Origin: Pelodera strongyloides
Taxonomy: Eukaryota; Nematoda; Chromadorea; Rhabditida; Rhabditidae
DNA: 64,000 nucleotides
Assembly (NCBI GenBank): GCA_036852015.1
Contig: JAANDG010000236.1
Coordinates: 124,001 to 188,000, forward strand
Direction of reading: 5' to 3'
Shown here: positions 1 through 64,000 of the stretch, one piece after another
Layout of the letters: every line of letters begins with the position of its first letter
Numbering within the stretch: position 1 is the first letter of the stretch
The notes under the pieces: model-generated
Seen by the model: only the letters and a program-made list of their open reading frames with translations
Database searches by the model: none
Told to the model about the DNA's origin: nothing
Position numbers and translations under genes: made by a program

Positions 1-430
1 GATGGGAGAGCGTCGATCTACGCTTTCGCGACCGAAATATGTCCTTTCGCTGCACGAATATTGACAGTTGTGGTCCGTGTTTCGTATCGGGAAGCAGAAT
101 TGCGCGTCCGAGCTGCTTCTGAAAATAACATTTATTGTTTCGTCTCTTATTAAAGGTGGTAGCATACCCAAGAGATAATTTTGCTTCACAAGCTGTACTT
201 GCCACAAGGGCAATTGTTGTGTCGGGAACCTATAGATGTAGATAGAAAAAAAACGACTTTCGGTCAAGAATTGTGTTAGACGCATAAATGACGCACAATT
301 GTGATAGACGCAAGATTTCCACTAATCCACTACGTTTACCTGACTTTTACTTTTGTTAGCTCTAGGGTACTTAAACACCTGAAAACAGCAAAGGAAGAAA
401 ATAACCATTCAGCCTTGTACCAATAACGAA
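1..430 (-). pseudogene. Partial array unit at window edge (minus-strand exon-like fragment)
   Basis: This stretch matches 24,930-25,330 closely, including a block around 30-80 that recurs at 24,980-25,030. It is therefore the tail of another copy of the RGG-array unit, cut by the window start. On the minus strand an acceptor-like TTTTCAG is followed by a short open stretch containing RNSASRYETRTTT. Similar stretches occur at 3,230-3,360 and 3,640-3,730. No start or stop can be placed, so it may be one exon of a gene to the left or a dead copy. I do not recognise the product. Confidence 0.4.
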
Positions 431-1276
431 AGATCAATTGTGATTCTTAGTGGGAGAAACCGTTTGGTACCCAGTTGACCCCGAATTTAACCTTGATCAC
501 GCGTTTATAAAATAGACTACGCAAACTGAATGGTCGGTCGCCGGTCACAAACAGAAGAACAGCTGCATACAGTTTTGTTCAGTTGTTTCGCCATTATCCT
601 ATAGTTATAAGTACCTAAACAACTGATCTCCAAAAAAAAAAACATTTCCAACGGTCAGAGCTAGTTAATTTTTCATTTGAAACAAAACAAATACTACCCA
701 CCGAAAGAAGTTCCAAGCTGGACATATCTCAAAGTCAAAACTCTGCGGATTTGAAGGGCAATAATGTTGAAACCTCTGGGCGTATCGGGCTCAACCATCA
801 TTCTGACGAAACTAAAACCAATCAGTTAGAAGGTGCACTAGAATTTCAGCATGTTCAGTTTTCTTAAAGAAATACTCAGTAGTAAGCAAAACGGGAGGTC
901 ATCAATGGATTTTCTAAATTCCTGTTGATTTTCTACGTTTTGTGTTATCCAAACTTTAGTAACATTCATTGTTTCTGAAAATAACCCATTTTATAACATT
1001 TTACGTGATACACATACTTTTTAAACTGAATAAACATGTTGGAAATATCGAAGAGAAAGCAACGCGCACATACAAAGTACACTGTCTTCGGCGCATACGG
1101 GTCTTTAGGTGCCACGCGTAGTTGATGATTTCGTGGAATTTTGCTTGCCACTTCATCATTAAACGTTTTCATTCTTTACCTGTGCATGTTTTATTTCAGT
1201 GTTTTCCAACATCTAATTGTTTAAACTTACGTAAAATACATTGCAGCTTCGGGTAGTTATCATACTTTGAGTGGAG
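431..1276. other. Upstream region of the first RGG gene, no gene seen
   Basis: AT-rich sequence with no convincing coding exon on either strand. Acceptor-like sites at the 3' end (TTTATTTCAG near 1,190-1,199 and CATTGCAG near 1,247) sit just upstream of the start codon at 1,277. They could mark a 5'-UTR intron or a spliced-leader acceptor for the RGG gene. Confidence 0.4.
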
Positions 1277-2440
1277 ATGCCGCGTAGTCGTACCCAGTCG
1301 GCCACTATGTCGACTCAACGGTCGGCCAGGAATCGCGCTAGAAACCAAAGTGCTCCGGGTGCGTTGGCTAAAAAGATTTGCATTCAGTTTCTCCGGTGTA
1401 GTTTTGCTCTCAAATTGTTTTGGGAAGAATAATTTAATTTCCATTCCAAACTAAGTTAGTGATGTACGGGGTGCTAAACCATGTTTTGTTAAGATTTACA
1501 AGCATGTGAACTAAATATGTGTTGTTTAGCGGCTTTCTCTTCACTGGCTCCTTTATCGGCAAGTGCCAGCATCAGGGCAAGAAGTTCGACAACAAGCGCA
1601 TCAGTCAGGATTGTACCCACGGGTAAATCTAAGAAAAAAATCTAAGAACTTCTCATAAGTGCTATAGAATGCGAAGTACGACTTGTTTTGCCAACTAAAA
1701 GGTTCAGGAAGAGAGCTTGCATCAACCATTTAACAATTGAACATAACTAGCAGTTCATGTTGTGTAGCGAAGGGTCAGTTTAACAAAAGAGCGTACCTTT
1801 TTAAACATTTAAAGGTCCTATCAGACCTACTCAATGCCTGCAATTATTCGTTTGCAAAAGTGTTTTTTTTAACTAAAAAAATCCTATGTGTGATAAGAAG
1901 TATATTTCAGGTACCCACAATTACAACACCCGATCCCGTGGGCCACCAGCTCTTCCTGTCAATGGTGGATACTCGTTGCGGAGGCGTGTCTCGGCCTCGG
2001 AACTGGCAAATTCGACCTCGTCTGTTGCCTTGCCCGTGGCTCGCTCTGGTGGAGCGCGCGGGCGCGGTGGCAGAAGTGGTGGTCGGGGCACCACCGCTCC
2101 TGCCACGCAGGGTCGCCGACGCGGTACCGCAGCAGTGTCGGGAAGAGGCCAGGGCAGGGCGCCAGCGGTGCCACCACCAACTCGTGGTCGCGGTGGGTCC
2201 GGAGCTGGAGCGTCTAGAGGGATCCCGAGAGGACGCGGTACTGTTGTCGTGAGCCGTGGATCAGCTCCTCGTGGAGCAGCATCTCGTGGTGGCCGTGGAG
2301 GAGCATCTCGTGGTGGCCGTGGAGGAGCATCTCGTGGTGGCCGTGGAGGAGCATCTCGTGGTGGCCGTGGAGGAGCATCTCGTGGTGGCCGTGGTGCGGG
2401 CGGAGGAGTTCGTGGTCGTGGGCGTGCCGGTGGCCGTTAG
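1277..2440 (+). CDS. RGG/GAR-rich basic protein, paralogue 1 (three exons)
   Basis: Exons are 1,277-1,358, 1,530-1,622 and 1,911-2,440, with both introns in phase 1, giving about 234 residues. Exon 1 encodes a short Ser/Arg/Gln-rich leader and exon 2 an Ala/Ser/Thr/Arg segment. Exon 3 opens with YNTRSRGPP, then YSLRRRVS, and continues as a long Arg-Gly tail. The tail ends in five copies of SRGGRGGA-type units. No signal peptide, membrane segment or enzyme motif is visible. RGG/GAR tails usually bind RNA or nucleic acid and are methylated on arginine, so a nuclear or RNP role is a guess from composition only. Structure, phases and the two aromatic-Arg motifs match paralogues at 17,938 and 21,451, which is the main evidence that the gene is real. 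The exon is far more GC-rich than its surroundings. Confidence 0.75.
2278..2397 (+). repeat. 24-bp in-frame tandem repeat inside RGG gene 1
   Basis: Five nearly identical 24-bp units, each coding about SRGGRGGA. The near-identity of the copies points to recent expansion or homogenisation. The period is a multiple of three, so length changes keep the frame. Confidence 0.85.
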
Positions 2441-2455
2441 GCCTTCCATGATTGC

Positions 2456-2461
2456 AATAAA
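2456..2461 (+). terminator. Poly(A) signal AATAAA of RGG gene 1
   Basis: A canonical AATAAA lies 16 bases after the stop codon. RGG gene 3 has the same signal at 22,617-22,622, which supports both 3' ends. Confidence 0.6.
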
Positions 2462-2839
2462 TTGTTAACAACTCTTAAAATTCATCGTACTTTTTGAAGG
2501 GCATTACAGGGCTCGCATAAATAGAATTCCATCACCGGCATAGTAAAGCAGGCGGCAATTTGTAATAGGTTAAGCGGACAAGCAACATCGAGCAAAGAAA
2601 AAAGGGCATCCTTATCATGTTTCTTTGTAAAAAGCGCATCTTTATAATGTTTCAACCAAACGAAATGGGAAAACGTACGAAACCGAATTCGAAACGAGTG
2701 CAGTAGTCACTGAGTATAAGCAGGTTTAACCGAAACGACAGACCGTCTGGCAGCTGAAACAAATTTGTTGAAAAGTGTATGATACAATATACAAAAAAAA
2801 CTTAGGATTTACCACTCTTTACTTTTCAATTTATCGTAT

Positions 2840-3760
2840 AATATTTGAGGTCCATTCATTTACTTCCGCATTTCTCTGCGAGGTGTTTTTGTGGTCTGCA
2901 GAACTTCGTCTTGTCATTGTGTTTGTGCAAGTCGATTAGGCATTATACGAATTGTGTGGAAGTACTTACATATTACTATTCATTCGATGATGGAGGATGT
3001 CCTCCACATGTCAAGCAGTCACTGACGATCAACATAATCTGAAACAAATGTGAAATAGCTATGGGAGTTGAAGTCCCCTCAGCACACTATGTTGCATAGC
3101 ATTGCCTGATATTTTTTCAGTACGTAGTACCACAGTGCCGCTATTTACAAAGGATCAATCAGTCGGCGAGAACGAATGAGAAATAAATGACGGTGCCCTT
3201 CGAAGAGAGCTTATAACAAAAGAATGAGAAACTTACTTGTTAAGCACAGAGCTAGCTCTTTTAGCGGCTCTTCACAGTTGGGACGAGTGGTCAGTGTTTT
3301 TTCGAAACGGGAAGCCGATGTGCGCGCCAGGCTGCATCTGATTGTGAAAACAACATTCAATGTTTTGGCATAATGAAATATGTATCTTGGATATGGAGGC
3401 AATAGTATTAGAAGCATTCCTTAAATATTTTAATACACCACAAATACTCATGAGGAGTTATTTTTGTCATTTCTAAAGCACCCAAAGATAAAGGTAGCTT
3501 TTTAAGTAAGTTCTGCGAAAGACCACGAATAAACAGCTAAACCACATGGGGGGACATACAGCGAGTGAGAAAATAATGCCGGTTCACTTCGACGAAAGGT
3601 TTGCCTAGAATGAGAAAAAAAGAAACTTTACCTGTTATCCTAGAGATGGTGACGAATATTAGCAGTAGCGACGAGTGGTCCTTGTTTCGTATCTGGAAGC
3701 ATATGTGCTAGACCAAGCGGCTTCTGAAAACAACAAATATTGGTTTGTCTCTTATTAAAG
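2840..3760 (-). pseudogene. Minus-strand small-exon gene remnant of array unit 1
   Basis: Read on the minus strand, exon-like pieces resemble those of the better-preserved unit at 22,860-25,050. Near 3,730-3,640 and 3,360-3,230 lie pieces related to ARTSASRFEKTLTTRP, each after an acceptor-like AG and ending near a donor-like site. Near 3,040-2,970 lies the counterpart of the signal-peptide-like exon, here broken by stop codons. Near 2,950-2,880 lies the NDKT-containing 3' piece. Frame breaks suggest this copy is dead or very divergent. The family is not recognised. It is convergent with RGG gene 1, as in units 2 and 3. Confidence 0.35.
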
Positions 3761-4189
3761 TTGGTAATGTGGAAAAGAGAGAAATGATGGTCAGAGGAAT
3801 CACCACAAAAGGATGATGTAGCAATTAGAGTAAAGCAGAGTTCTTAACAGATAATTTTGTTTCACCAGCTGTATTTGGCAAAAGGGGAATTGCGTCGACA
3901 ATGATAATGATTTAAAAAAAAACGAAATATTTAGCCCATTATATAATGCCTGCGGCAAATGAAGCGTTCTTTAAAAATTTATAAGCTATTACTTTTACAT
4001 GAACATTTACTTTTTTCATCACTATCTAAATATCGCAATGGTTGCAATGAAAAGAGCTGGCTGTGGATTAAAAGCAAAACGCTTAAAAAAGAAGTGCGAA
4101 TCGAGAATCTTTCTTTAAACAGATAAATTACGCTACTCTTACACACACATTATCGATAATTATGAAAAAGTAATACGAAAATTAGTTCC

Positions 4190-4700
4190 TTGACGAATTG
4201 GCATAAACCATGCGAAGTATCACAAACAAATAGAGGAAACACTTTACATATTGGGGGCTTAACAAAAACACAACAAATTAGTAAAAAATATCAGCATTGT
4301 ACTAGTGGAAGAGCGAGAGAGGGGCAGAGGAATGGGAAAAGATCAATACCTCGTTGTGTTGCCTGCCTCTCGGTGGGGGCGGCTGTGTGGTATAGGCTGT
4401 GTGTTTGCTGCAGGACCCAGTGCCATGCGGTCTGTCACACCGTAACCTTCCTCCGCATGCTGTATCCCTAATAGTGATAATAAGGAAGGGAAAAATAAAG
4501 TTGGACTACATATTATAACAACATTGAGACTGATTCTAGTGGGCGACATATAAGATCTGGGCAGAGTTGCCACTAGACCAAGGGACGCATTAATTGTAAG
4601 AAGGCAATTTCTTTTCAGAACACGGCTCGAAGAGGCAATACGACCAAAGAATTATCAGTTAAGGTTAGAAGACATCACGTATCCCATAGGACCTAAACGA
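4190..4700. repeat. Duplicated tail of array unit (matches 26,520-27,110)
   Basis: About 500 bases align end to end with 26,520-27,110, including the shared stretch AATGGGAAAAGATCAATACC and the run around the TTTGCTGCAGGACC segment. No reading frame is conserved between the copies, so it is non-coding flank carried along by segmental duplication. The bases just upstream (4,060-4,190) align with 25,310-25,410 and so preserve the empty site of the MITE insertion described at 25,405. Confidence 0.75.
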
Positions 4701-5185
4701 ATCCTTATCACCAAATATTGTTCAAGTGACGTACTAATATTTACAAAAGTAATGTCGAATCAATATGTGGTCAACTAGTTATACCAAAAATAAAATTAAA
4801 ACAATACCCCCTACAACAGCCATTATAAGTAGTGCACCTGTTTAAGCTCTAGACCTAACCTCCATAACATTATTCAAATGATGTTATTGATATGGAAGGC
4901 GAATGAGAGATCAGAGATACCACCTCCTACGGAGGTCTTTACAACCTGCAGGATGGTCAAGGATACGATCAGCAATCCGGAAAGGGTATTCAAATGGAAC
5001 TACATACAAGAATGAAAGACTTGCTACCAGAACAATGCATTTGCCAGAGAGAGCAGCAATTGTCAACTGTTTGAAGATCAGATTTGAAAACGGAAAAGGA
5101 AAGAGGAGGTCAACGATAGAACGATAATTTTTAAGTCATCAGCAAACAAACGACGTTCGCTACACAGGAAAGTGGATACCCCGAT

Positions 5186-5515
5186 ATGGCTCTGATTACT
5201 TTCGAAAAAAACACCGATATGACCCCATTCTTCCAAAAAACCCCGATATGGCCCCGATCACGTCCCTCAAATAATCGGGACGTGATCGGGGTCATATTAA
5301 CCGTCTTCTTCGCCGAAAATCGACATGTTTCACTGAACTGTTTTATGTGCTTTTTGGAAAATTTCATCATGCTATCGCAAAAAAAGGTAAATGATCGATT
5401 AGTTTCGAAAAACCCCGAGATGGCCCCGATTATTTTCCAAAAAACCCGGATATGACCCGATCAAGGCCGGATTTTTTGAGGGACGTGGTCGGGGCCATAT
5501 CGGTGTTTTTGGTTT
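5186..5515. mobile_element. Inverted-repeat MITE-like element
   Basis: The two ends read inward as inverted copies of a CCGATATGGCCCCGATCACG-like sequence, and the motif recurs several times inside, also inverted (near 5,250-5,300 and 5,410-5,500). It has no coding capacity of its own. It abuts the decayed reverse transcriptase on its right. No clear target-site duplication was identified, so the exact ends are approximate. Confidence 0.55.
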
Positions 5516-7090
5516 TCCATGTAGTGGTCTGTTCAGTTCAGGTAGATCAATTATAAATGGAAAAAATAGAACAGGGCCTACAACACGACCTTGACTGACA
5601 CCACTAGAGGCTACACGAATGGATGATGTATATTCGCCTGTACACACAGAAAAGGTACGACTGGAAAGACAACTGCTTGTCCACCTGATTAGAATGGGAG
5701 AAATGACTGTCTGTGTTTCAAATCCTTCAATGAAATCCAATCTTGGAATATTATTAGCAACTGAGAGGTCGGTGGATGATTAAAAATGGATTTATGGTAT
5801 GCACAATTCGTATGGAATAAAGAGTTAATAATGAACCCAAATGAGCGGAGGACATACAATTATTACTATCCATGTGACGGATAATGTACCCAATAATAAT
5901 TTAATAATAATTTCTAAAAATTTGCATACAGAAATAGGGAAATAGGGCGACAATTGGAGCACAGAGTTTTCGACTTTTTATGGAGAGCGGTAACAATGAC
6001 AGTTCTCCACTGCTGAAGAACTTCGCCAGTAAGAAGAGAGCAATTGAACAGTTTACATAAATGGGGAGCGAGGAAACGCATTCATACATTTCAGCAAAAA
6101 GTAGGATGGAATATCTTCGGGTGCCCGGCTACAGTTTGAATTTACGGCTTGCATCAATAACCTTAGAAGAGGTACGGAGGAAGGGATCATCAACAACAGT
6201 GCATACACGGTTTTCAAGAATGGGTAGATTTGCGAGGGTCAGAGAAAACTGAAACAAAATCATCTGCAAACACTTTGTGGTACGCGAGTCTTCAATACAA
6301 CAAATTTCAGGTGTTTTTCTTATTTGTGCGAAACTAGGAATAGAAAACCACGAGGGCAATCACTAGTACTGATTTTGCGCTCTCAATAGGAAGAGAACTT
6401 TCTACAATACTTTCGATACAGAACTGAAGTTTTCAAAAAGTTATAAAGAACATGTCTTCAGAAAATGATTCCAGGCTTGCTGACGTCGTCGTTCGGTTCT
6501 GAAGATACGGCGAGGGTCTTCTTTGACGGTACCTATCCGAAGTTAACAATTGGACAATAACGAACAAAAATAGTCATATCGAGTTTGAAGGGAGGAATAA
6601 AGGACCAATCGATACACGATAAATTGCAGCTACAATACTAAATCAATGATTTTACCAGAACGAATATAAGAACGTGCACATGGAGAAGTAAATCGAAACA
6701 ACATACAATATTGCAATAAATCAGACAAATTACCGGGAAAAGACGGGCAAGGTTTGAGGGGGATATTGAAGTCACCGGTAATAACTGAATGTTCTGTAAT
6801 TAAGGAGATAACTCACTAAAGAGGTTTTCTGTAGCATGTGTGGATGACGGTATACGGAGAAAACACGAGTTGACTGACCTCCCTTAGAATTTCACAACTC
6901 TACAATAGCTACATCACATACAACACAGTTAAAACAGGCAGCCACATGGAAATTATAGCTAACAAGCTAACAGGACACCTCCACCATTGGATTTTCTATC
7001 ATAACGATACATTTTATAATAACCAAGCTTATCAAAGATTGAAGTGGGGTAGTTTAATGTAACGTCGTTTCCTGAACATAATAAGACACG
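5516..7090 (-). pseudogene. Decayed APE-type non-LTR retrotransposon (endonuclease + reverse transcriptase)
   Basis: On the minus strand, from high to low coordinates, typical landmarks of a CR1/Jockey-like ORF2 appear in order. They are RYDRKSNGGGVLLA near 6,990 and SVITGDFNIPLKP near 6,770 (the GDFN endonuclease motif). Next come a PSYFLLKC-type segment near 6,090 and TGEVLQQWRTVIVTALHKK near 5,990, followed by a PIS segment. Last is SSGVSQGRVVGPVLFF near 5,570, the reverse-transcriptase SGVxQGxxxGP block. The frame shifts several times and stop codons are frequent. The catalytic YADD region and the 3' end are missing, cut at the adjacent inverted-repeat element. This is a dead fragment. 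Confidence 0.8.
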
Positions 7091-7199
7091 GCTCTAGGAG
7101 AACGGATAATTCAGACTCATTAGACTTACGGTTAGAATAAAGTATTCAATGTGAACTTGATGTTTTCTCTCATGATTTTTTACCTATTTCTTTTTTTGC

Positions 7200-7740
7200 C
7201 CAATATTTGTTCAAGCTGTATTATTTCGCGTTTGTTATTTTTCAGAATAATACATTCCTTAGGGCAGTTGGGTGTTGTTTTCCCCAGTTACTCCGCTTTA
7301 TAACCTAAAACTTTCCTACTACCATACTTTATGCTACCGACTTTATACTTTACTTTATACTACCGACTTTATAACCTGCAATAATGCCCTTATTGACGCG
7401 AAGTCATAGGTTTCTAATTAATTCAGGAATCGTTTTAAATTTTCATTATTTATATCTCGTAGGGTTTAAGAGACATGAACTCAATTAACGGTTTTGACAC
7501 TTGCACTTGTACACACCTGCTTGTTTCGTAACATTGGTCGTGACATAGACGCAGGAGTGTCAGTGGCTCCCCGAACTTGTCAGCAGATGTCCTAATTTGC
7601 CAATTGTCCATCGTTTGTTGCGTAACAGTGGAAGTAGATTCCCACTGGCTACACATCGGAGTGCCAGTGACTCCCCAAAGTGGTGATCACTAAGATGCAC
7701 CGAGGTGTCAGCAGATGTCCTAACGCTATCCGTTAACTGG
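7200..7740. repeat. Dispersed repeat upstream of F-box copy A
   Basis: Two degenerate units of about 110 bp lie here, sharing GTAACA...GTGCCAGTGACTCCCC and GCACCGAGGTGTCAGCAGATG. The same units occur at 11,220-11,400 and, as a shorter piece, at 12,410-12,470. The preceding 7,200-7,260 matches 10,945-11,000. The repeat therefore accompanies both copies of the F-box-like gene and was probably duplicated with them. Confidence 0.6.
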
Positions 7741-7866
7741 ACACATGACAGTGGGCGGAGAATTTACCTTCGGCACAGCATCAGTAGGCGGAGAAATTAC
7801 ATTCTTTAGTATAAAGGATCACTATACATACAAATTAGTATCATTCAATCACTCAGCATATACAAC

Positions 7867-9030
7867 ATGGACAATGTTGTGCCTCCCGCCACTATGGCCG
7901 TGCATCTGTTCGACCTTCCGAATGAAATACTCATTCGTATTTATTGTAAGCTCACAATGAATGACATTCTCGACCATATAAGGTTGTATCCCCGTATTCG
8001 TCCCCTGCTCTCCTCCCAATACTTCTGGCAGGCTTACATTCGATCCCACATTGGATTCCTGCTCACTCCCTCCCTAAGAAAAGCGATGATGGACAAGGTA
8101 AGATTTGTATGTAACAATGTTTTTCACCTAAGTTTTCTGCTAGCAAATAAGAGTATATTTCTTAAATGATGGAGCAAAATTTCTTGCGTCATCTTACACG
8201 TGCTTTTGATGAACTGAGTGCAAAAACTAAACGGTTAATGCAATTATAGTCAAAGGTGAACAAAATATCGTGATTATAATTGTACATTATATAGAACAAG
8301 TATCTGATGAGTGGACTCGGCCATTGTCGCCGCTGGAGGAAACTCCCCGTCACCATGGGTCCGACCAACAGAATCAAATTGTGAGGGCTTTTTTTGGTTC
8401 AAATTCTTTGTCTTACTATGTCTCAAATGATGCGCGTTTTTTAGTGGAAATTGTCATTACTTGACCTTAACTTCTGTTGGAACATAATCAATTTTCATGC
8501 TCATTTTGTATCATGTCCAAAATTATTTTAATGTTTAATAATTTACAACGATTCGCCATTTTTACTTGGTATTCAGGGATGTTGCAAACAGATCGCAGCC
8601 CGAGTACACCGAATGGTACAACAATTGGTCGGTACTCATCATGTTGCCGGGGCTTGGTATTCCATTCACGGTTCTGGATGAGATGAGACCGAGACTCAAA
8701 GTGGTGTTCAATGTGTCAGTGAAGACAAGGTCTAAAGAAGAACCGGTTCGCTACGATGCCAGTCCCAATTTCAGTGGCGAGGACGAGAACAAGTGGGCTT
8801 TTGTTTGTGTGCAACTGATGCGTGCCTATCCGGAACTCCCCATTGATGTAGTTTATACTAGATCTACTCTGGTTGAAATGAAGATCCAACCTAATGGCTC
8901 TGCTTCATTTAAAACCCACTTCGAAATCGAGGACTACCCTCGTGGAGTCCGCTACATCCACATATCCACAGGTACCCGAAGTCCTTTAGTTGTTAAGCAC
9001 AGTGCTTCTATCATTTTCGGAGACGAATGA
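7867..9030 (+). CDS. F-box-like protein, family copy A (three exons)
   Basis: Exons 7,867-8,097, 8,295-8,380 and 8,577-9,030 join in phases 0 and 2, giving about 256 residues. The N-terminus contains a degenerate F-box: FDLPNEILIRIYCKLTMNDI, then an Arg/Leu segment and YFWQAYI. F-boxes bind Skp1 in SCF ubiquitin ligases, so a substrate-adaptor role is possible, but only the family resemblance supports it. The C-terminal two thirds are not recognised; it includes a hydrophobic LIMLPGLGIPFTVLDEMRP block and a final SPLVVKHSASIIFGDE. That half is conserved in copy B at 12,474-13,359, with the middle exon of identical length (86 bp) and phase in both. The start is the first ATG in frame with the F-box. 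Nematodes are known for large, fast-evolving F-box families. Confidence 0.75.
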
Positions 9031-9780
9031 ACAGGAAAGGATGTCCCCTTATTGAGATATTGTCCCACCCTTGTACATAGTCTTTTCGTACCTGTTTCCT
9101 TGTGTATATGATATTCTCATGTTGTTGTACACCGTGTTTCCCATCCCTAATAATCTGATAATGTAATTATTACGAATAGTATTGTATTAGAATTAACAGT
9201 CACCGGTTTCTTACTTACCACTGTATACGCCTTACCACAATATTTGCCATTTTTACCCACTTCTATCATGTCGTGCTACTCCATATTATTGCCCTAAAAA
9301 TAATTGTCTAGATAATATTTTCTAAAGAAATGTTAAACAAATTCTCATAAACGTTTCGCCATGTTATATGCCTTCAAACAAAACAGCAAAAAAACACTAC
9401 AAACGTTTACAGTAAAAAAAACAGGACATTCACATTATGAGAGCAAATATTTTGTCTTCTTTCGCCATTCAGAGAAGGTTCTAAGTTTCGTCGAGTATAT
9501 TTTTATATACTGTAATTCAATACATAAATATAACACATATACAGTGACGAAGGAAGAGAGAAATATGTACATGCATATACTAGGCTCGTCTAACGGCTAC
9601 TCCCGCCTTTCGATAAAATACTAAGATAAATAAGAATTGGTTCGTTGCACGTATTTTCAATTGCGTTAATAGACTTCCCACGGAAATAAATCAATGCAGT
9701 AAAATAAATCATATCATAAGTTATTGATTCTTCAAGAGGAGTCCTTTACAATCCAGTACCGGCATTCTTTCAATTAGTTT
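9031..9780. other. 3' flank of F-box copy A, no gene seen
   Basis: Pyrimidine- and AT-rich DNA. Parts (9,031-9,290) align loosely with the 3' flank of copy B (13,360-13,640), including CATGTCGTGCT near the end of both. The two genes were therefore duplicated with their flanks. No coding exon is convincing. Confidence 0.5.
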
Positions 9781-10085
9781 TTGCTCACGTATAATTTTCG
9801 CTACTTTATATTTTGTTCTCAATTTGCTTATGTAATTGTGTTTTTTGTCCAATTTTATTCGTTGCATTGTGTTTTGACTTTGTTAATTTGTACGTTGTAT
9901 GTTTTGTTGTATTTCTTTGTCTATAAGGATTACCTCCCAGTATTATTTTGGTCCCTCGTCAGTGCAGTGCGTTGTGAAGGGCCGTTTCTTAGATTCCTGT
10001 TGGTCGACATTAGCTTTTCATTAGTACTCTGCATGCTCTTTTTTTGTTATTATTTATTGTCACCAATAAACCATATTATTATTAT
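9781..10085 (+). repeat. Possible 3' tail of a non-LTR element
   Basis: T-rich sequence ends in a short ATT-repeat tail (near 10,070-10,083) after an AATAAA, as is common at the 3' ends of CR1-like elements. The hydrophobic reading frame here has no ATG start and looks like a by-product of T-rich composition. Low confidence. Confidence 0.3.
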
Positions 10086-10489
10086 GGAACTGCTTGTTCC
10101 TAAGTAGTGGTGTTTCCTGCGGCCCTTAGAAAGAAGTACAACAACGTAAAAAAAACCGTGCAGCGACATAAAAGAGGGAGGGGGAGACGAGAATGAAGCC
10201 AAAAAAAATAGGAGAAGAATATGCTCATGAAAACATATACAGCAAAAACCCGGGGAGTGGATGTAGCAAAGAACCACGGTCGAATCCAAATGTGGATTAT
10301 TTATACAGGGAAATATTGTTCATCCAATTTCATGAAAAATGTCTTTTTGTCAATTAACACTCGGCGTCTTTGGACTCACTAACTCTTAAAAACTGGTACT
10401 AAAGGTGAAGCCGACCCGAGATTGATGATTGATTCTAATCATTTTTTCCCTGGAAGGGAAGGGGTGGAAAAAATCAAGAGTGTATTTTT
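10086..10489. other. No gene seen
   Basis: AT-rich DNA with poly-A and poly-T runs. No coding exon or clear repeat structure was found. Confidence 0.4.
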
Positions 10490-10890
10490 TTGCGCTCCGC
10501 AGATAACATCAGATCCAGTAGAACACTTATTTTCTTACGCATTACAATTACAACAACCAGACAATTCGAAGCTTCTATTAGGGTAAGACACAAAATACCA
10601 AGAGTTGACTGTACAGGACCACAGACAATTCCTGGTGTGAGAAGTCCCATAATTAGATACCCTTCTCCTTCTTTAGAGTTTTCTGACCGTTAACCTCGTA
10701 GTTGTCATGCATATCAATTGAAACATTGTTCTTCTAGCTCTGATGTCTCATGTCACTTCTACCAAAGGCGCGTAGTCAGATCTTGGGATTCCTTACCTCT
10801 TGAAGTTTTCCATCCCTTCCCATCTTCTGTACAAGTTTTCAAAACTCGGCTCAATCAAAATACTCTTACATATCCTCACGTGTAGCCATT
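10490..10890 (+). pseudogene. C-terminal fragment of a non-LTR retrotransposon ORF2
   Basis: The plus-strand frame near 10,755-10,870 reads FYQRRVVRSWDSLPLEVF and then a VFKTRLNQ segment. This is the F-x-RVV-x-x-W-[DN]-x-LP signature at the very end of CR1/Jockey-type ORF2 proteins. The preceding bases encode a related RVRHKIPRVDC stretch interrupted by stops. The element is too short and broken to be active, and it lies opposite in strand to the fragment at 5,516-7,090. Confidence 0.6.
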
Positions 10891-10939
10891 TATCTACAAA
10901 ACGGAGATATTTTTGTGTTGTATAGTATTTCGCTTTACG

Positions 10940-11411
10940 CTTTTTATTTGTTCACACTGTATTATTTCGCTTTTCTTCTTCCAGAATGAAATATTCAATA
11001 TTTCCACAATATTCTTAAATTTTCTACATCCGCATTCGACCCTTAAATTTCACCCAAACATCATGCTCAAAGAAGTGGAGTTTTTTCCTATAAACTAAGA
11101 TTTTATAAAATCGTCCCTTTTGTTACACTCTCTTTTGGTCTTTACTCAAATGACTTTAAGTATATATTTAATTTGTTAAATAAACTGAAGTTAGATTGCT
11201 GCAATTACCAAACTTGGCAAGTTGTGAACATCTGCTTGTTTCGTAACAATGGTTGTGACAATACCACGAGGGATGTCAGTGGCTCCCCGATGATGCACCG
11301 AGGTGTCAACAGATGTCCAAATCAACGAATTTGCCACCTGACCACCTGTTTGTTTCGTAACAGTGGCAGTGATAATTTCCCCTGGCTACGGCTTATTGGG
11401 TAAGACACCTT
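10940..11411. repeat. Duplicated upstream flank and dispersed repeat of F-box copy B
   Basis: The segment 10,945-11,000 matches 7,195-7,260, and 11,220-11,400 matches the repeat units at 7,500-7,740. It is the copy-B counterpart of the upstream region of F-box copy A. The minisatellite begins directly at its right edge. Confidence 0.55.
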
Positions 11412-11698
11412 TTGGAATACCCTGGAATACCGGGCAACCACGGAATACCCTGGGCACCATTGGAATACCCTGGACAACCATGGAATACCCTGGGCAACCG
11501 TGGAATACCCTGGGCAACCGTGGAATACCCTGGGCAACCATGGAATACCCTGGGCAACCATGGAATACCGTGGGCAACCGTGGAATACCCTGGGCAACCA
11601 TGGAATACCCTGGGCAACCATGGAATACCCTGGGCAACCATGGAATACCCTGCGCAACCAGGGAATACCCCGGGCAACCGTGGAATACCCTGGGCATA
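11412..11698. repeat. Minisatellite, about 14 units of 20 bp
   Basis: Units read approximately GGAATACCCTGGGCAACCAT with single-base variants. Because 20 is not a multiple of three and the unit lacks stops, several frames on both strands stay open. The translations are 20-residue periodic (EYPGQPWNTLGN and so on) and should not be taken as genes. An inverted short piece of the same repeat lies at 12,305-12,400. Confidence 0.95.
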
Positions 11699-12304
11699 AT
11701 TTTTTCTGGTACTACTCATAGAACCGGTTTTTGTCACGTAGTGCGTGAATAATACCTACCATACCCTTTACAGCAAGCGAACACAACAGTAATAATGAAG
11801 GTCAGTTAATTATTTATTCACGGAACTACCAAGGACACTTAAATAAAAACAAGCAACCAGTATAACAACGTCAACAAACCGGTATTTCCATTGTACATTG
11901 CAAAGTAATGACACCACCCAAAGGCAGCCATGAACGAAAATTAAAATAGTCAGTATAACAAAGTAAAAACAGGCACCCTATATAACAACGAACGGAGACT
12001 AACCGGAATTCTAATTGTACACGTCAAATATACAAATAAAGTAGGGGAATAACACCCTCCCAAACGCAGCGACCAAATGTATCTAAAACAATCGTTCTCA
12101 AATGTTATACAATATGATACAGATAAATCGGCGATTAAATAAAAAAACGGTATTTCCGCTGTACACACAGAAGTAATAAAATTCAAATATATACCAAAAG
12201 GCCCGACCAACTGAAGTCACGATTTCATTATTATTAATTATTAAATCCTTGAAACGGAAAATTACATGCGAAACCAACTAATTAATTTTATGGAAAGCAC
12301 AAAC
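11699..12304. repeat. Degenerate tandem repeat, AT-rich
   Basis: Imperfect units of roughly 120-130 bp share AGTATAACAA...AACCGGTATTTCC...TTGTACAC...AATGACACC-type words (near 11,840, 11,950, 12,020 and 12,140). No coding content is seen. Confidence 0.4.
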
Positions 12305-12473
12305 GGAATCACGGTTGTCCAGGGTATTCCGCGGTTGCCCAGGTATTCCGTTGTGGTGAGCAGTATTCCAGGGTATTCCAAAGGTGTCTTACCCAATAAG
12401 CCCCTGGCTACACACAGGAGCCTTAGTGGCTACCCAAAGCGCTTCACACGGAGACGCACCGAGGTGCCAGCCG
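12305..12473 (-). repeat. Inverted minisatellite edge and repeat piece replacing the 5' half of F-box copy B
   Basis: 12,305-12,415 is the reverse complement of 11,381-11,480: the minisatellite start plus the unique flank with TTGGGTAAGACACCTTTTGG. 12,410-12,470 then carries the dispersed-repeat word GACGCACCGAGGTGCCAG and runs directly into F-box copy B coding sequence. Confidence 0.7.
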
Positions 12474-13359
12474 CAATACTACTGGTACCGTTGGATCTGC
12501 ATGCAGATCGGCTTCACTGTAACGGCGGATTTAAGAAGAAAGATGAAGAAGGAGGTACGTCGTTTAGTATACTAAAGTGTTTTGCTAGGTGTTTACAGAA
12601 GGTGAACGATGAATCAATTACAGTTTTCGCCGAAATTCAGCATTATCGAAAACCTAGCTTGTTATTCTAAAAAAACAACAAAAACAGAACCGTTGTATTT
12701 AGAGTTAGAATGATGCAATGTACTAATAACACTACCAATAGGGTCTGTTTCTCAAGAACGGGCTTGCCTACTGCAAACGTCGGTACCTGGTCCCGGTGGT
12801 TAAATGCCCTACCTTGCAGCTCAGACAGTGAGTTTTTTTGGCCACTACATATAGAAGAAATTCATGTCGATTGAAGGATTATTCATCTTTTTATCTTTTT
12901 TATTTGTATTAATTTTTTTTCAGCGAGCAGCACAATCCAGCCCAAACCCTATTCGAGCATTGGTTCAACAATTGGAGTATGCTCATCTCGCTGCCAGGAA
13001 TAGGATTCCCCGTGACTGTTATGGATGTCATAAGGCCACCTATCACCGTTGTCTTACATCTTTATTTGAAGAAGAGGACTACCAACACTCCAGCAGAGCT
13101 CCTTCATGATACCATCCCCCCGTTTATGCACGCTACAGTTTGTGTCTACCTCTATTTGATGTGGTCCGCAACGGAGAGTTTGGAATACGAATCTCGCACC
13201 GCAACAGTACAAGTTCCGGAATATGGCGTAAGTGACTACGTAATGACGTTCCAGCTGGTCGATTACTCTTGCGGAGCCGGCTTTATTCGCGCCGAAGCGG
13301 TTACCCGTAGTCCTTTTGTCGTTCGCTTCCATACGTCCATCACTGTCGGAGATGGATGA
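12474..13359 (+). pseudogene. F-box-family copy B, 5'-truncated (F-box half missing)
   Basis: Homology to copy A begins at 12,474 inside exon 1 (QYYWYRWICMQIGF against QYFWQAYIRSHIGF). It continues through exons 12,474-12,554, 12,742-12,827 and 12,924-13,359, with the same phases and the same 86-bp middle exon. The shared block LISLPGIGFPVTVMDVIRP and the ending SPFVVRFHTSITVGDG are intact, and no stop interrupts the three exons. What is missing is the N-terminal part with the F-box, where repeat DNA stands instead. The open frame extends into that repeat but has no ATG there. It may be a pseudogene, or it may use an unseen upstream start and make an F-box-less protein. Intact splice sites and frame argue for fairly recent loss or retained function. 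Confidence 0.65.
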
Positions 13360-15636
13360 AGATTTCTGTATATTCCCTTTGTGAGATATTACCCCCTGTA
13401 TATATCCCAACTTATGTAGTGTGTTCCGTGCTGCTTTCTTCACTATGCTTTCTTCTCGTGTTATTATGTTTATGTACGCACCTCAGATAACTATATTGCA
13501 TTTCCGCTTCTCCCTAATAATGTAGTAGTTTATTGTACATATTATATATTTTCTCCTAGCTCTCGGCTTTATGTACGGCTTTCCACTACATATGTTGCCT
13601 TAATCCCTAATTAACATGTCGTGCTCTTCCAGATGTGTCCCGGTATCTTACCTTGTTACTGTTTTCGCAAAGAAATGTGGAACAAAAATCGATAAATATT
13701 TCTCTGTATTATTCGTGTTCATACAAAAAGCCAAAAACTAACTCACAAACAAACACACCAAAAATAATGATTTTGTTTCACTATGAGGTTTTCAAATTCA
13801 TATTGATAGAGGCACATTAATGGAAAAGTTCAAGCCAATACAATTAAACGCACCACAGAATTAGTCTTTCACAAATCTGACACATACCAAAGGAGAGTTT
13901 AGTCCTATCGGAACTGGCCTCTCAGCACACTCTTGAGTAGCTGCAATTCTTTTAAAAAGCTATGACCAAGTTATCTGTTATGAATTTATGGATAAGTATG
14001 CAACGCTCAACTAACTTCGGTAACAACACTACCGTCAAAAATGGTGGATTTGGTGAGCCTTTCTCGACCAAACTAAGATGATAGTACAAGAATTATAGAA
14101 TTCCTGTTTATAGAAATCGATTGCAGTTTATTAATTAAAAGGTTATGAAACATAAAAAGGGAAGAGGCCAAAAGATAAGGCCAATCAACCCTATTCCACC
14201 TCGGCCCTCAACGCGCTTTTGTGTTCTTTGTTGTTATGAATTTGTTTCAAAACGATACAATAATAACGATTACTTCTTTTATAATGTAGGTCTCTATTCA
14301 CATCCAGCCAGCAGTGGTCTGGATAGCCTTATGGTTAGCCTTTCTGCCGGGAGCATAAACAACTACATGCGCTCCTACAGACTTAATAAGGAACAAATTC
14401 ATATGACAAAATCTGGTCTGGCCCTCATTGTCAACCCTTTTTTGAGAAAGGACCACCAGACCAAAGAGTATTCGGAGGGCATTTAGCGACGTAGTAGAGC
14501 GTTGCAGCAGCCGCAAGTTAACTAGCCAATCTCGTTCAAGTTTCCGAATGACTTGTAGTCAAGCGAGTCTAATTTAGTTGACTTGTGTATTGGTATAAAC
14601 ATACAACGACTGTTTCATACAGTTGTCACCATAGATGGACCTGCCAATCCCGCGTCGGTATATTGTCTTCGCTGCTTTTCTTTTGCCTTGATGTTGACGG
14701 CAGCGCGACCACTGGTTGGATATGAAATTTAAAGCCGATTACAGTCATACATTCGGTATGACTGTCAACTGTATGAAACGGTTTTTCTACAAAACACAGC
14801 CATCGTGCCGTACGGTATAAAAAGGAACTTCAACATTATTATGGGTTAGCATGTAGGTCCTACGTCATAGCTACATGCTGGAAATAGTTAGTCATTTTTT
14901 GGTTAATTAATACAATTCGTTCCTCATCCCTTTTGTTAATCAAATGTTTGTCTTTTATCAGCACTATGAAGCAGTAAACTGACATAAAAGATGTTTTTAG
15001 GAAATTAGCCTATGATTGAATGAATGAGACCATAAATGAATGAATGATGAATGATGAATAAAGAGGAGTGAAATTGTAGCGTTAGTGATGAATACCAACA
15101 AAACTGAATAACAGTAAGCGATGGGCAATATAATTGTTGGCTTAAACTTCCTTTCGATATTGATGTGACGATTCGCGATGCTTCGATCTTGGTAAATGTA
15201 GAAACACTACAGTGGATAACACAACACACATGCAAACACTTTCGCACACACACACATGCACATTAAAAATACATGCATACACACATGTTATTACGGTGCC
15301 TAACATGAAAATACCCGAGCCGAATCAGTTCTGAGCTGTGACCCCACACTACTCAACCAACGTTTCATTCGCCTATCATCAACTCTAGAAGTGCATGCAT
15401 ACATACCAGTGAGAAATCTTCTTCTAGGAAAGCAACAATTGTATGAAAGTCCAGCCAAAGTCTCGCAGCATTGAACAGGTGAAAAAAAGAATAGTCCGCT
15501 CTCCGCTCTCCAAGCCTTACATGCTCGTGCAAACCATCTTCCGTTCACAATTTATGTAGTAAATAAACTGTGCTTAGTACTGCGCCTCGAAAGTTCATAA
15601 ACAAAAGTACTTTCCAAAGCAAAAAAAAAAACAATT
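13360..15636. other. Intergenic, no gene seen
   Basis: The first 280 bases are the 3' flank shared with copy A. The rest is AT-rich with short open frames that lack splice context or similarity to each other. A low-complexity AATGA-type run lies near 15,020-15,060 and a CA-rich run near 15,230-15,290. The segment 14,300-14,500 has balanced composition but no recognisable product. Confidence 0.45.
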
Positions 15637-15716
15637 AGGTTTCGCCAGTTTAATCCATAGACCTCTCGTACAGTATTAAAGTCGAGGGCGGCTCATCAGT
15701 ATGGAACCTCGACTTT
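15637..15716 (-). ncRNA. Rearranged hammerhead-ribozyme-like element, copy A
   Basis: Read on the minus strand, a 10-bp hairpin (AAAGTCGAGG with CCTCGACTTT) carries CCATA-CTGATGA-GCCG in its loop. After a 13-nt linker a second hairpin (AGGT with ACCT) carries C-TATGG, then a short linker, then TGGC-GAA. These are the three strands of a hammerhead core: CUGAUGA at 15,699-15,693, GAAA at 15,643-15,640, and cleavage triplet GUC at 15,662-15,660. Complementary flanks supply stem I (UAUGG/CCAUA), stem II (GCCG/UGGC with one G-U) and stem III (AGGU/ACCU). The strand order differs from hammerhead types I, II and III. Activity is inferred only; transcription is not shown. It lies 2.2 kb upstream of RGG gene 2, on the opposite strand. 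Confidence 0.6.
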
Positions 15717-15837
15717 TCAGGGTTTTCGCAAAAAAAAACATCTAACTGGTAGTTTAGCTCTTCAGCCTCCGTTTCCCATCAGTCCATCAAATGGAGGTAT
15801 GTACATTTGGGCTCTGTAATCGAAGTGGTGATCATTT

Positions 15838-16258
15838 GTTCACGACACTAGCAAAGAAATGCGCCAACGGCTTAAAGCCGACGTGCAAATGTCATAATAA
15901 TAAAAACAAAGAAATGTTGCGTACGTCAGTACGTGACCGCCAGGTTCGCATCCCGCATCCCGTGGTAGAGGTGGTGAAAGGTGGTTAACAGTGTATTGCA
16001 TCGTCCAGTGCTACAACCGGTTGAAAAAAAAACACAAAAACGTGCGTGTATGCCAAGCGGAAGTGTCTTTGTTCACAACACTAGTAAAGAAATGCACCAA
16101 CGGCTTAAAGCCGACGTGCAAATGTCACAACAATAAAAACAAAGAAATGTTGCGTGCGTAAGTAGGTGACCGCCAGGTTCGCATTCCGCATCCCGTGGTA
16201 GAGGTGGTGAAAGGTGGTTAACAGTGTATTGCATCGTCCAGTGCTATAGCCGGTTGTG
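15838..16258. repeat. Tandem duplication, two units of about 185 bp
   Basis: 15,840-16,019 and 16,074-16,254 are about 95% alike, sharing GCCAACGGCTTAAAGCCGAC and GGTAGAGGTGGTGAAAGGTG. A diverged spacer of about 50 bp separates them. The shared segment contains a short perfect palindrome-like word, CGGCTTAAAGCCG. No conserved reading frame covers both units, so it is treated as non-coding. Confidence 0.8.
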
Positions 16259-17007
16259 CGGATGGAATGTTCAATCTGTAACCATCATGACATTATCCAC
16301 TTGTGAGATACAGTAATTGTGGCTAGAAAATAGCAAATGCAAACAAGAGGAACCACCCAACTAACAGCCCATTTGAATACGCTCATAGGTATGGGCTAGT
16401 GATCAAACACAAACCAGCAACCACCAGAATTAGTCCTACATACCTGCTAAATCAATCACAAATTAGAGGTTGCTTCTATAATTGGTTGCCATATTCGCAT
16501 TCGGAGGTAAAGGCAATGTAAAGGCAGTGTGCGGAACTTGCAGGTCCACGCCCTATTGTTGCTTGTTCCAATGGCTGCTCCAACTGCAAAAAGCATAATC
16601 TTACCCAAATAACTAAAATTGCGCGATTACAAAAAAACACGAAGTAATGGCCAAATAAGAATGCTACTGCCCCATGTCATAGCGCACATGGGTATGGTTT
16701 AATAAATACCTACTCTAGGTTTAAAGGCACACCTAAAGCGTCCTTAGGCATTACCAGCGCAGGTTTGAATGCTAATGTTAAATAAGAAAACATTACTTAC
16801 CAAACTATTAACAATTTAGTTTCATGCAAGAAAGCAACATGCTCAGAATTTATGCGCATCTGTTAGAGTTGACATGGAAAAGCGGTATACACTGTGAACG
16901 TATGCGGCAGCCTCAGAGGTAATGTTTGGGATAAAACCCGCATTGGAAGCAAAGAGCCGCACAGCTGGTTATAGAAAGAACATTCCTAGCAAAGAAATTC
17001 ATAGAAC
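16259..17007. other. Intergenic, no gene seen
   Basis: AT-rich DNA without coding exons, large repeats or RNA signatures that I can identify. Confidence 0.4.
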
Positions 17008-17090
17008 GAGGTTTCGCCAGTTTAATCCATAGACCTCTTTTACTTGTGTTGAAAGTCGAGGGCGGCTCATCAGTATGGAACCTCGACTTT
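17008..17090 (-). ncRNA. Rearranged hammerhead-ribozyme-like element, copy B
   Basis: This has the same architecture as copy A. The 10-bp hairpin is at 17,090-17,052 with CUGAUGA at 17,073-17,067. A diverged linker follows, and the second hairpin runs from about 17,036 to 17,008, with GUC at 17,034-17,032 and GAAA at 17,015-17,012. Predicted cleavage would fall between 17,032 and 17,031. All core bases and stems I and II are identical to copy A. Stem III gains a fifth pair (GAGGU/ACCUC). The linker between the hairpins differs completely, and so do the flanks. Such a pattern is expected for a structured RNA or a small mobile element rather than for a simple segmental duplication. Confidence 0.6.
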
Positions 17091-17489
17091 ACGACAAACA
17101 ATAATTTTGTAACCACAAGTGAAGCATTTACGAAAAACTGATAAGAGCATATGATCAATCGTCGACGTCTATTCATACAATGGACCGGTCGTATTTAAAT
17201 ATTCCTGGTAAATAAGCCATCGGTAGCGTAGCGGGCAAGACACATTTGGTGCCTCGGGACGTTTTCGTTCCCTCTTAACTCTAAACGGATAGATTGACAT
17301 TCGTTAACAACATACGCGAACAACTTAGGCGCTATCTAATTAGGAAAGAATAAAAAAAACAATGGAAATCAAAAGCGGATCAAAAGGAAGATAGGCACGT
17401 TTGAAAGTCTGCCCCATTGTTCGGACTCAATAAAGTTCCGACATATGATAAGGTCTGAAAATATACGTATTAAATATAAGGTGTATTAA
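17091..17489. other. Spacer, no gene seen
   Basis: AT-rich. A stretch at 17,222-17,270 resembles a tRNA A box (TAGCGTAGCGGGC), but no matching acceptor stem or clear B box was found. Confidence 0.35.
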
Positions 17490-17937
17490 ACATGCATCAC
17501 AAACCCTACTGATTATCTACTATTGGCAATTAAGAGAACTGTAATGTGTGAAGCCAAAAATAAGTCGACCACGAACCACTGCCAGCGGCTCTTTATTGCT
17601 TCAAACACTTCTGTACGGCACTTCTGTTTTATGTTCAAAAATCTAATGGCAAGTTAACTTTAACGCTCCCTGTTAGCCGCCATACAATGGAATAACATCC
17701 ACCGAGTGCATTAACAAGAAAGAGTACGCAAGCATACAAGTCACATGTTATTCGGGTGCATATGCGTAATTTGAAGCAAAACGTGTAGTTGAACTGGAGC
17801 TTGAATTTTTTTGCAGAATTGCTTGTGCTTTGAACTTTCTATCTTCCTTTGTTTTCCGTCCAATACGTTGTTTATTATTTCCGAGTTTCCAAATAATCCG
17901 TTAGTAAAGATGACAGAAAAGCAATGTTTCAGCCAGA
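17490..17937 (+). promoter_or_regulatory. Conserved upstream region of RGG gene 2 (matches 21,030-21,450)
   Basis: About 430 bases align with the upstream region of RGG gene 3. Shared words include TGGAAT...CCA, GTACGC, ACATACAAGTC and TGTAGTTGAAC, in the same order and spacing. An acceptor-like TTTCAG lies 6 bases before the ATG here and 4 bases before it in gene 3. This suggests a 5'-UTR intron or spliced-leader acceptor. Conservation could be regulatory or simply recent duplication. Confidence 0.55.
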
Positions 17938-18990
17938 ATGAGCTCTTCAAGGACTCAACGGACGCAAAGAAGCGCTCGCCGGGCTCAAACGGCCCCCACA
18001 ACTGGTTAGTTCTAAGCCAAAATATACTTAACGAATGATTTTTGGTACCTATTAGGTCTTAAGTCTGTCTTAAGTTGAAGACAGTTTTTCAATCAATCTA
18101 CTTTGTTTGCTAAGAAGCGCACACCGAAGAACCGAAATAAAATTACCCTTTTTAGCTGGTTTCACAGCCCTTTCCCTGCTTTCAACATCCTCGGGAATCC
18201 GAGCGCGGTCCTCAACAGCATCCGTAACTGTAGTCCCCTCCGGTAAGATTTCGTCAAAGCTGCGCCCGATACCAGACTAAAAGTCAACGTCAAATTCCGT
18301 GTGCACTTTTGATACCTAAGAATTCGTCTAGCAATTTATACACCAAAACTGTAGTGGCTCACGCCAAGGTTATGCAATTAAGCGTATTTTGTAGCAGAAT
18401 AAGCATAGAAATTCTACTTGATCATGTGGGAATTATTTTTAGGTTCGCATTCCTATCCGCTGCGGTCGAGGGGCCCACCGCCCTTATTGCCCCGCACACA
18501 GGCTTATGTGCTACGACCACGGGTATCGACTGAGGCAGTGGCTGCGAGATCAATTGCGCGGACGCCGCCAGCTGTAGGCCGCTCTCGTGGAGCTGCAGCG
18601 GCTCGGGGTGGCCGAACCTCAACCGCCACCCGTAGTAGCACCGGTACTCGTGGTGCTACCGCGACTCGTGGTCGCGGTAACACAGCGCAACCGGCACGCG
18701 GACGTGGTCGTGGTCGTGGCTCGGCCACCCCTGCTGCCACAGTCCCTCGTGGTGGTCAGACAGGTGGGGGAGGAAGACGTGGAGGAAGAGCTCGAGCACA
18801 GCAATCACGTGGCGGACGTGGTGGGAATGCAGGACGAGGTCGTGGGCATGCAGGACGTGGTCGTGGGAATTCAGGACGTGGTGGTGGTGGTGGACACGCA
18901 GGTCGTGGTGCTCGTGCGGCTGGAAATGGACGCGTTGCCGGACGTGGAGCAGGGTTCACAACCCGTGGCGGAAAGGGAGGACGCCGTTAA
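17938..18990 (+). CDS. RGG/GAR-rich basic protein, paralogue 2 (three exons)
   Basis: Exons 17,938-18,004, 18,156-18,242 and 18,443-18,990 join in phase 1 twice, giving about 233 residues. Exon 1 encodes MSSSRTQRTQRSARRAQTAP. Exon 2 encodes GFTALSLLSTSSGIRARSS and more. Exon 3 begins YPLRSRGPPPL, then YVLRPRVS and SIARTPP, and then a long Arg/Gly/Ala tail rich in RGRG and RGG. The layout and motifs match paralogues 1 and 3, with paralogue 3 closest. The function is unknown; composition suggests nucleic-acid binding. The start is chosen because exons 1 of genes 2 and 3 have the same length (67 bp), the same phase and the same acceptor-like site just upstream. Confidence 0.75.
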
Positions 18991-19239
18991 TTTGTCTCTA
19001 TGGATAAATGTTGTTAACTGTGAGTCTGTGATGGGCAGTTGGCTCTTGGCTTATATGTTTGACTCCACATTAACTTAAAGGAAACGCGTGGAAGAAAAAG
19101 AAGAAAAATAACCAGCCATTCCTATTTATTGAAAAAGTAGTAAAGTCATACCTTTTTTCCTAATGTATAGGAGAGCAAATGGAGCAACGCGATGTATTCA
19201 CGGAACATCCTGAAAGACAGAAATGAAGTAACGTATACC

Positions 19240-20660
19240 TTAGAACATGAAAATACAAAATTCTCAGTGGGTGGTTACGATAAGCTTGTCGTATTGCGTT
19301 GTTGGAAATAGAATGTTAAAATGTTTGTCAAGTCTGTTTTTTATAAAAAAAAATGGTCCTCTTGCCACTCTTCTTGTCATTGAAAGCGGGCTCGTCTTTA
19401 GCTTTTGTCGTCAGACGTTTATTACACAGAACGCTGGTTAGACTTTTCAAGAATTCGCAAATCCCTGCAGTGGGCTACATGTTTGTAGTAGTGTATTAAT
19501 CGTATTATATTAGTACCTTATTGCAGTAGTAGGGTCGATTGCGTACCTGATTTATGTAGGAACACAAGCCGTGAAGTTCGTGTCTACGCCTCATTCGAAC
19601 ATGTATCCTATTGAAAAAAGAAGGTTACGAACGCTGATTCCCCCATATATCGGGCTGTTGTCCGACCGACGAACCGCAAAACGGGAACCTGGAATCATCA
19701 ATTAGATCACTTAATTAGTGAATTATATCAAGAAAAGTGAAATTTCACTACCATGACAACTAAACATCGTATTTTCACAGACTAGGAATAACTCATTTTA
19801 ATTTTGAATGAATTGTAAGGACAAGGATGTCTAAGTGTCCAAAACAAACAGAAAAAAGCTTACTTGTTTATTTGTGTATGATCTCGCGTGTTGAACATTC
19901 GCTGTGGATCTAAAAGTGTGTAGCTGTAGCTGTGTGGCTGTAAAAGTCGACCGTTTTTTTTCAGTGCGAATCCAAACAGCTACTGAAAACAAATCTTTGG
20001 CAAGGCAAGAGGCAGAGTTTGGCATACAAATGGCTGCTCTAAGTAGCAACACACCAACATTAAAAGATGTTGCAATATTAAGAGCAAGCAAAAAAAGTAT
20101 TTTTTATGAGTATATGAGTATTTCGGCAATTGAGATATTGACGTTCAGTTGTGTAAAAAAATAACAGCTAGTATGCGTGCGTGGTTTTTGCTAATGAATA
20201 TTACTATGCAGAGCACGCACGATATAGAGGAGGGCAGAACAGAATGATGATTACGTAACTATGAAAACGATGCAAGAACGTTATCAACAAATTTTGAGGA
20301 ATTGAGTGACCGCAAGGGAACATTTCGGACATCGGCAAATTTCTCAGTTCCTCAAAAACAAAGCTTGTTTAAACGTTTTATACCTATAAGCATTATTGAG
20401 TACCTGTTTACATGAAATTCAGTAACGGGAGGAGTTTTGCCTCAATGTGCTACGAACAAACTGATGTTGGTCGAAAATATACGAAAGGCTGATAATTCAC
20501 ACTCTCAAAATAGCAAGGAAAGCTTACTTGTGTCAAACAAAGACGCGGAAAACCGATCGGAAGCTCGCTGGAGAACAATCAAAGAGTTGTCGAATCGCTT
20601 TGTCAGACGAGCCTCCACCGTTTGTCGCAAAACAGCGCCTGGAACAATAAAAGCGAGACT
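19240..20660 (-). CDS. Unresolved minus-strand small-exon gene of array unit 2
   Basis: Exon-like pieces on the minus strand, from high to low coordinates, are as follows. 20,650-20,530 encodes AVLRQTVEARLTKRF and RASDRFSASLFDT before a GTAAGCTT donor. 19,912-19,863 ends SYTNKQ before the same donor word. 19,600-19,554 is another donor-terminated piece. 19,410-19,340 contains PAFNDKKSGKRT. The last three have counterparts in unit 3 at the same relative spacing downstream of its RGG gene. I cannot fix a start codon or prove the joins, and the product is unknown. The gene is convergent with RGG gene 2. Confidence 0.35.
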
Positions 20661-20702
20661 CCTTGGCTTACAATAATTTATCCAAGGTTCATGTAAATTC
20701 AT

Positions 20703-21029
20703 TTACAACTAATTATGAGTGTGTCATCAAACGCTAACGTATATACAAAAGTGAACCACAAGCACCGGTAATTTTGCTTCAATAAGACCCCCAAATGCAT
20801 CGGTAAATTTTTGTTTCTAGCAATACGCAAAACAGATAGATTGGACTTCGACAACAACGTACGCGTAAACTTCGACAAGTGCGATTACGGTGTCAAATAA
20901 TGGCAGCAATAACCGGATCGGAAGGGAGGGAGTTGAGAAGCTTGTTTGCACCATAAATTACACCATAAGGACACCATAAATGTTCGATACATCGTGCCGC
21001 CTGAAAAAAAAATACATTAAATCACATAG
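20703..21029. other. Spacer between array units, no gene seen
   Basis: AT-rich DNA with no coding exon. It contains short direct repeats of the word CACCATAA near 20,950-20,980. Confidence 0.4.
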
Positions 21030-21450
21030 ATCACGGTTGAATCCCTACTAATAATGTGTGAACTCGAAAATAAGTCCATGAACGACGATCAGTGGATATT
21101 TCTTGTTTCAAACTTTTTTGTTCGACATTTCTGTTTTATCTCTAAAAATATAATGACAAGTAACTTTCACGCTGCTCGTTAATTACTCCCATGCAATGGA
21201 ATCCAGCCAGTGAAACTGAATTTTCAAGATTAAGAAAAGTACGCGAACATACAAGTCGCATTTGTCCTGGTGCATGGGCGTGATTTTAAGCTACGCGTAG
21301 TTGAACAGCGCTTGAATTGTTCTGCATATTTGCTTGTATTTTTAACCTATTTACCTTTTTTTCTCGCCTTTTGGATTACATTGCGATTACAGTTATTGCA
21401 TATTAGGTCTCGAAGGAAACCGTTAGCAGAGTATACATTTTTTCAGCTTC
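21030..21450 (+). promoter_or_regulatory. Conserved upstream region of RGG gene 3 (matches 17,490-17,937)
   Basis: It aligns through most of its length with the region upstream of RGG gene 2 and carries the TTTCAG acceptor-like site at 21,441-21,446, directly before the ATG at 21,451. Confidence 0.55.
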
Positions 21451-22608
21451 ATGTCTGGATCTGGAAGCACTCAAAGGACGCAAAGGTCGAGAAGGGCCCA
21501 GACGGCTCCCGCACGAGGTTAGTTAAAGATAAAAAAAAACTTATTTAACGTCTCTACGAAACATTTTAGGATGTACTAGGTTCGCCTATATTAAACGGCA
21601 GACGGTTTTTCCTTACATATGCCTTGAAAAGCCGCTCTGTGAAGAGCTTTGTGTGCGGTTACTTGCTTCTTCAGGGGAAGAAAAAATATAAACAAATATA
21701 CCTTTGGTTTAGCGGCAGCCTTTACGGCGCTCAGTCCGATGTCGACATCCTCCGGGATTCGGGCTCGAAGCCAGACAACCTCTTCGAGCGTTACCGTGGT
21801 AGCCTCAACTGGTAAGATTCACATTAAAAGGATAATTAACTTTCAAAAGGATAAAACATTAAAAGCACCTCGCGTGGCTAGCTAATCAACATTTTGAACA
21901 TTTTCATTGAATCATTTCTTTATTGTAATCTTCTCCCAAGTTGGAAGACAGTTTCGATATACATTCTCAAGTCTGATTCTCCGCATAATTATTGAACCTA
22001 AAAATGATACACTCAATTGTGAATAAAAAATTTTAGGGCGCTACCCACTTCGGTCGCGGGGACCCCCTCCTCTCCAGACAGCGGGTAGATACGAACTGAG
22101 GCCTCGGGTATCCACTGCGGCCATGAACGCCCGTTCCGTGGCCAGGACGCCTCCTCAGGGTGGTCGCCCCAGAGGCAACGGTGCTGCGGGTGGTCGAGGA
22201 GCTCGCGGCCGTGGTGCGGTACCCGGTCGTGGACGTGGAAGAGGCCGTGGCCGTGGAGCGGCCATCTCTGCTGCAGCTGCGGCTTCCGGGGCTGGCGCAC
22301 CTGGGACCTCAACCGGTCGTGGGCGAGGAATCCGCGGTGGTGGACGTGGACGTGGTGGACGCGGAGGGCAAGCAGCTGGTTCGGGTGCTCGTGGTGGACG
22401 CGGAGGGCAAGCAGCTGGTTCGGGTGCTCGTGGAGGACGCGGTGGTGCTAGAGGAGTGCGCGGAAGCACTACTACTGGAGGACGTGGTGCTGCCACTGCC
22501 ACTGGAGGACGTGGTGCTGCCCGTGGTAGCCGTGGAGGACGCGGAGGTCCATCAAACGCATCGGCCAGTTCGGGCTTCACCGCACGAGGAGGAAGAATCC
22601 GTCGTTGA
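21451..22608 (+). CDS. RGG/GAR-rich basic protein, paralogue 3 (three exons)
   Basis: Exons 21,451-21,517, 21,713-21,811 and 22,037-22,608 join in phase 1 twice, giving about 245 residues. The order is a short MSGSGSTQRTQRSRR leader, then an Ala/Ser/Thr segment with SSGIRARS. Exon 3 follows with YPLRSRGPPPLQ, then YELRPRVS and SVARTPPQGG. It ends in a glycine-arginine tail that includes a duplicated AAGSGARGGRGGQ unit. A canonical AATAAA lies at 22,617-22,622. Exon 3 is strongly GC-rich in an AT-rich neighbourhood, as in the paralogues. The opposite-strand open frames across exon 3 (proline-rich) are shadows of codon bias. The function is unknown. Confidence 0.78.
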
Positions 22609-22616
22609 GTGATGTG

Positions 22617-22622
22617 AATAAA
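22617..22622 (+). terminator. Poly(A) signal AATAAA of RGG gene 3
   Basis: A canonical hexamer lies 8 bases after the stop codon, with the same arrangement as RGG gene 1. Confidence 0.6.
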
Positions 22623-22859
22623 TATTGTTGAACCTAATACGAATAGGCTGATGGTATTTTGGGTGTCGAACTGCGTAGTACAATTTCATGCTACACTTCC
22701 TTAAACATAACTGGGCTTACTTACAATGTGCGATTCCAACATGACCTAACTCGGCTGAAAGGGATAATTAGATGTGCGGAACGAAACCTAGGTTCCCTGA
22801 AAACTGTCCGAAGGATAAAAACAGTCTAAGAAATACACCGTGCTTCCTACATTAGCTTG

Positions 22860-25050
22860 TAATATTGTGTTCTTGAAAACATGTCGCTCAATTGCATCGC
22901 GTTTGTCCGTCCGTGTTTAGTGAATGTTGTCCTCTTGACATTCGTCTTGTCATTGAAAGCGGTTTTGTCTGCCAGGTCAGATGGTATTACACAGTCGGAT
23001 GGATATGCTTTCAAGCATCCGCATAGCTCTTCCAGTAGGCTATTTGCTACCAGTAGAGTATTAGCGTATATTTCGTAGATTATTGGATTATTAGTAGGTG
23101 CGTACCTGATTTAGAGCGGCGAGACGAGCAGTACCCAAGACCTCCCGGAAAAAAACCGTTGAATGCAAGGAAGCGAACACAGTCACAGCATCCCCATATG
23201 GTTAGACGTATTTCGCCAAACCGCGCAACTGAAAGCAGAATATGTTAGAAAGTAATAACTATCTTAACTAGTCGGATCCGGTCTAATTAAATGTTTGGTA
23301 TAGAATAAAGTCTTTATTCAAGAGAAACTACATTAGAAACAATTTTTTTACCGAGAACGGTTCATACCTCTTCTCTATCATACATTTTTTTCTTTATTCA
23401 AAAAGAAACAAATGTATGCTAGAGAAGAGGTATGAACCGTTCTCGGTAAAAAAAAGTGTTTTAGTGTATTTTCTCTTGAATAAAGAACATAGCTCGCAAT
23501 TCGAATTCACCGCACAAACGGAGTCCTACACAAACAGATACACGACAACTCGGAATTTAATTAGCTTTAATTTGTCTAATAGTAAGGACAGGGACTGAGT
23601 CGAAAACAGCAACATCGTTTATCAGCAAGTAGATAGAGGGGGGAAAAGCCTTTGATGTTGGCAACAAAAAATGTAAAGTCGTCAACCACCGTTTTTTTCT
23701 CAATTGCGTTGCAGCCTTCGACAATTCATGGGTGCGGCAAAATAATGAGAAACCGTAGAAAGCTTACTTGTTTATCTATCATCTCGGCGTCACGAGGTTG
23801 GAAAGTGGTCTCCGTGTTGAAAGCCAAGACCTCTGAAAGAAACATTTTGCATGTTGCATCCGGTTAAAGACGGCTAAAGCGGAAAAACACAAAAGGCTAC
23901 TATAGAGTTTTGTATGGATGTTTACTAGACATTATAAAATTGTGCGCAAGTACTTACTTACTGTTACAGTCGTTGCTAGAGGATGTCATCCACACATCAA
24001 GCAGACACAGGAGAAGGACAGCCGCTGAAACAATTAGAAGATAGCTCTACGGAATTTGTATATATAACGCCCCTAAAAACTGCTTTAAAAAGAAAACAAA
24101 AATATATGGTATTGTTGCAAAACATGTCCAAAAATGCCAAAACATGAGCAGACTGAGTTTCGTCTTAGACAAAGGATTCAATCGGTCTGTCGGTTAAGGA
24201 GCGTGTACGCAAGGATTGGACAAATAAGTACCGGAGTAAACTCTTCTACGAAACATTTGCTTAACAAAGCAATGCGGCGCCACGGAAACTTACTGGATAA
24301 GCTCTCGAACTAGTGGTCGTCTTTCTCGGGAAGCAGAAGTTCGCGCCCAGGCTTTTTCTGAAGGAGAGCTGAAAGAGGCAGAATAGAGAAATGGGCGTAC
24401 TTAAAAGATAATTTTGTTTCACCATGTCAATTGTTTTGACGGCAATTCAATATATATGTCCCGCGGGAATTTTGAATCGAGTTGGATCTAATTATGCATA
24501 GTACGGATCTAGCCAAAAAGCAGGTACTCATGCACTTTCACAGCAGGACCATGTCTACGCGTTATCCCATGGGATGCAGTAAGCAATTGATATGCATGTA
24601 AGGTGAACATTTGACAATTTAGCATGTGCGGTTGTTACTGTTCTAGGAACTGCACATCATAAAGCGAAAAAGCAATACTTCATCAAATTTTGCAAAGTGC
24701 TGATCACAGGTCAATGAAAACATACTCTTTATGAACAATGCCATAGTTCTAAGGATAACAATTTCTATTTGCGCTTCATGAACATTACATTTACACTTTG
24801 TTTTGCTCAAGTGAACTTTGCAACATCACGGACAAGTGCAAATAACTAATACAATCACGAGAGGGGACATATTAAGACAAAACGCGAAGAAAGAGACAAA
24901 AAATGGAACAATGCTTACTTGCAACGGTGACTGCTTGGAAGGTTTGCACGGATTGGAGAGCGTGGATATTCGCATTCGCGTCCGAAATATGTCCTTTCGC
25001 TGCACGAATATTGACAGTTGTGGTCAGTGGTCCAAGCTGCTCCTGAAAAC
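22860..25050 (-). CDS. Unresolved minus-strand small-exon gene of array unit 3, possibly secreted
   Basis: This is the best-preserved member of the minus-strand family. Pieces from high to low coordinates are listed here. 25,040-24,917 is Cys-containing, with DHNCQYSCSERTYFGREC. 24,361-24,293 contains ARTSASRERR. 24,027-23,963 reads AAVLLLCLLDVWMTSSSNDC, which looks like a signal peptide. 23,835-23,772 reads VLAFNTETTFQPRDAEMIDK before GTAAGC. 23,143-23,108 reads VLGTARLAALNQ before GTACGC. 22,990-22,865 is a 3' piece with a stop. The last three joins keep phase. It is unclear whether one or two genes are present, and no ATG exon for the signal peptide was identified. A foldback element sits in the intron at 23,311-23,486. 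The family is not recognised. Confidence 0.4.
23311..23486. mobile_element. Foldback (hairpin) element, arms about 77 bp
   Basis: The left arm (23,311-23,388) and right arm (23,410-23,486) are near-perfect inverted copies. They share GAACGGTTCATACCTCTTCT and TTTATTCAAGAGAAA and are separated by a loop of about 21 bases. The transcript would form a long hairpin. It lies in an intron-like gap of the minus-strand unit-3 gene. It could be a foldback MITE or a small-RNA precursor; the sequence does not decide. Confidence 0.8.
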
Positions 25051-25404
25051 AACATTTATTGTTTTGACTCTTATTGAATGTGGTACAGCGACAAGAAAAT
25101 TACGGTAAAAGATGAATCCACGACGTTAAAGCTGCAGAAATTAGAGTAAAGTGGAGTTCTTAACAGATAATTTTATTTCATAAACTGTAATTTGTCACAA
25201 GAGCAATTGTGGTGTCGGGAATTCTCCTGAGCCAATTGTGTTAGAAGCATTCCTTGAAGATTTACACTTATTATACTTTTAGCTGACTTTTACTTTTGTC
25301 GGCTCTACGGTACTTAAACGCAGCAGTCATTGCAATTAAAAGAGCTAGCTATTGATTATACGGAAAATAACGCTTGAAATAAAGAACTACGGCAAAAACT
25401 TTCC

Positions 25405-25797
25405 TTAAAGCGAAATACCACCCGGTTTGGGGTTTTTTCACCAAAAATAGTTTGAAAAAGGTTAGAAACGAAAATAAACATAAAAACACAAACAAATAAG
25501 TGCATCTTGCACAAAAATGTTCTCAAACAACCATATTTTGCGATTTTGTATGGGAAAATTCGCTTCAGGCGATTTGCCGATTTTAATACTAGCACGGCCC
25601 TGGAAAAATCGAGGGATGGCCTTTTCAAATTATAACGCACTCCGCAGCATCCAAATGACGAAATGTTGACAAAATATTTTGAATTTGGCTAGTAAAATTC
25701 CAAAAACACACGGTTTGAAAATGGTGGTCAACGCACGGTTGTTTACTCCTCCTCTTTTTGTATTTTTTTGTTGAGACCGACCGCTAATTCGCTTTAA
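25405..25797. mobile_element. TTAA-flanked MITE 1 (piggyBac-like ends)
   Basis: TTAA at 25,405-25,408 and 25,794-25,797 flank the element, whose ends begin AGCGAA and finish TTCGCT, a short terminal inverted repeat. It has no transposase frame. TTAA target duplication is the hallmark of the piggyBac superfamily. The paralogous region at 4,115-4,118 has one TTAA and no insert. Confidence 0.75.
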
Positions 25798-26214
25798 AGG
25801 ATCGCAGTCACTTCAAATTCGCCTTTTAACTTCAATTATCCATAAACATGAAAAAGCACCTAGAAAAATACCATTCCGGTGTTAATTTACTGAAAAATTA
25901 ACCCAGGGAAAGAAATCCCCTCGGTTGCGTTCTAATTACGTACAGTATGACAACGACAACTGAGACAATAGAGCAGACACTTTCCCTCTTCCCCGGTTTT
26001 TCTTTGTTTTGTCATCATTGGCAACCGGCCAAGTCCCGTTGCGATTTAGAAAACACCCCATTTTGTCAAAAATCAGAACTCAATACTAGGGATTTCTTTC
26101 CCTGTGATAAATGTTCCGTAAATCGGTATTGGAAAGGTATTTTTCTAAGTATCTTTTTATATTTATTGATAAGTGAAGTAAAAATGCGAAATTGAAGTGA
26201 CTGCGATCCTTTAA
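25794..26214. mobile_element. TTAA-flanked MITE 2 with long inverted arms
   Basis: It shares the TTAA at 25,794-25,797 with MITE 1 and ends at TTAA 26,211-26,214. The arms (25,798-25,920 and 26,086-26,210) are inverted copies about 125 bp long, starting AGGATCGCAGTCACTTCAA. The arms are about 75-80% alike. It is non-autonomous, with no coding potential. Confidence 0.75.
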
Positions 26215-26230
26215 GTCCAGAAATTATGGC

Positions 26231-26486
26231 GCGTTCGGGATTGATTTTCCGAAAGGAAACCATGCAAATTCATCGTTCGGGATGGACATTTTGGAAACGT
26301 TATAATGCTTGGAGAAAACAAAAAAAATACCGCATGAATTAGCATGCAAACCATGCTAATTTGTAATTTTCCATGCTAATTCAAGCTGTATTTTTTTGTT
26401 TTCTCCAAGCATTATAACGTTTCCAAAATGTCCATCCCGAACGATGAATTTGCATGGTTTCCTTTCGGAAAATCAATCCCGAACGC
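26231..26486. mobile_element. Near-perfect palindromic foldback element
   Basis: The left arm (26,231-26,350) and right arm (26,366-26,486) are almost exact inverted copies of about 118 bp, beginning GCGTTCGGGATTGATTTTCC, around a short centre. The high identity of the arms, compared with MITE 2, suggests a younger insertion or gene conversion between arms. The superfamily is not assigned. Confidence 0.85.
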
Positions 26487-26519
26487 ACCCTTAATGTTAC
26501 CATTATGAAAGAGCGCCAT

Positions 26520-27150
26520 GGAAATTCCTTGACGAATTTCTATAAGCTATGCGAGAATTTCTATAAGCTATGCGAAATATCACGAACAAATAGAGGAAAA
26601 AACTATCACACAGTGGGGACATAACAAAAACACAACAATTCAGTAAAAGAATTCGAGGCAAATATCAGCATTGGATTAGAGGAAAGGAGAGAGAGGCAGA
26701 GGAATGGGAAAAGATCAATACCTCGCTGTGTTGCCTGCCTATCGGCTGGGCTGTGTGGTATGGGCTGTGTGTTTGCTGCAGGACCTGTCACACCGTAACC
26801 TTCTTCCGCCTGCTGTATCTCTAATAGTGATAATTAGGAAGGGAAAAATAATGTTGGACTACACATTACAACATAGAGACTGTTTCTAGTGGAACGCGTG
26901 GATTCATTTATATCGCCGACATATAAGAAGTGAGCAAAATGGCCATTAGACCAAGGACTCAATTAATTACAAGAACCTAGGGGGGCCTGAAAGCTTGGCG
27001 TGCCTATCCTTTGAAATTTTAAGAAGGAAGCTCCTTTTGAGAAAACATCTCGAAGAGTTAAAATAGGCCCACCAAATTATTATCAGCTAGAGTTAGACAT
27101 TGTTTTGACGTATTCAACCACGGTGAATTATATTTAATCGTACTTGGCCG
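26520..27150. repeat. Duplicated tail of array unit 3 (matches 4,190-4,700)
   Basis: This is the right-hand copy of the non-coding unit tail. It contains GAATTTCTATAAGCTATGCG twice in tandem near 26,530-26,575, where the left copy has a single related word. No gene is seen. Confidence 0.7.
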
Positions 27151-28343
27151 AGTGTAGTTTGTAATTTGGCTAATTGCCATTAGCCCGCGCGATCTGTGTA
27201 CGGTATTAGTTTTTGCGTTTATATTTTGGCTTCCCATCACCTGTTTCCAATAAAGGAAGCTTCTTCTGCGAGGCGTATTGTTCTGTGATCGATTTAATTC
27301 TCATTGTGCATGATATTTGTGCTATTATTAATAAAAACAATAAAAAGAAGGGTCATTTGAGATGAACCTATCTCTTTAAGAAGTCGACATGCCCTCTAGT
27401 TTCAGCTAAGGGCATTTTTTCACACAGGTTAACATGCTAACACATTAAACTAATTATGCGGAAACAGATTCAACACTTCGAGGGAGAATATGGATTTGCT
27501 AATTCTACATTACACTTCTGATAAAAATTGTCGCATACGTTCTTACAATGTGCTATAATTTCTACCCCTTCCGAGCAGCTGTCTGATTCACATAAATTAT
27601 TATACACTTGTTATCATTTATAATTTTTCAAATTGTTTAAAGTAAAATTCCGCACCGGTAAGTTTATCTGCATTCTCATGGTTTTTGAAAGGACCCCACC
27701 GAAACACCACATTACACAACAACTGTCCGAAGCATGTCATTCTAAATACACCATTGCTGCTACCTCTTTTGTCTTAATTTTCCAATTATATATTATTAAA
27801 TTGTAGATATGGCATAAAAGTGATGTAACTTCCATTTTTTTCTGCCTTGTGGCCAATATAGAACAACATAGATGTGCTTGTAAGAAAGAGTTTATTAATT
27901 TGCACATAGGAAAAAATAAATAAGATCGAATCTGCGACTCATCAAGAGCTACACGGCCCATATGGCCTAGAGAGCACAAAAGTACGAATTTCTCAGATAC
28001 TTTGAGAAATAATAAATAGGCACACAATATTTACAACATTGAAAAAGTCATAACACACCGAAAACAAAGATTATGACAACAATTTCAGATCCGTTCTATC
28101 AAATAAATAACGTCAGCGTTTTTGAACAGTGATGAATCATTGTATTTGCATCTGCTTTCTCTGCCTATTTTAGTAGCACCAAGTGACACTGGGAATATAT
28201 AGTGAGCTGACCAAACATGATAACAAACGAAACGTATGCAATTTATATTATATGCTTAAACTGAAAGACTCGAGATTGAGATCGAGTAATGAAGTCTTGA
28301 ATATCATCAAAGTCAGCGAGCTAATGTATTGACTTGACTGATT
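27151..28343. other. Intergenic, no gene seen
   Basis: AT-rich DNA downstream of the Kunitz/lustrin gene. No exon or repeat is supported. AT-rich words near 28,240 could serve as its poly(A) region on the minus strand. Confidence 0.45.
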
Positions 28344-31300
28344 TTAAGCAAAAACTGGAATGGCCGACTCTCCCTGAGGCATCAAGTATTTGTCCAAATC
28401 TTCATCTTCAGCAACTTTTTTGGTGCTTTTTTCTTCGATTGCGTCATTCATCTTATTTGGCCCTGAAACCATTAATTTCGCACAAAACGTTGAAAACTAA
28501 AGTATTCAATACCATATCTAGTATGTACGTCACAAGTTGCCAAACTGATATATGTGGTTCCATATTTATTCTTTGTTTCCATTCAATCATTTACCTATGT
28601 CGATGAAATACAATTCTTCATCAATGACAGGTTCTGGAACATCAGACATGGGCTCGTCAAATTTAGTTGAACTCAATTTCTTGCAGCTTCCCTGAAAATG
28701 TATTGTTTATATCATAAGAAGTGGGAAAGAGGTTGTTTATCGTTTTGCCTGTTGCTTGCATATAATGAAACAGTGAACAAAAAAAGTATAACTCCGTACC
28801 TGATCACCCTTCTTATTAAAGTCCATGTCCAATTCAAAACTGGGTTTGCAAGTGCAAGTCACAGTCTTTTCCGAACAATAAGCATTATTGACCAAACATC
28901 TGAAAAACACTGTTGTTTATTAAGACTGGAATAGATTGCTCATCTTTTTATGGCGAAAGAAAGGCAAATGTGCGTTTTAGGATTGGTTTTGCTTTAAAAC
29001 AATGAGTTTATGGCGTATTCTGTTGCGCACCGGAACCATCGCTGACCTTTTCTCTTCAATTAAAGTATCTAGGCAGTATCCACCAATTGTTCCATTTGAT
29101 CTCTCATCAACGGAGTCCATGAATATTACAGTTGTAGGGTCGTAACATCTAAAAAAAAACCAAGTTTAATAAAATAAAGTGCGCTAAAATAATCGGAAAG
29201 AAGGCAAATAGTATAATGTAGCTTGCGTCTACCTTCCAGCAATGTTCGAGAATCCCTCTGGGCATGAGGAAACGCATTTCGACTCATGTACGAGCGGCTT
29301 GGCAGCAGGACAAATACAGTATCTGAAACACAATTTTTAATTTTCAAAGAGCTCCGCTCAATGATAAATCGTTCTTTTTTTCAGAAAATTCTATCAGCCA
29401 TAACTGCCAAAGGACGATATTCTCAGTGTTTTTATATATTTGGGCTAGGCGCAGCCTAGCCCTTTTTGGTTTGGAAGTAATGTTTTTTTCTTACCCGCTA
29501 TCACATGAGGCATTCGGCTCGCGTGACGCGCATTGATCATCGGAAATACATCCCTTTTGGCCAACGTATAACACTGAAAATATGTTTTATGTAGGCCGAC
29601 ACCTACGGCATTTCACCTCGTTGTATACTTTGTTTCCCTTCATACTCGTGACAGTCGACAAACGCAACCACTCACCCTTGAGGCACTTTCCGTCGATCAT
29701 GTAGAAACCGAACGGACACTCTCCCGTCTGGTTACCGGATGTTTGAATGGTACTGGTGTTAGTTCCAAGTACTGTCTTAGTGCCGTTATTTGATCCGGTT
29801 GTATTTGTGGGGATAATCGAGACTGCTGTTCCTGTCGAGCAACACTGCCAACGGTTGACCTGCAGAAGCAACAGTTAGTATACAACACCTTTCGGTCTTA
29901 GTGGAAAAAAAATGTTGGAAGAAACTTGAAAATGTACCTCATCAGCAAACAAGCATGCAAATCCAGTTGGACAAGGAGTGGAGTCACATGTGACAGCACT
30001 TCTATCAGAACCGACGAGCGGTTTCGAGCCAGCAGGACATCCTTGAAGATCATGCGACGAGAAACGCATTTGTTGAGCAATCTGCAATAAACAATGAGCT
30101 AGACGAAACCAATATGCAAAATGTAAGATAATACTATATATGAGGTGCCTTCATTGGGGTTTGTGCACAGTTGTCACGGTTACTTTTAGTATTTAAGAAA
30201 TAACGATTAGGTAATGGGGTTTACCGATTCTCCCAGCTTCTTTGCCTTTTCAACTTCATCCTCCGCGCCTCCAATCACTTCCCATTCTGACGTGGTTTTG
30301 CCTAAAGGAAACATATTTTTACGTTGGGGAAGACACCAAGACGTAGAAAACCGATGAAAACTTTCGCCATGTGTTTGAAATCAAATGCATGTTGTGCTCC
30401 TCTATCCAGATCCACAGACTTACCTGATTTCTTATTGGCCAATTGTTGCTGAAGGAGTCTTTCTCGCTGCATTGCCAGCATGGCTAATTGACGACCCTTT
30501 TCCATTTCCTAAACAATCAACAGTGTATTTACATCACAATAATGAGGTAACTTAACACCTATGGTGTTGTAGTCGATGTACACATACCTTCTTTTCAAGG
30601 TCCGAGATACCAACAGCCGGGACAATTTTCCCTGGGGTGGGCATGGTGACCACCTTCATATTGCCCATTCCATTGTTGAAACCGTTGTTGAATCCATTGT
30701 TTCCAAAATTGTTATTGACAGAAAACCCGTTTCCATTTCCGAATTTACTGCGGAAGTTGTTGTTTCCGTTTCCAAAGTTTGCTGAAATAATCGTATGATT
30801 TGTAACGTACGTTCTTTAAATATAAATTCTTGTAAAAATGAGATTATTGATCCGTAAATACATTTGTAGAGTTCAAACAAGTTAGCAAAAACGCTTACTA
30901 TGGTTAAATAGTTAAAAACCCACATAGTTTGCTCATTGATCCCATGGTCGAGATGGAGGGATGGTATTGCCTAGCGGCAGAATCAATTGGAGCACAACAG
31001 AAAGAATCCTGCGGGAAATATATTTTGGATATGTTGGTAGAGAGCTCTTTTTTTTTGCAGGAGCGTTTTTTGCTGATAAAGGTACCAAGATAAAAGTTGA
31101 AAACAACTCGTTTACTTGTCATTAGCGACTTACTTGCTTTTCCGCTGAATATATACACACGTAAGGGGCGTTATTTGGACAAGGTTTCAGGCTCATGTGA
31201 CAGGGAACGGCATCTCCATAGTAGTCTACGTGCGGAATCTGACGCGGAGGACAGAAACCTAAAGATTTCTATTGAAACTCTGCTACGTTAGCTTTGTACG

Positions 31301-34300
31301 ACTGCTTAAGAAGTAATACCAAAGAGGCATCCAGCCATGAAACAAATTGTGGTTCATATCTAACCGGCATATTGCTCGTCCAGATCGTCTTGAGTACAGC
31401 AAATGAATTGTCCGGGAAGGGTGCTTTCCAGACAGTGATGTCCCACTGGGCAATTGTCCCTGAGAGGTGAACAATACTGCACCTCATTTGAGTGGGAGTC
31501 GCGATACGTGGTTCCTTAAAATTGATAGGACGAATAATTTATTTGTTTTAGGTACTCGATTCTTATGTGCTAAAATCACATATTCGAAAAGCTTCTTCAT
31601 ATTGGCACATTATGTCTTGCATACCACTGGCGCAGGTGGGTCCCTTTGGTGTACTTCCGTCAGAACAGCAGAGATGGTGAAGTGGATTTAATGAAGGGAC
31701 GCATGAAAATCCAGATGGGCACTTAGTACTACCAGGAGGGCAGGCTAGAGGCCGACCTCCGTACTCAAAAGGTTTGGCATTTGCCGGACATTTGATGGTT
31801 TCCAAGTCAGCGCAACAGACCGCAACACCAGCATTGGAGAATTCGCACCTGAAAGTGACAATGAATATATGCTCCATTTTTATGTAAATATGATGGTGCG
31901 GCATAATTTTCTCCGAAAGCCTCGTTTAAAAATTAAATGAGCATGTAAATTACATAATGCACTTAACATGAAGACACAAACTCACTTGAATCCTCCGGGA
32001 CACTCGCCAACCTTTGGCTGCATCACGTTGCACTGCATCACCATATTGTTGTCGTCTCTACAATTGTTAACCGTACGCAAGCATGGTCGATAAATGAATA
32101 TACAATTCTAGTGAAACAAATTGCTCATTCAAGGGATAAAAACGACAGTACCTGTACGGCCTATCTCCATTCTTGCACCTTCCCGCAACGCTCTCATGGA
32201 TGGAATTCGCGCCCATGCTACCGAGTTTTCTGTTGAAGGTATTTTCGTTGGTAGTGCCCATTCCATTGAAGTTTCCGAGCATTCCGGGTTTATGTCCGAA
32301 TCCTTTGCCAAACTTGTTGTTTTCATTTTCCCATGAGTTGCCCGTTCCAAAATTGTTGCCTCCGAATGTGTTCACGTTTCCATTCTTCGCCATTCCAGCG
32401 TTATACAATCGGCAGCAAATCTTCACATCCGGAATGTTAGTGTTCTGACACTTGGCGTCCGAGGGGCAACCGTACTCACCAGTCTCGCAAATTTGAACCT
32501 GAAGAACAAACACACTACAATAGTGGGTTTTTCAGGGCATCAAGGGTACAAAACAGGCTCAATGCGTTCTGCTGTTGAGCATGGTCACATTCTAATTTAC
32601 CTGAGTGTCTGTGAGAAGCACAGGAATATGTCCCTTCTGGGCGCATCGTGGAATTGGAGCTCTACAGCAACTTCCGTCAGCATAGCCGTGCTGAAATAGA
32701 AAATTATATGTAGTTTTGGGATTTAGTTTTACGAAATTTTTGATATGTAGCATCTGATAAAACAACTCAAATTAGGCGAGTATTACCTCGAGATTTAGTT
32801 CACCTCTTTGGAAATCTTTTTATGAAACAGAGCACAAAAGTAACTTATAGAAACCGACCATTTTCATGCAAAGGTGCTCATCGGGACAACCATTGATGGC
32901 GTTTACGGTGCAAGTCATTCCATTGCTTTCCAAGTCAGAAGGACAAGGGGATTGACCGAGAAGAGCAGCCAACGAAGACGAACTTCCACCTAACAACACG
33001 TTAACTTTATAATCACCAAATGATTGTGTCGCTAACATTTTGCTTCGGAAGCTTAGAATTTCTTCAGTAGAACATAATTAGCAAATGAGAAAGATTATTA
33101 CAGGAAATTCTTCTATATAAAAAGCATTTTTGGCGACAGCACCTCTGTTCTTGCTGGAACCTCTAGAACGGCCTCCCTTTTGTGGTCGCTGCTGATTTGT
33201 GATTGAATTGGGATTTGAAGATGAAGAACAGCAGAGATGGAATCCGGCAATTGTTCCGCTTTCCAAACACACATTTCCGCGCGGACAAGTATCATTCTCG
33301 ATGTTGCATGCAACAACAGATGTCGAACCTGAAACACAGGTTTTTCATTTTTGCCGACTTTTTGAATATCATCAGACTTCGCTTTATCTACATATTACTG
33401 CTCTAATCCTGAAGTCACTCAATTAATAAACGAAAAACAATAAGTATTTTGAATCTACAATCTCACCAGGAATATTGTACGGATGTCTTCCTTCAGGGCA
33501 CGAATGGACAGTCTGACAGCAGATCGGAATATTGGATGTAGAACGCACACAGGATGACGAAGCAGGGCAACTGCCTCGCACATTTAAGGTGCATGACTGA
33601 ACAATTCATAGAATGATATATCTTACACCTAGCCTTTGCAGAGCTATTATTTGTCAATGAATTTTAACTCATATGTATAAATAAATATAAATTGGTACAA
33701 ACCTTTGGTGCAATATCTCCTGGCTCCACAAATGCAGTCATTCCCCTTGGACACTGACCAACAGTACTGGCCTGTAGACAGGTGGCACTGCATATCGTTT
33801 GCGAAGTGAAACGGTTTGAGGTTCCTCCGCATCCTGAACCACAAAATTTTAACTTCCAAAAAAATTGTACGGTTACCCTAATAGAGAGAAAGCAAGGTGT
33901 TGATTATTAGGGCAAAATTTGTCGTCTAATCTAAAATAGCACCAGTCTTGGAAACATAATTATGTGACTCGAGCAACTAATCAATAAACCGAGCTCAACT
34001 AACCGTTGTACAAGAATTGTCTGCAGTTCTGCTGTGCTGTATCATAGTACCACATGGTTCTTGGAGCAGTTCCAGCACAAACATTTCCGCGAGACATTGA
34101 AGCTCCGCATGCTGTTTCTGCAAAAGTAGGCAATTGAATCTGTTTTACGTTTATTCACATTAGTAGTATAAACAAACATGGGGTTTGCCTACTTCGCTTA
34201 TAGAAAACGTTAATCAACCCGGAAATGTTAGTTGTTGAGCTTGAACTCACTGGTCTCAGGGCAGCAGTAACCTTCTGGGTTGCATGTGTAACCGTCAGGA

Positions 34301-37300
34301 CATCCGACAATCCCGTCACACTTCTGGGCTCTATTGTTGGGGTCCAAAAGAGGACCAACTCCTCCACAGGCTACAAAATAATTGAGTCATAAAGTCTGTT
34401 ATTCAACGCCGCAAAAAATGCCGCAGATAATTAACATTTAGAACATAATTAACTCAGCTAACTTACCAGTATCAACAGCATTCAAACAGAAATCTTGGCA
34501 CTGGTCAAACGAATGGAAGTTGTTTCCGTTGCCATTACATCCATAATACTGGAATGGAACGCACTTGCGGGATGACGGATTGAAATAGTACCTGAACAAA
34601 ATGAATTAGGGCTAATTTGTTTTTGATACTTGGGGGTACTGTGGGGCTTAGAATTCCAAGTTAATAGAATCAACAGCAAGGTTTTCCCTATGAATATCTC
34701 TACAAGTTTTACTTATGACGACGAACCTTTGCACCGTCATTTGCTTTCCGAAACATGGTGTTCCAGCAGAAACCATCTCGTTACAAGTAAGTTCTAAATA
34801 ATGAATTGACAGCATATACAAGCAATATACAAGTCACTTCTTGGATAAGAAGAAGTAATACAATGGCAACAGGAATTAAAATTCTCAACCAACCTTGTAT
34901 GGGACAACAAATCGGGCTTGGTCCAAATGCTGGAGTTGTGCAAACGTGCTGTCGAGGGCACGTATTCAGAGAAGACATCGAACAGGCAGCGTTCACCGCA
35001 CCAACACGATAGGCCTGCGATTCAATACTAGTAAAAACCAATGTTGTGGTGCGTGGAATATTAACAACAATTCAGCAGATTCCATCTAAGTCACAGGCTG
35101 ATTAAAAGATGTATCTAATTTCTTTATTGAAGAAAGAATACCTGTCCGTTTGCGCATTGTGAATCGACGCAGAATCCCTCGCATTCCTCCAACGAATTGA
35201 AATTGTTGGCGTTTCCACCACATTGAGAGTATTGGAACGAACTAAATGATTAATTATGTGACTTTTATTACTTACTTGCACTTAATGCGAAAAACCATAC
35301 AATACAACTGTTACAATGTTGTAAGCCGTTGTAAGAATTTCTAAGCCGATGGAAAAGCGATTTACTTACCGACAAGATCCAGTGCTTTGATCGAAATAGT
35401 ATCTAGAAACGGAATTGCGAGAGTTGGCGCACTTGGTTCCCGAGTGTTTTTGTTGCGTGCACACCATTTCTAAAGTAAATCTATGAATGAATGCAGGAAA
35501 CCGCCCCACGCTGATTTATTTTCAGTTAGTTCGTATTTCATGAAGACTAAGAGTTAGTGGATTGCACATTGAGAGTATAAATTAAACAACCTTTTCTAGG
35601 GCAGCAGTACTGAGCTCCAGCAGTGGTGATACATTCATATCCATCTTGGCAGGGGTGGTTCTCATTGCAGACCGTAACTCCACCGCCCAGTGGAAGACCG
35701 GCGGGACAGACACCTAAAAAGGGCAATTGAATATTGGTAAAGGTGAAGATTGTCAACACAACATATCAGGATCATTTATTTTGCTCGTAATGAATAGTGC
35801 CTAATACCCACCAATTGCTGGACAACACTTATCATCACTGCACACATAACCGGAGGGGCAAGGTGATTCAGCCGAACACCGACTGGGCGAAGCAAGTGGA
35901 GAATCACCATTGGGACATTGGGCTGAAATAGAAGGAACTATTATGAGTAGTATTTTATGATAGGCTCAAAATTTGCTTTGATCTTTGTTATCCGCATTTG
36001 TTGCAAATAGTAAGTCAACCAACTATTTCTGGCATCGCTATCGGCATTGGAGCAGCAGATGAATTTGTTGAACGTTGCTGAGCGAGCACATTGGAAGCCT
36101 CGTTGACAAGGGCTGAACAAGATAATATCAGAATACTTATGAATGAAACTACACCGGAAAAATATGAATAGAGTTGGTGTTGCGTTATGAACACGAACAA
36201 CTTACTTGGCGTTTTTGGGATTACATTCGACGTGTGAACCCGTATTAGGATTGATGAAACCAGCTGCATTGAAGGGACATCCAAAGTCCTTTCCACAACA
36301 TCTGCAACAGAACATTGAAAGAGACCGACACAAACAATTTTGGTTATGACTGAGTTTTGGTTTCATGTACGAGTTGTTAGTTTACATTATTCTTTAATCT
36401 CGTTTATCTACCTTGTAGTTGTTCCAGCCACTAGATTGCATCCAAAACCAACAGGACATGTATCGCTTCCACCCAGAACGCATGAACGAGGTCTTCCTGT
36501 CGAGGGCTAGAATGGAACCTTTCTTTAATGAAACCGATTTCAAAGAAAACAAAAACAGTTAGTTTCAAATTTGAGGCAACTCCTCGAAATTCTGTGTTTG
36601 CCCAGTTGGGGCATTTGACGTGGTCGTTCCAGCAAACACTATGATCGAATGACTTATTTGTTATGTGATGTTTTGAGGGGACGCGAGGATTTTGGACAAA
36701 CAACAGAGGGAAAAGAAGAAGAGAAAACTTCCTGGAAATGAATACCGGATATGGGCAACCGGTTTGCTGGGACACAATTAAAGCGGAAGTAACATTGGAT
36801 AGTAATGTCGGAATGATAACTTTAATGTTTGGTAGGGTGGAATGTTAGCTTATGTTCTTTGTTATTTATTGTAAAAGATAAACCAAAGAGCTAATTTGGT
36901 CAGCCTTCAATGGTGTCCGAGGAAAGACAATGTCGGTGAGATACAAACAATCATTTCCTTTCAAAAAGGACAGCGCGTAAACAATTGATCTTCGTGGAAT
37001 GATTAGAGTGCACGCAAAAAACTGTGTGTACATGATCGAACAAACATTTGAGAATATACAGAACAAACCAAATTCGGGAATCAAACTAAACACAACCTGG
37101 TCAGTCAGATATGTCAAAAAGGGAATAATTTGAAATCATTTTTAACTACATGCTATTTTGATAATGTAGCTGATTTGAGGAAAAACACATACGAAAACAG
37201 CTCACTTCAATATAAGTAACTTGATCAGTGCTGCACATGTTTTGATCTTCAGAAGTAGGTGAAGGGTTTTGACAGCAATATGATGTTCCGGTCCTCTCAT

Positions 37301-38883
37301 ACATTCGGCAAACATATCCTGCAATCAAGACATAGTAATGTTGATGCCATCTTACTTGATCATGTGTTCTATCGAAAGAAAATTTATATGAGAGTAGTTT
37401 GCCGTAACGAAAATTACAACTCACCGTCAGGACAACTGGAGATTGAAGGATTGCAAGCGACTGGAGCGGACAGTATGGTCAACGGGATTCCAGACCCGCA
37501 AAGATCATCTGAAAATGAAGCCTTTGAGGATACGCTAGCATACAGCCTGAACCAAATACATGCAAACAAGGCTTCATTAGCGAGGGGCGGCTAACTTTAA
37601 ATGAAAACAAGCATCCGATTCCCTACACATGCAACAAATGATACGTGTTGGCGAACATAATACGGACCTCCTGGAGATCTCTTGTGTAAATAAAATAAAA
37701 TAAGCATAAGTACCCATGTTACCGCTAATCATATACAAATGATACGCTTACCCGGAATATCATACCCTGCAAGAAAGCATTATACGTGTACATATTTAAT
37801 TACATAAGTCATACCACAATCGGGGTGATGTGAGTCAACAACTTTTAAGTGGAACTTTTAAGAAAAATCATTCATTTAGGTGGAAATCAGAGAAGTGCAG
37901 AGTGTGAATAATCCACCTTTACATTAGTCCAATCTTTTGGCTAAACGAAGTAGTAGCATATCAAAACTACCTGGCGCTTGGAAGAATGGCTGTGAAAAAG
38001 GGTCTGAATGTGGTGCATCCGACATTATAATCGGTTCGCACTGACCGGATTTGGCATCGAATAACTTGCCAGACACACACTTTCTCCTCGAAAATGCTCT
38101 GAAATTGCAAAATTAAACTAATGCTCCTTTAAAGCTGTACGACGAGTTGTGATTAATGTGGACATTGTTGCTCTTTCCGTGCTTCGTTCTATATGTTTCA
38201 TTCCCTTAGATAGATATAATCAGAGGTCTCAAGAACCTAGGTGTATTTATGGCCTTGGCTCGTGGCCAGGAGTTGCAATTTGATCTACCCGTTTCACCGT
38301 CTTTTTTCAGACAACAGAATAAACCGTATTTGTCGCCTGCGTTCAAAAGAAAGGACACAACAAAGAAATTGATCTACAGCTACGGGGGCAGGGGATTAGC
38401 GAATCGGGGAAAAGCTTCTGAATAAAAGCAGAAGCCGATCAGCTATAACGGAAGTCGCGCTTGAAGTAGACAATTCTAGCTTCATGAACCTAATGAGGCT
38501 AGCAATCGGAATGGCTCATTGTCAGTAAAAAAATTAGAAAATGCGCATTTATTAAAATACACAGCAATCGCAGCAGTACCAAGCCTTAGGTCAGGCATCC
38601 AGCCTGGCACACATCTTAATCAACGGCTTACCCTTCTAGATTACAATACAGATAAGTCTCCGGGTTCTCCGGATCTGCTTTCTTGATGTCACTCGATGGA
38701 TCGCATTCGAGTTTCGCTCTTGCAATCGAGAAGAAATATAACACGGCGAACAGCTAAAAAGCATGACCTTACATTGTGGTCCAGCTGTCGTAAAGAAAAT
38801 CATTTTTGTGTATTTAATATGTAAAGTTTTGGTATTACGCCACGTACCTGTGCAGTTCCCCGCCAATAGGAGGGGCACAACAT
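28344..38883 (-). CDS. Large secreted Kunitz plus lustrin-type cysteine-repeat protein (about 42 exons)
   Basis: The start ATG at 38,883-38,881 (exon 38,848-38,883) splices to 38,632-38,753, which gives a signal peptide (LFAVLYFFSIARA). The product is about 1,590 residues. Lustrin-type repeats (C-P-x-G...C...CP-x-G-[FY]-x-C...CC) run from 37,508 to 29,676. Three Kunitz/BPTI-like domains are split over exon pairs: 35,370-35,469 with 35,142-35,241; 34,737-34,793 with 34,466-34,591; and 34,004-34,117 with 33,703-33,833. Typical signs are YYFNPSSRKCVPFQYYGCNG and NNFNSLEECEGFC. Two Asn/Gly/Phe-rich linkers (32,152-32,498; 30,588-30,781) and a coiled stretch (30,424-30,508) follow. EB-like cysteine pieces (29,495-29,573; 29,233-29,322; 28,800-28,899) precede the stop at 28,344-28,346. 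Kunitz domains commonly inhibit serine proteases, and related nematode proteins act in cuticle or matrix. Exon 3 (near 38,336) has unresolved junctions. Confidence 0.85.
36746..36766 (-). other. 21-bp microexon of the Kunitz/lustrin gene
   Basis: It encodes QTGCPYP in phase 0 between exon 37,206-37,318 and exon 36,412-36,506. It supplies the CP start of a lustrin repeat that continues PSTGRPRSC in the next exon, which supports the call. Confidence 0.65.
37752..37766 (-). other. 15-bp microexon of the Kunitz/lustrin gene
   Basis: On the minus strand CTTGCAG precedes and GTAAGC follows a 15-base exon, which joins in phase 1 to both neighbours and encodes about GYDIP. It is needed to keep the frame between 37,972-38,100 and 37,425-37,508. 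Confidence 0.6.
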
Positions 38884-40711
38884 TGTGAATTTTTCTGAAA
38901 ATGAGAATTACAATATTTGCAACACTGCTGTGAGAAAATGAAAAATACCAAAATTTAGCGAACGTATCTACTACATATTAATGTGATTATTATAAACTGT
39001 GTTATTTTTGTAAGCATCATATGAGGCAAAATATGACCAATGGGTGGCAGATGCAACGAGTGAAACAGGAGGAAAACGATAATGTTTCCGCGTTTGCGGA
39101 AGCCGAAAACACTCAACTGTGTATTGTGAATCGAATGTCAATAGAGACCAGATCATGGGCCAACTCATGATTTACATAAAGAACCCATCTGCCTAGGGAT
39201 TAAAAAAGCTATCTATGTTTCAAGGAATGTTTCAAGGAATGCTTCTATGGAAAGAAATGCAACTGGTTTATATTTCAAAATTACAAACAGTGATCATAAA
39301 TTAGGCTTCGAAGAAGTGTGCTCGAGAAATACAGAATCTATGATGATTTGATTGTGAATTGTAAACATTTAGGTGGGTTTTCTATTTTGACCGGTGAAGC
39401 CAATCTATGTGAGGGAGCATGCACGTTTGGAACACCGAACAAACAAGCGTGGAACAATGGGACGGATACGGACAGTCCGCCACACCGTATACAGGAATAT
39501 AGAGGGAAGACAGAAAAAGAGAAGCCAACCAACAGTTAGTTGGATATTTTTGACACATTTTGGAACATCCACTTATTACGTTGTGTTTGCTGAATGCCAA
39601 ACACGGAATAGAGATAAGACTGCAGATCTGGACTGTAAGAGACATACATGTGCAGGTGAGCACGCCGACCGCAGCACTAATAAGTAACTGGAGAACAATT
39701 GTTAGAATCTACATCCCCATGCCCCAATGCCCAATGTGATGGCAGTGTGTGCGAGTGACTGAATGTCCCATGCCTTCCCCTCTAATACGTATAAGGGAGC
39801 GAGATACCGGATCCGGACAGCCACCGTTCCGCCCTTAGTTCCGCACGCTGCGCCCTCCACTGCGGTCACAGTGACTCGCTCGAAACAGAGTCCATTTCTT
39901 TCCGCGCTCTCACAATTGCTCACTACCTGGCTGATCGCGGAAAGTTGTTCCGCACACAATGAGTTTGCATCCCGCCCCCCAGCCCGACCGGGCAGTCAAA
40001 GTCGTTTGTCTTTGGAATCAGAGGGCAAAAAACACGAGTGCTCAAAATAGCGGGTTAACCGGGCACCCGGAGGGCATGTGATTCAGAAACAGGAAGAAGA
40101 TTTATGCAGAAGAAGCTGATATGAAAGCCGACGGACCCAAACAGTCAATTGTGATACTCGTGGTCGATATGAAGTCACGGTAATAAGGCACTTGAATAAG
40201 AAAGAAAGATGAAGTCTCCCATAATCAAATTGCTTTCACTGATTCTGAACATTATGAACATGATCAATTCTAAGAATAATTGCATCCTTTTTTGCGCCCT
40301 ATCCTTGTATAGGATGCTCAAAAAATATACATGCATTGTGTAATTAAGTACCAATGAGAAGGTTCTAATTTCGCAACAGTTTCAAGAACTTCAATATTTT
40401 CCATCGCGGTGTATCCCATTATTGCTGCTTGTCCATGTGAAACTGCTGGTAAGGGCAACGAAAGGCTTCTCATATATTGATGGCAAATCGGGATACTGCA
40501 TTGTGAATGTTAGCAGAAGCTGAACTAGAACATGTGTTCGCGTTTTACGGAAGATTCCCCGATGCCCCAAGGGCTTTGATCGTAGATCGCTTGTTCACAA
40601 GCATCCCGTCAGAGCTCCCTTCCTATTTGTCCTCATCATCGAAGAAAGAAATAATGTTTCCGAAAAGCGAGCTCTTCCTTTTTTATGTCGGTCCTCTGGA
40701 AACAAGGATCA
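38884..40711. other. Upstream region of the Kunitz/lustrin gene, no gene seen
   Basis: Mostly AT-rich. A GC- and CpG-richer patch at 39,770-40,050 has open frames on both strands but no splice or homology support; it could be a promoter-type region. No initiator or TATA element is claimed. Confidence 0.35.
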
Positions 40712-41370
40712 TTAAAGGGACGGGGTCAAAGCAAATCACCCTTTGTTTTATCTCTTAGTTTGATATACAAAGGTAACTTTGTAAAAAAAACATATAAATA
40801 AGCTTTTTCCTAGGAAGGAGTTCAGATGGTAATTTCTACGTTCTTTTTATAAGTTTACCTTTGTACAATCAAACTAAGAGATAACATTAAGGGTGATTTC
40901 TATTGACTCCATCCGTGAAAGGGGGAGGCCCACGAGAAAAATGTGTTCCTCAATTTACTTGCACAGAATGTCCGGAATCTCAGAAAAATTACTGCTAAAA
41001 CTGCATCTCTTTGCATCTAAAACTCGCAGATACATTCTATGCTAAGCAGTTCCGCCAGGCACCGTAGTCTGAAAGAATTTTTGCTCTTTTATGGCAGTAC
41101 ATATTGAAAATGCTTTCTTATAATGGTAGTAATGTTCTTCATTCATTTAACATTTATTATGTAGAGAAAGATTGCTAACGGGATAAACTATAAAAAGATA
41201 TTTTAATCTTCCTGACTACGGTGCCCGGCCGAACTGTTTAGCATAGAATATCTCTGCGAGTTCACGATGCAAATATATGCGGTTTTTACAGAAATATTTC
41301 GGAGATTCCGGACATTCTGTGCAAGTAAATTGAGGAACACTTTTTTCTCGTGGGCCTCTCCATTTAAGGG
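40712..41370. mobile_element. Nested foldback with transposase-like remnants
   Basis: Two inverted repeats lie side by side. The first runs 40,712-40,918 (arms of about 70 bp sharing AATCACCCTT and ATCTCTTAGTTTGAT). The second has arms 40,921-41,067 and 41,213-41,360. Each arm of the second encodes a related peptide with CTECPES..K..[FY]C and ending YAKQFxxAP, one arm carrying an in-frame stop. TTAA occurs at both outer edges (40,712-40,715 and 41,364-41,367). A Cys cluster near the C-terminus is typical of piggyBac transposases, so a piggyBac-like remnant is possible but unproven. Confidence 0.5.
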
Positions 41371-44055
41371 TCAATACTCCTTTTGTTCTTGTACGCACGT
41401 TTGGCTAGTTACGCCTAGCGAATTAGTAACGGATGTTATACGCTGCACAAGGTGTATTGACGAATGGATTAATTTCATTTCACATCTACCTCAATGATAC
41501 CAAAATTAACAAGATAAAAAATACAAAAGGTCTACTGTGCATTAGCGCAAATATGTAAAAGAAAAAGTGAACATGTTTAATTGGTCAATTGTAAAGTCAT
41601 AGTTTACATGGTTAACAACGAAGAGCTCATCTTATTGTTCACTATGCGACTGCTTTCCTGAGTGAGTATTTTAGCGTGTTACGGTGCCTTTTCATATTTA
41701 ACCATTTTTAAGTTTTCCGAATGAGAAATTCATTTTGCATCGACGTATGCTTGCTTTTATCAATCTAATTATAGTGACGTACTCTCAAGCGCTCGATGAC
41801 AATTTCTCAAACAGCCTACATTGTTGTGCACATCTATTTCCAGATGCAGGCCACCATTTGATTTTGTTTTTGTTCACTGATTGTTGATTCCTCTCATACT
41901 TTGGTTGTGCAATCCTGAAATTCCTCGTTTGCTTCTGTTTTTTGCCTTGTCCCCTTCTCTGGCCGTCGCTTTCCCTTCAGGGGTTTTTGGTGACTGTGCT
42001 CTGCGTAAGGTGTCAACAGGCCTTCGGCGCCAGTGCAAGTCTACGAGCGCTGTAAACCACAACAAACAATTCCTGTATCGGGAAACGCACAACGTGTGTG
42101 GTCCTAGAAGAATTCCGACTGATACATCAACGCAATTTTGTGAACGTAGTATGATCGCTTCCAATCAGATAAAGCACAGGGCTACCGTATCTTTTATATA
42201 CAGATTGCTAGATGTTTTACGCTGCAAGAATGGTTCCTACAGCTGTTTCAAAGCTTATTTGGTTCGCAGATTTTATGAGCTGTAAACGTTTTTAGACGTC
42301 CGGTCATGCCTTTTGCATAGTCATGCCCTGGTTACCTGCCTTGATACGTTATTTTGTATTGCCTTGATACGTTATACCGAGTGATAAAAAAGTGCATAGT
42401 CACGATCTTGAAGCTCATCCTTCCAATTCGAATTGGAACTAGGCTATGGTTAACATGACATTCTAAAAAAATTAGTTTATTTAATGAGACAAAACACAGT
42501 CAGTTTTCACGGAGTTAAAACCGGAACATGAATCATATGTTTGTCCGTACTTTGGTGGACACAACTCACGGAATGGAGGAAAGGGCAGACAGAAAGATAG
42601 AGAAAGAAGAGGGAGGAAGATAGAGAGAGAGCAGACGTCAGGTTCCGCAAGCGGAAGGTCTGATTCATGCTTGCTGTATAAACATAACAAACTCATGCGG
42701 ACAAGTCTTCATCGGCGACCTTCCGAGAAAGAATATCCGACAAGACTTCCCCCAAATGAGCGGAAGCGTATGCTGAATCACTCATTAAACACTCGAAGAA
42801 GAAAGACGATCTTGAATAGTCAGTTTAGTGATTTAGGCATTTTTCATTGGCTGCTTCTACAAAATGTACCAACTGCACGCATATATGAACTGTGTGTGTT
42901 AATTTCGACAATGTGTACAATATAGGAAACTGCTGGACCCTTATGCCTGCAGAAGGCGAAGTAATCTATTTAACTAGAAGCTAGCTTAGGTAGTAGCCAA
43001 TTTAATGGCCTCTTGTTAATTGTATTGTCTTAATATTTTCCTCACGCGTCTGCTCAAAAAACGTTCTATTTCAATTTCACTCCGAGCTGTATAGAGAATT
43101 CAAATGAAATAATAATAATATAAACATATTTATTAACGATACTGATACACTATTATGATATATCTGATATATGTTATATAATAACTTTGCATAAAATATA
43201 AACGAAAAAGAACAAAAAAACTGTTTGTATAGCACTCATCAAAGGAAGCGAATGGCAAGTAACAACATGATGAGCACGAGGGATATAAGTAAGGGAGAGA
43301 GGCTCAGATAAACACAATTGGTGAGAGGAAAATCTGAATTTTGAATAGAAAAACTGAACTTGAAGTGGCAGTGAACCCTGTAAATGAAACATAGAAGTTG
43401 ACATCACTTTAGGATTACGGAAACAAAATGGCGAACTGAAAGCGCTATGAAGAGCACCACAATTTAATAAAGAGAATTTCACTTCCTTATTATAACGATC
43501 ACGAATTTCCTGAACTCATAATGTGGTATAATATCTAATAAATAAAGCAAGGGGAGTTTATGAACATCGAGGGAAGGCAATCGCGTTTTCTAGGCAGCGA
43601 AATTGAACACTATATTATGGCTCGGCACAAAAATAAACTAAATGTATACATGATAACATAACAACAGTCAACTAAATTTCGCCAACTATAAATAAAGATT
43701 CGAACAATAAAGTTGTTTCAAAAAACTAAAGCTTGAGTGTTGTACGAAACAAGTTTGCAAGTTTGAATGTTGTTCGAAACCCGGCTAGAACAAAGTTTAA
43801 CTGAACAGGGAAATGTATATTGACGGTAGAATTGAGAATTGCACATCTCGACAAAATATTCCCTAAACGTGCACGACAATTGTCAATACAACGTGCTACA
43901 GCAACTACGACATACATCTTGAAATTGAAATCGCTATATTAAGAAAAGAGGCAAATTGCTATGTAGTGCGCACGGCAAACAAGAAATACATAAAACAAAT
44001 GGTGCAGAACACTATAAGTGAAACATTATCACAGAGTCATTCACTGTTTGGCCTT
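41371..44055. other. Intergenic, no gene seen
   Basis: AT-rich DNA 3' of TBC1D13. The longest plus-strand frame (41,881-42,285) lacks an ATG start. Purine-rich low-complexity DNA lies at 42,590-42,630. No gene is supported. Confidence 0.45.
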
Positions 44056-47000
44056 TCACGAGTCACTGTTCTTCTTCATTTGGTTTGCCAAACTCTTCAG
44101 GCGGTCGCCAAAGCTGATCGCTCTGCTGACAATCGTCTAAAAATATAGTTTCAGGTAGGACAGGAAATAAAGAAAGCTATTCAAAAGTAAAGAACTAGAA
44201 GAAATACACCATCACGAATGAATCACGAATAATAATAAAAGTACTACCTTCTTTTCTTGCGTGGGGATTGCTTGAATCCTCCCATCTCTGATGTCGTGTG
44301 CCATAACAACCAAAATGCCCACGTCGACGCCCTCGGGAAAGTTCTGAAACATCAACTATTTCACATATTCACACAAAGATTGTTCGGAAGAGAAACAGAC
44401 TACTAGTCCCTCAAGGTCCCACACTTTATATCCATTTCAACACTCAAATAATATATCCTGGAGAAAGGCCGAATATTTTAATCTGACGTAGACCTCAAGG
44501 AAACCAAAACTTATGCATAATCTATAAGCACCTACCTGCAAAAGCCGAAGACAATCAGCAAATGTGCCCTGCAATAAGAAGTCCCTCTGCGATTCCAACA
44601 TGGCAAGACACACATATGGCAAAAGTGAGAACCTGAAAAGGGAATGTTCTAAACTGGTCGACTGCCACAGAACTGAGGGAAAGCCGTCCTTTTTCGCTCG
44701 TTTTTGGACAATGCAGTTTTAGTTAAAGGATACATAGAAGAACCGCTCAACCTACCCTAATTTGTCTGTTCTATGGCTGGTCAAATACGCAAATCTCCGA
44801 TGCATTTTGGATTATGGAAAATATAGTTTTTGATCGCGTAAGCTTTTTTCGACAACATACTAAAGTTGAAATGTAGGGTTACTTCTGAAAAACGACTAGT
44901 GTCGACGAACCTGCAGGCATCTGCAAACAAGGAGTCCCAAATGTTGATCACGTCTGGCAAGGCGAATTCCTGGAAATGAAGTAAAACACTATGCCGCGCA
45001 AAAGTAGCTTACAAGCAGAATCACGGTCGACGACTGCAAGTTCCCTTACCTGACTAAGCATCAACGACAACCATCTGAAGGCATAGAATTGGGGCAGAAT
45101 AGCCAGTTCCGTGACCAGATGTGCGTGCAAAGGAGCATCGAATGACAGCAGCAACTGATGAAACGAGTTCATAGTGGATTCTGAAACGAGCATAATAATT
45201 CCTCAAATGAATTGAACACACGTAGACAATTAGTCGTAAATCGAACGTTCGCGGGTCTTCAGCTCCTTCAAAGGTACATGAAAATGATAAGAGCGTGTTC
45301 ACTTATATTACATAAATTGGAGAGGAAAAAAACAGACCAATTCCACAAATTGAATCGTCGAGTGTCTTGATAAAGTGATCCTTGATTTCGCTCATCAATT
45401 GTTGGAAACAGAAGAAAGCATCCGCCTCGGCAAACTCCGCCCATTCAGTATCAGGATCAGAGGCGAGAACGTAGTAGATTGGTCCCAGTACCTCATTCAT
45501 TCCCTAAGAAGGAACAACTTAGGGTTGAAGACTAGACAGTGGGAGTTCTGGTACCGAACGAACCTGGATAATATAACAAATATGAGCTAATAAGACAAAT
45601 GGTCAAATCCATTTCTGGGGGATTTGCCAAATTAATGACAACGATCCTGTACGAAGAGACGGGAAGCAATACACCTCCAGACTAGACGCCGTTCGGTTCT
45701 AGTCATACCGATATTCCCTGGCATATCATGCTAAATGTTTTGAGGAATGGTCTGAATCAAACAAATCACCAACCTGCACGTATTTCACTCCGGCATTCAG
45801 TTTGCTGTATATGAATAGAATTCTCTCCACCACTTGCCAGTGCTTTTCACCATCGTTCTCTGCTTCGTACTCACTATCGGCCCTTTTTCGATTGGATGGC
45901 TTGAACTAAAAATAATGGTATATAGACTCGTGCAATGCCTACACTTTTCGAGCACACCTACCTACCGTCAGATCGGACGCGCCTTGTGATATGCATAATT
46001 GCCTGACTGACAAGTTACACTATCTTTAGTACGGGTAAGCTTTATTAGGTAGAACCTACGTTTGCAGCACCAAATTTGTCAATTTGGAACTCTTCGGAGT
46101 GTAATTCTTGGCCGACGACCCTTTGTGAAAGATTAACCGTGGAGCCAGACCTAAACAGAGGTTCTTTTCGTTTCTGAATATATGTGGGTAATAATCAAGG
46201 TAATGGACCAAGCACAGCTGTTAACTATGTATTAAAGGAAATTTCGTGAATGTAGCATGTATTGGCGATTCAGGATGACTCGTTTCACCAACAAACTGAA
46301 ACACCTACTTATGTGGGTAAGGAGTTGTCTGTTGAAAGAACTGTATCTCCGGACACAATCGTCGTACATCCTTGTCAATCTGTGCCAATGTGGTGTTGTC
46401 ACTGAAGAACTGATTCCATTCAGACGAACCGCTCTCCGATAAGGGCTAAACAACCAACAGTATAATAAGCGCTGGAACACACCTCATTTCCAAGTCATTC
46501 ACTCACTCACACAAACAACTTCAGTATGTTGCACACGCAGAAACAATACGAACAAATATAACAAATGAAGAAAGCATACGTGGTCATCTTCCTGTGATTT
46601 TCCTGAATCAACAACAAATTGCTGAACGAGCTGGTCATAATTGGTTCGCTGTTGTTCCAGATGATCTTTCCACGTATGTCGCTCAGTTGGAAGGTAGTTA
46701 AGAAGAAGCCGCCAGGCAAGCGGTCTCAGAGAATCAGGGATACCTACAAACACACACTGAAAGTAATACACGAAGTGCCGATTACTGATCTGGTAGTTAC
46801 TCCATCAATCTTGCATATGCATCCTGCTACTACGGCAAAACTGTGCAAACAAAACTTACAGTAGCTACACGCAAGCCTTAGTTCCTTCATATCGATCTTC
46901 TTATTATTAATGAGGAGGATCGTTTCCACCTTCGTGAGCCTAAACAAAATATTTAGTACACAATAAGAAGAAATAAGAAAAAATACACGTACACAATGTG

Positions 47001-47132
47001 CGGAAGAATCTTCCGGCAAAGCATGCCTTCACAAGATCCAGGCGTATTGAAATAAAACAAAATGTCCCTCATATACTAAAAACCTTAGAATCGAACGCGA
47101 CTCGCTCACCTTTCCAAATATCGCGCACTCAT
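44056..47132 (-). CDS. TBC1D13: TBC1 domain family member 13 orthologue (Rab GTPase-activating protein)
   Basis: Exons on the minus strand are 47,110-47,132 (start), 46,860-46,939, 46,580-46,743, 46,309-46,445, 46,060-46,173, about 45,780-45,906, 45,333-45,506, 45,052-45,183, 44,912-44,970, 44,538-44,633, 44,248-44,343 and 44,056-44,136 (stop). Landmarks in TBC1D13 order are IPDSLRPLAWRLLLNYLP, IDKDVRRLCPEIQFF, KHWQVVERILFIYSKLNAG, YVQGMNEVLGPIYYVLASDP, EADAFFCFQQLM, PQFYAFRWLSLMLSQEF and LPDVINIWDSLFAD. The IDKDVR arginine finger and the YVQ glutamine finger, both needed for GTP hydrolysis on Rabs, are intact. TBC1D13 acts on Rab35 in mammals. The linker between the two halves (exon 46,060-46,173) is variable, and its junction with 46,309 does not keep frame as read, so one splice site there is misplaced. 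Length is about 400 residues, as usual for the family. Confidence 0.92.
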
Positions 47133-48396
47133 CGTGCCGCACGCAATCGGTGCGCCGGGGAGCGCTGAAATATAAAGTCCAAATTGAAACATAAACACTG
47201 GATTAAAAATATGAAACAAACAGCACAACAAAAAGTTCATATATATATCTCAAAGCCGACAAAACGGGTTTCGACAATCCTGCGGAACATATAAGCAAAA
47301 TTTATTAGAAAAATGACTTTCACATGAGGCATAACATGGGTTATTAACATAACATATTGCACAGTTACTACTTATTAAATTGCACTATAACGAGCAAAGT
47401 TAGTATTGAAAAGCTATATGTATGACGCAAATATTCAAATGTGCGTGAAAACTATAACGAGTGCGAAAGTAATCTGGCATCAAAGGTGCAGGCTTTCTAC
47501 AATAAGAGATGGGGAAAATTCTCGCCAAACACGCCGTTAAATTATGTTCGAAATTATTGGAAAAACTGCTGCCAGTACACTCTTGCACTACTCATCGCAC
47601 AAATGCATACGTACATCTTCCATTGGACCAGTGTTTAGGTCGGTCCTAATTGTATTGTAAGTTAAGTAGTATTACGTTAGTAAAGAATAATAAAATGAGC
47701 TTAAAACAGAGAATAAACATATGGTAGCATATTTGGTGGTGATAAGTGTATCTGGCAAAAAAAAAACACAGATAAACCCTAATTTGTATTCCGATAATAT
47801 TTGACTGAGGATCTTTCCCTTGAGAGAGTAATACTAAACTAGTTTTAAACCCGGAAACCTAAACGTCGAGAAAACCTAATCAACCCCCAAAAAAAAACAG
47901 AAATTTTAAGTTAAAAAGTCATAAAGCATAAGGACACCTAAGATACTTGTTATAATATCCGATAAGTTATATATTATAATATCCCATAAGTAATATGATT
48001 ATATATTAGAAAGTAGATGACGTACGCTCAGAACATCACATTGGAATACTTGGCTCACATCTGACACCAAGGAAATACGAACCAACCAAGGAAAACTAAA
48101 ATGCTACCTAAATCACAGACGACACGAATTATTTTAAAATACAAACAATGATAAACACAGCGAAATTGATACCTCATGGGCATGGCTGACCAGGATTTGG
48201 TGATTTCAACTAGAAAAAAAAGTTTTGGTACAAAGAAAGTAAAGAGGACTACTCATGAGATCTTACTACACACCTGCCTGACAATTAGTACACAAAATAA
48301 AGTTAGAAAAATGTTGACAATAATCTGCGGAAAGGGCTTCGCAACAGAAGATCTCCGTAAAGCGAGAACGTAGGGCGTTTTCATGTTGATCGCCAA
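47133..48396. other. Intergenic between TBC1D13 and ATF6, no gene seen
   Basis: AT-rich, with an acceptor-like TTTCAG at 47,168-47,173 (minus), 35 bases before the TBC1D13 start, which may be a trans-splice or 5'-UTR splice site. Short tandem TATAATATC words lie near 47,950-47,995. Nothing coding is seen. Confidence 0.4.
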
Positions 48397-51300
48397 TTAT
48401 TTCAGTACATTCACCAGGTCAGTTGGGAGAACGAAAAGGCTCGTGGCGGTGACCATGCAATCCACACGGAGCATCAGCTATAAATAGTATTTGATTAATC
48501 TTGTATCACACACGCATATGTATGCGAAGGTATGTAAGAACTAAACTCGCGTCAATATGGGCCAATGTGGAGTTGACCTGCTTATTTCTGAAATGGCTTC
48601 CGGGCCGGTAAGAAATAAAGGATTCTACTGTCAGCTGCAGACATTCAGTGACAGGCTCAATTCTAAAAGCACCTTACCGAGTCTGGTCCTGTAGCATTTT
48701 GCGACAGAGACGGAAGTACCAACGAGAGTCGTGGCGCGGCAGTTGGGTCATTGTACTCAGCGGGCAGAATAACGTACTAAAATGAAAATCCCATAAAGGT
48801 CATCGTGTAACTCCCTTCGGAAAATGTTGATTGTACAAGGCAATCAATCCACACAGGCAGTCAGGACGATGTTGAACTCGTAAGATGTTGTCACGTTTCC
48901 AATTTTAGCTACATATGAATAACTCCTGGCTAAGGGTTCTAACCACTCCTTTTATAATAAAATACAACACCTGTAGATTCAGAAGGTACAAAGTGTCTTT
49001 GCGCTGCTTCACCAGCCTCGCCAGATCACGATAAGGCAGTTCGAGATCCGTACGGGAGGCTGTAAACGTACCGTTACTACGTGAATGGTAATAAGTAAAA
49101 ACGCATTGATTTATTGGCAGTTAGACTCAGGCCCAAGAATTAAAACAATAGACTCAACGACTTCTTAATGTGCGACATATCAAGTTTGACAAAAATTGCC
49201 CCACAACTATTTTTTTTATCAATAAACCTTTATTAAGCTTAATTGGAAAGATAACACACCTTGTGCGCTATCATTCGGTTTGGTCGTGTCTCCATTTGAG
49301 GTCTTCGGTGAGGCCGCACTACAAATAAAAAGAAAATCAAAGTACGCCACTTTACATAAATGCTCAATAATCAACGATTCACATGAAATAAAAAGTATAT
49401 TTAGTACTTACCCCGTAGTGCTGTTCAGCAGGTCCAGATGTTTCCATGCGCGATCACGAACAGCTTTCAGTTTAGCATTTTCTCGCTTTCGCTCTCCAGA
49501 CCTAAATACTTTTTGGATAAGAAACAGAATGAGAACATACTTCAGAATCAAAGAAAATGTATGATGCATACTATAAATCTTGTGGTAATATATTACAATA
49601 AATAATCCAAAACACCGATCGTAAATCCAGCCTACTGTGTTCGTGGCGCGCCTCCTTGCTCGTCCACAACCCGTCTTGCTCCCTGACTCCAACGAACGGT
49701 TTTGTCCAACGTGTACGAGTGTCTTTGCACCCAGTTGGTAATCATCGTGTTCACGCTGAAATTAAACCCAACCATTACGATGTTACATAAAACAAACACT
49801 ACTTGGAACAAAATCTTCAACTCCAAGCATTTCCCAGATGTCTATCTGTCTCGGAAAGTATGAGAATACTTGCTCTAAAAGGTGTGAAAATTTTCTCATG
49901 AAAAGAGGAAAACAATAAAAAAACTCATGATCAAAGTGACTCACGTCGCAAAATTTGTCTCATTTTGAGGAATTGACGAGTTGAAACATGCTTCGGGAGC
50001 TGTTAAGTTTGCGACTGGATCTGCTTGTGGAGCACTAGGAACACCAAGCACTCGAGACGACGACCTTTTCAGTTCTGCTATCGGAGCACTGCTGAAATTG
50101 AATGCGTATGCTTAAAATGCTTCACTTAAACAGAACATACAATGAAAAATATATCGCATAGAAGCACACGATTGAATCTGGAGGGCATGCAACTTGAAGC
50201 TGGCACTGCAGATAAGGAAAAGGAAACCAGCAGGTCTTTTATCGATAGTTAATTTGAAAACTCACTTTGACGAAGTGTTGAGGAAACCGAGGGAACACAC
50301 TAAAGCAACAGCCATCAGTGTGGTGCCAGCAGCTCTCACAGTCCGCTTTGTGATGAACAGAGATGGTCTAAATGTTCTAAAGGTTAGACAACAGCTAATA
50401 TGTGAGTACACATATTCATGTGGGCGTAAGAGCTTTCAAGCATCCAGCAGTTCGTTACCATGGAAGTGATAAACCGCTCTTATAAGTAGACATAAATTTT
50501 CAACCTTCCAGAAGTCGGAGCAGATGTAGAAATAATTCCCAGCCGCGACCGCAATTCAGCGTTTTCCTGCTGGAGGGCTCCGATGGTTTGACGTAGTGTG
50601 CCGTTCTCACGAGCTAGCTCTCGTTTCTCGGAAATCAGTGTCTCAACCTGAGCCCGTAACTCGCCGTTCTCCTATAACAAATAAATTATCAAAAAGTATT
50701 TATCAACCATTTTTCTAATGAGGTTGTCAAACAATAGTAATTTGACTAGGGTCACTTCCTACGAGAGGACCGAACACTTCATAGAAGTCACACATTATCG
50801 CACCGTAGTTTGAGAAGACGGATCTAAATTAATGAATACGAACCCGTTTCTTCTTTTCCCGTGAAATTTGAGCAAAATGACGGTTCTTCATTTTTCGTTC
50901 CTCTTCTTTGGACATTTCTCTACCACACGGATTTGGTGAGCGAACAACGCAGTCAGGAGCCTAAACAAGAAAAGTAAGGAGTCGGTTATTATTACATCCA
51001 TATTGCGGGTGCTTGTCCTCATTGCATTACATAGACGAAACTAAAATAAGGAATTACCTTCTGAACTAAAGGATTTCCAACAGGCACAAGGCGTATAACT
51101 TTTCCATTTTCTGCTTGAACAGTCATCGGACGAACAGGAGAAGAAAGGAACGGGGAAACCACTATCCTCTGCAACATAAATATTGTTAAACAGAAAATCA
51201 GATTACTACAGAAAGTCAGTGACCAGTCAGTGTGGAAACAAGTAAATCTCCTGGAGCACCAAAATAACATAATATTTACCTGTGTTCCACCATTATTTTG

Positions 51301-52901
51301 CTGAACCGTCGTATTAGGTAACACTATCTGCGAGGGCTGGCCTGCGTTGGGTGAAACGCCCTGCTCCATATACGACGGTTGTGTGGTATAGATATTTTGG
51401 GGCTTCTAAATCGTTAAACTTTACTATGTGGACCACGAGTTAAACATATGGTTTCTCATTCGATAGGAAAGAAAGCATTGTCCGTAATGCAACCGGCTAC
51501 GAGCAAAACTAATATCCCACAGTAATCAGTGACTTTCGTAAACGATTAACTCTACCTGGCTGATAGCATCAGGAGTCGTGGTAGGGGATGGAAAAGGATT
51601 GCACTAAAATAATGAAATTGGTCAACGTAAACAGTGAACAGCTCGCACAGTTGCGATTCGGAGTCACTCACGGTCCTAGTCTTATATTTCAATCTCATCA
51701 CGATACGCTTACCATAAAACCTCGGGCAAATTTCCCCTCTGCAGACCATTGCGGACGATTGTCGTTGATTTCCTCTTCGTAGCATTCATGTGTTGTCTTA
51801 AATGCACACCAAATGTTACGCACATAAGTAAACATCCGTGAGTAAGAATACTACTTCCAACAAATAAATATAAGTGTCCACGGAACAAAAAAAACTACCT
51901 GCATATGAGTGTCCCGGGAAGCATAGCTCATGGATCCCTCGAAAACCGCCTGATTCGGAACATCTTGGGAGGTCTGGTCGAACCACTCGCTGAAAATTCT
52001 TAATTTAATGCTTGATAATTTGCTTTGTTTGCATTAAAGATGGGACAAAAGATTTCAGTTCAGGTCAAATGACCATATTTCGATGACGAATACTGACCCC
52101 GAGAATGCGTCAACATCGTGTATTGAATTCCGCCGCTCATTTCCAGAATCCGAGTCTTTTTCCTGAAAATATAGTTAATTTATACCGAGGAGAGCCTCTC
52201 CAGCCTTAAGACTGGTACACACTCCCGGTCCCCTTCAGTTACTTTGTAAGATCTAGGATTCAATAGTGGAGCAGGGAAGGTTAAGTGTGGGAGGTCAGAC
52301 AACGTATTTAAACTGGCCAGTGAATGGAAACTGTACCAACCAAATAATTAAAATAAATGTAGATAACATTCAAATACTCACTGAACTGGTGGGAGAAGGG
52401 AAGCCAGAATCACAAAAGTTGAACAATTCATTCAAGGGCGAATCATCTGCACTCATCGTGTGACACTCCGACTGAAAAGGGAAAATTTGAAAAGGCAAGT
52501 GTAATAACATAATCATTGACACAGGATACATGGTGAAACATAGTTTTCATAAACACGTGGCCGTAAAACACATACCGAACAAAACAGGGTAGCAACCACG
52601 AGGAAGAGGAATTAAAAAAATCATTACAACGCGCAAAAATTGTTTGCATATAAATAACTTACTATTTTCTCAGATGGACTGACGGAGCGAAGGTACTGGT
52701 CCTAAACACTTTTATGTTTAGTTGTGAACAATATAATGCGCACAATTCGCCAAACAAAAGTTCACGGAATACGCTCAATTAGTACAAATAAACAAGGGTG
52801 TGCTTGCAACTTCAAGTAAATGCAGCGATGAGGCGAGAACTTACCAGACCATCGGTTCCTAGATCACCCAAGTTCACATAATCTTCAAACGCCAAGTCCA
52901 T
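48397..52901 (-). CDS. ATF6: ATF6 orthologue, membrane-tethered bZIP transcription factor
   Basis: Nineteen exons from 52,845-52,901 (ATG) to 48,397-48,477 (TAA) give about 596 residues, all in frame. The basic region KMKNRHFAQISREKKKR (N263, R271) is followed by six heptad leucines (281, 288, 295, 302, 309, 316). Exon junction 50,844/50,671 gives the exact N-x7-R-x9-L spacing. A single membrane segment lies at about 347-364 (GTTLMAVALVCSLGFL). Shortly after it, RVLG (382-385) fits the site-1-protease type of motif. The lumenal domain aligns with ATF6 through NWVQRH, DTLYLLNLQ, LPAEYNDPT..PRLSLVLP and the terminal LRVDCMVTATSLFVLP. ATF6 resides in the ER; on stress it is cut by S1P and S2P, and the bZIP fragment activates chaperone genes. 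An acceptor TTACAG lies 19 bases before the ATG. Confidence 0.93.
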
Positions 52902-54423
52902 TCCAGACACAGAACGGCCCTGTAACATAAAAGCATGACCTTGGAGCACCTTATCCTCAAAACCCTCCTCAAAGACAGAACATTGATTACAAATACGACG
53001 TAAAGGATTGGGCAGACGAAGAGCTTCAACGTTCTTCTATAGGACGACGTTTTTTGGAGGAGATTATAATCGTTGCGCTATTGTGACAAATAGACAATTT
53101 AAATTCAATAATTTGTAAGCATCAACAAGTTTACAACTGGAGCTCACATAGTGAAGGATGACATTTGAAGTAGACAAACGTGTAACCGGTATTTTATAGA
53201 AAGATATTATAAGCACATCTTTAGTATAATGTGCTTTATATTAATTAGAGGTGCCTTTACCGACAAAATTTACACGCATTGGCTGTCAGCCAAAATCGAA
53301 CATGTGGGAACGAACGGGGAAAATCAATGGACGGGATAACACAGGGACAACCGACAATTGTTTGCAAGCGTAGCCTTGGTATTCTCGTATACTGTTTATA
53401 TTGATATGTGAACCTTCTTTTTATGCAGAGAATCAAGATATCTGGCACACTGGTGCGATAAATTTAGGCGAAAATAAGGTGATCCCCAGCCAATTCGGAA
53501 TTGGAAAATATATATTATAGCAGTTGAAATGACTGAGATAGCTCACAAGGGAAATGTGCTACACATACGATTCATGTAGCAGTTGCGCGCCGAAACAGAA
53601 ATGGATGTCAGTCGGAGAAACGGTTGCTAAGAAGAGAACCAATGGAGGAAGGACCCTGGTGAAGAGGATTCTGGTTTTTGCGAGAAACACTTATTGAAAT
53701 GAAAGATGAAACGTATTCGCCTTTTTCTATGACTTTTCTACTAAGCTACAAAGATTGATTTAAAATGAGGAAGCCATGGGAACTTCGTCAGAACCGAGAA
53801 ACACACATGGTCTTTCTATTGATTTCAGATGATAACTAATAAGCTTTTAAGGAAGAGCTATCCGGAAGTGAGTTTTTTTAATAGAACTCTTAATATGTTG
53901 CGCCTGATTTACATGTAAACGTGAAACGCGCAACTACATACACTTCTTAATTGAGACTAAATTCAGCATTCCACGCAGACTGTGTAGGAAATAACACAAA
54001 CATTTTTATCCACTGAAGCTTAAAGAATACAAACTATAACAATGTCCTACTCTGAACATATGTCAACAGTCATTTCGGTGACACAAGAAAATAAATAAAC
54101 TCTAATATATGAGAAAAGACCAATATTCTAAAGCATCCGTTGCATTACACCCGATCTTATCTGAAAATTGCACAAACATGCAAACCACAGAACATACCAA
54201 CTTTTATTAGATAAAACTGAAAAAGTGCATTGGAAAATGGAATTTGTGACAATTATGTAATTAAATGGCAGCATAAGTACTCCGCAGCACGTCTGTTGAG
54301 AGGCAGCATCAAGTAATAGTATTTCGACATCCAGATGAACTCAAAATAACTTTCGATAACGCAATAATCAAAATAAAGTGTCTTATATAGTCTGGTGTGC
54401 TCGGGTTAATGTTGTATTTTGTC
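52902..54423. other. Intergenic between ATF6 and B9D1, no gene seen
   Basis: AT-rich without convincing exons. It contains the ATF6 5' flank and, near 54,400-54,423, the B9D1 3' flank. Confidence 0.45.
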
Positions 54424-56418
54424 TTAATTCTCGATGACAATTTCTGCGTCCTCAAGTTTCGGTAATGGCCTAGCAGGGGCTACCAGCACCTGTTCCGTCG
54501 AAGGAACGGATAGTTCGGGCAATTGTCTGACTGGCTGTACTTCAGCAGTCGGTCGCCAGTCACTGTGCTCCTCGCTTTGTTCACTTGGTTCATCCGGTGA
54601 GACGAGGCTTTTCCTCAAAGGATCTCCCGACGTTGTCCGAGGTTGTACGCTCTGCCGTTGTGGTTCCAGACGCCACGGCTGAAATGAAATTGAAGTTTTC
54701 TCAAAAATTTTGCTCTTTTTTGCACTTTATGTTCGTGTTTTCAAAATAAGTAGGAAATGAAAACTACTAAAATCGTGACCCAATTAGAAAGCAAACCTAG
54801 AAAACACGTAAACAAAGAAAAAGGAAACAAAGACCATACATTTCTTGCTTCGGATTTCGCTGCCGTACTTGCGAGCTCGGTCGATCCCTTTGCTCCGTTC
54901 GTATCCTGAAGATAGTTTAAAATCTCTAAGAGGTCTACGTATTATTTATAACACAGTCACTAAAATTGCACAGGTGTGCCTCTCTTCTCGTCGCATTCTA
55001 CTAATAGTGCATGAAATAAAGTAAAACTAAAGCAAAACTAACTATGTGAAAATCCGGAAGCGGGAAGTTGGATGGTGTCGGCAGCGTACTCAATGTCACA
55101 TCGAAACCGAACTTCTTCATATCCTTTACAAGAACGTTCAAACAAACATCGATTTTGCCTTTCGTTTTCATGCGAAGCACTGAAATATTTTTCTTTCGGC
55201 TAAAATGATTAAATTCCAGCAGGATTGGAGTCGGTAACGTCTTTACAGGTAGAAAAGGAAAATAGTTCGTTGGAAGACGAATATTTCAAAATTTAGAGGA
55301 TGTAAATTTATGCATAATATCGATTCATCAACTGAACAACGCAATATATGCCTCAATATGGAGACAAATCAAGTGGCGAACCATCTCGTCCAATGGGGTG
55401 TGCTATACAACTCGGATCAGCCAACTCTGGATGTTTTCCCCAAAGAAAAGTGAGGATTTTCTGGAAGAACGTTGAGGGTTCCGGAACTGCACATGATAAT
55501 TGTAGTTGATGTCTAAAAAGAGGGAATTAGTTGAATAACAAAATGCGGACCAAACTTAAAACACAGACCTTGTTTCATTGCCGCAATAACCTGCTGTCAA
55601 CTCATAATACAAAAAATATTCCTTACCTCCCTGGAGTTGTTGGTATCCGAAGAGTTCCATATCCTTTCACTACTTCATTTCCCAACCAATCCCTTCCATA
55701 GCATACAAATACTATCTGAGGCCCTGAAAATATAAATTAGCATTTCGGCTAATAGTTGAAAACAGCACATTTTTCTAAACGATGAATAAAAATTAAAAGA
55801 ATAAAAAGAACAAACATCGATATGGATTGGTTGATTGATATGTGATTTCCAACTGAGTGTCGAGCACAATGTGGCTTGAAGTTGTTCTATAAAAGTGTTT
55901 AATAAGGATGAATGCTGAGAAAATATTCAGCTGAGGTCCACCATTAGTGGCTCAGCGTTGTACTTCACTGTAACTACAAGTATATATGTTTTACAGAATT
56001 TAGACACTACTTCAGAAACAAAGATGCCAGACTAACACCCTTACGCCCTCACCTCATTCTCTTTTAGAGATAAAGCGACTATTCCAAGAATTACTACTAC
56101 AAATTTCTTAATATATAGTGGATTGATTTTTTGTTTGTTAATAAACATTTATATATAAATCACCTGTAACAGGCAGCAGATAACCCTTCAGATGCACCGG
56201 AGACAACAGTCCAGTCGGGTCCAGCTACGAAACCATACCGCAGCCAAATCGCATAGGATTCGGGAAACTGGAATAGGTAAATAATGAATAATTTTTTTTT
56301 AGCTAGTTTGATAAAATATAGAATAAAAAAGCAATAAACTAATTGTAAGGAAACTCACGTATGCTCTTTCGATCGTGCCATTAACCGATATCATAAACGA
56401 AGACTTTTGTCTGTCCAT
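54424..56418 (-). CDS. B9D1: B9 domain-containing protein 1 orthologue (ciliary transition zone; MKSR-1)
   Basis: Eight exons join with consistent phases: 56,359-56,418, 56,164-56,267, 55,816-55,886, 55,627-55,723, 55,382-55,512, 55,043-55,179, 54,840-54,905 and 54,424-54,678, giving about 306 residues. Family landmarks run in order: SVNGTIERAYFPE, LRYGFVAGPDWTVVSGASEG, LEITYQSTNPYRWPQIVF, GNEVVKGYGTLRIPTTPGR and VLVKDMKKFGFDV. The B9 domain covers roughly residues 8-125. B9D1 works with MKS1 and B9D2 at the transition zone, gating membrane-protein entry to cilia; in nematodes only sensory neurons carry cilia. The last two exons add a Ser/Pro/Glu-rich tail of about 105 residues, which makes the protein about 100 residues longer than the human protein of roughly 200. 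Confidence 0.92.
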
Positions 56419-59400
56419 CACATCTTAAACCAATATTTTATAGTGCTTTCTTTTATCTGTTTTATTAGTATTAGTATATATATTCTTTGAGAAGGACCTT
56501 ATAGTGGCAAAACTTGCGCGATACATTTTGTTGTCGTAATAAATGTTAATGAACACATTTTTTGGAAATTAGATGATGAACTTGGTGTTGTTTAACATCT
56601 TTGAAACATCAGCCGAACGATGAACTTACCTTACTGATACTATAGAAGTGGGAATCTTTGAATATTTCTTGAAATATGTCTTCTGAAATTGTCAAGATGC
56701 ACAGCAAATGGGACAGGATGAATTTGCTGTATAGAAGACAGTCTCATACTTAAAATGTCGCACTATTGGCTACAGAAAGAAGAGAGACCGAGACAAATGA
56801 GCAATCACATAACTTATCAATGATGGGTTCAATAATAGAAAAGGTTCCGTAAATTGGTCGATATGTATTAATGAAATCAAGTTGAATTCATTTGGGTCCG
56901 ATTCCATGGTGCTCGCAACCAAGCAGTTGCCTGGCAACGTGCGTAAACTGAAGGAATGAATATGAACTTAGGCTTAAGAACATACGCCGCAACCTACCAA
57001 GCCACTAATGAACCATTAAAATCGTAAGGGTTTGGTTGGAACAAATTGATTATTTCGAACCCAACTTTTTTTGCACAATGGCATGCGAACAAAGAAGAGT
57101 GCAAAGACAACCATATTCCCGCTTATTAGCATAAAATCAGAAACTATGCTATGTATAAACGGTACATTCCATGACCCATCAGTTGTGCGACATAATAATG
57201 GGGCATAACACATCATTACTGACGCTTCTTCGTCTTCTTTTGTGTTCGCTCTTAGGAGATGTAAACGGAACGTCGTGTGCCAACTTTTATTGACAATCAC
57301 AAGTTGTAAAACTCATGTATTTTAATTCGCAAAGCTAATCGTCTCAATTTCTGGGATGTCAATGATAGGATGGCAGATGGGGGGAAGTCGCTATGCCATG
57401 AGGGTATAACGTGCCAGTCGGAGTGCAGCTGGCGGTATAATTGCCAACCGACGAGCTCCTTTCGGGTCACTCAGTATTTCCTTATTATTTACCAAACTGC
57501 GGTATATTCATGCATAACAACCTAGGTTTTGATCAAACGCACGGTCCGTCAGGATATTAACTTTCCAAGTTTTCAAATAAGTTGCGGTTTCATCGATAAA
57601 TATGTTTTTACGAAACGAGCGAAAGAGAGCAGCGGGTTTATCCACTTTAATATCAGGACAGATTTTACGAACAGTGATGACATGTGCGCATAAGACAACA
57701 TAGTCACAGACTTACGTGTCACCTTGCTCACCGGTTAATAAAGTGTTTGTTCCACATCTCAGTATATACCCTCCCTTTTACTTGCCCTTTATATATTGAA
57801 GGGCATGCCATAGCTGGCTGGACATGTGTCAGACTTGATTAATCTGAATAAGCGCGAACACTATGTATTTCCAAGTGTCACCGCAGGATGCTTATCTCGT
57901 CACGTTCCCTTCCTCTTATAGGGATTCCCCATATCTGAAATCTTGGCTCATCTCTTGTTTATCTCAGCCAACATTTGAATCCATGAAAACAATTTCGTAT
58001 ATTATCTCTGCACCAAAGAAGCACAATAAACTATTTTCAACTCTCACACTTGATAGGAGTCACGTACCAGAGTTGTCCTGGATAAAAATAGTAGTAGAAC
58101 ACCAGATAAGCGGTATATTAATTTATATGGGACTCTGTGTATAAAAAGAGAGACAGAAATCAACTAAAGCCTTTGTTTAGTGTTGTTATATAATATCCCC
58201 CCCCCCTCAACCCTCGATAGCTTCATACAGTTTTATCGAAAGTAGGTACCCGTAAACCCTCTCATCTTAGAGTATTTGAATTAGGTTGCTCCTGACAATA
58301 CCAATTAGAATCAAAAACTAAGCCACATGTGGAGGAACGGGGTTCCTTTCAATTGCACACCCAGCGCTTTTGCGCAAATTCTTTGAATTTAGCAAAAGTG
58401 TTAGAGACAGAGTTAGATTTCTTATTCACTGTTGTCTGCTTATTATTTCACAAATCTACACATTGTTTTAAACGCAGTCTTTTCTGGGTATGGTATTATG
58501 TTTACTTGTATTGTAACCACCCATTTTGCTTTGCATTATAAGGTTCTCCGCGTTTATGATATGCGTTACTTTTAATTTAGATTAACGACTTAATTATCTA
58601 ATGAAGACACCTTTCTACTTAGCTAATGACGTATATAAATTATGATTATACTTTGCGCCTAGTATGTAAAATCTCGTAGACACGAACGGATTCCATTTAT
58701 TATCTCTGAGGATGATTTATGGGCTTGCATGCAAATTAATCCCCTATTGGATTTCCCCCCAGTGACATTGATATATAAGATATACGAGATTTATCTCTCG
58801 CTCTCACTCGCACCTCTCTCCCATATCGCTGTTGCTTTGAAGTTTGCGATTCGCATATCTGTGGTTTACCTGAACACTTATTTACGAATGGCAGGCTTAA
58901 CGTTGTCATAATACTGCGTGCATATTCAATTTGTTCCGCTTACTCTGTATTAGTCGGGCAAACATGTTTCACACTCCCATTTGAAGAGTTCTATTTTCTT
59001 TTAATTTTTTCTTCTTTTTTTCTTTGATTTCATATAATTGAGGAGGCCCGACCAATATAATTAGCGTGCGAATTACCTTCGAGAAGCGTAGAAATTTACT
59101 AGAAGCAAAGTTTTACATCATGAAATATATATCTATTTTGATAACTGCTCTCACAGAGCATTGCCACTACACTAAAATTTACGCATTTATTGTGATATTA
59201 GTCCCCTAATCTTCATAATATTGTAATATCACTACCATAACTCCATAATATTGAACAAGAGGATGACGTTTATATGTATGAAAAGAGTGCTTCAGGTGTT
59301 CCTTTTCATTTTTATGGTTTCAAAAAAGACCAGCCGTATTAGGTTTTCGGTTACCAAGGAAATTTACACAGAGTAACTGGAATTGTTTCATTAAATGGGC

Positions 59401-59581
59401 ACCTAGCTGACCGAAATTGTACAGCGAAAAGATAAAAAGTTGTGCCAAAGAATCAAGTGTTCAATTAGCTTTTTTGTTTCTTATACTCAGTTGCTCAGCC
59501 AATTTGCGCTTGAGTATTATTAGCCGAGTATTTTGGTTCTTCGATCTCCATCTTCTTGCGATTTGATCAGTTATGTATATT

Positions 59582-59582
<1 letters not shown>
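56419..59582. other. Intergenic, no gene seen
   Basis: AT-rich DNA with many short frames but no exon chain. A C-run lies at 58,198-58,206. Nothing else is supported. Confidence 0.45.

Positions 59583-59617
<35 letters not shown>
59583..59617. repeat. TA dinucleotide microsatellite
   Basis: About 17 TA units without interruption. Confidence 0.95.
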
Positions 59618-59619
<2 letters not shown>

Positions 59620-61797
59620 AATTTCACTTTTGATATTCAGTCTATAATGAAATTAGCCTTTTGACCTAATTTAGCGCGAACGGTACCGCGTTGCAAAGTG
59701 AAACACGTACATTTAATCACTTCTATTTGATAGCATGCTTTCGCAACATTGTTATTTCTGACACACAAAGATCAAGCTTCAGTTCCACCAATAGGGAAAT
59801 AATTATTTGAGACTAAAAGTAGAGGCGCTTGAACAAAGCAATATGAGGGATTGGTTTACAACAAACAAATAAACATCTTGTTCGCTATGTAATTTCAACC
59901 TAAAGAAACTGTACTTTCGATCACCCGAATTTTCGTATCTGTACAACGTAGGGTGAGCGGATGTCCCTTTTGTGTCTTCCAATATTCTGATTGTGGATTC
60001 CCCAAGGACTTAAAGGTGCATTAGTGAAGGGAACCGGAATAACAAAACTGATTACCAAGAGAGGATGGCGACCCTTTTTACACGACCGACAAAGAGACGA
60101 TAATGGTCCCTGGAAATTATCGCTTTTTTGAAATATGACGAGAAAATTTGCTGTCATCTTATGTCCCGACCATGTCGCTTTTACAGTTTTTTTTTTTAAA
60201 TTTAAGCTGCTTAACACACACCAAATTACAAAGCATCTTCCGCTTAATAAGGTTCAATCTTTCAGTAATCGAGTCATTTCCAACGTAACACAGACCGCAT
60301 GTAATCTAGATAGTAGTTACAACTTCGTATCCACTATATTCACTGCTCAAAAAATAGGTATTAGTAGCCGGCATACTCTCCCCACACAACCTTGAAGAAA
60401 GGCAAGTAGTAATGCCATACATAATATGCCTCGTATCACATCCCATATCCATTTCATATGTAGTATCTGTTCTACGCGTTGGGCATATATAAAGGCAAAA
60501 CCTATACATAGAAAGAGGAAAACCCACTTTAGATCTAATGTGTTTAACGATCTGTGCACTGCGGTCTGCAAAGTACTACACCTTATTTGTATTGTGTATC
60601 GCGCATACTTACCAAATCTCTGAGTATTAGGTGTACCCAATGCAGAATACTGGCCCCACGGCTTGGTAATGGAGAGTATAAAAAGTTGCACTCCAAGGGA
60701 ACTGGGATTACTCCTCGACAGACGGACAGACTGTTCTCATTTGTACTTCTATTTTTCTTCGCGGAAAAATGTTTGCATATACGCCTGCGGAAGCGTTTCT
60801 GACGGGCATATACAATTGTTTTGCACGCTAAATTGTTTTGGTTAACTTGTTCAAAGTTGGAAAAACAGTTCCTTAATTCTGCATTCATTAAATGTCTCCA
60901 TTTCTTCTACTCAATATACCCCTTAGACGATGAACTTGAGAAAGTATCTGAGTATTCGTGAATCCTGTGGATCGAGTGAAACTTCTTTCCTTCTTTTTCT
61001 TCTTGTGATACTTTTTCGCACTCGGTTTGTCGTGTGATTCGGGGGTCGGATTTCCTCAAGATTTCAAACAACCAAACATACATGCCAACGAGAAGAAACT
61101 AGTGACAATTCTAAGTCAACTGGTTTCTGTTCTTCATACACCGTTAGGAATTTGCCACCACAAAGACATTATTATCGTTTTTTGTAATATCGGATGTCTA
61201 ATAAAACTATAATAACGGGGTCGACCGGCTAATTATGTTCCGTTGTATGTACTTTTGTACAATTTACAGAGCGCCAATTCATTGCCAGCGCTTGGCATAG
61301 CAACGAAATTTATTCGAATTTTTATCCATAGTTTCAATCAAATAAATCACATATGTTCTAGTAAACCATACAGTGTTATTGAAGATTTGAATGATTAATG
61401 AATTTATTCAAAACGTGTACTTATCTCATCCATGAGTGAGTAGGGATCGAATTTCTTGCAAGCGTTCTCAACAAATACCACAAAAAAGTTGTTTGCATTT
61501 GTTCGGAATTTGAAATAATATCCAGCTTGATTTATCCAATACGCTCACATTTTGGTTTTAATTTTTTGTATGCTTATACTTTACGAACAAAACTACTACT
61601 GGGCATGTTGGCTGGAAAGGCCGTAATACTTCTTCATCGTTTATACGCCAAAAATGGAACGGTCTTTTTGCACGAATGTCCCTATTTTCTGGGGCCGTTC
61701 GGCTATATTTTGTTGCTTCCCTTGAGATTTCGCGCTATAAGATGCTATGTTATTTAAATAACATTATACGTTTCCCTCTATGTATTCTGTTGCAAAA
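59618..61797. other. Intergenic, no gene seen
   Basis: AT-rich. Short frames on both strands around 60,300-60,890 overlap each other without splice support. Confidence 0.4.
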
Positions 61798-61978
61798 ATG
61801 AGTGCATTTCCGAAATCGCCAAGAAGCGATAAGATTGCGTATCGCCGCTCACTTATTGTTTTATTGTTTGTTGCTCGTGACTCAATGAAAGTTTTTTTTT
61901 GTTGCAGGGTTCTACTAGAAAGTCTCTGTGGCTCAGCAGGTGGTGTTTGTCCTCATTCTGCGGTAACATCTCAGAAAG
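61798..61978 (+). CDS. Candidate 5' end of a gene (two exons, continuation not found)
   Basis: The ATG at 61,798 opens MSAFPKSPRSDKIA, splits at 61,838 (phase 2, donor GTATCG), and joins 61,908-61,978 after a pyrimidine-rich TTTTTTTTTGTTGCAG acceptor. The result is VLLESLCGSAGGVCPHSAV and a few more residues up to a GTGCGTG donor. The 69-base intron and the strong acceptor are nematode-like. The following exons were not located, and the product is not recognised. It may be spurious. Confidence 0.3.
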
Positions 61979-64000
61979 GTGCGTGAGCTTCAATTTACCT
62001 CTAATAATAATAGTTGTTTTTACTAAAATGTTGTTAAAGCCTAAATGTTCTGTTGTTTTGGTTCGGAAATAATGTGAGCGTGCGGATTTGCTTTATCTAT
62101 TTTACTAGTTGCATCATGGATCACCAGTTCAAAAATAGAAAGTGTGAAGCAAACTACTCAGTGAAATTGAAGATCACACTTTCAATTTGACTTAAATTAT
62201 TACTTTGGAGTAAATTCTCTGAATTTTACGCAAATTAACAATTTTTCTTTATGAATTTGTAAACGAGAAGCTTTGGGGGCAGCAAGAACTAATGTTAAGA
62301 AAAGCACCGAAAATACTTACTGCTCTTTACAGTTGTATATTACTAAAAATTGCTCCACTCGATTCGTGTTACTGTTACTGATTAACGTTCTAATTGCTCT
62401 GCCCAAAATAACACGTTCTAATTTTAAGTGCCCTGCAGAACAACACATTGCGCTAATACCAACTACAAATGCACAATTTCGTGTTTTGAATTTCTTGCAT
62501 TCTTCCGAACTAATTTCAGCGAAGTAGGCCATACCATTCGAACGGATAAGCAGGAAAAGCAAAAACTTTTTTTATTAAATTCAATTACGAGGCATGCCCC
62601 TTTCGAGCCCCTGTTCCTCTGCTGAACGCCATTCACAATTTTTGAGAAGCCGCCCATGGGCACATCTACGTACATTATGTTTATAATAAAAATCTGTTGT
62701 CTAGCCTAATGAAATGATATTAAGAAGTTTAAAGGGGAATTTTTAGACAAAATTATAGAATATACCATAGATAGTTGTATAATTAAATTACTCGTAATGG
62801 ATTCCAGCAGTCTCAATGCAGTACTTATTCTCGGGCGAATAACGATTACAGTAGATGATGGGAGAAGTGGAAATACGGTAATATGTGGCAATATTTGGGC
62901 AATAACACCCATGCGAGAAGTTTAATTAGCAAGAATCAGCTGTTTTTTTTCGAAGTCGGCAAAGGGCGCGTCGTTTCAGAATGGAAGAACGACAATCTCT
63001 GTGACATTTGAATACGTATTGATTTTCCGGGGACGCTGCACAGAGTTCCCCTCTATGACCATTTATGCTGGTCCAAAATTAAACATCTTCTTTTCTGGCA
63101 ATGACCAATACAGAGACAAATTAAGCGAATATGCATGATATCATGCGCGGCGCATGAAAGGAGCTTTCAATTTAACTGAGGTAGTATGTCCTCCTAATTA
63201 TTAACAATAAAAAAACACTTCGCACACTAGTTTCGGACACCGATTGTTTTCGGATCAGTGGGACGAAATTTCGTCAGAACTATTTTCTTCAGTTCATATG
63301 TCGAACTTAAAATTTTCCGATAATGTCACATAATGCCACTGTCACTTGTCTTTATACTCATATTTTTGATCAATCCTCCAACTTCTGCTCATTGTTACAT
63401 CAGGGACGGTTCTTCGGTGAATCTTCACATGCTCCTTCTTGCGTTATCAAAAACAGCTTAGTTTATTTTCTGACCTCCGCTGAACATTTGAGTTGAATGG
63501 AGTGGTGCAGAAGGCATGTCCCGCTTCACCCTTAAAGAAAGAAATTCTTAAAACCTCTCCTTGTTCAAAATAGAAATCCGTATTTTGTCTTCAAATTTCC
63601 ACCAACAATATTGGGTTATACGGGATCATCTAAAATGTATGTCGACGCCTTTTTTTGTTCAATTTCGGAGAGAATTTCGAACGGACACCACCCCGTTCCC
63701 CCATTTCAAATGGTGTATTGAATTGCTGAAGGCGTTCACCGTTGTACCAAAAAAGTAGAAACAATTTACATTTCTGGGTTCAGCTTACATGTGAATACAT
63801 TCATTTTTTTATTGTAAAGTGCGCACACTTCGTGGTATATTTGAGTGTCAGCCACCTCAATTTAATGCGAAAACTTTTCAAAGTTTGCCTAACTCAAATT
63901 GCTTATTGCAATATTAAACGAGTTATACTTCAGTTGTTTGCATTGAAAATAGAATATTGAGTAGCAAGAAATGTAGAGGTCTTTGAATTACAAATGATTA
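61979..64000. other. No gene seen
   Basis: AT-rich sequence to the window end. Any continuation of the candidate gene at 61,798 would lie here or beyond, but no exon with frame-compatible splice sites stood out. Confidence 0.35.

Follow-up and report, generated by a model that had tools for sequence, protein, structure and literature searches.

A probable self-cleaving hammerhead ribozyme in the permuted CSG order, and its relatives, in the genome of the nematode Pelodera strongyloides

Background

A stretch of 64,000 nucleotides from Pelodera strongyloides (contig JAANDG010000236.1, positions 124,001 to 188,000; referred to herein as the window) raises the question of whether an animal genome holds a hammerhead ribozyme with its core in a scrambled order. 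An earlier note, made from the letters of the window alone, had placed the hammerhead elements on the minus strand at 17008-17090, with stems I and II formed between the loops of two hairpins and a predicted cut between 17032 and 17031, and had called this connectivity undescribed. That last claim is wrong, since the arrangement had already been published as type CSG by Eckert et al. in 2023 (PMC10085705).

Eckert et al. named the three blocks of the hammerhead C, S and G, and predicted 583 sequences of type SGC. Type CSG is a non-circular permutation, known from two similar metagenomic sequences, CSG-1 and CSG-2, which cleave in vitro as single-unit transcripts at rates of 0.004 and 0.026 per min. 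In that account, biological support for type CSG was weaker, as there were few covariation events in two sequences, and, one bacterial GCS candidate apart, the permuted types had not been located in the genome of any known organism (PMC10085705). Among the papers listed by our literature search, no later one names type CSG, and PMC10085705 is the only one that names CSG or SGC hammerheads; two ARTEM papers mention the permutation. Within the literature searched, a CSG hammerhead in an animal genome appears to be new.

We describe herein 21 CSG copies from an animal whose kind can be identified; all of their stems covary, and SGC relatives with shared sequence accompany them. Because of these copies and relatives, two questions become directly testable in this genome: do living organisms use the permuted order, and by what route does one order become another?

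Results

The hammerhead core is complete and runs C-S-G

The contig that carries the window is named C236 herein, and the genome comprises 160 Mb. Read directly on the minus strand, the core of the flagged element runs CUGAUGA, cleavage site, GAA, which is the order CSG and none of the orders of the conventional types I, II and III (CGS, GSC and SCG). Each hammerhead element named in the earlier note was found where that note had put it (Table 1), and every invariant core base is in place in both window copies; we take the invariant core to consist of C3, U4, G5, A6, G8, A9, G12, A13 and A14, the pairs G10.1-C11.1 and A15.1-U16.1, and H17. The 19-nt loop of hairpin P0 carries UCCAUA, CUGAUGA and GCCG. 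Stem I had been given as 5 bp plus (A)/(U); the additional pairing is present, and UAUGGA/UCCAUA can be counted as 6 bp. Stem II (GCCG/UGGC) has 4 bp and stem III (GAGGU/ACCUC) 5 bp, the latter being 4 bp in the second window copy (15716-15637). The UUAAAC linker is exact in the five complete copies of C236, in four copies of the C84 type and in three SGC copies, and is similar in the remaining copies.

Table 1. Features of the flagged element and its relatives; positions are those of the window unless a contig is named
Feature	Position	Strand	Evidence
Complete type-CSG hammerhead ribozyme, copy a_right	17008-17090 (C236:141008-141090)	minus	read letters, descriptor scan, copy comparison
5' arm of 10-bp hairpin (P0)	17081-17090	minus	letters; P0 covaries across families
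Stem I 3' strand, UCCAUA	17074-17079	minus	letters and covariation
Block C, CUGAUGA	17067-17073	minus	letters and comparison of relatives
Stem II 5' strand, GCCG	17063-17066	minus	letters and covariation
3' arm of P0	17052-17061	minus	letters
Variable linker, block C to block S, 13 nt	17039-17051	minus	sequence and length differ between copies
Stem III 5' strand, GAGGU	17033-17037	minus	letters and covariation
Predicted cleavage site after C17 (17032)	between 17032 and 17031	minus	hammerhead chemistry and CSG site described in PMC10085705
Stem I 5' strand, UAUGGA	17026-17031	minus	letters and covariation
Linker UUAAAC between stem I and stem II strands	17020-17025	minus	shared among copies
Stem II 3' strand, UGGC	17016-17019	minus	letters and covariation
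GAA and stem III 3' strand ACCUC	17013-17015 and 17008-17012	minus	letters and covariation
Second complete type-CSG ribozyme, copy b_right; predicted cut between 15660 and 15659	15637-15716	minus	descriptor scan, copy comparison
CSG copies (21)	C236 (five), C84, C174, C319, C662, C15 (two), C220 (two), C31, C6, C116, C137, C251, C376, C511, C826
Six-copy CSG family	C116, C137, C251, C376, C511, C826
SGC ribozymes (3)	C15, C220, C31

Chance controls and database searches

Run over the window, a descriptor for each of the six block orders (CUGANGAG, CGAAA, minimum stem length 4 bp) reported only the two copies at 17090-17008 and 15716-15637. In 400 dinucleotide-preserving shuffles of the window, it reported no CSG match and one SGC match. 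A looser descriptor (stems of at least 3 bp), run over the whole 207-kb contig, gave one extra CSG-order match on the minus strand at about window position 29957 (C236:153957; stems of 5, 3 and 6 bp), the sequence of which is unrelated to the other copies, and one SCG-order match. Both are probably due to chance.

Rfam gave no match in the 15 sources scanned, and a whole-genome search with RF00163 was empty, as were its controls. UGAUGA resembles box C of snoRNAs; a C/D-box snoRNA was rejected, the only Rfam match in 14000-19000 being SNORD74 at 15045 with an E value of 8.5. No match was found in GTDB genomes with one pattern, in plasmids, or in viral contigs with two specific patterns and one S-G pattern. 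A looser pattern returned 16 loci in viral contigs, eight of which had descriptor matches (10 CGS and one GSC), with neither CSG nor SGC order among them. These matches from IMG/VR (L077, L078, L080, L081, L084, L085, L086 and L090) are type I (CGS) hammerhead-like; L078 and L085 have two CGS matches each, and L085 also has the GSC-order match.

Copies on the contig of the window

C236 holds five complete copies, one broken copy and two remnants that retain just the 3' block; the covariance model R1, run over the 207-kb contig, found all of these and one further match of 10.5 bits (E 7.1). Among the five complete copies, the 5' hairpin block is invariant in 38 of 39 columns and the 3' block in 30 of 30, whereas the linker and the outer flanks vary. 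The two b copies are identical over the element (82/82), with matching flanks in 194 of 200 and 180 of 208 columns. The ribozyme region of C236 is an old duplication with inverted pieces. The two S-G remnants, which share one history and represent one duplicated event, have no block C and have lost A15.1 and one stem II pair.

On C236, 82 nt are identical between copies with unrelated flanks, which suggests local gene conversion, and conversion between the copy at 121336 and the b copies is likely. Identity among the C236 copies alone is thus no proof of selection. Conservation by gene conversion alone was nevertheless rejected, because copies a and b have different linkers between their conserved blocks, a difference that a single conversion tract would have erased. 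The stems show no covariation among the C236 copies, so that structural support comes from other contigs. Neither known terminal repeats nor a transposase was found around 15637-17090 of the window or near the C236 copies.

Several rearrangements were observed in this region. At C236:118329-118389 (positions 329-389 of locus L010), a 107-nt tandem duplication stops one base past the predicted cleavage site and has left behind the broken copy, in which block C is followed by only part of block S. Beside the 121336 ribozyme, 167 nt (C236:121159-121325) are 97.6% identical to 103866-104032, 17 kb away, where the descriptor reports no ribozyme; the 121336 locus is therefore a mosaic. Between the two window copies lies a 189-nt direct repeat (15835-16023 and 16068-16256), 94% identical with a spacing of 233.

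Relatives across the genome

Pattern searches of the whole genome gave 21 complete CSG ribozymes and three in SGC order, which by sequence fall into at least six families. Both counts are minima, since the patterns tolerate no more than three mismatches across the core, the S-G linker and the stem portions that they specify. With stems I and II left mostly free, 14 S-G matches were obtained, including some on other contigs (reversed control, 4). A wider S-G pattern, which allows up to three mismatches and does not contain the CUGANGA block, gave 28 matches in the genome (reversed control, 3), seven in C236 and 21 elsewhere. A complementary CUGANGA hairpin lies near 19 of these 21, in CSG order in 16 cases and in SGC order in three; no CUGANGA block was found within the 300 bases fetched around the other two, on C38 and C124. 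The block-order descriptor had a match in 14 of the 16 fetched loci, versus a match of any kind in 23 of 1600 dinucleotide shuffles of those loci. With a C-block pattern, 19 matches were found (control, 0), 18 of which are part of a complete ribozyme. As a negative control, a pattern one base shorter between the blocks gave five matches (control, 2).

Hammerheads leave two core positions free, N7 and H17. Across the 24 ribozymes the core varies at these two only (N7, U or C; H17, C and once A), although the intact core in 24 of 24 is partly by construction, because the patterns and the parser favor intact cores. A P0-like hairpin of 6-12 bp surrounds block C in all 21 CSG and all three SGC ribozymes (best of 30 registers). 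Some relatives have weak stems: stem III is 3 bp in the C84 family, and stem II is 3 bp, with one terminal mismatch, in the SGC copies of C220 and C31.

Compensatory changes in all stems

Stem I occurs as UAUGGA/UCCAUA, UAAGAU/AUCUUA, UAAGGU/ACCUUA, UAAGGU/AUCUUA, UAGGGU/ACCCUA, UAAGGC/GCCUUA and UGCGG/UUGCA, and stem II as GCCG/UGGC, GCCC/GGGC, GCCA/UGGC, GCCG/CGGC and GCCUCG/UGAGGC. Covariation was scored on 12 CSG copies, after nine that were identical or nearly so had been dropped from the 21. In this alignment, 96.2% of the cells in pairs are paired, versus 78.8% in shuffles. Both-sided changes occur at 13 of 22 pairs (stem I, 4; stem II, 1; stem III, 1; P0, 7), a count in which the row of the six-copy family is misaligned in P0. 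The covariation score was 0.468, versus 0.149 in shuffles; none of 500 shuffles reached it, and slid structures gave 0.116 at most. Relatedness among rows inflates shuffle tests of this kind, and the slid controls preserve it. When the C and S-G arms of eight stem combinations, in which the SGC copies of C15 and C220 are recent duplicates, were recombined, the observed 77 of 80 pairs was reached in 12 of 40,320 permutations.

The earlier note had proposed looking for compensatory changes in the three stems. These are present in stems I, II and III, and in P0, across the families of the genome, and absent within C236. The pattern that it had named as damaging, in which the core and the stems drift freely and only the hairpin is kept, was not seen; hairpin and stems change in a compensatory manner and the core stays, in searches that favor an intact core. 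Covariation among relatives elsewhere in the genome strongly supports the hammerhead reading, the rearranged order, the pairing of the two loops into stems I and II, and the predicted position of cleavage.

Probable transposon carriers

Several relatives appear to lie inside Mutator-like DNA transposons, a probable assignment made from sequence features. Ribozyme-carrying elements of about 1.1 kb on C662 (locus L044) and about 1.2 kb on C84 (L033) have terminal inverted repeats of 92 nt and up to 197 nt, respectively, and each is flanked by its own, different 9-bp target-site duplication (read by eye). The carrier unit of C220, about 2.1 kb long with terminal inverted repeats of 64 nt, is related to these two elements over 30 nt and shows no clear target-site duplication. 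The far ends of the elements on C15, C31, C174 and C319 were not found.

A homologous protein containing C2H2, 39-49% identical between families, is encoded in C319/C174, C15/C220 and C31; its ORF is split between frames in C220. Two later exons of C319, joined at a GT-AG intron, match PF10551 with E 9.4e-6 and 26.4 bits, just below the cut-off of 27.6, and two further Pfam families more weakly, also below the cut-off; one exon alone matches PF10551 with E 0.024. Protein searches with two transposase-like exons returned no relatives. No transposase was found in 1.3 kb at C6, which gave weak matches only, or in the flanks of the six-copy family at L073-L076, and 1.6 kb of C137 showed no known terminal repeat for that family.

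The position of the ribozymes in these elements follows a pattern. A sense ribozyme lies upstream of the transposase-like ORF, of type CSG in C319, C174 and C31 and of type SGC in C15 and C220, and splice-acceptor-like sequence stands just before the ATG in C15, C319 and C31 (judged by eye). Between exons 1 and 2 there are antisense ribozymes: two tandem CSG units in C15, with the same pair in C220, and one SGC unit in C31. Thus, comparing C15/C220 with C31, CSG and SGC exchange positions between the equivalent sites. In the C319 element, neither four word patterns nor the descriptor found an antisense ribozyme in intron 1. The 22-nt nematode spliced leader SL1 has 315 exact matches in the genome (control, 0), which marks the host as a nematode.

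The tandem antisense pairs span C15:227469-227654 and C220:97565-97750. N7 is U in one unit and C in the other, and pairing across the copies could also build the SGC, GCS or SCG order.

Discussion

As judged from the letters and their comparison, the element at 17008-17090 is very probably a genuine hammerhead ribozyme that cuts itself and has its parts in a rare, scrambled order. In the fold that we propose, the 5' block, CUGAUGA together with a strand of stem I and a strand of stem II, would be held in the 19-nt hairpin loop, and the 3' block, with the cleavage site, UUAAAC and GAA, in a loop closed by stem III. The two loops would pair to form stems I and II and thereby assemble an ordinary hammerhead core, with P0 joining the outer ends of these two stems. 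Such a core would cut after C17 by attack of the 2'-OH, leaving 2',3'-cyclic phosphate and 5'-OH ends. In the carriers, a sense ribozyme would sit between a terminal repeat and the transposase-like ORF of probable Mutator-like transposons. The window copies probably descend from such carriers or are what is left of them, preserved or homogenized in the old local duplication; descent of the C236 copies from a transposon carrier is the simplest history. We hold this explanation as a whole, a self-cleaving CSG hammerhead of two-loop fold whose family resides partly in probable Mutator-like transposons, to be highly probable.

Three other explanations were weighed. The fold may be an inactive relic, or be kept for another reason, for example because the RNA structure matters in itself or because the DNA is a transposase site, with cleavage not being its role. 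Cleavage of the element is so far a prediction, the window copies have neither transposon ends nor a transposase, and some relatives have the weak stems noted above, all of which would suit such an account. It is nonetheless unlikely in view of the compensatory changes in stems and hairpin around a core that is kept; pairing between separate blocks is not something that a DNA site should preserve, and it is the S-G remnants, devoid of block C, that have lost core bases. Even less probable, in our estimation, is that neighboring copies pair, in tandem or in trans, into a conventional order, such as SCG across a dimer, with the permuted order being incidental. C15 and C220 do have two CSG units about 100 nt apart, across which the descriptor reports SGC, GCS and SCG, and minimal animal type I hammerheads are described as possibly self-cleaving through dimers (PMC7761336). 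On the other hand, no second unit was present in the fetched stretch at C84, C174, C319, C662, C6 or the six-copy family, P0 covaries around block C as expected for a CSG fold acting in cis, and the published CSG-1 and CSG-2 need only a single unit for cleavage (PMC10085705).

A conserved hairpin repeat might also hold hammerhead-like words by coincidence, a concern raised by the look-elsewhere effect of an element picked by eye from 64 kb and by the two probable chance matches of the loose contig scan. The absence of any CSG match from 400 shuffled windows speaks against it, as does the missing block with complementary stems at 19 of the 21 S-G matches elsewhere, set against 23 of 1600 in shuffled loci. 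Shuffles and independent families together rule out a chance resemblance, to which we give hardly any weight.

The self-cleaving CSG hammerhead thus preferred can be compared with the known types. Some of the carriers resemble MULE DNA transposons in their long terminal inverted repeats and, in two elements, in 9-bp target-site duplications; C319 adds a PF10551-like match, just below the cut-off, across two exons. To our knowledge, no MULE with a self-cleaving ribozyme is known, and none was present among the literature matches listed. The type I hammerheads of Penelope-like elements, Terminons and animal retrozymes are also carried by mobile elements of animals; those have the CGS order and belong to retroelements, whereas ours have the CSG or SGC order and belong to probable DNA transposons with terminal inverted repeats (PMC7761336, PMC6431247).

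Closest in architecture are CSG-1 and CSG-2, which share the C-S-G order, two pseudoknots, a helix that connects stems I and II at their outer ends and, by analogy, the same cleavage position, in transcripts of 77-78 nt compared with 83 nt here; this likeness is drawn from the published description (PMC10085705). They are two similar metagenomic sequences, whereas here 21 copies with five stem I/II combinations and clear covariation come from one nematode genome. Type SGC (HRIMA-1 and variants, PMC10085705) is a circular permutation of CSG, and the SGC copies found here (C15, C220 and C31) have the UUAAAC linker and the C hairpin in common with the CSG copies. The published SGC linker is typically 3 nt; here it is 6 nt, and the copies lie in elements that encode a transposase-like protein.

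Tentatively, and with more doubt than confidence, one may suppose that permuted hammerheads are standard in a clade of nematode Mutator-like transposons and that CSG and SGC interconvert. A sense ribozyme in the leader, ahead of the splice acceptor that precedes the transposase ATG, could cut and so trim transcripts reading in from outside, with SL1 trans-splicing recapping the mRNA. An antisense ribozyme in intron 1 would cut antisense transcripts before exon 1 was covered, limiting double-stranded RNA and silencing. One order might turn into the other at the transposon sites through tandem duplication and loss. The roles in leader trimming and limitation of double-stranded RNA are the most speculative part of this proposal. 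A link with DNA transposons, at sense-leader and antisense-intron sites, would place self-cleaving RNA in a new setting and suggest a role not previously considered for it.

Two other features of the window were recorded. A Gly-Arg-rich ORF with no Pfam match lies past the ribozyme locus on the opposite strand (18409-18990, plus). Farther away, an ORF on the minus strand (31566-31925) encodes a lustrin cysteine-rich domain (PF14625), and a protein search with it gave one relative.
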